NCBI GenBank assembly: GCA_021794075.1
Contig: JAJYRM010000034.1
Span: 1 to 37,481 of the forward strand
DNA length: 37,481 bases
From: Bacteroidota bacterium
GTDB lineage: Bacteria > Bacteroidota > Ignavibacteria > Kryptoniales > JAKASW01
Direction: 5' to 3'
Below, in pieces: positions 1 to 37,481 of the stretch. A model generated the notes under the pieces. The model did no database searches and was not told the DNA's origin. It saw only the letters and a list, made by a program, of their open reading frames with translations. Numbering within the stretch: the first letter of the stretch is position 1; every line of letters begins with the position of its first letter. A program made the translations under genes and the position numbers.

Positions 1-529
1 CCAGACGCCTTCCAATTTTTCCTGCGGCAAGCCTTGCAACCGAATGGATGTTGAGCGCATGGGAAAGACTTCGCCGCTCGATAAGCGGGTGTCCCGAAAA
101 CCGAGCAAGTGACTCGAACTCGTCGACGGAGACGGGATCGACGACATATGCCGGGCATCGATTTTCAAAGGCGATTGCAAACGCTATCGCGCAACCGAGG
201 TTTGACGCATGTTCACCCTGTAAATTCGCGCGCGCGTCAGCTATCATCCTCTCGTTGACAAGATATGTCCCGCCCGCGACAGGGCGAAGCAATCCGCCAA
301 TACCGACTACCACCGATGGCGTTACGGCGCGAGTGCTTAACCAGCTTCGGGCAATCTCAGTTCGATGTTCAAGCTGCCCCCAAATATTGTTGAACTTCTC
401 AAGCTCCGAAGCCGTATGGCGATAAGCAAAAGACGCCACTTCTTCGCTTTCCAAATAGAGAGCTAGCTTCGAAGAAGTGGAACCGGTATTTACGACAAAA
501 ATCGTCTGCTGGCTTTCGTTTCCATCCAT
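1..529 (-). CDS. buk: Butyrate kinase, N-terminal part (cut by the window start)
   Basis: Translating the minus strand from the ATG at 529 gives 176 residues that stay open to base 1, so the 3' half lies outside the window. It begins with an acetate/butyrate kinase phosphate-1 motif (VVNTGSTSSKLALY) and continues with GIGGLLRPVAGGTYLVNE, GEHASNLGCAIAF and AYVVDPVSVDEFE, then an IERRSLSHALN segment. These blocks are diagnostic of butyrate kinase within the ASKHA superfamily rather than acetate kinase. The family makes ATP from butyryl-phosphate, or runs in reverse, in the cytoplasm; branched-chain or 2-methylpropanoate forms exist, so the acyl chain is not certain. A GGAG site lies 9 bases before the start. 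It follows porQ in the same direction after 98 bases. A phosphotransbutyrylase partner, if any, would be outside the window. Confidence 0.88.
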   Translation of the reverse strand, partial: MDGNESQQTIFVVNTGSTSSKLALYLESEEVASFAYRHTASELEKFNNIWGQLEHRTEIARSWLSTRAVTPSVVVGIGGLLRPVAGGTYLVNERMIADARANLQGEHASNLGCAIAFAIAFENRCPAYVVDPVSVDEFESLARFSGHPLIERRSLSHALNIHSVARLAAGKIGRRL

Positions 530-627
530 TGGCGATTACTCCGCAAGGCGTAAGACATAACAATTTCCTGAGCGCAGAGGATGCATTCTCTCACGCGGAT
601 ACTGCTTCACAATTTCGACTGTATATC

Positions 628-1557
628 CTAAAAAGAAGTCGTTACGTTGATGCGGTGGAGGCCGCCGATCCTCGCTCCCCACGAAGAATAGGAGTAGTCG
701 AACGCGTAACCTAGGAACTTGACGCCGACACCGAATGACAGTCCCTCGATGCCCGAGTTGAGACCGATCTTCATTTGCTGGTGTTCGAGGTTGTTGTATC
801 CGATGAGCACATGGAAATTCTTCGAGAGGAGAAATTCACCTCCGATAACGAAGGAGCGCAACTTCTCCGGTAGACTTAGAGTCGGATCGCCAAGTCTTTG
901 GAGCGCGACATTAAGGATCAACGGGAGATGCTCGAGCTGCTTCGTCACCCCAATGCGAAAATCGAACGGAAGCGGCTCTTTGATTCCGTCGTACGTGCTT
1001 ATCTGCTGTCCCGCGTTCACTACTGAAACACCGACACCGAGAAGCTCGTCCGGGAAATTATAGTAAAGACCGGCGTCGATGGCTACGGCCGATGAATTGT
1101 AGGACGCGATCGAGGAGTATATACCCTTGAGGTTTATTCCGTAGCTGAAATTCTTGCCAAGATAGTTCGCGTAGTTTAGCGTGAGCACCGCGTCACCTGC
1201 GCCAAAGGTTCCTATCTGGTTGCCAGCCTGGTCGGTCTCGGCAAAGGATCCGTAATCAAGATATCCTATCCCCACTCCGAAGTATCCTTCCTTCGGTATC
1301 TGAAACGTGGAGAAGACGTACCCTCCGTTTATATCGAGGACGTGTTTGAGAAAACCGAACGTGACGGCGCGGTTACCGGACGCTACCGAGAGTGCCGGGT
1401 TGTAATAGAAGGCGCTCGGATCGTCTATTCTCGCGAGAGCGCTCCCTGAAAGAGCCGCTTCTTTGGCACTCACATCCAGGTTGAGGAATTGATAGGCGCT
1501 CTGACCGAACGCAGAACCCGTGACAAGGAGTATCGCCGCGAAACAAAGGGATTTCAT
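628..1557 (-). CDS. porQ: PorQ-like outer-membrane protein of the type IX secretion system
   Basis: 309 residues from the ATG at 1557. Reading on upstream would need a start inside the divergent gene, and only this ATG places a signal peptide first (MKSLCFAAILLVTGSAFGQ, cleavage near residue 19). The mature part is a predicted FadL-like/PorV-PorQ beta barrel: an N-terminal YQFLNLDVSAKEAALSG block, a DDPSAFYYNPAL motif, YLDYGSFAETDQAGNQIG, then KEPLPFDFRIGVTKQLEHLP and a glycine/aromatic-rich C-terminus. The order and wording match PorQ better than PorV. In type IX secretion PorQ works with PorU, PorV and PorZ in the surface attachment complex that processes and anchors cargo; that role is family knowledge. 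A cargo protein with the matching sorting tail is encoded at 4054-5715. No Shine-Dalgarno site is visible. Confidence 0.78.
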   Translation of the reverse strand: MKSLCFAAILLVTGSAFGQSAYQFLNLDVSAKEAALSGSALARIDDPSAFYYNPALSVASGNRAVTFGFLKHVLDINGGYVFSTFQIPKEGYFGVGIGYLDYGSFAETDQAGNQIGTFGAGDAVLTLNYANYLGKNFSYGINLKGIYSSIASYNSSAVAIDAGLYYNFPDELLGVGVSVVNAGQQISTYDGIKEPLPFDFRIGVTKQLEHLPLILNVALQRLGDPTLSLPEKLRSFVIGGEFLLSKNFHVLIGYNNLEHQQMKIGLNSGIEGLSFGVGVKFLGYAFDYSYSSWGARIGGLHRINVTTSF

Positions 1558-1585
1558 TTTGAGAATGTACCGGCGGCGATCCGAT

Positions 1586-1634
1586 TTTTCAAGACCACCT
1601 ATATATATTATATTCTCTGACGAGTTTATGAAAA
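1586..1634. promoter_or_regulatory. Back-to-back promoters for porQ (minus) and the first glycosyltransferase (plus)
   Basis: The 70 bases between the two divergent starts hold an AT-rich core. On the plus strand TTTTCA (1586-1591), 17 bases, TATATT (1609-1614) would start transcription near 1621, only about 7 bases before the ATG at 1628. On the minus strand TTTTCA (1634-1629), 16 bases, TATAAT (1612-1607) would start near 1600. The two -10 boxes overlap, and the minus -35 box overlaps the start codon of the plus gene. The -35 boxes match the consensus only 4 of 6, so this is a candidate. Confidence 0.4.
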
Positions 1635-2713
1635 CCATCTCTATCGATAAATCCCGAATACAAAGGATACTCGTCATAAAACCCCGCGCTATCGGGGATG
1701 TACTCCTTTCCACAGCCGTTCTGCCGGATATCAGAAGCCAATTCCCTGGCGCGCGGATAGACTTTCTAGTCGAATCGTTCGCCTCTCCCGTTCTTCATGG
1801 CAACCCTTTCGTAGACAATGTCATCACTTATGACACGCACGTTGATTCTTCGATCTCGATAATTACGGGAGTCCGAAGGAAGCACTACGATTTGGTCATA
1901 GACCTCTTCGCGAACCCGCGAACGGCAGTAATCGCTCTCCTGAGTGGCGCTCGTTATCGTGTCGGCTTCCCTTTTAAATGGAGAAGGATTGCCTACAACA
2001 TCGTTGTAACGCCAAGGAGCGGCGACGTTCACAATGTAGAATTCAATCTCGACGCTCTCAGAAGACTTGGTATCGAAGTGACTTCGACGGCGCCGTCATT
2101 TTATCTGGATGAAGAGTCTCGGAAATTTGCCCAGTCTTTTCTTGACGACAACGATTTGCCGGCAGGAGAGTTCTTCACGATAAACATCGGCGGAGGATGG
2201 GAAATAAAGAGATGGCCGGTGGAGAAGTTCATAGAGTTGTCTTCGATGATCAGCCACAGTCTTAAGCGAAGGGTTGTGGTGCTTTACGGCCCTTCTGAAG
2301 AGGCGGACGCAGCAAGAATTTCAACGGCATCGAAGGGAGTTCTGGCTCCGCAGACGTCACTCAAACAGATGGGAGCGATTCTGTCACTTTCAAAACTCCT
2401 GATCACGAACGATTCCGGCCCGATGCACATTGCGGCGGCTCTTCGTGTACCCACCCTGGCAATCTTCGGACCAACCAGTCCGCGTCTTCAGGGACCTTAC
2501 GGGAACATCTCGGAAATAGTCCGAAATGAAAGGCTGGATTGTCTCGAATGCAATCTCACCAAATGTCCGATCGGGAACCCGTGCATGAAGGAGCTGGACG
2601 CTGTCACGGCATTCGAACATCTGCAGAGTCTCATTAGAAAGATTGGCAACGCACAGGAGTCAAGCGCTACAGGCTCCATGCGCGCTGAGCAAAAACATAA
2701 TGTTGCGTTATGA
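1628..2713 (+). CDS. Glycosyltransferase family 9 (ADP-heptose:LPS heptosyltransferase type)
   Basis: 361 residues from the ATG at 1628; upstream in-frame codons would run back through the porQ start and add nothing recognisable. The N-terminal Rossmann half opens with RILVIKPRAIGDVLLSTAVLPDI and has GNPFVDNVITYD; the C-terminal half carries the nucleotide-sugar block NDSGPMHIAAALRVPTLAIFGPTSP and ends with a cysteine group (CLECNLTKCPIGNPC). This is the classic layout of WaaF/RfaF-like GT9 enzymes, which add heptose or related sugars to the lipid A core at the inner face of the inner membrane. The exact donor and acceptor cannot be read from sequence. A second GT9 gene follows after 99 bases on the same strand, so the pair probably acts on one glycan. 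Confidence 0.85.
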   Translation: MKTISIDKSRIQRILVIKPRAIGDVLLSTAVLPDIRSQFPGARIDFLVESFASPVLHGNPFVDNVITYDTHVDSSISIITGVRRKHYDLVIDLFANPRTAVIALLSGARYRVGFPFKWRRIAYNIVVTPRSGDVHNVEFNLDALRRLGIEVTSTAPSFYLDEESRKFAQSFLDDNDLPAGEFFTINIGGGWEIKRWPVEKFIELSSMISHSLKRRVVVLYGPSEEADAARISTASKGVLAPQTSLKQMGAILSLSKLLITNDSGPMHIAAALRVPTLAIFGPTSPRLQGPYGNISEIVRNERLDCLECNLTKCPIGNPCMKELDAVTAFEHLQSLIRKIGNAQESSATGSMRAEQKHNVAL

Positions 2714-2812
2714 TTCGCTCTAATCCAAATCGCGCCACAACTGTGATGCGTAATAGACTATTTGATCGACATGAAATTGTCCGATTGAAATCCCCGAGGA
2801 TTGCCGATTAGA

Positions 2813-3985
2813 ATGAAGACGTTCAATATTGAAATACCCGACTGCAAAAGGTTCGGCGGTTATAAGCCATGCTTCCCTTACAAGACTTGTTATGAGGGGT
2901 GCGCGCGTCCGGACAAGCCGTTCGGGACGAAGATACTGATAATCAATCTCGACGCCATGGGTGACGTACTCATGACGACGGCCCAGCTAGCAGCAGTCAA
3001 AAGGAAGTACCCGGAGAGCTATATAGCATGGATCACACTCAGGTCGGCTACTCCCCTGCTTGCAGGCAATCCGTTCATTGACGACGTCTTCGCTTGGGAC
3101 GCGGAGAGCTTTCTCATACTTGAGCAGATGAAATTCGATCTCGTGCTCAATGCCGACAAATCGAGGAGGTCCGCCGCACTCGCGATGAAGCTAGGCGCTA
3201 AGGAGAAGCTCGGATTTGGGCTCAACGCCAACGGCCAGATCATCCCTCTCAATGAGGAAGCCGTTTATAATTACAAACTCGGCGTGGACGACTACCTGAA
3301 ATTTAGAATCAACAAACGCACCGGGCAGGATATTCTCGCCGAGACTTTCAGGCTCCCCTACAAGCGCGATGAGTACGTTCTCCAGTTGAGCGAAGAAGAG
3401 ACGTCGGCAACTGCCGCCTACCGGGGATCAAAAGGCATCGGGAAGACCGATACTGTGATCGGCTTCAATACCGGCTGCTCGAATCTCTACCCAAATAAGA
3501 AAATGACGATCGAACAGCACCTTGAACTAATCGAGAAGTTCTCGGCGCACGGAAACATAAAGATGCTCCTCCTCGGCGGCCGGGAAGATACCGAACGAAA
3601 TCAGAAGATCTATGACACGGCAACCGAACGTAATCCCGGGTTACTGACTAGGCTTTTTAATACTCCCACCGAAGGAGGACTCAGGCAGGGAATGATTTAT
3701 GAAAATGCCGCCGACATCGTGATCACCGGCGACAGCTATGGGATGCACCTGGCCATCGCCCTGAGGAAATATGTGCTGGTTTGGTTCGGCGTGAGCTGCT
3801 GGAGCGAGATCGATCTCTACGAAAGGGGGAGAAAATTCATCCCTTTAACAAATAGAACTGCCGAAGAGGTACTCTTTTGCTCGCCATGCTGGAGGAAGAA
3901 ATGTCCTTACGAGCTAGAGTGCTTGAAGTTGATTGACATCAGCGGGATATACGATAGCGTAATGGAACAGATTAAGAATAGATAG
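2813..3985 (+). CDS. Glycosyltransferase family 9, subtype with a cysteine-rich N-terminus
   Basis: 390 residues from the ATG at 2813. An in-frame TTG at 2801 touches the GAGGA at 2796-2800, whereas the ATG is 12 bases past it, so the ATG is preferred. The GT9 core starts late, near residue 40 (TKILIINLDAMGDVLMTTAQL), and continues with GNPFIDDVFAWD, GFNTGCSNLYPNKK and ITGDSYGMHLAIALRKYVLVWFG, the last being the nucleotide-sugar block. Before the core comes DCKRFGGYKPCFPYKTCYEGC-like spacing C-x8-C-x5-C-x3-C, and near the end there is another group (CSPCWRKKCPYELEC). Such Cys arrangements suggest a bound metal or structural disulfides; that is inference. It probably builds the same surface glycan as the upstream GT9. 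Substrate unknown. Confidence 0.8.
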   Translation: MKTFNIEIPDCKRFGGYKPCFPYKTCYEGCARPDKPFGTKILIINLDAMGDVLMTTAQLAAVKRKYPESYIAWITLRSATPLLAGNPFIDDVFAWDAESFLILEQMKFDLVLNADKSRRSAALAMKLGAKEKLGFGLNANGQIIPLNEEAVYNYKLGVDDYLKFRINKRTGQDILAETFRLPYKRDEYVLQLSEEETSATAAYRGSKGIGKTDTVIGFNTGCSNLYPNKKMTIEQHLELIEKFSAHGNIKMLLLGGREDTERNQKIYDTATERNPGLLTRLFNTPTEGGLRQGMIYENAADIVITGDSYGMHLAIALRKYVLVWFGVSCWSEIDLYERGRKFIPLTNRTAEEVLFCSPCWRKKCPYELECLKLIDISGIYDSVMEQIKNR

Positions 3986-4053
3986 CGACTGAGCCACATT
4001 CTGAGGCGGGAAGGTAATCGTATACTTATGCATGCATTCACCGAATGTGAGAC

Positions 4054-5715
4054 TTACTTAAGCAGCATCATCTTGCGTTCAATACTTCTTCCCCCCGCAA
4101 CGAGCCTGTAGAAATACACGCCGCTCGCTAACCCACTTCCGTTTAACTTCACCTCATAGTTTCCAGGTTGTTCTACCTTATCGACAAGCGTCGCGATTCT
4201 CTGCCCCAAGACATCATACACTTTAAGTGTTACCAATCCGAGATCCGCAATTTGATATCCGATATTCGTCGTCGGATTGAACGGGTTAGGGTAATTCTGA
4301 GAAAGGAAGAACCGATTTGGATAGGATTTCTTGGGCGGACGGATGGCGGTCAGCATTCTAGCGATGACCGTGTCAGGGCCCAGCAAAACGTCCTGGCCAT
4401 TTAATGAAGCCGTCACGCTGTAATTGGTGGTGTTCACAAGGATGGCCCCTGACGGACCGGTGGCGACTACCACACCCGTCGGTTCATTATTCTGAATGAC
4501 CGCGCGCTCACTCAGAATCGGCAATGCTTTGAGGAGTAATTTGGCGAGGAGAGTCGGCTGGCCGCCACCGGCAATTTCGGTTGAGGTCCACAGGCCTTCG
4601 TCCGGCCAGCCCGTCTGTTCCTGAGGCTGCCATTGCATCCCAACGCTTGCGCCGCTGCCGTTCATGAGTACTAGTGTTGCTACCCTCGCCGCCGCGGCCT
4701 GATCGTCGTTCCATCCGCTGTCGGGTTGAATGTGAGACTCCATCCACCAGATCGGCAGGTTGGTCCGTGCCCTGATCCATTCATCGACGGCATAATACTT
4801 CTCACTTGCCGTAAGGGGATCGCTAAGGCTGACACTATCGGATGAGGCTATATCGGTCTTACCGTCGATGGCGACGAAATCGGCTCCCACCTTATGATTG
4901 AGCCAGTAAGAAAGGGCCGCCTGCGCAAAGGCGTCTATATATCCCCACGCGCCATGAAGCGCTCCGTTAGCCGTGTCCGGATGCGGCGACACATACGAAG
5001 ACATCGTAGCGTAAGGTCCCCCTACCATCGCGTCTGGTCTGACCGCCTTTATGGAATCGTATACGTCGTTGTACATTTGAGTATAGTTTACCGCGTCGAA
5101 GCTCTCGGTATTTCTATTAAAGAAGCCTCTCATCTCGCTCCAGACCACGAAGTACTTTACATCGGGAAAACATTTTGCTATATGCGCCGCGAGAGACGCG
5201 AAGTCCGTGTAGTGGTCCGGGCAGGGCGCCGCTCCAAATGTCGGCACAGGATAATCATAACTGTTTGTGTCGGGATTCGTGCAACCAGTGTACATCCACG
5301 ACGGAGCCTGGACGAGAGTTATGACAGGGATGCCGCCAGCATTAAGGATCATGCGAATCCTCGGCCCGATGCTCGAAGTGTCGAAAGCGCCCGGCGACGG
5401 CTCAGGATTGTCTTGGGCACCGAAGCCGTCAATGGACTGATCCATCATGGTACCGGAAAAGCCACCCAATACTTTAAGCGCTGACTGCACCGCTGCGGGA
5501 TAATTGCTTTTCGCGTCCGTATCTTGGGACGGGGGATCCGGTTCCTGTGTACTGAAGTCAAAGCCATAAATGAAACCCGTTGTATCGGAAGCGGTGACCC
5601 GACGACGAATGGGTCGTGAAGAAGCTAATGTCCGGTATGGTACTGCCGTGGCGAGTAAAATCGATAGGGAAAGTGCAAGCCAATCGTGGGATCTTAAATT
5701 TTTGGTGCTTCTCAC
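4054..5715 (-). CDS. Secreted clan-A-like glycoside hydrolase with type IX sorting domain
   Basis: 553 residues from a GTG at 5715, preceded by a strong AAGGGAGA site. Residues 1-32 form a signal peptide. Residues 45-400 look like a TIM-barrel glycosidase of the GH39/GH-A kind: VITLVQAPSWMY (131-142), YFVVWSEMRGF (188-198), and IWWMESHIQPD (322-332) followed by QWQPQEQTGW. E194 and E326 are the likely acid/base and nucleophile; the usual WNE before the acid/base is WSE here. Residues 465-553 are a type IX sorting domain (SQNYPNPFNPTTNIGYQ, VYDVLGQRIATLV, SGVYFYRL, KMMLLK). The protein should be exported by Sec and carried to the surface by type IX secretion. Substrate is not recognisable. It starts 45 bases after rlmD and may share its transcript. 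Confidence 0.75.
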   Translation of the reverse strand: MRSTKNLRSHDWLALSLSILLATAVPYRTLASSRPIRRRVTASDTTGFIYGFDFSTQEPDPPSQDTDAKSNYPAAVQSALKVLGGFSGTMMDQSIDGFGAQDNPEPSPGAFDTSSIGPRIRMILNAGGIPVITLVQAPSWMYTGCTNPDTNSYDYPVPTFGAAPCPDHYTDFASLAAHIAKCFPDVKYFVVWSEMRGFFNRNTESFDAVNYTQMYNDVYDSIKAVRPDAMVGGPYATMSSYVSPHPDTANGALHGAWGYIDAFAQAALSYWLNHKVGADFVAIDGKTDIASSDSVSLSDPLTASEKYYAVDEWIRARTNLPIWWMESHIQPDSGWNDDQAAAARVATLVLMNGSGASVGMQWQPQEQTGWPDEGLWTSTEIAGGGQPTLLAKLLLKALPILSERAVIQNNEPTGVVVATGPSGAILVNTTNYSVTASLNGQDVLLGPDTVIARMLTAIRPPKKSYPNRFFLSQNYPNPFNPTTNIGYQIADLGLVTLKVYDVLGQRIATLVDKVEQPGNYEVKLNGSGLASGVYFYRLVAGGRSIERKMMLLK

Positions 5716-5760
5716 GCGTATCTCCCTTTCATAGTCAGGGCGCCGGTGGCCTATGCGCCT

Positions 5761-7176
5761 CTAGACTTTCACCAATGTCATCACGTTCTCGATATGGTAG
5801 GTCTGCGGGAACATGTCGACGGGTTGTGAATGGATGGGCGCATATCCATGGGACACAATTTCCTTGACATCCCTTGCCTGAGTCATAGGATTGCAACTGA
5901 CGTAGACAATCTTTCTTGCCCCCAGGAGATGGAGGTTCGAGGCAATCTTGGGATGAAGACCGCTGCGGGGCGGGTCGAGGAGTATCAAGTCAGGCTTCGG
6001 GATATCAAGCCGGTCGAAGTTGCCCACGATGTCTGTTCCTTTGAAAAGATCCAGAAGATCGGTCTGGTGGAAGCTTACGTTGCCAACATCGTTCAGGGCC
6101 GCGTTATCGCCCGAATCTTTCACGGCCGAAGGAACTAGCTCAAATCCATAAACATGACCGGCGAACTCCGACATGTAAATCGATATGCTCCCTGTGCCGC
6201 TGTACATATCATAGATGACGTCGTGCTTCTCTCCGATTCCCCTGAGTGCGGCATCGTAAAGCAGTTCGGCCTGTTTCGTGTTTGTCTGAAAGAAAGATAG
6301 GGGTGAGATCTTAAACTTATACTTACCGAGCTTCTCGGTTATGTAACCTTCGCCGAAGTGAATTTTGTCAACGTCGCCTGTCGCGACCTGTGACCTGGTC
6401 GTGTTGACTATGGAAGCGAACGTGGAGACGAATGAAAGGTCTGCGTGAAGCTTAGCCGCCAGTCTTCCGATCGATGGTTCGCTGTTCAAGACAACTAGAT
6501 TCACCATATACTCGCCGGTATATAATGACTTTCGAATTGTCAGGAACCTCAGAAGCCCGGCGTGCGACTTCGATTCATAGAGAGTAAGTCCAAGCTCCCT
6601 TCTAAGCTCAGATTCCGGATCGATGGCTTTCCTGAACCAATTGACTATCGCATTCACGTTATCGTCTGCAAGATAACAATGAAGTATGTCGAGGGTCTTG
6701 TCATACCTTCCCGGGGCGTGGAAGCCGAGGGCAACGGTGACCGGATCGTTTTCGTGGATCCAATACGGACGATCCGAGAATGTCATCTCGATCTTGTTCC
6801 GGTAGCCGTAAATTTCATTTGCGCCTATTATATCTTCGACATTAAGTTTCAGGCCGCCGGTGCGCTCGAGCGCGTCCACGACGTGCTGACGCTTGTATCG
6901 CAGTTGCTCAGAATATTCCAGATGCTGCCATCTGCAGCCCCCGCACACGCCGAAATACGAACAGGGAGCTTCTACGCGGTTCGGCGAACTCGAGATTACT
7001 TCGATAAGTTTCGCTTCGGCGTAATCTTTCTTCTTCTTGTATATCTTCGCACGGACTACGTCACCGGGCACACCGCCTTCAACAAATACCACGAATCCGT
7101 CGACTCGCGCGATAGACTTCCCCTCGAACGCCACCGAGTCGATGGTCAATTCTAATACTTCATCCCTGGATATCAT
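5761..7176 (-). CDS. rlmD: 23S rRNA (uracil-5-)-methyltransferase, RlmD/RumA type
   Basis: 471 residues. Residues 1-60 are a TRAM RNA-binding domain (SVAFEGKSIARVDGFVVFVEGGVPGD). An iron-sulfur site follows with C72, C78, C81 (C-x5-C-x2-C) and a distant C167, as in RumA. The C-terminal Rossmann methyltransferase has FFQTNTKQAELLYD, YDMYSGTGSISIYM (SAM loop), LLDPPRSGLHPK and the catalytic cysteine in YVSCNPMTQARD. Members methylate C5 of a uridine in 23S rRNA (1939 in E. coli) or tRNA uridine 54. Site choice cannot be decided from sequence, so rlmD is the family name by default. It stands 108 bases after the glycerate kinase gene, with a weak hairpin between. Confidence 0.85.
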   Translation of the reverse strand: MISRDEVLELTIDSVAFEGKSIARVDGFVVFVEGGVPGDVVRAKIYKKKKDYAEAKLIEVISSSPNRVEAPCSYFGVCGGCRWQHLEYSEQLRYKRQHVVDALERTGGLKLNVEDIIGANEIYGYRNKIEMTFSDRPYWIHENDPVTVALGFHAPGRYDKTLDILHCYLADDNVNAIVNWFRKAIDPESELRRELGLTLYESKSHAGLLRFLTIRKSLYTGEYMVNLVVLNSEPSIGRLAAKLHADLSFVSTFASIVNTTRSQVATGDVDKIHFGEGYITEKLGKYKFKISPLSFFQTNTKQAELLYDAALRGIGEKHDVIYDMYSGTGSISIYMSEFAGHVYGFELVPSAVKDSGDNAALNDVGNVSFHQTDLLDLFKGTDIVGNFDRLDIPKPDLILLDPPRSGLHPKIASNLHLLGARKIVYVSCNPMTQARDVKEIVSHGYAPIHSQPVDMFPQTYHIENVMTLVKV

Positions 7177-7262
7177 TAGTTCACGCTGCCCTAGATTACT
7201 TTCTAAATGATTCTTGTACCATTTTCTATCTATTTAAAAATCGCTTTCTCCTTCAAAATCGC

Positions 7263-7276
7263 TCGCCATGCGGCGA
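7263..7276 (-). terminator. Weak hairpin after the glycerate kinase gene
   Basis: A 5-bp stem (TCGCC/GGCGA) with a GCAT loop lies 9 bases past the glycerate kinase stop and is followed after GCGA by TTTT on the minus strand. It is short and the T run is modest, so it may slow rather than end transcription into rlmD. Confidence 0.25.
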
Positions 7277-7284
7277 TAAACCCT

Positions 7285-8619
7285 TCAAGCGACTATTACG
7301 CCGAATATGTCCATGACATTCGTGTCTGTCGGACCCGTCTCGATCAATCCACTGTACTTCGCGAAGAACGAATTGGAATCGTTCCTCCGAAGATAATCTT
7401 CAACCGCGCGCTGCTTGTCGGAAATTCCGTCCAGCGTTTTGACGGAACCAAAAGCTCCGGCGGCGTCGCTGTTACCATCTTTCCCGTCGGTCCCAAATGA
7501 AAAAAAGGTAGATCGATCGAGCCTTGTTCCATTCATTTCCAAATCCAACGCCTGCGCGAGCGCGGATAGCACGAGGTGCTGGTTCCTCCCTCCCCTTCCT
7601 GCACCGCTAACCTTCACCGTCGTCTCACCGCCGATCAGTACGATAGCCGGGGTCGGAACGGGCAGCTCATCTTTTTCTATCGATCTCGCAATAGACACAA
7701 CCGCCTTCGCCGCCTCGTCTGCGATGCCTTCCCAGAATCTAGTTAGCACAATGGGATTTAGGCCATCCTCTACGCACGTCTTTCTTGCGGCATCGAGAGC
7801 ATTACGGTTCGACGCAATCACTTTAGCTGTGCACTCACTCGGTAAGGGTTCGCAGCGAATCTTCTCTTCCCTTCGAAGAGCAGCGGGCACAGCTTTGGGC
7901 ATGCGGTCAACAAGACCGCTCTCTTCGAGGAATCTCAATACATCGCCTGGGGTCGACTCGTCTGTAACTGTCGGCCCGCTGGCAATGGAGGCGAGATCAT
8001 CTCCAACAACATCCGAAATAATCAGCGAGAGCTTTTTCTTACCCGGCGCTGCAGCGGATAATTTGCCTCCGCCAAGACGTGACAAATGCCGCCTGACAAG
8101 ATTTACCTTCTCGATAGGCACACCATTTTCAAAAAGGAGCTTCATCACAGAGTTCGCGTCGGAGAGGCTGACGCCTTCAACCGGAACAAATACCGACGCG
8201 CTCCCGCCGCCTGATATCAGGAAAATGATGAGGTCGTCCGGATAAGCGCTCGCGACGAGATCGAGAGCCGCCCTCCCGGCACGAACGCTTTCTTCGTCCG
8301 GGATCGGATGACCTGTCTCGTAAAACTCAAAGCCGTCGACGCCAATGTGCTTTTTGACAGACGAAGCGATGATGCCGCTAACGCGGCCCCCCAATTCTTT
8401 TCTTACTTCGTGCGCCATCGCTTCGGCGGATTTACCTATGGCCACGCAACGAACACCCGATCCAGATATTAGATCTACACGACTTCCGAAAGCGTTAAGA
8501 GTGCCGGAAACAAGCTGAAAGCCGTCCTTGAAAAGAGACGAAGGTCTCGCTGCGTCGACGGCGCGTTCGACAACCCTGCGGATGAGCGCTTCGACCGGGG
8601 CGTCTTTCCTGGATTTCAT
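7285..8619 (-). CDS. Glycerate 2-kinase (MOFRL family)
   Basis: 444 residues, usual for the family. The N-terminal DUF4147 part contains VRCVAIGKSAEAMA, ETGHPIPDEESVRAG, FLISGGGSASVFVPVEGVSL and NLVRRHLSRLGGGKLS, followed by LIISDVVGDDLASIASGPTV. The C-terminal MOFRL domain has IGGETTVKVSGAGRGGRNQH, FSFGTDGKDGNSDAAGA and TGPTDTNVMDI. These enzymes phosphorylate D-glycerate to 2-phosphoglycerate with ATP in the cytoplasm, linking glycerate, hydroxypyruvate or serine breakdown to lower glycolysis. The ATG overlaps the stop of the DUF2461 gene as ATGA, which points to translational coupling in a glyS - DUF2461 - kinase operon. The TGA stop is at 7287-7285. Confidence 0.9.
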   Translation of the reverse strand: MKSRKDAPVEALIRRVVERAVDAARPSSLFKDGFQLVSGTLNAFGSRVDLISGSGVRCVAIGKSAEAMAHEVRKELGGRVSGIIASSVKKHIGVDGFEFYETGHPIPDEESVRAGRAALDLVASAYPDDLIIFLISGGGSASVFVPVEGVSLSDANSVMKLLFENGVPIEKVNLVRRHLSRLGGGKLSAAAPGKKKLSLIISDVVGDDLASIASGPTVTDESTPGDVLRFLEESGLVDRMPKAVPAALRREEKIRCEPLPSECTAKVIASNRNALDAARKTCVEDGLNPIVLTRFWEGIADEAAKAVVSIARSIEKDELPVPTPAIVLIGGETTVKVSGAGRGGRNQHLVLSALAQALDLEMNGTRLDRSTFFSFGTDGKDGNSDAAGAFGSVKTLDGISDKQRAVEDYLRRNDSNSFFAKYSGLIETGPTDTNVMDIFGVIVA

Positions 8620-9404
8620 TTGCTGGAGATCTTAAGTAGGCCAATCCTGCCACTATATGATTCGATATCTTTGACCGGATTATGAGAAGTTGAAAAGATG
8701 TACAATGGATACAGCCGATTGAAAATTTTCATCGCGAGTGCCAGCAGCTTGGTTGACAAGATAACAGGGTCTGATTTATCCAACTCCTTTCCGAAGATGA
8801 GATAGTCGACTCCGTTGAACTTGGCCATGTCTCGCCTCGCATTGAACTTCTCAGCTATCGGCTGAGTCCCGCTGTGAAGTTCATAAGCGGAAAACTCACT
8901 GTTTATCTTGAAGCGTTTACACGCGTCCAGAAAATTCGCTCCATAGTTGGCGAGGTTTTCTTCGAACCGCCTGTGCCCATCGTTTTTTTCGTTGTTGACG
9001 AAGGAACCGAGTTCGATGCCGTTTCGGTCCAGATACAGAAAAAGCTCTGAACCCCACTTCGTTTTGCCGAACCTGATGAGAAAGAAATCCTTGTATGGTT
9101 TCTTCGCGAACCGCATATCCCGATTAAGTCTTACCAGAGTCCGGTTAAACTTCGGTTCCGTGTCAAAAGTTGGATCGATAAACTTAATGAAGGGCCCAAT
9201 CGAGTTCACGAACGCGCGCGCTGGTTGCATGAGATACTCTTCGTATTCATCTCTGTGCGAACGGAACCACGTCACGGAGTTGTGTTTGTACAGCTCAGCG
9301 AAAAACGTGAAGGTCTCCTTCCGAAAACCTTCGAAATCAGGCTGGGGGACGACCGGAGCTGATTCTCCTATTCTGCTCCCTGCCGACGGTATGGATCGTT
9401 TCAT
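8616..9404 (-). CDS. DUF2461 domain protein (function unknown)
   Basis: 262 residues. From about residue 24 it matches the DUF2461/TIGR02453 pattern: FEGFRKETFTFFAELYKHNS, WFRSHRDEYEEYLMQPARAFV, FNRTLVRLNRDMRFAKKPYKD and ELFLYLDRNGIELGSF. No signal peptide or membrane segment is visible, so it should be cytoplasmic. No catalytic residues are established for this family, and I assign no function. The first 23 residues are a low-complexity extension rich in Ser, Gly and Pro; no good later start codon was chosen over the ATG because it overlaps the glyS stop exactly as ATGA. It overlaps the glycerate kinase start in the same way, so all three genes are probably made from one message. Confidence 0.85.
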   Translation of the reverse strand: MKRSIPSAGSRIGESAPVVPQPDFEGFRKETFTFFAELYKHNSVTWFRSHRDEYEEYLMQPARAFVNSIGPFIKFIDPTFDTEPKFNRTLVRLNRDMRFAKKPYKDFFLIRFGKTKWGSELFLYLDRNGIELGSFVNNEKNDGHRRFEENLANYGANFLDACKRFKINSEFSAYELHSGTQPIAEKFNARRDMAKFNGVDYLIFGKELDKSDPVILSTKLLALAMKIFNRLYPLYIFSTSHNPVKDIESYSGRIGLLKISSK

Positions 9405-10879
9405 TTCCTGAGTTTGTCCGCGAGGTAGGATGAAATCTGCGATGACGTCACACGCTCCTGCTGCATTGAGTCTCTTTCTCGCACGGTCACTGTCTGGTCT
9501 TGTAGGGTTTGCGAGTCGACCGTTACGCAGAAAGGCGTTCCCACCTCATCCTGCCTCCTGTATCTTCTACCAACCGCACCGCTGTCGTCATAGAAGACAC
9601 GGTATTGGAAGCGGAGGTCGTCTTCAATCTTGTGCGCGATATCCTGCATTCCGTCTCGATTCACGAGAGGAAGTATTGCAGCCTTCACAGGCGCGAGACG
9701 CGGATGGAGTTTCAACACAACGCGAGTCTCGACTTTTCCGTCCGCGGTCGGGGCTTCTTCTTCACGATAAGATCCCGTCAGGAAAGCCATGAAGGAACGG
9801 CTGGCACCAGAGGAAGTCTCGATGACAAACGGTGTGAACTTCTCCTTGCTCTCTTCATCGAAATACTTCATCGCTTTTCCGGAATACTCTTCATGTCTTG
9901 ACAGGTCGTAGTTGGTCCGGTTATGAACCCCTTCTATCTCGCCCCATCCGAACGGGAAGAGGAACTCAATGTCATACGCGTCCTTGGCATAGTGCGCGAG
10001 CTTCTCCTTGGGATGTTGATGCCACCTCAGCTGTTCCTTCGACATGCCGAGACCGATGTACCAGTTCATCCGTTCGCCTCGCCAGTATTCAAACCACTCG
10101 TCGTCGCTTCCCGGCTTGACGAAGAACTGCATTTCCATCTGCTCGAACTCTCTGGTGCGGAACAGGAAGTTCTTAGTGTTGATCTCGTTTCGGAAGGCCT
10201 TCCCTATCTGCGCAATCCCGAAAGGAAGTTTCTGCCGCGACGAGGCGAGAACATTTTGGAAATTAACGAATATTCCCTGAGCCGTTTCGGGACGGAGGAA
10301 AACCGCCGCCGAAGAGTCCTCAACGGGCCCCACAAATGTCTTGAACATTAGGTTGAATTTCCTCGCCTCGGTGAAAGTCCCTTTGTTACCGCAGTTCGGA
10401 CATGAAATCATAGGCACAAGCTTCGCCGCCTGCTGGTCGGACTCGAGAAGCTTTGAGAACTCTTCAAGTATGAATTCGTCTTTCTGCTGGCCTCCAAACT
10501 TTTCGGGGTCCAATTCACGCAGAAGCTCCTTCTTCTTCTTCAGTGAAAGCTCGTCCAGCAGTACGTCTACCCTGTACCTCGCCTTGCACTGTTTGCAATC
10601 GACCATCGGGTCAGTGAAGTTTTCGACATGGCCTGAAGCTTCCCAGACTCTCGGGTGCATGAGTATCGAAGCATCCACCCCCTCGATATTGTCGCGTAGC
10701 GTCATCGCTCGCCACCATTCGTCCTTTATATTTCTCAGGAGTTCGACACCCATGGGACCATAATCCCAGCAGCCGTTCAAACCGCCGTATATTTCGCTCG
10801 ACTGAAAAACATAGCCCCGCCTTTTAGCGAGTGATACAATTTTATCAAGTGTTACTTCGTTCTTGCCAGGTAATGCCAT
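9401..10879 (-). CDS. glyS: Glycyl-tRNA synthetase, single-chain dimeric type
   Basis: 492 residues. It starts with the typical class II GlyRS opening (IVSLAKRRGYVFQSSEIYGG, LNGCWDYGPMGVELLRNI) and has HPRVWEASGHVENFTDPMVDC, motif 2 around FRNEINTKNFLFRTREFEQME, EGVHNRTNYDLSRHEEYSG and a C-terminal anticodon-binding domain (LAPVKAAILPLV to the end). Four cysteines in CKQC and CPNC pairs flank an insertion and may bind zinc. This is the alpha2 form of archaea, eukaryotes and some bacteria, not the alpha2beta2 GlyQ/GlyS pair. It charges tRNA-Gly in the cytoplasm. It heads a three-gene overlapping chain and has a good promoter match just upstream; no clear Shine-Dalgarno site is seen before the ATG. 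Confidence 0.95.
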   Translation of the reverse strand: MALPGKNEVTLDKIVSLAKRRGYVFQSSEIYGGLNGCWDYGPMGVELLRNIKDEWWRAMTLRDNIEGVDASILMHPRVWEASGHVENFTDPMVDCKQCKARYRVDVLLDELSLKKKKELLRELDPEKFGGQQKDEFILEEFSKLLESDQQAAKLVPMISCPNCGNKGTFTEARKFNLMFKTFVGPVEDSSAAVFLRPETAQGIFVNFQNVLASSRQKLPFGIAQIGKAFRNEINTKNFLFRTREFEQMEMQFFVKPGSDDEWFEYWRGERMNWYIGLGMSKEQLRWHQHPKEKLAHYAKDAYDIEFLFPFGWGEIEGVHNRTNYDLSRHEEYSGKAMKYFDEESKEKFTPFVIETSSGASRSFMAFLTGSYREEEAPTADGKVETRVVLKLHPRLAPVKAAILPLVNRDGMQDIAHKIEDDLRFQYRVFYDDSGAVGRRYRRQDEVGTPFCVTVDSQTLQDQTVTVRERDSMQQERVTSSQISSYLADKLRK

Positions 10880-10900
10880 CTCGGATTCACTTTTTTAGTC

Positions 10901-10928
10901 AATATATGAAATGGGGCCGAATTGACAA
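10901..10928 (-). promoter_or_regulatory. glyS: Candidate sigma-70-type promoter of the glyS operon
   Basis: On the minus strand TTGTCA (10928-10923) is followed by a 16-base spacer and TATATT (10906-10901). Each box matches the consensus 5 of 6. Transcription would begin near 10894, giving a leader of about 15 bases before the ATG at 10879. The same TATATT box appears in the M23 promoter at 20559-20587. Confidence 0.5.
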
Positions 10929-11305
10929 AGATAGCGAGGATGGAGCGTCGGGTTATTTTGGATAAACCTTGCTCATAAACATCGCAATATGATCCGGAGG
11001 ATCCCACGCCCTAAAAGCGATTAGGTATAAAGGCAAATGTCCCCGGCCGGCTGCCCGAAATTGGCACAAATCGAAAAGAGGAATTGGAGCATTGCAAGGA
11101 TTGCCTACAAGATTAATCGCGCGATGAGCCGAGTTCTTCATTCTTGGATGAAAGCAGCCCGCCACGAAGAGCAGGATCCGGTAAGACTTTCCCAGACTTG
11201 CGGGCCCTCTTTGGCGATTTGAGGCCGCAATTAAGCAAGCCCAATTCAACTCCAGCATGGTGTCGGGGCCTCCGGTGGTTGCGCGCGCCGATTAAAAAAC
11301 TTTCT
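10929..11305. other. Unassigned part of a 548-base intergenic region
   Basis: Between the glyS promoter and the smpB promoter about 380 bases hold no gene I can support. Two short open frames occur (a 101-codon minus-strand frame at 10953-11258 and a 61-codon plus-strand frame at 11037-11222), but both have unusual composition, lack ribosome sites and resemble no family I know. I looked for a tmRNA because smpB is next door: there is no tRNA-like T-arm (GGTTCGAATCC-like) and no CCA end. No tRNA or RNase P signature is present. It could be a small RNA, a decayed gene or plain spacer. Confidence 0.4.
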
Positions 11306-11349
11306 TTGCCGTCTTGACTTTGAAAGGTAATATTTAGCATTTTTATACG
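11306..11349 (+). promoter_or_regulatory. Candidate promoter of the smpB-tyrS-arginine decarboxylase operon
   Basis: Two overlapping matches are visible: TTGCCG (11306-11311), 16 bases, TAATAT (11328-11333); and TTGAAA (11320-11325), 18 bases, TATACG (11344-11349). The second has the better -35 box and the first the more usual spacing. Either gives a leader of about 70-90 bases before smpB. The sequence alone does not decide between them. Confidence 0.33.
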
Positions 11350-11427
11350 CAGTCGGGCGACGGCTGAAACTTCGGATGGTAAAAATGGGTAAGCGCCCGC
11401 ATTGCCGTCATTAAATTGAAAGGTACA

Positions 11428-11883
11428 ATGGAGCCAGAGGAAAAAACGGTAGCTCAAAATCGGCGTGCACGATTTGAGTATCAGATTGTGGAAACTACCG
11501 AGGCCGGCATTGTTCTGAAAGGAAGCGAAGTTAAGTCTGTCCGCCAGGGGAAGGTCGACATCAGCGATTGTTTTGCGTCCGTAAAGGACGGCGAGATTTG
11601 GCTGCACAATATGCATGTGGCAGCGTACCAGAATGCCGGGCCGTTCAACCACAACCCTCGAAGAACCAGAAAACTCCTACTTCACCGGCGTGAAATCAGG
11701 AAGCTTATTGGAAAGATCAGACAAAAAGGGTTGTCACTTGTTCCCATCCGGATTTATTGGAAGCACGGCCTCGCAAAAGTTGAACTTGCGGTCGCAAAAG
11801 GAAAACGTGCTTATGATAAGCGAGAGACCATCAAGCAGCGCGACCAGGAACGCGAGTACCGCCAGCGCGATTCAGACAATTGA
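11428..11883 (+). CDS. smpB: SsrA-binding protein SmpB
   Basis: 151 residues from the ATG at 11428, which sits 5 bases after AAAGG; an in-frame TTG at 11416 would overlap that site. The family blocks are present: QNRRARFEYQIVETTEAGIVLKGSEVKSVRQGKVD, EIWLHNMHVAAYQNAGPFNHNPRRTRKLLLHRREI and a basic tail from about residue 125 (GKRAYDKRETIKQRDQERE) that lies along the decoding channel. SmpB carries tmRNA into stalled ribosomes for trans-translation. The ssrA gene itself was not found in the window. tyrS follows 48 bases later on the same strand. Confidence 0.95.
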   Translation: MEPEEKTVAQNRRARFEYQIVETTEAGIVLKGSEVKSVRQGKVDISDCFASVKDGEIWLHNMHVAAYQNAGPFNHNPRRTRKLLLHRREIRKLIGKIRQKGLSLVPIRIYWKHGLAKVELAVAKGKRAYDKRETIKQRDQEREYRQRDSDN

Positions 11884-11931
11884 CAATCAAATGCACACCC
11901 ACCACACAATCCAGGAGAGAGATAGCTAGGG

Positions 11932-13146
11932 TTGTTTCCAACACTTAACGAGCAACTGGACCACATCAAGCGGGGCACCGCAGAGATCATACCGGAAGAA
12001 GAGCTAGCCCAGAAAATTGAGAGATCAATCAAAGAGAAGACTCCTCTCAAGGTGAAACTGGGGTGCGATCCAAGCCGCCCCGACCTACACCTGGGGCATT
12101 CCGTAGTACTCAGAAAGCTCAGACAATTTCAGGACCTCGGACATACGGCTATATTGATAGTCGGTGATTTCACCGGGATGATCGGCGACCCTTCCGGCCG
12201 AAACAAGGCGAGGCCGTCGATGACACTCGACGAAACGCGGCGTAACGGTGAAACTTATTTCAAACAGGCCTCGAAGATTCTTTCCCAAGAGAGACTTCAG
12301 ATTGTCCATAATTCCGATTGGCTCGGAAAAATGACATTTGAGGATGTCATTAAGCTTGCCAGCAAATATACTGTGGCGAGAATGCTCGAGAGGGACGATT
12401 TTGAGAAGCGCTTCCGCACGCAGGAACCTATAAGTGTGCATGAATTCCTCTACCCTCTCGCGCAGGCAATGGATTCAGTCGCGATAAAGGCAGACATCGA
12501 ACTGGGCGGAACCGACCAGAAGTTTAACCTGCTCGTAGGAAGAGACATCCAGAGAGAATTCGGTTTGGAACCTCAGGTTACTCTGACGATGCCCATTCTA
12601 GTCGGAACAGACGGTGTCGAGAAGATGTCCAAGTCGCTGGGTAATTATATAGCCATCACCGACACGCCGGACGAGATGTATGGCAAGACACTCTCAATTC
12701 CAGACCGGCTCATTTATGATTACTTCTTGCTGACCACCAATATTCCTGATTCAGAACTAGCACGCATAAAGGGCGAGCTTGATTCCGGAACGGTAAATCC
12801 CCGTGATTTGAAGAGACGGTTGGCAAGAGAGATAGTATCACTTTACCACAGCCGCGACTCTGCCGCGCAGGCTGAAGAAAATTTCGACAGGGTGTTCATA
12901 CGAAAGGAAGTGCCCGACGAGATTCAGGAAGTCGTCTTGCCGAACGACGGTGGCAGCTACAATGTTTTCCAACTCCTGGTAAAACTAGGCGCGGCAAAAT
13001 CGAATGGCGAGGCCCGACGCCTCGTCATGCAGGGCGGCGTCATGATCGACGGGACTAAAATCTCCGATCCAAACGCCGAGACCAATCCTGATACTCCGTT
13101 CATTCTTAAAGTTGGAAAACGCAAATTCTACAAGATCAGACGTTGA
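11932..13146 (+). CDS. tyrS: Tyrosyl-tRNA synthetase
   Basis: 404 residues. An in-frame TAG at 11923-11925 leaves TTG at 11932 as the only sensible start; AGGAG lies 14 bases before it, longer than usual. The class I signature HLGH is at residues 53-56 and KMSKS at 231-235, with [17 protein letters not shown] for tyrosine binding between them. An S4 RNA-binding domain ends the protein ([18 protein letters not shown]). The [18 protein letters not shown] wording is that of the TyrZ-like bacterial branch. It charges tRNA-Tyr in the cytoplasm. It sits between smpB and the arginine decarboxylase gene, which starts 16 bases after its stop. Confidence 0.95.
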
Positions 13147-13162
13147 AAAAGGAGATGTGAAA

Positions 13163-13708
13163 TTGTATGTCCCGACAAAGATATTCTTTACAAAAGGGGT
13201 AGGCAGGCACCGCGATTACCTTCAATCGTTCGAGCTGGCCCTTCGTGACGCGAAAATAGAGAAATGCAACCTGGTCACCGTATCCAGCATTTTTCCTGCC
13301 GGCTGCAAACGCATCCCGCTCGATGACGGCATAAAGCTCCTCCAGCCCGGCCAGATTACTTTCTGCGTGATGGCAAGGAACTCTACGAACGAGCCAAACA
13401 GGCTTGTCGCGGCCTCGATCGGCGTTGCAACTCCAAATGAAACTTCCCAGTACGGTTACCTTTCGGAACACCACCCATTCGGCGAGACGGACGAAAAAGC
13501 GGGTGAGTACGCGGAAGATCTCGCCGCGACCATGCTTGCAACAACTCTTGGCATCGAATTCGATCCGAACGCGGACTGGGATGAACGCGAGAAAGTCTAC
13601 AAGATGAGCGGAAAGATAGTTAGAAGCTTCAACATCACTCAATCCGCAGAAGGCGACAAGCGCGGCATCTGGACTACAGTAGTGGCCGCAGGTATACTCC
13701 TTCCCTAA
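13163..13708 (+). CDS. pdaD: Pyruvoyl-dependent arginine decarboxylase
   Basis: 181 residues from TTG at 13163, 8 bases after AAGGAG; a GTG at 13157 is only 2 bases from that site. The archaeal-type PvlArgDC signature is clear: [21 protein letters not shown], then [13 protein letters not shown], where self-cleavage between the two serines (about residues 41 and 42) makes the pyruvoyl group and splits the chain into beta and alpha parts. Later blocks include [20 protein letters not shown] and a C-terminal [15 protein letters not shown]. The enzyme turns arginine into agmatine, the first step of one polyamine route. No agmatine-using partner (agmatine deiminase, ureohydrolase, spermidine synthase) is in the window. 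A hairpin terminator follows. Confidence 0.9.
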
Positions 13709-13743
13709 TACTTTTAGAAGTCATCAAGAAGCCAGAAATGCGA

Positions 13744-13770
13744 AGCCCCATCCAAAGGACGGGGCTTTTT
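13744..13770 (+). terminator. Rho-independent terminator after the arginine decarboxylase gene
   Basis: A 10-position stem with one mismatch (AGCCCCATCC against GGACGGGGCT), a 3-base AAA loop, and a run of five T at 13766-13770. It lies 36 bases past the stop. It sits between convergent genes, but on the minus strand no T run follows it, so it should act mainly on the plus-strand operon. Confidence 0.85.
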
Positions 13771-13814
13771 CGTTAACACTATGTGAAATCGGCGGCGGGA
13801 GAGTCAGTCGAAGT

Positions 13815-14729
13815 CTAACTTATCGAGTTAAGCGCCTCCGCGCCGGAGACAACCTCGAGGAGTTCTTTGGTGATCGCGGCTTGACGGGCTTTGTTATACT
13901 GAAGCGAAAGCGCAGAAATGAGTTCCGACGCATTTTCGCTGGCATTATCCATGGCTGCCATTCGCGCGCCTTCGCCGGCGGCGTTGCTCTCCAGGAGTAT
14001 TCTCCACAATTGAAACTCCAGGTACTTGGGGATCAGCGCCTCAATTATGGAAGTCTTGCTCGGCTCGTATATATACTGTACCTCGACGTGTTTGGCATAC
14101 TTCCCTTGCTTTCGCTCGGGCTCCTTAGCCTTGAGAGAGTCTTTGTGAATCGGAAGGAACCGGTCTACGACCAAGCGCTGTTGAATGACGCTCTTGAACT
14201 CGTTGTAAATCACGTCGACCCTGTCGAACTTCCCCTTTAAATAGCCATTCACAACTTCCGCCGCAAGGTTTTTAGCCGTCGTGAATTGCAAATCATGAAA
14301 AACGCCGGAGTAATTGCCCGCGACCGGGTAGTTTCTCTTGGCGAAGTAGTCGTTCGATTTTTTTCCAACCGTAAAGAGACTCACGCGCCCGAGAGCGTAT
14401 GAGTCCGCATAGTTGTTCTGGATATGCTGAACTGTGGCTTTTATGATATTTGAATTGAATGCGCCACAGAATCCGCGGTCTGCAGACACCACGATAATTG
14501 CGACACCTTTAACCGGCCTTTCCATAAGCAAGGGATTTTCATCCAGGTCCATACCGCTGGTAAGGTGATTCATGAGCTCGCTCAGTTTTCGCGAATAGGG
14601 TCTGGCCGAGAGGAGCGCACCTTGCGCCCGGCGGAGTTTAGCCGCCGCGACCATCTTCATGGCCTTGGTTATTTTCTCCGTGCTTTTGACGCCGCCGATG
14701 CGCCCTCTAATTTCGCGAAGTGTCGCCAC
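13815..14729 (-). CDS. atpG: F1 ATP synthase gamma subunit
   Basis: 304 residues from a GTG at 14729, with AAGGAG six bases upstream inside the end of atpA. It opens with the family block TLREIRGRIGGVKSTEKITKAMKMVAAAKLRRAQ (N-terminal helix of the rotating shaft), has VSADRGFCGAFNSNI, and ends with the matching C-terminal helix (ENASELISALSLQYNKARQAAITKELLEVVSGAEAL). Gamma turns inside the alpha3beta3 ring and couples it to the c-ring. It is the last gene of the operon; a beta-subunit gene would normally come next but the plus-strand arginine decarboxylase gene is there instead. Confidence 0.96.
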   Translation of the reverse strand: MATLREIRGRIGGVKSTEKITKAMKMVAAAKLRRAQGALLSARPYSRKLSELMNHLTSGMDLDENPLLMERPVKGVAIIVVSADRGFCGAFNSNIIKATVQHIQNNYADSYALGRVSLFTVGKKSNDYFAKRNYPVAGNYSGVFHDLQFTTAKNLAAEVVNGYLKGKFDRVDVIYNEFKSVIQQRLVVDRFLPIHKDSLKAKEPERKQGKYAKHVEVQYIYEPSKTSIIEALIPKYLEFQLWRILLESNAAGEGARMAAMDNASENASELISALSLQYNKARQAAITKELLEVVSGAEALNSIS

Positions 14730-14732
14730 GTG

Positions 14733-16289
14733 TTACTCCTTGATAGATGCCTTAAAAGATGAAACGAACTCCCTCGTGATGTCGTGGAGCCTCTTGTCCG
14801 TCTCTGCGTCGATATCTTTGATGTCCGCAATCTTGTTCAGAAGATCCTGATGTTTCAACTCCATCATTTCAAGATATTCCGACTCGAATCTACGAATGCT
14901 TTCCGCGGGAAGCTCATCAAGATAGCCATTGGTTCCGGCGAATATCAATATGACCTGCTTCTCTACAGGCATCGGCATGTATTGATCCTGCTTCAGGATC
15001 TCGACAAGTCTCTGACCTCTTCTGATCTGTGCCTGTGTCACTTTGTCAAGATCCGAGCCAAACTTTATGAACGCTTCGAGAGCCCTGAACTGCGCAAGGT
15101 CCAGGCGAAGACCGCCGGCAACTTTTCTCATTGCCTTTATCTGGGCGTGGCCGCCGACACGAGAGACAGAAATGCCGACATTGATAGCCGGTCTCACACC
15201 TGAGTTAAAGAGACCCGGCTCAAGGTAGATCTGACCGTCCGTGATGGAAATAACGTTCGTCGGTATGTACGCGGACACGTCGCCCGCCTGTGTCTCGATG
15301 ATGGGAAGAGCTGTCAGGCTTCCGCCTCCTTCCGCATCGCTCAACTTGGAAGCTCTTTCCAGAAGCCTGCTGTGAAGATAAAACACGTCCCCAGGATAGG
15401 CTTCACGGCCGGGCGGTCTGCGGAGAAGCAACGAGACTTGCCTGTATGCCCAAGCGTGCTTCGACAGATCGTCGTATACTACCAGAGCATCTCTACCGCT
15501 GTCTCTGAAAAACTCCCCAAGTGTGCAGCCGGAATATGGAGCAATGAATTGCATGGGTGAAGGAACACCGGCCGTCGCGGCTACTACGGTTGTATATTCC
15601 ATCGCGCCCTCTTCATCGAGCTTCGCGACGACCTGCGCGACGGTAGAAGCCTTCTGTCCTATCGCCACATAGATGCAATAGACAGGCTTTATTCCCCTGC
15701 GCTTGGCATCCTCGGTGTGTGTATACTTCTGATTTAATATCGTGTCCACCGCAATGGCGGTCTTCCCTGTCTGACGATCGCCGATGATGAGCTCGCGTTG
15801 GCCGCGTCCGATCGGGATCATGGAATCGATCGCCTTGAGTCCCGTACTAAGCGGTTCCTTAACCGGGTTCCTGGAAATCACGCCAAGCGCCTTTCTTTCC
15901 ACCGGAAGGATCTTGTCAGTCTTTATGGCTCCCCTGCCGTCTACCGGCTGTCCCAACGGGTTGATAACACGGCCAAGCATCCCTTCGCCAACGGGCATCG
16001 ACATCACCTTCCCCGTCCGCTTGACCTGATCACCTTCCTTGACGAGCGTGTCGTCGCCAAAAAGAATACAGCCGACGTTGTCTTCCTCCAGGTTCAGCGC
16101 CATTCCGAAAACCCCGTTCGGGAATTCGATGAGCTCGCTTGCCATTACTTTCTGCAAGCCGTAGACTCGGGCTATACCGTCTCCAACCTGTAGCACGGTC
16201 CCAACATCATATACATCGGCTTCTTTCTCGAAGCCGGAAATCTGTTTTCTCAGAATTGCCGTTATTTCGTCCGGTCTAACCTCTGGCAT
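14733..16289 (-). CDS. atpA: F1 ATP synthase alpha subunit
   Basis: 518 residues, standard length. The beta-barrel crown ([20 protein letters not shown]) is followed by the nucleotide-binding domain with Walker A GDRQTGKT at 170-177, the [44 protein letters not shown] region, and the C-terminal helical domain. As in all alpha subunits, the nucleotide site is regulatory and the catalytic one is on beta. AGAGGA lies 5 bases before the ATG. The gap to atpH is 24 bases and to atpG 3 bases. Confidence 0.97.
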
Positions 16290-16313
16290 GAGATCCTCTT
16301 TCGATATTCAAAT

Positions 16314-16880
16314 TCAATTCTTTTGTTCGGGAGAAAGTGAAACATCTTCCGAAAGTTGGTGTTTGAGCAGCTCAAGCTGTCTCCTTACGCTCCCGTCATA
16401 AACGGTATCGCCTATTTGCGCGAGGAAACCTCCGACGAGGCTCTTGTCGAGTGAAAACGATATGCGAACCTTCTTCCCGGTGAGGCCCTCAAGCCTAGAT
16501 CGCACTCTGGTCTGGCTCTTGTCGTCGAGCGGGTAAGGAGCTTTCAGCTCCGCATTGACGATGCCCATCGCGTCATCGAGGAGCACGCCATACTCGACCG
16601 CTATGCCTCCGGTAAGTTTCTCCCTCCCTTTACTTATCAGGAGATTCAGGAATCTCAGCGTCAGATCGTCGACTTTGTCCTGGAACAGCGCGTTAACCAC
16701 GCTTCTCTTCTTGGCACGCATGATGACGGGGTTCGCGAAGAAGAGTTGGAGCTCATGCGAAGCGGCTATCGACTCGCGAATGAATCGCATGTCCGCGCCG
16801 ACCTGCTCGACTTTCTTCATTTCCGTAGCGAGCTGCAACAAGGCCCCTGCATATCTTTTCGATGCTCTCGATGCTTTCAC
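16314..16880 (-). CDS. atpH: F1 ATP synthase delta subunit
   Basis: 188 residues from GTG at 16880, seven bases after the atpF stop. The OSCP/delta pattern is visible: ASKRYAGALLQLATEMKKVEQV at the N-terminus, LQLFFANPVI, DLTLRFLNLLISKGREKL, and the C-terminal KVRISFSLDKSLVGGFLAQIGDTVYDGSVRRQLELLK. Delta sits on top of the F1 head and ties it to the b-subunit stalk. Position between atpF and atpA is the usual bacterial order. Confidence 0.94.
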   Translation of the reverse strand: MKASRASKRYAGALLQLATEMKKVEQVGADMRFIRESIAASHELQLFFANPVIMRAKKRSVVNALFQDKVDDLTLRFLNLLISKGREKLTGGIAVEYGVLLDDAMGIVNAELKAPYPLDDKSQTRVRSRLEGLTGKKVRISFSLDKSLVGGFLAQIGDTVYDGSVRRQLELLKHQLSEDVSLSPEQKN

Positions 16881-16887
16881 GGTCCGC

Positions 16888-17376
16888 CTAGTTCTTCTGC
16901 AATGAATTCAGGAAACTCTCGACAAGTTTCTTCTGGCGCGTTTCGTCCATCGTCTCGTCCAGGATTTTTCCTGCCGCCTTAACGGCCAGTTCAGCTACCA
17001 CGCCGTGCAGTTGCGTGATCGCCTGCTGCTTGTCCCGCTCGATTTCCTCCCGGGCTTTTTCAAGTACCTTGTTTGCTTCCTGGCTCGCCTTCGAGACCGA
17101 CTCGTTGCGCATCTTCTCGGCAAGTTCTCTTGCTTCCTTGATAACTTGTTGCGCTCTTTCCTCTGCCCTCGCAAGTTCTCTCCGGTTTTCCTCAAGGAGT
17201 TTCTCAGCTTCGTTCTTTGCTTCCTCAGCTCGCTCGATGGATTGACGGATTGATTCTTCCCTCGTGTCCAGCGCCTTCAATATCGGTTTCCATGCGGTCT
17301 TGCCCAAAACAAAAAGCAACAGCAGAAAGGTAAACGCGGTCCAAATTATTACACCCGGATCAAGTTGTACAAGCAT
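16888..17376 (-). CDS. atpF: Fo ATP synthase b subunit
   Basis: 162 residues; ATG after AGGAG. One N-terminal membrane helix (about residues 8-28, PGVIIWTAFTFLLLLFVLGK) is followed by AWKPILKALDTREESI and a long charged heptad-like helix to the end, the peripheral-stalk coiled coil that holds delta and alpha still. Only one b-type gene is present, so the stalk is probably a b2 homodimer. A 76-base gap separates it from atpE, the largest gap inside the operon. Confidence 0.95.
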   Translation of the reverse strand: MLVQLDPGVIIWTAFTFLLLLFVLGKTAWKPILKALDTREESIRQSIERAEEAKNEAEKLLEENRRELARAEERAQQVIKEARELAEKMRNESVSKASQEANKVLEKAREEIERDKQQAITQLHGVVAELAVKAAGKILDETMDETRQKKLVESFLNSLQKN

Positions 17377-17452
17377 CTAAGTCTCCTGTTCGATTAGGGA
17401 TCGGCGTCAGCCTCAGCGTCGAGTCCGTGGCTGGGGGCGCCAAATTGCACAG

Positions 17453-17701
17453 TTACGGCTTCAAAGCCATTATGATGGCGATGACCTCGGCGAAAAGCGT
17501 GACACCTTCGATCAGAGCCGCGGCGATGATCATGGTCGTCCTGATGTCACCCTGCGCTTCGGGCTGACGACCGCTCGCTTCCAGAGCTGCCGCTGCCAGT
17601 CTACCGATACCCATACCTCCACCGATCACAGCCAACCCTGCGGCTATACCGGCGGCGAGGTGAATTAATCCGACGTGAAATGTTTCTGGAGATGCAACCA
17701 T
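17453..17701 (-). CDS. atpE: Fo ATP synthase c subunit (proton type by sequence)
   Basis: 82 residues, two membrane helices (about 10-40 and 54-80) joined by the RQPEA loop (45-49). GGAGG precedes the ATG. The ion-carrying carboxylate is E65 in ALIEGVTLF. Sodium-type rings carry Gln near position 32 and Ser-Thr after the glutamate; here those positions are I32, G66 and V67, so protons are the expected ion. This rests on comparison with the Ilyobacter c subunit from memory. A second acidic residue, E72, lies seven residues beyond E65 within the same helix, which is unusual. Confidence 0.95.
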   Translation of the reverse strand: MVASPETFHVGLIHLAAGIAAGLAVIGGGMGIGRLAAAALEASGRQPEAQGDIRTTMIIAAALIEGVTLFAEVIAIIMALKP

Positions 17702-17724
17702 TTAAACCTCCTGTAATCCTTTTT

Positions 17725-18630
17725 TTAATGTTCCTGATGAATTGCCATTCCGACGAACAATGCCGTCAGGGTTACGAAAATATACGCCTGAATGAAAGCG
17801 ACTAGTACTTCAAGAATCTCAATGAAAAGCGCAAACCCAATCGCGAGCGGCGCCACGAGCACGGTTCCAAACACAAATATCAAACCGATGAAAGAATAGA
17901 TTGCTATATCGCCCGCAAGAAGGTTCGCGAAAAGACGGACGCACAACGCAAAGGGTTTGGTGAAAAGCCCCATGATCTCCACTAACGCTATTATTGGAAT
18001 AGCGAAGATTGGAATGCCGGACGGCACGAGCCCTCGAAAATATCCGACTACTCCGTTCTGCTTGATGCCCGACCCCTGGACCAAGATGAAGGCAATGATC
18101 GCCAAAGCGGCAGTAACGCTGATATCGCCGGAAGGGGTCGACGCATACGGGATCAACTCAAAAAAATTCGAGAATAGGATGAAGAAGAAAAGGGTGAGGA
18201 AGAACGGAAGATATCTTTTCCCCTTTTCACCAATCGCCGGGACCACTACATCATCCCGAATGAAGATGATGACCATTTCCACGGCACTGGCAAACCGCCC
18301 TGGTATCAATGATTGCTTATAGCTTCTTGAGACGGCCTTCATCACGATGAAGACCAGAATCGCGACCAGCCAGAGCATCACTACATGTTTCGTGAGAGAC
18401 ATATCCAGCGAGATACCGCCGATATTGATTGGCGGAAAGACCGGTAGATGTATTTCACCGAAGGGTAGGAAGCTGAGCGTATGGGAGTCCGTTACATGTT
18501 CGATTATCCAGTTACCGCTTGCGGCGTCACTTGCCTGTGATGCGACCGCCCTGGCCGTATCCACAACGGTTTTAGCCGCACCGGCAACTATTGAGCTCGC
18601 AGTGGAGTCTGTCACGAGTCCGAAGATCAC
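17725..18630 (-). CDS. atpB: Fo ATP synthase a subunit
   Basis: 301 residues from a GTG at 18630 that shares one base with the TAG of the upstream gene; GGGAGA lies seven bases before it. After an Ala/Ser-rich N-terminal stretch of about 45 residues come about five membrane helices. The essential arginine is R232 in FALCVRLFANLLAGD, with E218 upstream in helix 4 (IIALVEIMG), and the last helix ends VTLTALFVGMAIHQEH. The a subunit forms the two half-channels that move protons past the c-ring. Order atpB-atpE-atpF-atpH-atpA-atpG is standard. Confidence 0.96.
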   Translation of the reverse strand: MIFGLVTDSTASSIVAGAAKTVVDTARAVASQASDAASGNWIIEHVTDSHTLSFLPFGEIHLPVFPPINIGGISLDMSLTKHVVMLWLVAILVFIVMKAVSRSYKQSLIPGRFASAVEMVIIFIRDDVVVPAIGEKGKRYLPFFLTLFFFILFSNFFELIPYASTPSGDISVTAALAIIAFILVQGSGIKQNGVVGYFRGLVPSGIPIFAIPIIALVEIMGLFTKPFALCVRLFANLLAGDIAIYSFIGLIFVFGTVLVAPLAIGFALFIEILEVLVAFIQAYIFVTLTALFVGMAIHQEH

Positions 18631-19064
18631 TATTTATTCTCCCTTGTCGGCTTCTTCAGCGCAATTCTTTTGTTCAGAAAAACAACTTCAAGTACGGTCA
18701 TGGTGAAGTAAAAAACGATAAGGCCGTAAACCATACCGCTTATGCTGACATGAATAACTTCGAAAAGGAATATAAACACGCCAAAGAGGAGAGCAAGGCG
18801 GATTCCCATTCCGAGGAACACCCCCTTTAGAAATACAAGGGTGCTCTTGTCGATGAATTTTTCTATCGTGACAAAACCTACGGCACCGTTAACTACACCG
18901 AGCAACGCGCCAAGAAAGTAAGACCCAGCGAAGCGGCTGTCGGCATATCTTGATACTATCAAAACTGAAAGTAGCCCAAACGTTATAACGACTATCATAA
19001 CTACTCTGACCATCTGTCTGCGCATCATTCGCAGTTTGGGATCAGCTTCTTTTCCTAGTATCAA
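18630..19064 (-). CDS. atpI: ATP synthase subunit I-like membrane protein (AtpI)
   Basis: 144 residues from TTG at 19064, overlapping the end of atpZ by 23 bases; two ATG codons at 19028 and 19025 are alternative starts. Four membrane helices are predicted (about 20-38, 48-66, 80-102, 108-130) with basic loops. The match to AtpI is mainly by place, size and four-helix layout; the wording is weakly conserved. AtpI-type proteins are reported to help assemble the c-ring and are not part of the finished enzyme. Its TAG shares a base with the atpB GTG, so translation is coupled. Confidence 0.7.
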   Translation of the reverse strand: MILGKEADPKLRMMRRQMVRVVMIVVITFGLLSVLIVSRYADSRFAGSYFLGALLGVVNGAVGFVTIEKFIDKSTLVFLKGVFLGMGIRLALLFGVFIFLFEVIHVSISGMVYGLIVFYFTMTVLEVVFLNKRIALKKPTRENK

Positions 19065-19293
19065 TCTTACCTAACTTTTGTACTTCTCTAATGAAATTGT
19101 AAAAACCGCCTACCATTCCTATTGCCGCTCCGGTCAAGAGCAACCATGGCGATGTATTGAAATGTTCATCAAGAAAATAACCTATGAGAAGCATACCAGC
19201 GACGGACGCGGCCAATTCTGTGCCGAGCCCCATGTAGGGACCTAACTGCCTATAAGTCTGAGCCAGGCCCTGGCTCTTCTTCGCCCGCCGCAC
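19042..19293 (-). CDS. atpZ: AtpZ/AtpQ-like small ATP synthase protein
   Basis: 83 residues from GTG at 19293. The AGGTGA that includes the bactofilin stop codon serves as ribosome site. Two membrane helices (about 22-40 and 49-67) with TELAASVAGMLLIGYFLDEHF, PWLLLTGAAIGMVGGFYNFIRE match the F0F1-ATPase subunit / AtpZ pattern. AtpZ is found before atpI in many operons and has been linked to assembly and magnesium handling; the role here is inferred from that. It overlaps the next gene by 23 bases. Confidence 0.82.
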   Translation of the reverse strand: MRRAKKSQGLAQTYRQLGPYMGLGTELAASVAGMLLIGYFLDEHFNTSPWLLLTGAAIGMVGGFYNFIREVQKLGKIDTRKRS

Positions 19294-19296
19294 AAA

Positions 19297-19662
19297 TCAC
19301 CTGAACAACTCGCCCTTCTGATCAGGGCGTTTCTCTCCGCTCATATCACACTTTCCATCGAAGATAGCTCCTTCATCGATGACGAGCTTCGCGGCGCGGA
19401 TGTCGCCCTTGATTTTCGCCTTATTTTCCAGAACCAGTTTCGCCTTCGCTGTAATATTACCGGTGACTTTTCCTCCGACCGTCACAGTCTGGGCTTCTAC
19501 GTTTCCGGTAATATCACCGTTCGCTCCGATCACGAGGTCTCCGGTCAAAGAGACATCACCGCTTAGCTGTCCGTCCACCCTGAGGCTTCCGGGGCTGGTT
19601 ACTTTTCCTTCGAAGCGCGTGCCATGCGCTATTATGTTGATCTGTGCTTCTTCTTTTGCCAT
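19297..19662 (-). CDS. Bactofilin (polymer-forming cytoskeletal protein)
   Basis: 121 residues. Residues 10-105 show the right-handed beta-helix repeats of the bactofilin domain: GTRFEGKVTSPGSLRVDGQL, GDVSLTGDLVIGANGDITG, NVEAQTVTVGGKVTGNI, KAKIKGDIRAAKLVIDEGAIFDG, with short flexible ends. Bactofilins polymerise without nucleotide into filaments, often under the membrane, and place peptidoglycan enzymes. It begins one base after the M23 peptidase stop and is followed directly by atpZ, so it is co-transcribed with both. Confidence 0.92.
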   Translation of the reverse strand: MAKEEAQINIIAHGTRFEGKVTSPGSLRVDGQLSGDVSLTGDLVIGANGDITGNVEAQTVTVGGKVTGNITAKAKLVLENKAKIKGDIRAAKLVIDEGAIFDGKCDMSGEKRPDQKGELFR

Positions 19663-19663
19663 G

Positions 19664-20545
19664 TCAGTTCTTCGTTAGTAAATAGTTCTCCGGATTCAAA
19701 TTCTTTCCATCATGCCACAGCTCAAAATGAAGATGCGGACCGGTACTGGTCGTTCCAGTGGAACCTACCAGCCCTATCGCTTCTCCTCTGGACACCTTCG
19801 TACCAACTGGAACAAGAATTCTCTCACAATGCTTGTATACAGTCATGAAATTTCCTGGATGTGCTATTATCAGAGTGTTCCCTCCCGTAAGGGTCCAATC
19901 CGAGAACACAACCTCGCCTGGTGCAGGTGCGACGATCGGCTCACCTTCCTGGGCCGAGATGTCAATTCCGTAATGCTGAGTCGCGTAATTCACTCCACGG
20001 GTGATGAAGCCTTGAACGGGCATCGTCAGCGGAAAAATACTGCTTCCCGAGGCGCTCGAGGGGGCAAAACTAGCGTTCACCTCAGCCATTGGTTGTGCCG
20101 GCACTGAAGCGGATGGCTCGCTCTGCAGAGGAAGGCTGGGAGGCGATTGCTCAACACTTCCGGCTCCTGCTTGTGGTTGTGCTGCCGATGAAGGAGTCGC
20201 GCCAAACTCTCCCGTATCGCCAAGGGCCTCTCTGAGCTTCAGATTGTAAGCAGCCAAGTATGTCAACTGCTGCTGGACATCATCCACCTGGGTCTCTAGA
20301 ACGCGGATTTTCTGAATTTGCTCGGCTTGCGTACTGAAGTACGACGGGAGGATCAATTCTCCCAGCGGCGTATTTATCAGTATCAACACGCTAATCCCGC
20401 CTATAGCCACAATTCCAAAAAGAACAATAATCGCCAGCTGAAACTTTGATGCCTTGAAACTCCGCGACGGCTTTTCTGTATCGGATAATACAAGAAACGT
20501 CAGCTTTGCTGAGGCAGATTTTTCGTGCGGTGATTTGTGCTGCAT
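19664..20545 (-). CDS. Membrane-anchored M23 peptidoglycan endopeptidase
   Basis: 293 residues from the ATG at 20545; an in-frame TTG at 20587 lies inside the -35 box of the likely promoter and is rejected. Residues 35-57 form one membrane helix, 72-107 a coiled coil, 116-172 a Pro/Ala/Ser-rich linker, and 175-290 an M23 (LytM) domain. Zinc and catalytic residues appear intact: H191 and D195 (HYGID), H239 (VYKHCE), and H271/H273 (HLHFE). Such enzymes cut peptide cross-links outside the inner membrane. The gene lies directly before a bactofilin gene, a pairing known in other bacteria where the filament positions the peptidase. Confidence 0.9.
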   Translation of the reverse strand: MQHKSPHEKSASAKLTFLVLSDTEKPSRSFKASKFQLAIIVLFGIVAIGGISVLILINTPLGELILPSYFSTQAEQIQKIRVLETQVDDVQQQLTYLAAYNLKLREALGDTGEFGATPSSAAQPQAGAGSVEQSPPSLPLQSEPSASVPAQPMAEVNASFAPSSASGSSIFPLTMPVQGFITRGVNYATQHYGIDISAQEGEPIVAPAPGEVVFSDWTLTGGNTLIIAHPGNFMTVYKHCERILVPVGTKVSRGEAIGLVGSTGTTSTGPHLHFELWHDGKNLNPENYLLTKN

Positions 20546-20558
20546 CTTTACAAATAAG

Positions 20559-20587
20559 AATATAGAACCCTGACGCCATTTTGTCAA
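20559..20587 (-). promoter_or_regulatory. Candidate promoter of the M23-bactofilin-ATP synthase operon
   Basis: On the minus strand a perfect TTGACA (20587-20582) is followed by exactly 17 bases and TATATT (20564-20559). Transcription would begin near 20552, only about 7 bases before the ATG at 20545, so the first gene would be nearly leaderless. No other promoter-like site is seen before atpG. Confidence 0.55.
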
Positions 20588-20663
20588 TGAACTTAGTGCC
20601 CATAAGATGCCGAAATAATTCTTCTTACGTTGTTTTCTGAGCTGATTCGTCGGATAGCGCGGT

Positions 20664-20680
20664 CGGCAGTCCCACTGCCG
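20664..20680. repeat. Perfect 7-bp inverted repeat between divergent operons
   Basis: CGGCAGT and ACTGCCG flank a 3-base CCC loop, about 64 bases before the acyl-CoA carboxylase ATG and well upstream of the M23 promoter. TTCTT follows on the plus strand, too weak for a good terminator. It could be an operator or an RNA hairpin; nothing in the sequence decides. Confidence 0.4.
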
Positions 20681-20743
20681 TTCTTGGAAAAGCGGTCCCC
20701 ATTGAATATTCTTCTATTAGACTAAATACTCGAGGCGACCGAT

Positions 20744-22411
20744 ATGAGTAAATGCGGTACCAAGATCCAGCATGACGCGTCATACGAAAAAAACCGTGCT
20801 GCAAGTCTCGACATCCTTGCGAAACTAAACGAATATATCGAGAAAGCACATTTGGGCGGAGGATATGAGGCGGCATCACGTCAGAAAAAGAGGGGCAAGA
20901 TGCTGCCACGTGAAAGAATCGCGAGTCTCATTGACGCCAACAGCCAGTTTATGGAAGTTGGGAGCCTTGCTGCGAATAACATGTATGCGGAGCATGGCGG
21001 CGCCCCGTCGGCAGGCATCGTAACCGGCATCGGCAAGATTCACGGCAGAGAAGTCGTAATAGTTGCGAACGATTCGACCGTCAAGGCGGGGGCGTATTTT
21101 CCTATGACGATAAAGAAGAATCTCCGCGCCCAGGAGATTGCGATACAGAACCGGCTGCCCATAGTATATCTAGTCGATTCGGCAGGCGTTTTTCTTCCGA
21201 TGCAGTCAGAGATTTTCCCGGATAAGGACGACTTCGGACGAATATTCTACAACAATGCCGTGCTCAGCTCCATGGGCGTTCCGCAAATTGCGGCGGTGAT
21301 GGGACCGTGTGTCGCCGGCGGCGCCTACCTTCCTATCATGAGCGATGAATCAATAATCGTTGAAGGCACCGGCAGCGTGTTCTTGGCTGGCCCTTACCTA
21401 GTAAAAGCCGCAATTGGCGAAGATACCGACACGGAAAGTCTCGGAGGCGCCGAAACTCACTCTTCTATTTCGGGTATAACCGATTACAAGGTGAAATCGG
21501 ACGAAGAAGCTTTGGATCTGATCCGCGGCCTCATTTCAAAACTCGGGGCACCGGCGAAGGCTGGTTTTGACAGGATAGCTTCCTCAGGACCAAAGTTCGA
21601 TCAAAAAGAAATCTATGGAATCATACCGGAAGAACGCTCGAAGCCTTACGATATGTACGAACTGTTGGGGAGGACAATCGACGCCAGCGATTTTGACGAA
21701 TACAAAGCCACTTACGGTAAGTCCATCATCTGCGGATACGCCAGGGTTGACGGATGGGCAGTTGGCATCATTGCCAACCAGAGAACCATCGTCAAGTCAA
21801 AACAGCCAGATGGTTCCTCAGAGATGCAGATCGGAGGAGTAATCTACTCGCAGAGCGCGGACAAGGCCGCAAGGTTCATTATGAACTGTAACCAGAAGCG
21901 GATACCACTCGTATTTCTTCAAGACGTTACAGGATTCATGGTAGGAACAAGAGCCGAGAGAGGCGGAATCATAAAAGATGGCGCGAAGATGGTAAACGCG
22001 GTCGCAAATTCAACAGTGCCTAAAATAACTTTCATAATCGGAAACAGTTTCGGGGCGGGCAACTACGCGATGTGCGGAAAGGCTTACGATCCACGCTTGA
22101 TTTTTGCGCTCCCATCGTCCAGAATCGCCGTGATGGGCGGCGAGCAGGCCAGCCAAACACTCCTGAGTATCAGGGTGCAGCAGATGGAGCGAGGCGGCAA
22201 GAAGATCTCCGCTGAAGAGCAGAAAAGCTTGTTGGATGAGATTACGAAGCGCTATAATGAAGAGATGGACCCGCTCTACGCTGCCGCGAGGCTGTGGGTC
22301 GATGAGATAATTGATCCGGCAAAAATAAGGGAGACGATTTCGCTCGCAATCAGCATCGCTGACAATAACCCTGAAATCGGCCGATTTAATGTGGGTGTGC
22401 TGCAAACTTGA
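20744..22411 (+). CDS. Acyl-CoA carboxylase carboxyltransferase (beta) subunit, methylcrotonyl-CoA type
   Basis: 555 residues; GAGG lies eight bases before the ATG. Both crotonase-like carboxyltransferase halves are present: N-terminal (NNMYAEHGGAPSAGIVTGIG, VYLVDSAGVFLPMQSEIFPD, GPCVAGGAYLPIMSDE, GTGSVFLAGPYLVKAAIGE) and C-terminal (IANQRTIVKSKQPDG, FLQDVTGFMVGTRAERGG, GNSFGAGNYAMCGKAYDP). The EIFPDKDDFGRIFYNNA and FLAGPYLVKAAIGED wording is closest to 3-methylcrotonyl-CoA carboxylase beta; related sequences in this phylum are often labelled methylmalonyl-CoA or propionyl-CoA carboxyltransferase. It transfers carboxyl from carboxybiotin to an acyl-CoA. No biotin carboxylase or biotin carrier gene is in the window, so the complex is encoded in pieces. 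Confidence 0.9.
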   Translation: MSKCGTKIQHDASYEKNRAASLDILAKLNEYIEKAHLGGGYEAASRQKKRGKMLPRERIASLIDANSQFMEVGSLAANNMYAEHGGAPSAGIVTGIGKIHGREVVIVANDSTVKAGAYFPMTIKKNLRAQEIAIQNRLPIVYLVDSAGVFLPMQSEIFPDKDDFGRIFYNNAVLSSMGVPQIAAVMGPCVAGGAYLPIMSDESIIVEGTGSVFLAGPYLVKAAIGEDTDTESLGGAETHSSISGITDYKVKSDEEALDLIRGLISKLGAPAKAGFDRIASSGPKFDQKEIYGIIPEERSKPYDMYELLGRTIDASDFDEYKATYGKSIICGYARVDGWAVGIIANQRTIVKSKQPDGSSEMQIGGVIYSQSADKAARFIMNCNQKRIPLVFLQDVTGFMVGTRAERGGIIKDGAKMVNAVANSTVPKITFIIGNSFGAGNYAMCGKAYDPRLIFALPSSRIAVMGGEQASQTLLSIRVQQMERGGKKISAEEQKSLLDEITKRYNEEMDPLYAAARLWVDEIIDPAKIRETISLAISIADNNPEIGRFNVGVLQT

Positions 22412-23109
22412 AGATTCGACTTTACCACCTCGCCTTGCTTCCAGCCATCCTTCTGCTCTTCGCCGGTAATGCGTCGGCGCAGTTTGAGTTTCTGAACAAA
22501 ATTTTCAGCCCAAGAATCATAACCGTCACTCAGGAGTTGCGCGATTATATCAGGATAAAACTCCCGCCCGTCACGCACAATCGAGAAGAAGAGCTTCATC
22601 ATATCGATATGATTTACCTTAAGGCGATGGAGCTTTCTAACAACAAGATCAGCACCGCACTACTCGCCTCGTCTATCGCCACGCTAAACAGGACTGACAT
22701 CACGCCATCTTTCCCGATTATCGGCGTTATCAAGCTGCCGCTCCCGGCGGAAGACTCGTCAGACGCGCAGGCGCGCATCAAAAAACTGCCGAGATATATC
22801 TACGCGGATTCCCCGCAGGATTACTGGGGCGATAGCGATAAGCTGGTACACTTCTTCGGCTCTGCCTACCTTACTTACGAAACCGGCGCCCGTCCGATTC
22901 CTGAAGCGATCGGAAAGTTCGTAGAAGATGGAGAAGTAGCTTTGAAGCTTGAAACTACCGCGGATCAGCGAGATGTGTTCACGAATAAACTGGGACAGGA
23001 ATTAGGTCGGGCGCTAAGCGACGGAAGAAACACTCTCCCCTCTGATTTCCTGAGCTCGAGGTTCGTCAGGAAAGGATCCTCTTCAGGAGATCAAGGTCCT
23101 CGGAAGTAG
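22408..23109 (+). CDS. Exported protein of unknown function
   Basis: 233 residues from a TTG that overlaps the stop of the carboxyltransferase gene as TTGA. Residues 1-24 are a signal peptide (LYHLALLPAILLLFAGNASAQ). The mature part has no family I can name; the most distinctive stretch is DYWGDSDKLVHFFGSAYLTYETG (about residues 130-152, given here only as a landmark in two parts: YWGDSDKLVHF and FGSAYLTYETG), which slightly recalls the DK-x-xH-x2-G motif of DUF2279/YfiM-like proteins. It is probably periplasmic. The C-terminal 14 codons overlap the 3' end of ispD on the other strand, so the two genes share coding bases. Confidence 0.75.
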   Translation: MKIRLYHLALLPAILLLFAGNASAQFEFLNKIFSPRIITVTQELRDYIRIKLPPVTHNREEELHHIDMIYLKAMELSNNKISTALLASSIATLNRTDITPSFPIIGVIKLPLPAEDSSDAQARIKKLPRYIYADSPQDYWGDSDKLVHFFGSAYLTYETGARPIPEAIGKFVEDGEVALKLETTADQRDVFTNKLGQELGRALSDGRNTLPSDFLSSRFVRKGSSSGDQGPRK

Positions 23110-23752
23110 TAATTTTGAAATTTAGGTGAAGCGGCTCCACGACAAAGGCTTTGACACCCAGCTCTTCCAAGAGCATTATTTCATCAGTGATCCGCGAATA
23201 ATCGGTTGTCTTCCCATAGGCCTCTCTTAGAAGGCCCGCCCTAATTACTTGCGGTGTTTGAGCGGCGAAGATTCTGGAGCGGTCGATAGTTGATGCGCAG
23301 AACCCTTCATCGTCGACAAGCTTGAGCGTATCTTTGACCCGGGAGGCAAGGAAAGCCGCGCGATGATTCCACGCGGCATCTATCACCCTATCTAGGTCTT
23401 CTGTTGAAAGGAGGGGCCTCGCCGCGTCATGGATGCAAACCAAATCGTCATCGGAAAGAGATCCCTGGATCGCCTCAAACGCCGTCTTCACGGAGAGAGA
23501 CCGCTCGGCACCCCCTTCGACAATCTCAATCAACGACCGGTATTCCGGCAATGCGGCTATCGATTTGAACTGCGCAAGGTTGCTCACCGGAGCGGCGAGG
23601 CATATCTTCGACACGTTCTTGAGTCTGCAGAAAAGGTTAAGCAGCCTGAGCACAACCGGATTACCGCCAACCTCAATCAGCGGTTTGGACACTCCCCCGA
23701 GCCGCCGCCCAGCTCCAGCCGCGGGGATTATCACACCGATCTTCTTCCCCAT
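23066..23752 (-). CDS. ispD: 2-C-methyl-D-erythritol 4-phosphate cytidylyltransferase
   Basis: 228 residues, typical length. The nucleotide motif PAAGAGRRLGGVSKPLIEVGG opens the protein; VCIHDAARPLLS, RVKDTLKLVD, AAQTPQVIRAGLL and the C-terminal NFKITTSEDLDLLK follow. It makes CDP-methylerythritol in the non-mevalonate isoprenoid route. Its ATG directly abuts the queA stop (TAAATG). It is the last gene of the minus-strand run from the right end of the window and ends 44 bases inside the convergent exported-protein gene. Confidence 0.94.
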   Translation of the reverse strand: MGKKIGVIIPAAGAGRRLGGVSKPLIEVGGNPVVLRLLNLFCRLKNVSKICLAAPVSNLAQFKSIAALPEYRSLIEIVEGGAERSLSVKTAFEAIQGSLSDDDLVCIHDAARPLLSTEDLDRVIDAAWNHRAAFLASRVKDTLKLVDDEGFCASTIDRSRIFAAQTPQVIRAGLLREAYGKTTDYSRITDEIMLLEELGVKAFVVEPLHLNFKITTSEDLDLLKRILS

Positions 23753-24790
23753 TTACAGTATCAGCATTGAATCGCCGTAGCTGTAAAATCTGTATCCATC
23801 TTTCATTGCCTTCTTGTACGCTTTCATGAGAAACTCATGACCGGCGAAGGCGCTGACGAGCATAATGAGCGTGGTCTCAGGCAAATGGAAATTAGTAACC
23901 ATATGATCCACGACTTTGAAGTCATACGGCGGGTAAATGAATTTATCGGTCCACCCCCTGCCTGCTTTCACGTGGTTGTCGGTTGTGACATTCGATTCGA
24001 GCACACGCACAACGGAAGTCCCGACCGCAAAGACGTTCCTCTTGTTGTCGATGGATTGGTTGATTGCCTTCGCCGTCTCCAGCGGGACCTCGTAAAATTC
24101 GGAATCCATACGATGTTTCGTAAGATCTTCCACATCCACGGTTCTGAAAGTCCCTATACCGATGTGGAGAACCACAGGAAGAATTTTCACTCCCTTGTTA
24201 TGAAGCTTTGTAAAGAGACGATTAGTAAAATGGAGTCCGGCTGTCGGAGCCGCAACGGCGCCAACCACCTTCGCGTATATAGTCTGGTAATCTTCCTTGT
24301 CTTTCTCGGTCGGATCGCGCTTTATATAATGGGGGAGCGGCATCTGTCCGATCTTATCTAGGATCTTGTAGATGTCTCCTTTGAAGTTGAATTTGATGGT
24401 CCTGCCGCGACTGGTCGTATTGTCGATCACCTCGGCATGGATCTTCTCGTCATCGAAATAAATCTTGTTCCCGATCCTGACCTTTCGCGCCGGCTCCACG
24501 ACGACATCCCATATTCCCTCCTCGTGGTTCAATTCACGCAGAAGAAGTACTTCGATCTTCGCGTTGGTCTTTTCTTTCCTGCCGAGGAGCCTTGCCGGGA
24601 ACACCTTCGTCTCGTTGACTACGAGGGAGTCTCCTTTTTGGAAATAGTCGGCAATCTCATGGAAGACCTTGTCTTCGATCTGTTGTGTTTTCCTGTCAAG
24701 TACCATCATGCGCGCGTGGTCGCGGGGCTGGGCCGGTGTTTTGGCGATCAGCGTTCTTGGTACCGCATACTTGAAATCTGTTAGTTTCAT
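23753..24790 (-). CDS. queA: S-adenosylmethionine:tRNA ribosyltransferase-isomerase
   Basis: 345 residues. Diagnostic blocks include the opening KLTDFKYAVPRTLIAKTPAQPRDHARMMVLDR, VNETKVFPARLLGRK, PLPHYIKRDPTEKDKEDYQTIYA, GAVAAPTAGLHFTNRLF and TNFHLPETTLIMLVSAFAGHEF. QueA converts 7-aminomethyl-deazaguanine in tRNA to epoxyqueuosine. It lies 75 bases after ppdK, with a strong inverted repeat in between, and is coupled to ispD. No other queuosine gene is in the window. Confidence 0.96.
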   Translation of the reverse strand: MKLTDFKYAVPRTLIAKTPAQPRDHARMMVLDRKTQQIEDKVFHEIADYFQKGDSLVVNETKVFPARLLGRKEKTNAKIEVLLLRELNHEEGIWDVVVEPARKVRIGNKIYFDDEKIHAEVIDNTTSRGRTIKFNFKGDIYKILDKIGQMPLPHYIKRDPTEKDKEDYQTIYAKVVGAVAAPTAGLHFTNRLFTKLHNKGVKILPVVLHIGIGTFRTVDVEDLTKHRMDSEFYEVPLETAKAINQSIDNKRNVFAVGTSVVRVLESNVTTDNHVKAGRGWTDKFIYPPYDFKVVDHMVTNFHLPETTLIMLVSAFAGHEFLMKAYKKAMKDGYRFYSYGDSMLIL

Positions 24791-24821
24791 TCTTTCATAA
24801 TCCCTTTGTTTGAATTAGTTG

Positions 24822-24850
24822 GTCCGTCCCTCGCTGTGCGAGGGACGGAC
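24822..24850. repeat. Perfect 12-bp inverted repeat between ppdK and queA
   Basis: GTCCGTCCCTCG (24822-24833) pairs without a mismatch with CGAGGGACGGAC (24839-24850) around a 5-base loop. It would form a very stable RNA hairpin on either strand. No T run follows directly on either side, so it is not a standard terminator; an RNA-processing or attenuating hairpin between ppdK and queA is possible. Confidence 0.7.
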
Positions 24851-24865
24851 GGGACTACGGTTTTG

Positions 24866-27655
<2,790 letters not shown>

Positions 27656-27658
27656 TTT

Positions 27659-28357
27659 CTAACCTCCATGTACATAGTTTACTTTGTCGTGATAGTTTGA
27701 TAGACAGGACCCAAACAGGTCAAGCACTCCACGCGCGAACGGATCGTCAAATTGAATTCTCTCAGGATGCCATTGTACCGAAACAATTCTGCTCGGCAAA
27801 TCATCGTTTCCCTCGATCGCCTCAACAGTCCCGTCTTCCGCTCTTGCGGCGACTCTCAGGCCGCTGCCTATCCTGTCCGCCGCCTGGTGGTGCGCACTAT
27901 TGACCTTCCCTGTCTCTTGTCTAATAAAATTCTTCAGATACGACCCTTCAATAAGCCTGACACCGTGATATCTGTCCTCGTCTTCTGAAATTGCCGAATG
28001 TTTCCTGCCATAGTATTTCTCCAGATCCAGTACCAGCGTGCCGCCGAAATACACATTCAGCACCTGTAGCCCCCTGCAAATTCCAAGTACGGGCAAACTC
28101 TTTTTCATCGCCAGATCGATAAGCTTGAATTCGACGCCATCGCGCGCGGAATCGACATGGACGGTCTCGTCCGGCCAGTCGCCGTACAACTCAGGAGCGA
28201 CATCTCCTCCGCCGGTCAGAACAAGCCCGTCGCAGTTTTCAATAGCGGACTCGGTGCCCTCTCCGACAACTATGACTTCGGCGCCCGGCAATTTGCTGAA
28301 GTATGCCCGATACCTGTCGTTCTTCTTCCCGCAGTCTGAAATAGCGATCTTATGCAT
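27659..28357 (-). CDS. Class I glutamine amidotransferase-like peptidase C26 (PuuD-like)
   Basis: 232 residues. The triad of class I amidotransferases is present: C94 in LGICRGLQVLN, H197 and E199 in VQWHPER. LVLTGGGDVAPELYGD and NSAHHQAADRIGSGL match the gamma-glutamyl-GABA hydrolase/PuuD group. Members cut gamma-glutamyl bonds; the natural substrate here is unknown. The gene overlaps lpxK by eight bases and ends three bases before the ppdK start, so its last codons contain the ppdK ribosome site. It is shorter at the N-terminus than many PuuD proteins. Confidence 0.82.
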   Translation of the reverse strand: MHKIAISDCGKKNDRYRAYFSKLPGAEVIVVGEGTESAIENCDGLVLTGGGDVAPELYGDWPDETVHVDSARDGVEFKLIDLAMKKSLPVLGICRGLQVLNVYFGGTLVLDLEKYYGRKHSAISEDEDRYHGVRLIEGSYLKNFIRQETGKVNSAHHQAADRIGSGLRVAARAEDGTVEAIEGNDDLPSRIVSVQWHPERIQFDDPFARGVLDLFGSCLSNYHDKVNYVHGG

Positions 28358-29402
28358 ACACTCTTCCGAAAACTCCTTCGAGAGCTTTCTCTAACTGCTC
28401 GCCACCGAATTCAATGATCGCCTTCTCGTTTAACGAATAGAGCCTACCGATGTCGTCGAGTTGCTTCAGCTCCTCATCCTGGAAAATGCGGACTGCATCC
28501 TTCGCGGTCGTCACGGCGATAATTTCATCCTCGCCTTCAAAGACACTGTCAATGTCATATTCGTCGTACCAATGATGGTCCGGAAAATGCCTCCGGGAAA
28601 CAACACCGGCGCACAATTGAGATATGTTCTCAAAAAACCGCTCAGGATGGGCAACGCCGCAAAAGGCAGCTACTTTTTTTTCGCGCAAAAAGTCAAGTGG
28701 GTAATGATTTCCCGCGTGATCCGAGAGATCTGAAGCGACAAAATTTACTCCCGCGACCGGCGCGTTCGAATACTTCCCAAGAAGCTGGTCGTAATCACGT
28801 TCAAAATCTGAAGCGCCGTGAGCTGTCAGCACGACGACGTCAGCCTCTTTTATCCTGCTTCTTGAGTCCCTAAGATTACCGGCGGGCAGGTAACTGTCGC
28901 GCAGGTCATAGAGGGAGCGGTTCATAAGAACAAAGTCGACATCGCGATGCAATTCTCTGTTCTGGAGGCCGTCATCGAGCACAAATATGTCGGCGCCAAA
29001 CTCTTTAATTACCACTTCACCGGCACGGTGGCGATCAGCATTAACCGCAACAGGCACGTCTGGAAATTTCATTGAAATAAGCGCGGGCTCGTCCCCCAGC
29101 ATTTGTACGTCAGGGTCGCTTCCGCGTTGTGGACAGGCGACGACGAGCTCGTCTGTTAGGCGCTTGTATCCACGCGTGAGAACCGCGGGTCTCTTCCCCA
29201 TCGCCAGCAATCTTTCAAGGACGAGCATAACGAACGGCGTCTTCCCTGAACCTCCGACTGAAATGTTTCCTACAGACACTACAGGTCTGGGAAGCTTCTT
29301 CACTTTGAAGAAACCGGCATCAAAGCCGTAATTGCGGACGGATACGATACCTCCATACAATGCGCTGAATGGAAGCAATATGGCCTTAAAATTCTTTCTC
29401 AT
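28350..29402 (-). CDS. lpxK: Tetraacyldisaccharide 4'-kinase
   Basis: 350 residues from the ATG at 29402, four bases after the lpxB stop; a GTG at 29417 overlapping lpxB is an alternative. An N-terminal helix (about residues 5-20, AILLPFSALYGGIVS) should dip into the inner membrane. The P-loop is VSVGNISVGGSGKTP, followed by LTRGYKR, GDEPALISMKFPDVPVAV, and VLDDGLQNRELHRDVDFVL. LpxK adds the 4'-phosphate to lipid A on the cytoplasmic face of the inner membrane. With lpxB immediately upstream it carries out consecutive lipid A steps. Confidence 0.94.
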   Translation of the reverse strand: MRKNFKAILLPFSALYGGIVSVRNYGFDAGFFKVKKLPRPVVSVGNISVGGSGKTPFVMLVLERLLAMGKRPAVLTRGYKRLTDELVVACPQRGSDPDVQMLGDEPALISMKFPDVPVAVNADRHRAGEVVIKEFGADIFVLDDGLQNRELHRDVDFVLMNRSLYDLRDSYLPAGNLRDSRSRIKEADVVVLTAHGASDFERDYDQLLGKYSNAPVAGVNFVASDLSDHAGNHYPLDFLREKKVAAFCGVAHPERFFENISQLCAGVVSRRHFPDHHWYDEYDIDSVFEGEDEIIAVTTAKDAVRIFQDEELKQLDDIGRLYSLNEKAIIEFGGEQLEKALEGVFGRVYA

Positions 29403-29406
29403 CGGA

Positions 29407-30546
29407 TCAGATCGCACCCAATATCAATTCTGCGGCGCGGTCAGAGGCTCCCTTCCCGCCAAGGATCGTTTTCAATTCAGAATACTTTTCCCTAATATCT
29501 GCCACCACCTGAGGCTCGGTAAGGATACCTTTAAGTAATCGTGCGGCTTTCAATGCCGAGAAATCATCCTGTATAAGTTCCTCGACTATTTTTTTTCCAG
29601 CCACGATATTCACGAGCGAGATGGAGTCGAGTCTAACGAGCATTCGGCCAATAATGTAATTGAGCCAGCTTGTCTTGTACACAACAATCATCGGGAGATC
29701 ATGGAGCGCCGCCTCCAGAGTAGAGGTCCCGCTTTTGATCATGCCCGCATCCGCCGAGCTCATAAGAAGGTCTGATTCATCTGTGAGCTGCACATTGACA
29801 CCCGAGTTCTTCACGATATTTTCGTAAACGTTCCTGTCGATTCCCGGGACGCGGCCGATAACAGCATCCAGGCTCTTCCCGATCGATGCCAATTCCTCTT
29901 TCAGGAACTCGACTGACTCGAGCATCGCGGGGAGAATGCGTCTGACCTCCTGCAGGCGACTTCCTGGCAGGAGAGCGAGCAGTTTCCCATCAGGTCGTGC
30001 CATATGCGCTTGCCTAAAGTTGTCGGTCTCAGGTTCCGAATGTTCAACCATCTCGTCTAGCAACGGATGTCCGACAAAATGCGCGTCCACACCTTCAATG
30101 AGGTACATATCTTCCTCAAACTTGAAGATTGTCAGCATCATGTCTACGGTCCGTCTGATCTTTTCGATTCTCCTCTTTCCCCATGCCCACACTTGCGGGC
30201 TTATGAAATAGATAACTTTTATGCCGCTCTTCCTTGCAAGACTGGCAAATCTAAGATTGAATCCCGGATAGTCGACTAAAATGACTGCCGTAGGCTTCTC
30301 GTCCTTTATAGTTTCCAGAAGATCGCGCCTCACCTTCCGAAGGAACGGGATCTTCGAGAGTATCTCCGTAAAACCCATCACCGACATTTCTCTGGCATGA
30401 TGGATCAGTTCGACACCGGCGGCTTCCATCTTATCCCCGCCGATCCCTATGACTCTTATTTCGCTTCTCTCCTTGAGACTCTTCACTAGCAGCGCCGCGT
30501 GCTTGTCACCCGAAGCTTCGCCCGCGACTATCATCACCGTTTTCAT
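29407..30546 (-). CDS. lpxB: Lipid-A-disaccharide synthase
   Basis: 379 residues from the ATG at 30546, which overlaps the stop of the upstream methyltransferase-like gene by four bases. The GT19 pattern is clear: MIVAGEASGDKHAALLVKSL, GIGGDKMEAAGVELIHHAREMSVMG, ILVDYPGFNLRFA, KVIYFISPQVWAWGKRRIEKI, HFVGHPLLDEM, LLALLPGSRLQEVRRILP and GTSTLEAALHDLPMIVVYKTS. It joins UDP-diacylglucosamine and lipid X at the inner membrane. lpxK follows four bases later. Confidence 0.96.
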   Translation of the reverse strand: MKTVMIVAGEASGDKHAALLVKSLKERSEIRVIGIGGDKMEAAGVELIHHAREMSVMGFTEILSKIPFLRKVRRDLLETIKDEKPTAVILVDYPGFNLRFASLARKSGIKVIYFISPQVWAWGKRRIEKIRRTVDMMLTIFKFEEDMYLIEGVDAHFVGHPLLDEMVEHSEPETDNFRQAHMARPDGKLLALLPGSRLQEVRRILPAMLESVEFLKEELASIGKSLDAVIGRVPGIDRNVYENIVKNSGVNVQLTDESDLLMSSADAGMIKSGTSTLEAALHDLPMIVVYKTSWLNYIIGRMLVRLDSISLVNIVAGKKIVEELIQDDFSALKAARLLKGILTEPQVVADIREKYSELKTILGGKGASDRAAELILGAI

Positions 30547-31163
30547 CGTAAGGCGCTCCGGAAAATGTATATCGCACATAACACGATGAATATCGAGGTT
30601 ATCGCTATGAGCGATGATCTTTCCGACCGCAGAGCGCGCGAGTAATTCGGCTTGAGCTCACGGTTTTCATTGAAGGCCTTGAGCCTTGGGATGAACTTGC
30701 CGACAACGGCTCTGTACTCGTTCCAGTTTGAAAACGTCCGCGCGAGATACTCTTCCTCGAGACTGACAATTCCTGTGTACTGAAATAGGAAGTAAGCCAG
30801 CGCGACCAGAGGGAGATAGGGCATAAGCGCGTTAGACATGACGCCAACTCCGACGTACATTAGAATATTTCCGACGTAAAGCGGATTCCTCACGTGAGAG
30901 TACGGACCGCTTGTAACGAGCTGTGTTCCGCCGACGGCGCCTGTCGTTCTGGTCTCGCTGCCGGCATACGACACGCCCCAGAACCTGATAGATTCTCCGA
31001 GGCCCGCCATCACAACTCCGATCACAATTGAAGTGAGCGTCGGCCTGGCAAAGATAAGCATAACGACGAGGAACGGGATGGGAGTATAGCTCCGATACGT
31101 AAAAAGGAAATTCCGCCAATCTCCCGAGTGTTTCTGTTTGCCGCTTGAAACGCTGTCAGTCAC
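30543..31163 (-). CDS. Isoprenylcysteine carboxyl methyltransferase-like membrane protein
   Basis: 206 residues from GTG at 31163, overlapping the HAD gene stop as GTGA. About five membrane helices. The ICMT/PEMT signature LVTSGPYSHVRNPLYVGNI is at about residues 82-101, with EEEYLARTFSNWNEYRAVVGKFIPR at about 138-162, which together bind SAM at the membrane face. Bacterial members methylate small lipophilic or quinone-like molecules or have no known substrate, and I assign none. It sits between a HAD phosphatase and lpxB in a tightly packed operon, which hints at a lipid or envelope role. Confidence 0.82.
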   Translation of the reverse strand: MTDSVSSGKQKHSGDWRNFLFTYRSYTPIPFLVVMLIFARPTLTSIVIGVVMAGLGESIRFWGVSYAGSETRTTGAVGGTQLVTSGPYSHVRNPLYVGNILMYVGVGVMSNALMPYLPLVALAYFLFQYTGIVSLEEEYLARTFSNWNEYRAVVGKFIPRLKAFNENRELKPNYSRALRSERSSLIAITSIFIVLCAIYIFRSALR

Positions 31164-31873
31164 TCTGTTAAATATGCCTCCCGACGTTTTAGTTCGGCGC
31201 GATGGCGCTTCCTGAAATTCCCGGAGGCCGCGACCTTTCTAAGTTTCGCCAGCACATCGTCAAAGCTCGCGAACGGGAAATAGGTAATATTGTTTTCCTC
31301 GCAGTATTTTAAAAGCTCATCTTTCGCGAAGATGATGTCGGCGTATTGGACCGCGCACCGGTCCGAAAAGCCATTGCCGATGTAGATGATAACGTCGTCT
31401 GGTCCCGTCTGTGTCAGGATCTGGTAACCTTTGCAGTTCGCGCATTTGGTGCAATCGGATTCGTAAGGACGCTCTATCTCAATCCGGATTGAATCGAACG
31501 TGGCGCGGTTCGAATAAATCGGGATGCCTGAAATCCCGTTCACATTCAGAATCTCGGTTATGTAGAAATCCAGCCCGTCGCTAAGTATCCTGACATCGAT
31601 CTCACTTTCATTACAAAATGAGAGGAAGGTCTTGAATGACTCATCTATTTCGCAGCGCCTTGCGAATTCAAAGGCCTCTTCGCGGGTCACTTTCACGAAG
31701 CTTGCCTCTCTCATAAGTAGATCTGAGCCGGAGAGAGTTCCGTCCTTCCATTTTTCGACCGCCTTCAGCGAATCTTCTTCGTTACCGAACTTCCGGAAAA
31801 ACATATCGCCTACGTCGACCTTCGTGATTGTCCCGTCAAAATCGACAAAGACCCTCGGCGTGAGACCTGTCAT
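31160..31873 (-). CDS. HAD-family phosphatase (MtnX/SerB-like)
   Basis: 237 residues from the ATG at 31873, which overlaps the smc stop as ATGA; an in-frame TTG at 31888 is a less likely start. The HAD motif 1 is VFVDFDGTITKVD (nucleophile D11, acid D13), motif 2 SDGLDFYI, and motif 3 IYIGNGFSDRCAV. The cap includes C141, C144 and C147 (C-x2-C-x2-C, CTKCANC), a possible metal site seen in MtnX-like phosphatases. Substrate unknown; MtnX acts on a methionine-salvage intermediate and SerB on phosphoserine, but no partner genes of either route are nearby. Confidence 0.83.
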   Translation of the reverse strand: MTGLTPRVFVDFDGTITKVDVGDMFFRKFGNEEDSLKAVEKWKDGTLSGSDLLMREASFVKVTREEAFEFARRCEIDESFKTFLSFCNESEIDVRILSDGLDFYITEILNVNGISGIPIYSNRATFDSIRIEIERPYESDCTKCANCKGYQILTQTGPDDVIIYIGNGFSDRCAVQYADIIFAKDELLKYCEENNITYFPFASFDDVLAKLRKVAASGNFRKRHRAELKRREAYLTE

Positions 31874-34800
31874 TGGTTCATCACCCAATCGTCCACGAAG
31901 CGTACAGCCACGACCTTTGACTCACCCTGCTCCTGCATCGTTACTCCGTAGAGGGTATCGGCGGCTTCCATCGTTCGTTTGTTGTGCGTAATGACTATGA
32001 ACTGCGTATCCGTCGAGAACTTTCTGATCATGCGCACATAATTGTCCGTGTTATTATCGTCAAGCGGCGCGTCCACTTCGTCAAGAATACAGAACGGGCT
32101 CGGCTTCACAAGGTAAATCGCGAAAAGCAGCGCGATGGCGGTAAGCGTCTTTTCACCCGCAGAAAGGAGATCTATGGACTGAGGCCGCTTGCCTGCGGGC
32201 TTGGCCATTATTTCTATTTTTGCTTCCAGAGGATCTACGTCCGGTTCTAGCTTGAGCTCGGATTCCCCGCCATTGAACAGGCTCTGGAACGTCGTCTTGA
32301 AATTCTCCGATATCTGCTCGAAGGTCTCAAGAAATTTCTGGTGAGCGGTATGATTGATCTCGTCGATGGTCTTCGTCAATGTCTTTTCCGCATCGAGGAG
32401 ATCGTTCCGCTGGGCGACAAGGAAATCGAATCGCTGCTTCTCTTCCGTGTATTCGGAAAACGCAACCAAGTTCACAGGCCCGAACGAGTCGACTCTTCCT
32501 CTCAGGTAGTTCACCCTTTCCCTGGCGGCGCCTATATCAAAGTCTGCCGGAATATTCATAGTCTCCGCGGTCTGAGCCGCTATGTCGAAGCTGAACTCCT
32601 CCTGCGCCCTCTCAACCAGGCTCTTCGCCTGCGCTTCAAGCTCGCCGATCTTAAGACTCACCTGATGAACGGCCTCGACTGCAGACTCGTGACTCGAACG
32701 GGCCATCTTGAGTTTCTTATCCTCGGAATCCTCCGAACGCTTCTTCTCTGAAAGGCGCGAGTTTAGCTCGGAGAGTTGTCCGTCAAGTCCGCCGATCTCT
32801 TCCTTGGTGTTTGTCCTCGATTCATCCAGCTCCTCCAACCTCTGCCGAAGCTGCTCTATGGTAACATTGGCGGAGTTGATGTCCTCTTCGGCTCTGGAAA
32901 TAGCTTCCAGGTTGGTGCTCACCTGTTCCTGGGAGGATTGAATTTCTCGTTTGAGGAAGTTGAGTTTGTTGATACACTCTATGTGTTTGGCCTGTGCTTC
33001 GCGGAGCCGCTCATTCCTGGAACGATATTCTTCCTCGATGATCTTCAATTCCTGGAGCGAAGCCTGATATTCGGTGTCCGAAGCACTCTTGATCGAGTTC
33101 AATTCGCCAAGCAGCGCCTCGGCTTTATCGAGTTCCTGCTGAGCTTCGATGACTTCAGTCTCGAGCTTCTGAATTCTCGCCTGGATGTCCGATATCTGTG
33201 TCTCAATGTTTTGTAGCGCGCGCTCGCTTTCGACGCTCGACTGCTCTATCCTGGCAAGCTGGAGCTCTAGGTCTCTAAGCTTCTCGTTACCCGACTTGAT
33301 GGGAAGCGAGTCCATCTCGGACTGGATTTTCGCGATAACCTCCTCAAGCCGAGAAAGATCGCCCGCGAGTCTTTCTTGTTCGCCCCTGAGTTCTTCGAGT
33401 TGTCGGAGTTTGCCTACCCTGCCGCCTTCAGTTCGCCGCGTGCTTCCGCCGCGTATTATTCCTTTGGCGGAGAAGACATCGCCGGTGAAGCTCACACAAA
33501 ACACGGATGGATCCGCATGCAATATCTTTTCGGCTTCGGAATACCCGTCAACGATCGCGACGTTCCCGAAGAAATGCTTTCCGATCGACTGATGTTCCGG
33601 CGCCATCTGGACATGATCGATGAGCTTCTTGAAAGACACGGGGCTTGGACGAAAATCGGATGAATGAACTTTGTCGAGGCAAACGAACGTAACCTTTCCG
33701 AGGTCCTTTGATCGCAGCGAATCGACGGCGCTGAGGGCGGTGTGCTCGTCCGGGGCAACCATGAAGTTCGAAGCCTCGCCGAGTATCGATTCCGCGGCAA
33801 TTCTGTATTCGGGTTCCACGTAAAAAATATCGCTGAGGATGTCGAACTTTGGGAGACCCTCGAGCTCTCCGCGAGCGAGAGCCTTTGCCCCGTCCGGGAC
33901 ACCTTCAAGGTGCTCGACCAGCCCGTTCAGAAAATCTATCCTTGCCTCGTTCGCCTGCATTGTGTCACGCAGGGTTTGAGCTTCCGACTTTTTCCGCTCG
34001 CTTTCGCTGAACAGCTCCTCCTTGTGCCTTTCCATGTCACTGAGCTTGGTCTTCTCGTCCTCGATCTCAGTGGAAAGTTGTTCCTTGTCTGTCCGCGCCT
34101 TTTCGAGCCTGGCAAGAAGGTTTGACTTTTCATTTTCAAGTTGACTCTTGCGCTGGAGTAGCTCGTCGCTATGGGAGCGGACACGCTCCAGGCGAGCATG
34201 AGCTCTCTCTCTTTCATTCTGCCTGAGAGCAAGGTCGTTCAGAATCTTTATCAGGCTTTCGTGGCTTGAATTCGACTTGTCCCTGGCGGTGAAGAGCTGC
34301 TTCTCGAAGTTTGAGAACGTCTCTCGTTCGGCAGCGAGGCTTTCGGACATGCTCTTTTCCTCGCCCTCGGTCTCGGCAAGACTCAGCTTCAGCTCTTCGA
34401 TCTGTGAAGCCAGAAGTTCGTTCCTTCCGCCGAGATCCACCTTGCGCTTCTCCAGCGCCGAGATATTGTCAGCGAGGCCTCTTTTTCTTTCAGTCAGAAC
34501 GGCGATTTCCTCTTCGACGCCATGAAGCTGACTCTGTTTTTCGGAACGCTGCTGTCGGACTGCCGATAGGCTCTTTTCGACCTCGGCTATCTCCGTGCGA
34601 ATCAAATTCAGAAGTTCTTCCTCATGGGACAGCGTGTTCAGCGCGTTCGTCTTGTCCGTTTCGTTCTGCGAGAGATTTTCCTTGAGCGGTCCTACTTTGC
34701 CGACTATGGAATGATACTCTGAATACAGGTACTGCCGTTCGAGTTGACCGAGCTCATCGACGAACCGCTTGTACTGCTCGGCTCTCTTCGCCTGTCGTTC

Positions 34801-35415
34801 CAGCGAGTTGACCTTCTTTTCAATTTCCGCGATGAGGTCGTTCACTCTGAGCAGATCGCGCTGTACGTCGCTCAGCTTGTTCAGTGCGGCACGCCTCCTC
34901 GCCTTGTACTTCGTCACCCCAGATGCTTCTTCGAACATCTTCCTTCGTTCGTCGGTGTTCTCCCGCAGGATATCTTCGACCATCTTCAGCTCTATGACGG
35001 AATACGCGGTCGCGGCCATGCCCGAATCCATAAGCATGTCCTGTATATCCTTCAGGCGGCACTGGTTCCTGTTGATAAAATACTCGCTCTCGCCCGAGCG
35101 GAACACTCTGCGCGTGATGCTGACTTCAGCGTATTCGACCGGAAGAAGTCCCTTGTCGTTCTTGATCGTTATCGAGACCTCGGCCATGCCGAGCGGTTTG
35201 CGCTTCTTGGAGCCGTTGAATATGACATTCTCCATCGAATCGCTTCTGAGCATACTGGTCCTTTGTTCTCCCAGTACCCAGCGAATCGAGTCAAGCACAT
35301 TAGTCTTCCCGCATCCGTTCGGCCCAACGATGGATGTAATGCCCCCGTTGAAAGTCAGCTCAGTCTTCGTGGCAAATGATTTGAATCCAAGCAACTCTAG
35401 TTTGGAAAGAAACAT
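31870..35415 (-). CDS. smc: Chromosome segregation ATPase SMC
   Basis: 1181 residues, standard length. The N-terminal head has Walker A GPNGCGKTN at residues 31-39 and KMVEDILRENTDERRKMFEEASGVTKYK; long coiled coils follow, broken by a globular hinge near 500-660 (EGVPDGAKALARGELEG, FVCLDKVHS). The C-terminal head has the ABC signature LLSAGEKTLTAIALLFAIYL, with Ala in place of the more usual Gly after LS, then Walker B FCILDEVDAPLDD. SMC dimers with ScpA/ScpB condense and separate chromosomes. The ATG abuts the stop of the upstream gene. Overlap with the HAD gene is four bases. Confidence 0.97.
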   Translation of the reverse strand: MFLSKLELLGFKSFATKTELTFNGGITSIVGPNGCGKTNVLDSIRWVLGEQRTSMLRSDSMENVIFNGSKKRKPLGMAEVSITIKNDKGLLPVEYAEVSITRRVFRSGESEYFINRNQCRLKDIQDMLMDSGMAATAYSVIELKMVEDILRENTDERRKMFEEASGVTKYKARRRAALNKLSDVQRDLLRVNDLIAEIEKKVNSLERQAKRAEQYKRFVDELGQLERQYLYSEYHSIVGKVGPLKENLSQNETDKTNALNTLSHEEELLNLIRTEIAEVEKSLSAVRQQRSEKQSQLHGVEEEIAVLTERKRGLADNISALEKRKVDLGGRNELLASQIEELKLSLAETEGEEKSMSESLAAERETFSNFEKQLFTARDKSNSSHESLIKILNDLALRQNERERAHARLERVRSHSDELLQRKSQLENEKSNLLARLEKARTDKEQLSTEIEDEKTKLSDMERHKEELFSESERKKSEAQTLRDTMQANEARIDFLNGLVEHLEGVPDGAKALARGELEGLPKFDILSDIFYVEPEYRIAAESILGEASNFMVAPDEHTALSAVDSLRSKDLGKVTFVCLDKVHSSDFRPSPVSFKKLIDHVQMAPEHQSIGKHFFGNVAIVDGYSEAEKILHADPSVFCVSFTGDVFSAKGIIRGGSTRRTEGGRVGKLRQLEELRGEQERLAGDLSRLEEVIAKIQSEMDSLPIKSGNEKLRDLELQLARIEQSSVESERALQNIETQISDIQARIQKLETEVIEAQQELDKAEALLGELNSIKSASDTEYQASLQELKIIEEEYRSRNERLREAQAKHIECINKLNFLKREIQSSQEQVSTNLEAISRAEEDINSANVTIEQLRQRLEELDESRTNTKEEIGGLDGQLSELNSRLSEKKRSEDSEDKKLKMARSSHESAVEAVHQVSLKIGELEAQAKSLVERAQEEFSFDIAAQTAETMNIPADFDIGAARERVNYLRGRVDSFGPVNLVAFSEYTEEKQRFDFLVAQRNDLLDAEKTLTKTIDEINHTAHQKFLETFEQISENFKTTFQSLFNGGESELKLEPDVDPLEAKIEIMAKPAGKRPQSIDLLSAGEKTLTAIALLFAIYLVKPSPFCILDEVDAPLDDNNTDNYVRMIRKFSTDTQFIVITHNKRTMEAADTLYGVTMQEQGESKVVAVRFVDDWVMNQ

Positions 35416-37481
35416 TTACGTTACTCTGCTTTCAACTATGAATTTGTAGAAAAACTTCGCGTAAGCGATCAATCCGTCAGTTCCGTTAAAATAGAATGTG
35501 GCTATGAAAACCAGAGCTATAAGAATCAAAGAGCCGATAATCCCGACTCGAATAGTGGGCAGATCATAAATCACGCCTATACCGTGGAACAACCTGAAAA
35601 GACTTAGCAGCAGGAGAGCCACAAAAATCACAGCCGCGGCCCAAACGAACCTTGGATCACCAAGCAATCTGAAAAGTATCATATCCACAAGAATCAACGC
35701 TGCCATCGGAAGCACCGACCAGGTGGCAACAGTGAAAGCGCTCACCATCTGCAACCTTATTTTCACTGCAAAGGAGAATAGCTTTATTATCAACGTGATG
35801 ATCGCGATCAAGACCATGAACAGAACGGTGAAGGCAATTATAAAGCTGACCGGATGCCAGATGAGATAGTCGATCCTGATCTTAAGGAAATCACCCGGGA
35901 TGATCAGACCGAGCATCCTATCGAAGACGTAATTATCCTTGAAGGCGTATACAAGGCTGGAAAGGTATATAGCTATTCCACCGGATACCAATAAAAGCAC
36001 GGTTGTTGTCTGAAAAGCCGATATCATCCGCTGGTCGCGGATATCTGCAAAGAAATTGTACGGACGAAATACCGCGCGAGTCGCACTTTCCCTGAACCAG
36101 CGACGGCTGTAGTGAAGATAGGTTATTAAAACCAGCAGAAGCGTCGATAATATCACGAAGATGATGGGCGGAGTGTCCGAATAATTTCCGATCGGAAGAG
36201 TAGGAAGCGTCTCATCGTTGAAGAGAGCTCTAACCGCGGCGAATGACGGACGCTTCTCCCGCCAATAACTGACAAGCCCGTAAGTGTAAAGGTATGGATG
36301 ACCATTCTGAAGGAGATGCGGAACCGCGCCCTTCCAGTCGGAGTAGCTGTTTACTGATATTCCCGCAAAGTTACCATGCTCAACCGCTTCGTAGGCATCT
36401 ACAAGATATCTCGCCTGGTGTTCAAGTGAGAGCGGGTCTGAATACCCGTTGTGATTTCTCATCTGAGTCTGGGTCCCGACCGACGAAATCCAGTACGTCA
36501 GCCCTCCGGATGAAGCGACAGAAATTTCGGCGAGAAAATTCTTGAGCTTGCTTGAAGAGTTGAAAGGAGACAAATCCAGCCCAACGAAATCGGCGGCCGT
36601 GGTCATCGTGTCGGCCATACCGGTAAGCGGGGTATAGTAAAGAAGTTTGTCCGTTTCTTTGTGGACAATTGAAGCAGCGGCAGCAATATAGTTGCGGGTC
36701 GCGGCAGCCGTTGGGTCAAGGTTGCTTCCCGCCGAGATCGCCACGACGGAAGGATGCGAGCAAGTATTCTGGACAACTTCCTGGAGATAACCCTGCAGGG
36801 AGCTTCGGTACCTTTCCGATCCAAGGACAGGCGCGGGCGCATCGACGAGCGGCACCTCTTCGAATACCATCAGTCCGAAACGATCACAGAGATCAAGCAA
36901 CCCCTGCGAAGGAGGATACGCGACGACCCGGATTGCATTCGCGCCCAGAGTCTTTATGACCGCGACATCCTTTTCCAACTGGACCTCGCTTACCGCCGCA
37001 CCGACTCCCGGATAGTCGGCGGTATAATTCACGCTCTTCACGAATGTCGATTGGCCGTTCAGGTAGAACCGGCCATCCGAAACCGTCATAGTCCTGAATC
37101 CCAAATTCTGAGAGTATTGATCCAGCATCGTCTTACCACTGTAGACGAAGTACTCGATCGAGTAGAGATTGGGATGCGAAGGCGACCATAGGTTCGGATT
37201 CTGAACGGTGAGCGAAAGATTTATCTTGACGTTATGGTTTTGGGTAAGATCAAAGTTCACATCCGCTGACTTTGCCACGACGTTGCCCGTCGATTTATCG
37301 ACGAGGGTCGCGCGCGCGATAAGCGGTATAGTAGTCGCGCCTGAGTCTATCCCGTATCTGGAATAATCTGCCGCATACACGATGAAGTTGCTCTCCACAT
37401 TCGCAGCCGTGTTGGACGAGTTGAGCTGTATCTTGAACGTGGGATGATCGATATAGACGGGAGGCCTGACTTCGAGATAAA
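35416..37481 (-). CDS. GH2-like protein without catalytic glutamates, fused to a C-terminal membrane domain (5' end cut)
   Basis: The frame stays open past base 37481, so the start is outside; at least 687 residues are visible. The visible part begins in a GH2 Ig-like domain (LWSPSHPNLYSIEY, GFRTMTVSDGRFYLNGQ) followed by a TIM-barrel-like domain (SVNYTADYPGVGAAVSEVQ, LGANAIRVVAYPPSQGLLDLCDRFGLMVFEEVPL). The acid/base position GNE reads GSN (Asn codon at 36721-36723) and the nucleophile position TEFG reads SSVG (Ser codon at 36481-36483). Six membrane helices follow in the last 250 residues (IIFVILSTLLLVLITYL, TTVLLLVSGGIAIYLSSL and others). The globular part probably lies in the periplasm and may bind glycans rather than cut them. 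It is translated just before smc. Confidence 0.8.
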   Translation of the reverse strand, partial: YLEVRPPVYIDHPTFKIQLNSSNTAANVESNFIVYAADYSRYGIDSGATTIPLIARATLVDKSTGNVVAKSADVNFDLTQNHNVKINLSLTVQNPNLWSPSHPNLYSIEYFVYSGKTMLDQYSQNLGFRTMTVSDGRFYLNGQSTFVKSVNYTADYPGVGAAVSEVQLEKDVAVIKTLGANAIRVVAYPPSQGLLDLCDRFGLMVFEEVPLVDAPAPVLGSERYRSSLQGYLQEVVQNTCSHPSVVAISAGSNLDPTAAATRNYIAAAASIVHKETDKLLYYTPLTGMADTMTTAADFVGLDLSPFNSSSKLKNFLAEISVASSGGLTYWISSVGTQTQMRNHNGYSDPLSLEHQARYLVDAYEAVEHGNFAGISVNSYSDWKGAVPHLLQNGHPYLYTYGLVSYWREKRPSFAAVRALFNDETLPTLPIGNYSDTPPIIFVILSTLLLVLITYLHYSRRWFRESATRAVFRPYNFFADIRDQRMISAFQTTTVLLLVSGGIAIYLSSLVYAFKDNYVFDRMLGLIIPGDFLKIRIDYLIWHPVSFIIAFTVLFMVLIAIITLIIKLFSFAVKIRLQMVSAFTVATWSVLPMAALILVDMILFRLLGDPRFVWAAAVIFVALLLLSLFRLFHGIGVIYDLPTIRVGIIGSLILIALVFIATFYFNGTDGLIAYAKFFYKFIVESRVT

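Follow-up and report, generated by a model that had tools for sequence, protein, structure and literature searches.

Our analysis concerned the end of a 37,481 nucleotide stretch of DNA from a Bacteroidota bacterium (hereafter the window), which is the entire contig C39 of a 4.5 Mb genome bin (G000). This end carries the 3′ part of a gene for a GH2-type glycosidase ectodomain followed by a putative Yip1 membrane domain, here called GH2-Yip1. As the first-pass annotation had stated, the gene lies directly before smc, its TAA stop codon adjoining the smc ATG with a gap of zero bases. The genes and features, all on the minus strand, are the following:

28350..29417, minus strand: lpxK, lipid A 4′-kinase (276.3 bits)
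29407..30579, minus strand: lpxB, lipid A disaccharide synthase (304.8 bits)
30543..31163, minus strand: PEMT/ICMT-type methyltransferase (domain match and gene-neighbour comparison)
31160..31888, minus strand: HAD-type phosphatase, next in the gene string, adjoining smc in many relatives too
31870..35415, minus strand: smc (PF02463, 228 bits; SMC_hinge, 63.9 bits)
35416..37479, minus strand: GH2-Yip1 gene, 3′ part, 687 codons, an open frame running off the contig end
35488..36066, minus strand: putative Yip1 domain, juxtamembrane segment and five helices (PF04893 matches in family members)
36028..36105, minus strand: juxtamembrane loop RRWFRESATRAVFRPYNFFADIRDQR, presumably cytosolic, one of the family's best-conserved segments
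36115..36171, minus strand: first membrane helix, linking the ectodomain to the Yip1 domain (helix prediction, L121 model)
36211..37068, minus strand: predicted GH2 TIM barrel with pseudo-active site (PF02836, 58.2 bits; L121 model)
36415..36450, minus strand: family signature NGYSDPLSLEHQ, just after the nucleophile strand (family alignment, 163 members)
36481..36483, minus strand: codon TCG for Ser333 in the nucleophile Glu column (MAFFT, profile-profile alignment)
36721..36723, minus strand: codon AAC for Asn253 in the acid/base Glu column (MAFFT, phmmer, profile-profile alignment)
37069..37479, minus strand: predicted end of the jelly roll and GH2 Ig-like domain (PF00703, 47.7 bits; L121 model)

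The upstream sequence that the first-pass annotation had called for was recovered from the same bin, where contig C153 (3630 bp) holds the missing 5′ part of the gene (L003:2253-3629). C153 (L003:2800-3630) overlaps with window positions 36651-37481 over 831 bp at 97% identity and is thus taken to be a strain variant. It adds the signal peptide and the remaining part of the GH2 jelly roll, giving a complete protein of about 869 amino acids, and full-length relatives within the genus have 863-869 amino acids. The bin therefore contains a second partial copy of the gene on C153, which looks like strain heterogeneity. Patatin and polyprenyl synthetase genes precede the GH2-Yip1 gene on C153 and were dismissed as partners because their occurrence at this place is restricted to the window's own genus.

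Both GH2 Pfam domains of the window protein score above their cut-offs. An AlphaFold2 run on L121, a full-length homologue with 90% identity, together with 70 relatives gave a model with a pLDDT of 88.5 and a pTM of 0.83, and residues 49-613 of this model align with 3cmg at Z 37.5 and an rmsd of 2.3 Å over 539 residues. Foldseek and VIA-align both retrieve GH2 beta-glucuronidases and beta-galactosidases for the model. Judged by domain matches and model, the ectodomain is thus of the GH2-type fold, with jelly roll, Ig-like domain and TIM barrel, and the modelling proposed in the first-pass annotation bears out its view of a GH2-like frame. The HPSVVAIS strand and the HQARYLVDAYEAVEH helix are GH2-like, as it had said; the family's own signature is instead NGYSDPxSxEAQ, which is near-invariant among 163 members (Gly 100%, Ser 99%, Gln 98%) and without conservation in canonical GH2 proteins. 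GH2 beta-glucuronidases and beta-galactosidases (3cmg/5z1a, 8dhe and E. coli GUS, 3k46) have the same domain order as the model (Z about 35-37, rmsd about 2.3 Å over about 520-540 residues) and share the HPSV strand and GH2 core residues with the window protein. Unlike these enzymes, however, the window protein has Asn and Ser in place of the catalytic glutamates, a predicted Yip1 anchor and the NGYSDPxSxEAQ loop.

The replacement of both catalytic residues, proposed from the window alone, was supported by independent alignments. At the acid/base site at the end of strand 4, the window protein has Ser-Asn where GH2 enzymes have the Asn-Glu ("NE") pair, and at the nucleophile site at the end of strand 7, Ser333 replaces the glutamate. 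A MAFFT alignment that included 12 canonical GH2 proteins from the same bacterial group and a profile-profile alignment built without the intact members of the family agree on both columns; a phmmer alignment with PDB 6d1p covers the acid/base site only and agrees there. A barrel without acid/base and nucleophile cannot perform the double-displacement mechanism of GH2. Among the 163 aligned members, not all of which are separate species since some metagenome-assembled genomes (MAGs) are present as two loci, 117 have neither glutamate, 26 the acid/base only, 14 the nucleophile only and six both. All 13 species of the window's genus that we examined lack both, and the Asn and His that go with these glutamates in the GH2 pocket have changed too. 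Across the family, the nucleophile column varies among S, R, K, A, G and N while structural residues are fixed.

The rest of the protein contains six predicted hydrophobic helices (approximately residues 437-455, 486-512, 547-572, 587-606, 611-630 and 644-664), in agreement with the about six membrane helices noted initially. That this part is foreign to normal GH2 proteins stands; it is, however, recognizable by profile matches as a Yip1 domain. PF04893 matched 47 of 65 members (E<=1, best E 8.6e-8), and its cut-off of 28.6 bits was exceeded by members including G005 from the window's own genus (29.6), G083 (39.3), G088 (33.6) and G077 (32.6), with L121 below it at 16.8 bits. DUF4271 was considered as an alternative identity, but it gave weak matches in only seven of 65 members, and Yip1 is therefore preferred. 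Five predicted membrane helices follow a conserved segment whose cytosolic side we assign from the signal peptide and positive charges. The juxtamembrane loop had the highest mean conservation among the segments compared, and invariant Arg, Asp, Asn and Trp residues occur in the loop and the helices. Folded separately, the membrane module reached a pLDDT of 89.6, and searches of the PDB by sequence and by fold returned no significant match for it, the top hits being unrelated helical proteins.

A search for homologues with the same membrane tail, as the first-pass annotation had suggested, revealed a family of hundreds, of which the linkage to smc is a characteristic trait. Matches were found in 95 of 100 related genomes (a stratified draw, the genome-by-genome search covering one phylum), nearly all of them to the GH2-Yip1 protein or a part of it. 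A contig scan yielded 353 relatives, and the 80 that were listed include MAGs of Candidatus Kryptoniota, Kryptonia, Ignavibacteria and Kapaibacterium (Bacteroidota/Chlorobi group); the viral contigs searched contained no relative. Reduced forms occur as well. Three loci that belong to other families of this phylum (L238:4068-5810, L239:3134-4720 and L240:4479-6680) encode a degenerate TIM barrel with Yip1, without jelly roll and Ig-like domain; for L238 and L240, smc is on a different contig of the genome. In family f11 (L090:5902-6663, L091:5842-6723 and L093:5866-6726) the GH2 ectodomain is wholly lost and a Yip1 protein of 254-294 amino acids remains, its gene located 76-134 bp before smc. 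In a single-contig genome (G044; L092:5266-8051) the GH2-Yip1 gene is broken up, its frames measuring 569, 424 and 201 amino acids; in L242, from the same genus, it is whole, so that L092 represents either a frameshifted gene or sequencing errors.

In 71 of 84 judgeable genomes of the class, smc follows directly downstream on the same strand with a median gap of 9 bp (-1 to about 25 bp in most of the 71). Other families of the phylum supplied 14 full-length loci, every one with the same order and with gaps, taken from coordinates, of about 4 to 380 bp. After smc, lpxB and lpxK occur in the window and at four of these 14 loci, and many members of the class have the HAD phosphatase and the PEMT/ICMT-type gene between smc and lpxB/lpxK. 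Among 15 genomes of the phylum drawn for the absence of the pair, the gene before smc is variable, and no relative of GH2-Yip1 was found there. The pair is broken, with other genes adjoining, in family f15, most of f5, f8, f16, f19 and some MAGs. The f15 loci (L050, L053, L056, L058, L060 and L064) have the gene away from smc, before a gene string that we take, from sequence recognition, to be hrcA-grpE-dnaJ, and a large gene of about 1,400 codons lies beside it on the opposite strand. The linkage to smc is one of the strongest regularities that we found; taken alone, it argues for co-expression and nothing further.

All six members with both glutamates belong to Kryptonia (family f2; L017-L022), with the motifs WGIGNEFDS and ISEYG, and their N-terminal leader, ectodomain and membrane domain are the same as in the rest of the family. 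In trees of the whole protein, of the GH2 part and of the membrane domain, built quickly under a simple model, Kryptonia is nested within the family and not basal. Because these members combine both glutamates with the same architecture and a nested position, the scaffold appears to predate the loss of catalysis; the GH2-Yip1 fusion is, on this comparison, probably the older event. This contradicts the initial idea that the membrane helices were gained along with the catalytic loss. The simplest reading would be that catalysis was lost repeatedly from an active GH2 protein that was already membrane-bound, and parsimony counts 12 changes in catalytic state, among which loss and regain are not distinguishable. 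A swap of a foreign active GH2 domain into Kryptonia was also considered and found unsupported, since Kryptonia falls inside the family in the GH2-only and membrane-domain trees. The first-pass annotation had named homologues with intact catalytic residues as evidence against its view; such homologues do exist in Kryptonia, but the window protein is not thereby active. The Kryptonia members themselves may still be enzymes, and L017-L022 are candidates for a membrane-bound active GH2.

Compared with its two nearest species, the window protein has dN/dS ratios of 0.048 and 0.035, the lowest values being those of the barrel (0.03-0.05) and the membrane part (0.02-0.03); these ratios are approximate because synonymous sites are near saturation. 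With ratios of 0.03-0.05 and a protein kept in nearly every relative, the claim that the gene is not decaying holds. The loss of both residues, the variable columns, the conserved new loop and the strong selection together point to a non-hydrolytic binding domain, and binding or sensing at the cell envelope, not the cutting of sugars, is probably its role. On balance we favour the reading that the protein serves in the inner membrane as a receptor or scaffold, with a pseudo-glycosidase ectodomain that binds and does not hydrolyse. The N-terminal signal peptide would export the complete GH2 ectodomain to the periplasm, and the joining helix with the five-helix Yip1 module would anchor it in the inner membrane. 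The former catalytic face, with the NGYSDPxSxEAQ loop beside the lost nucleophile, may hold a ligand, for which an envelope glycan, a lipid-linked sugar or a partner protein are candidates. Through its conserved cytosolic loop RPYNFFADIRDQR, the Yip1 module might then relay the binding to a partner at the cytosolic face, or position that partner. What the analysis itself establishes is the domain architecture, the residue loss, the fold of the close homologue L121, the purifying selection, the wide distribution and the linkage to smc; this topology, as well as ligand binding, signalling or scaffolding and any link to SMC or to LPS synthesis, we infer. Some points argue against this reading. 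The drift of the pocket between lineages suits a conserved sugar ligand poorly and would be explained by a purely structural ectodomain too, some lineages do without jelly roll and Ig-like domain or without the whole ectodomain, and the Kryptonia proteins may still be active.

In a less probable yet serious alternative, the Yip1 module would do the work, as a channel, a transporter or in lipid handling, and the dead GH2 ectodomain would be ancillary and mostly structural, by analogy with the heavy chains 4F2hc and rBAT. Yip1 is the sole part common to the full-length, TIM-Yip1 (L238-L240) and Yip1-only (L090, L091 and L093) forms, and this shared minimum leaves room for a working module that the ectodomain assists. 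The Yip1-only form is still found directly before smc, the invariant residues lie in the loop and helices, and the pocket residues drift. However, purifying selection on the barrel is almost as strong as on the membrane part, and the loop motif where catalysis once took place is near-invariant, both of which suggest that the barrel has a role of its own. At the other extreme, gene decay or a faulty assembly might be suspected from a gene that stops at the contig end and has a 97% identical partial copy on a second contig of the bin, but other species of the genus have the homologue intact, purifying selection is strong and stops are lacking, which makes this explanation practically negligible.

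The adjacency to smc, found in 71 of 84 genomes of the class, at 14 of 14 loci from other families and for the Yip1-only form, raises the idea that the protein is an envelope-side partner of the SMC condensin, which it might anchor, or to which it might report the envelope state through the conserved cytosolic loop. The variable gene before smc in phylum members without the pair fits this idea. Adjacency may, however, reflect operon structure only, smc being itself followed by lpxB, lpxK and further genes, and the pair is broken in the families named above, so that we regard such a partnership as doubtful. Equally doubtful is its more specific form, in which the dead glycosidase on its Yip1 anchor would be a dedicated, co-translated partner of the SMC condensin, coupling chromosome organization to envelope state in this Bacteroidota/Chlorobi branch; if true, this would for the first time give a function to a Yip1 protein of prokaryotes. 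Still harder to credit is that the window protein remains enzymatically active, through unusual catalytic residues or on another substrate. It retains the fold and the general layout of the pocket, Kryptonia has both glutamates and several lineages have one of them, but both are gone in all 13 species examined in the genus, the pocket Asn and His have changed, and the catalytic columns hold chemically unrelated residues across the family.

The favoured receptor or scaffold has a partial likeness in 4F2hc (SLC3A2) and rBAT, where a glycosidase fold on a membrane protein is an ancillary or binding part; their ectodomains, seated on membrane partners, have been called "fake or orphan" glycosidases (PMC8537225). 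They differ from GH2-Yip1 in being GH13 proteins of animals, with one membrane helix and a separate transporter partner. In the open-licence literature, we found no paper on the GH2-Yip1 protein or on its linkage to smc; inactive glycosidase-like proteins are known, but we found no description of one that is near-universal across a class and beyond, fused to Yip1 and tied to smc. Domain-based annotation likely labels GH2-Yip1 genes as glycoside hydrolases, and GH2 enzymes would thereby be overcounted in these groups. With the Yip1 proteins (PF04893), both the eukaryotic YIPF and the stand-alone bacterial and archaeal ones, GH2-Yip1 has the predicted five-helix membrane module in common; unlike them, it has an extra helix and the GH2 ectodomain in front and its own conserved loop. 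No function has been reported for prokaryotic Yip1 proteins, a membrane receptor being among the proposals (PMC6682643). The window's own genome also encodes two adjoining stand-alone Yip1 proteins of 258 amino acids each (G000:C77:71826-73325).
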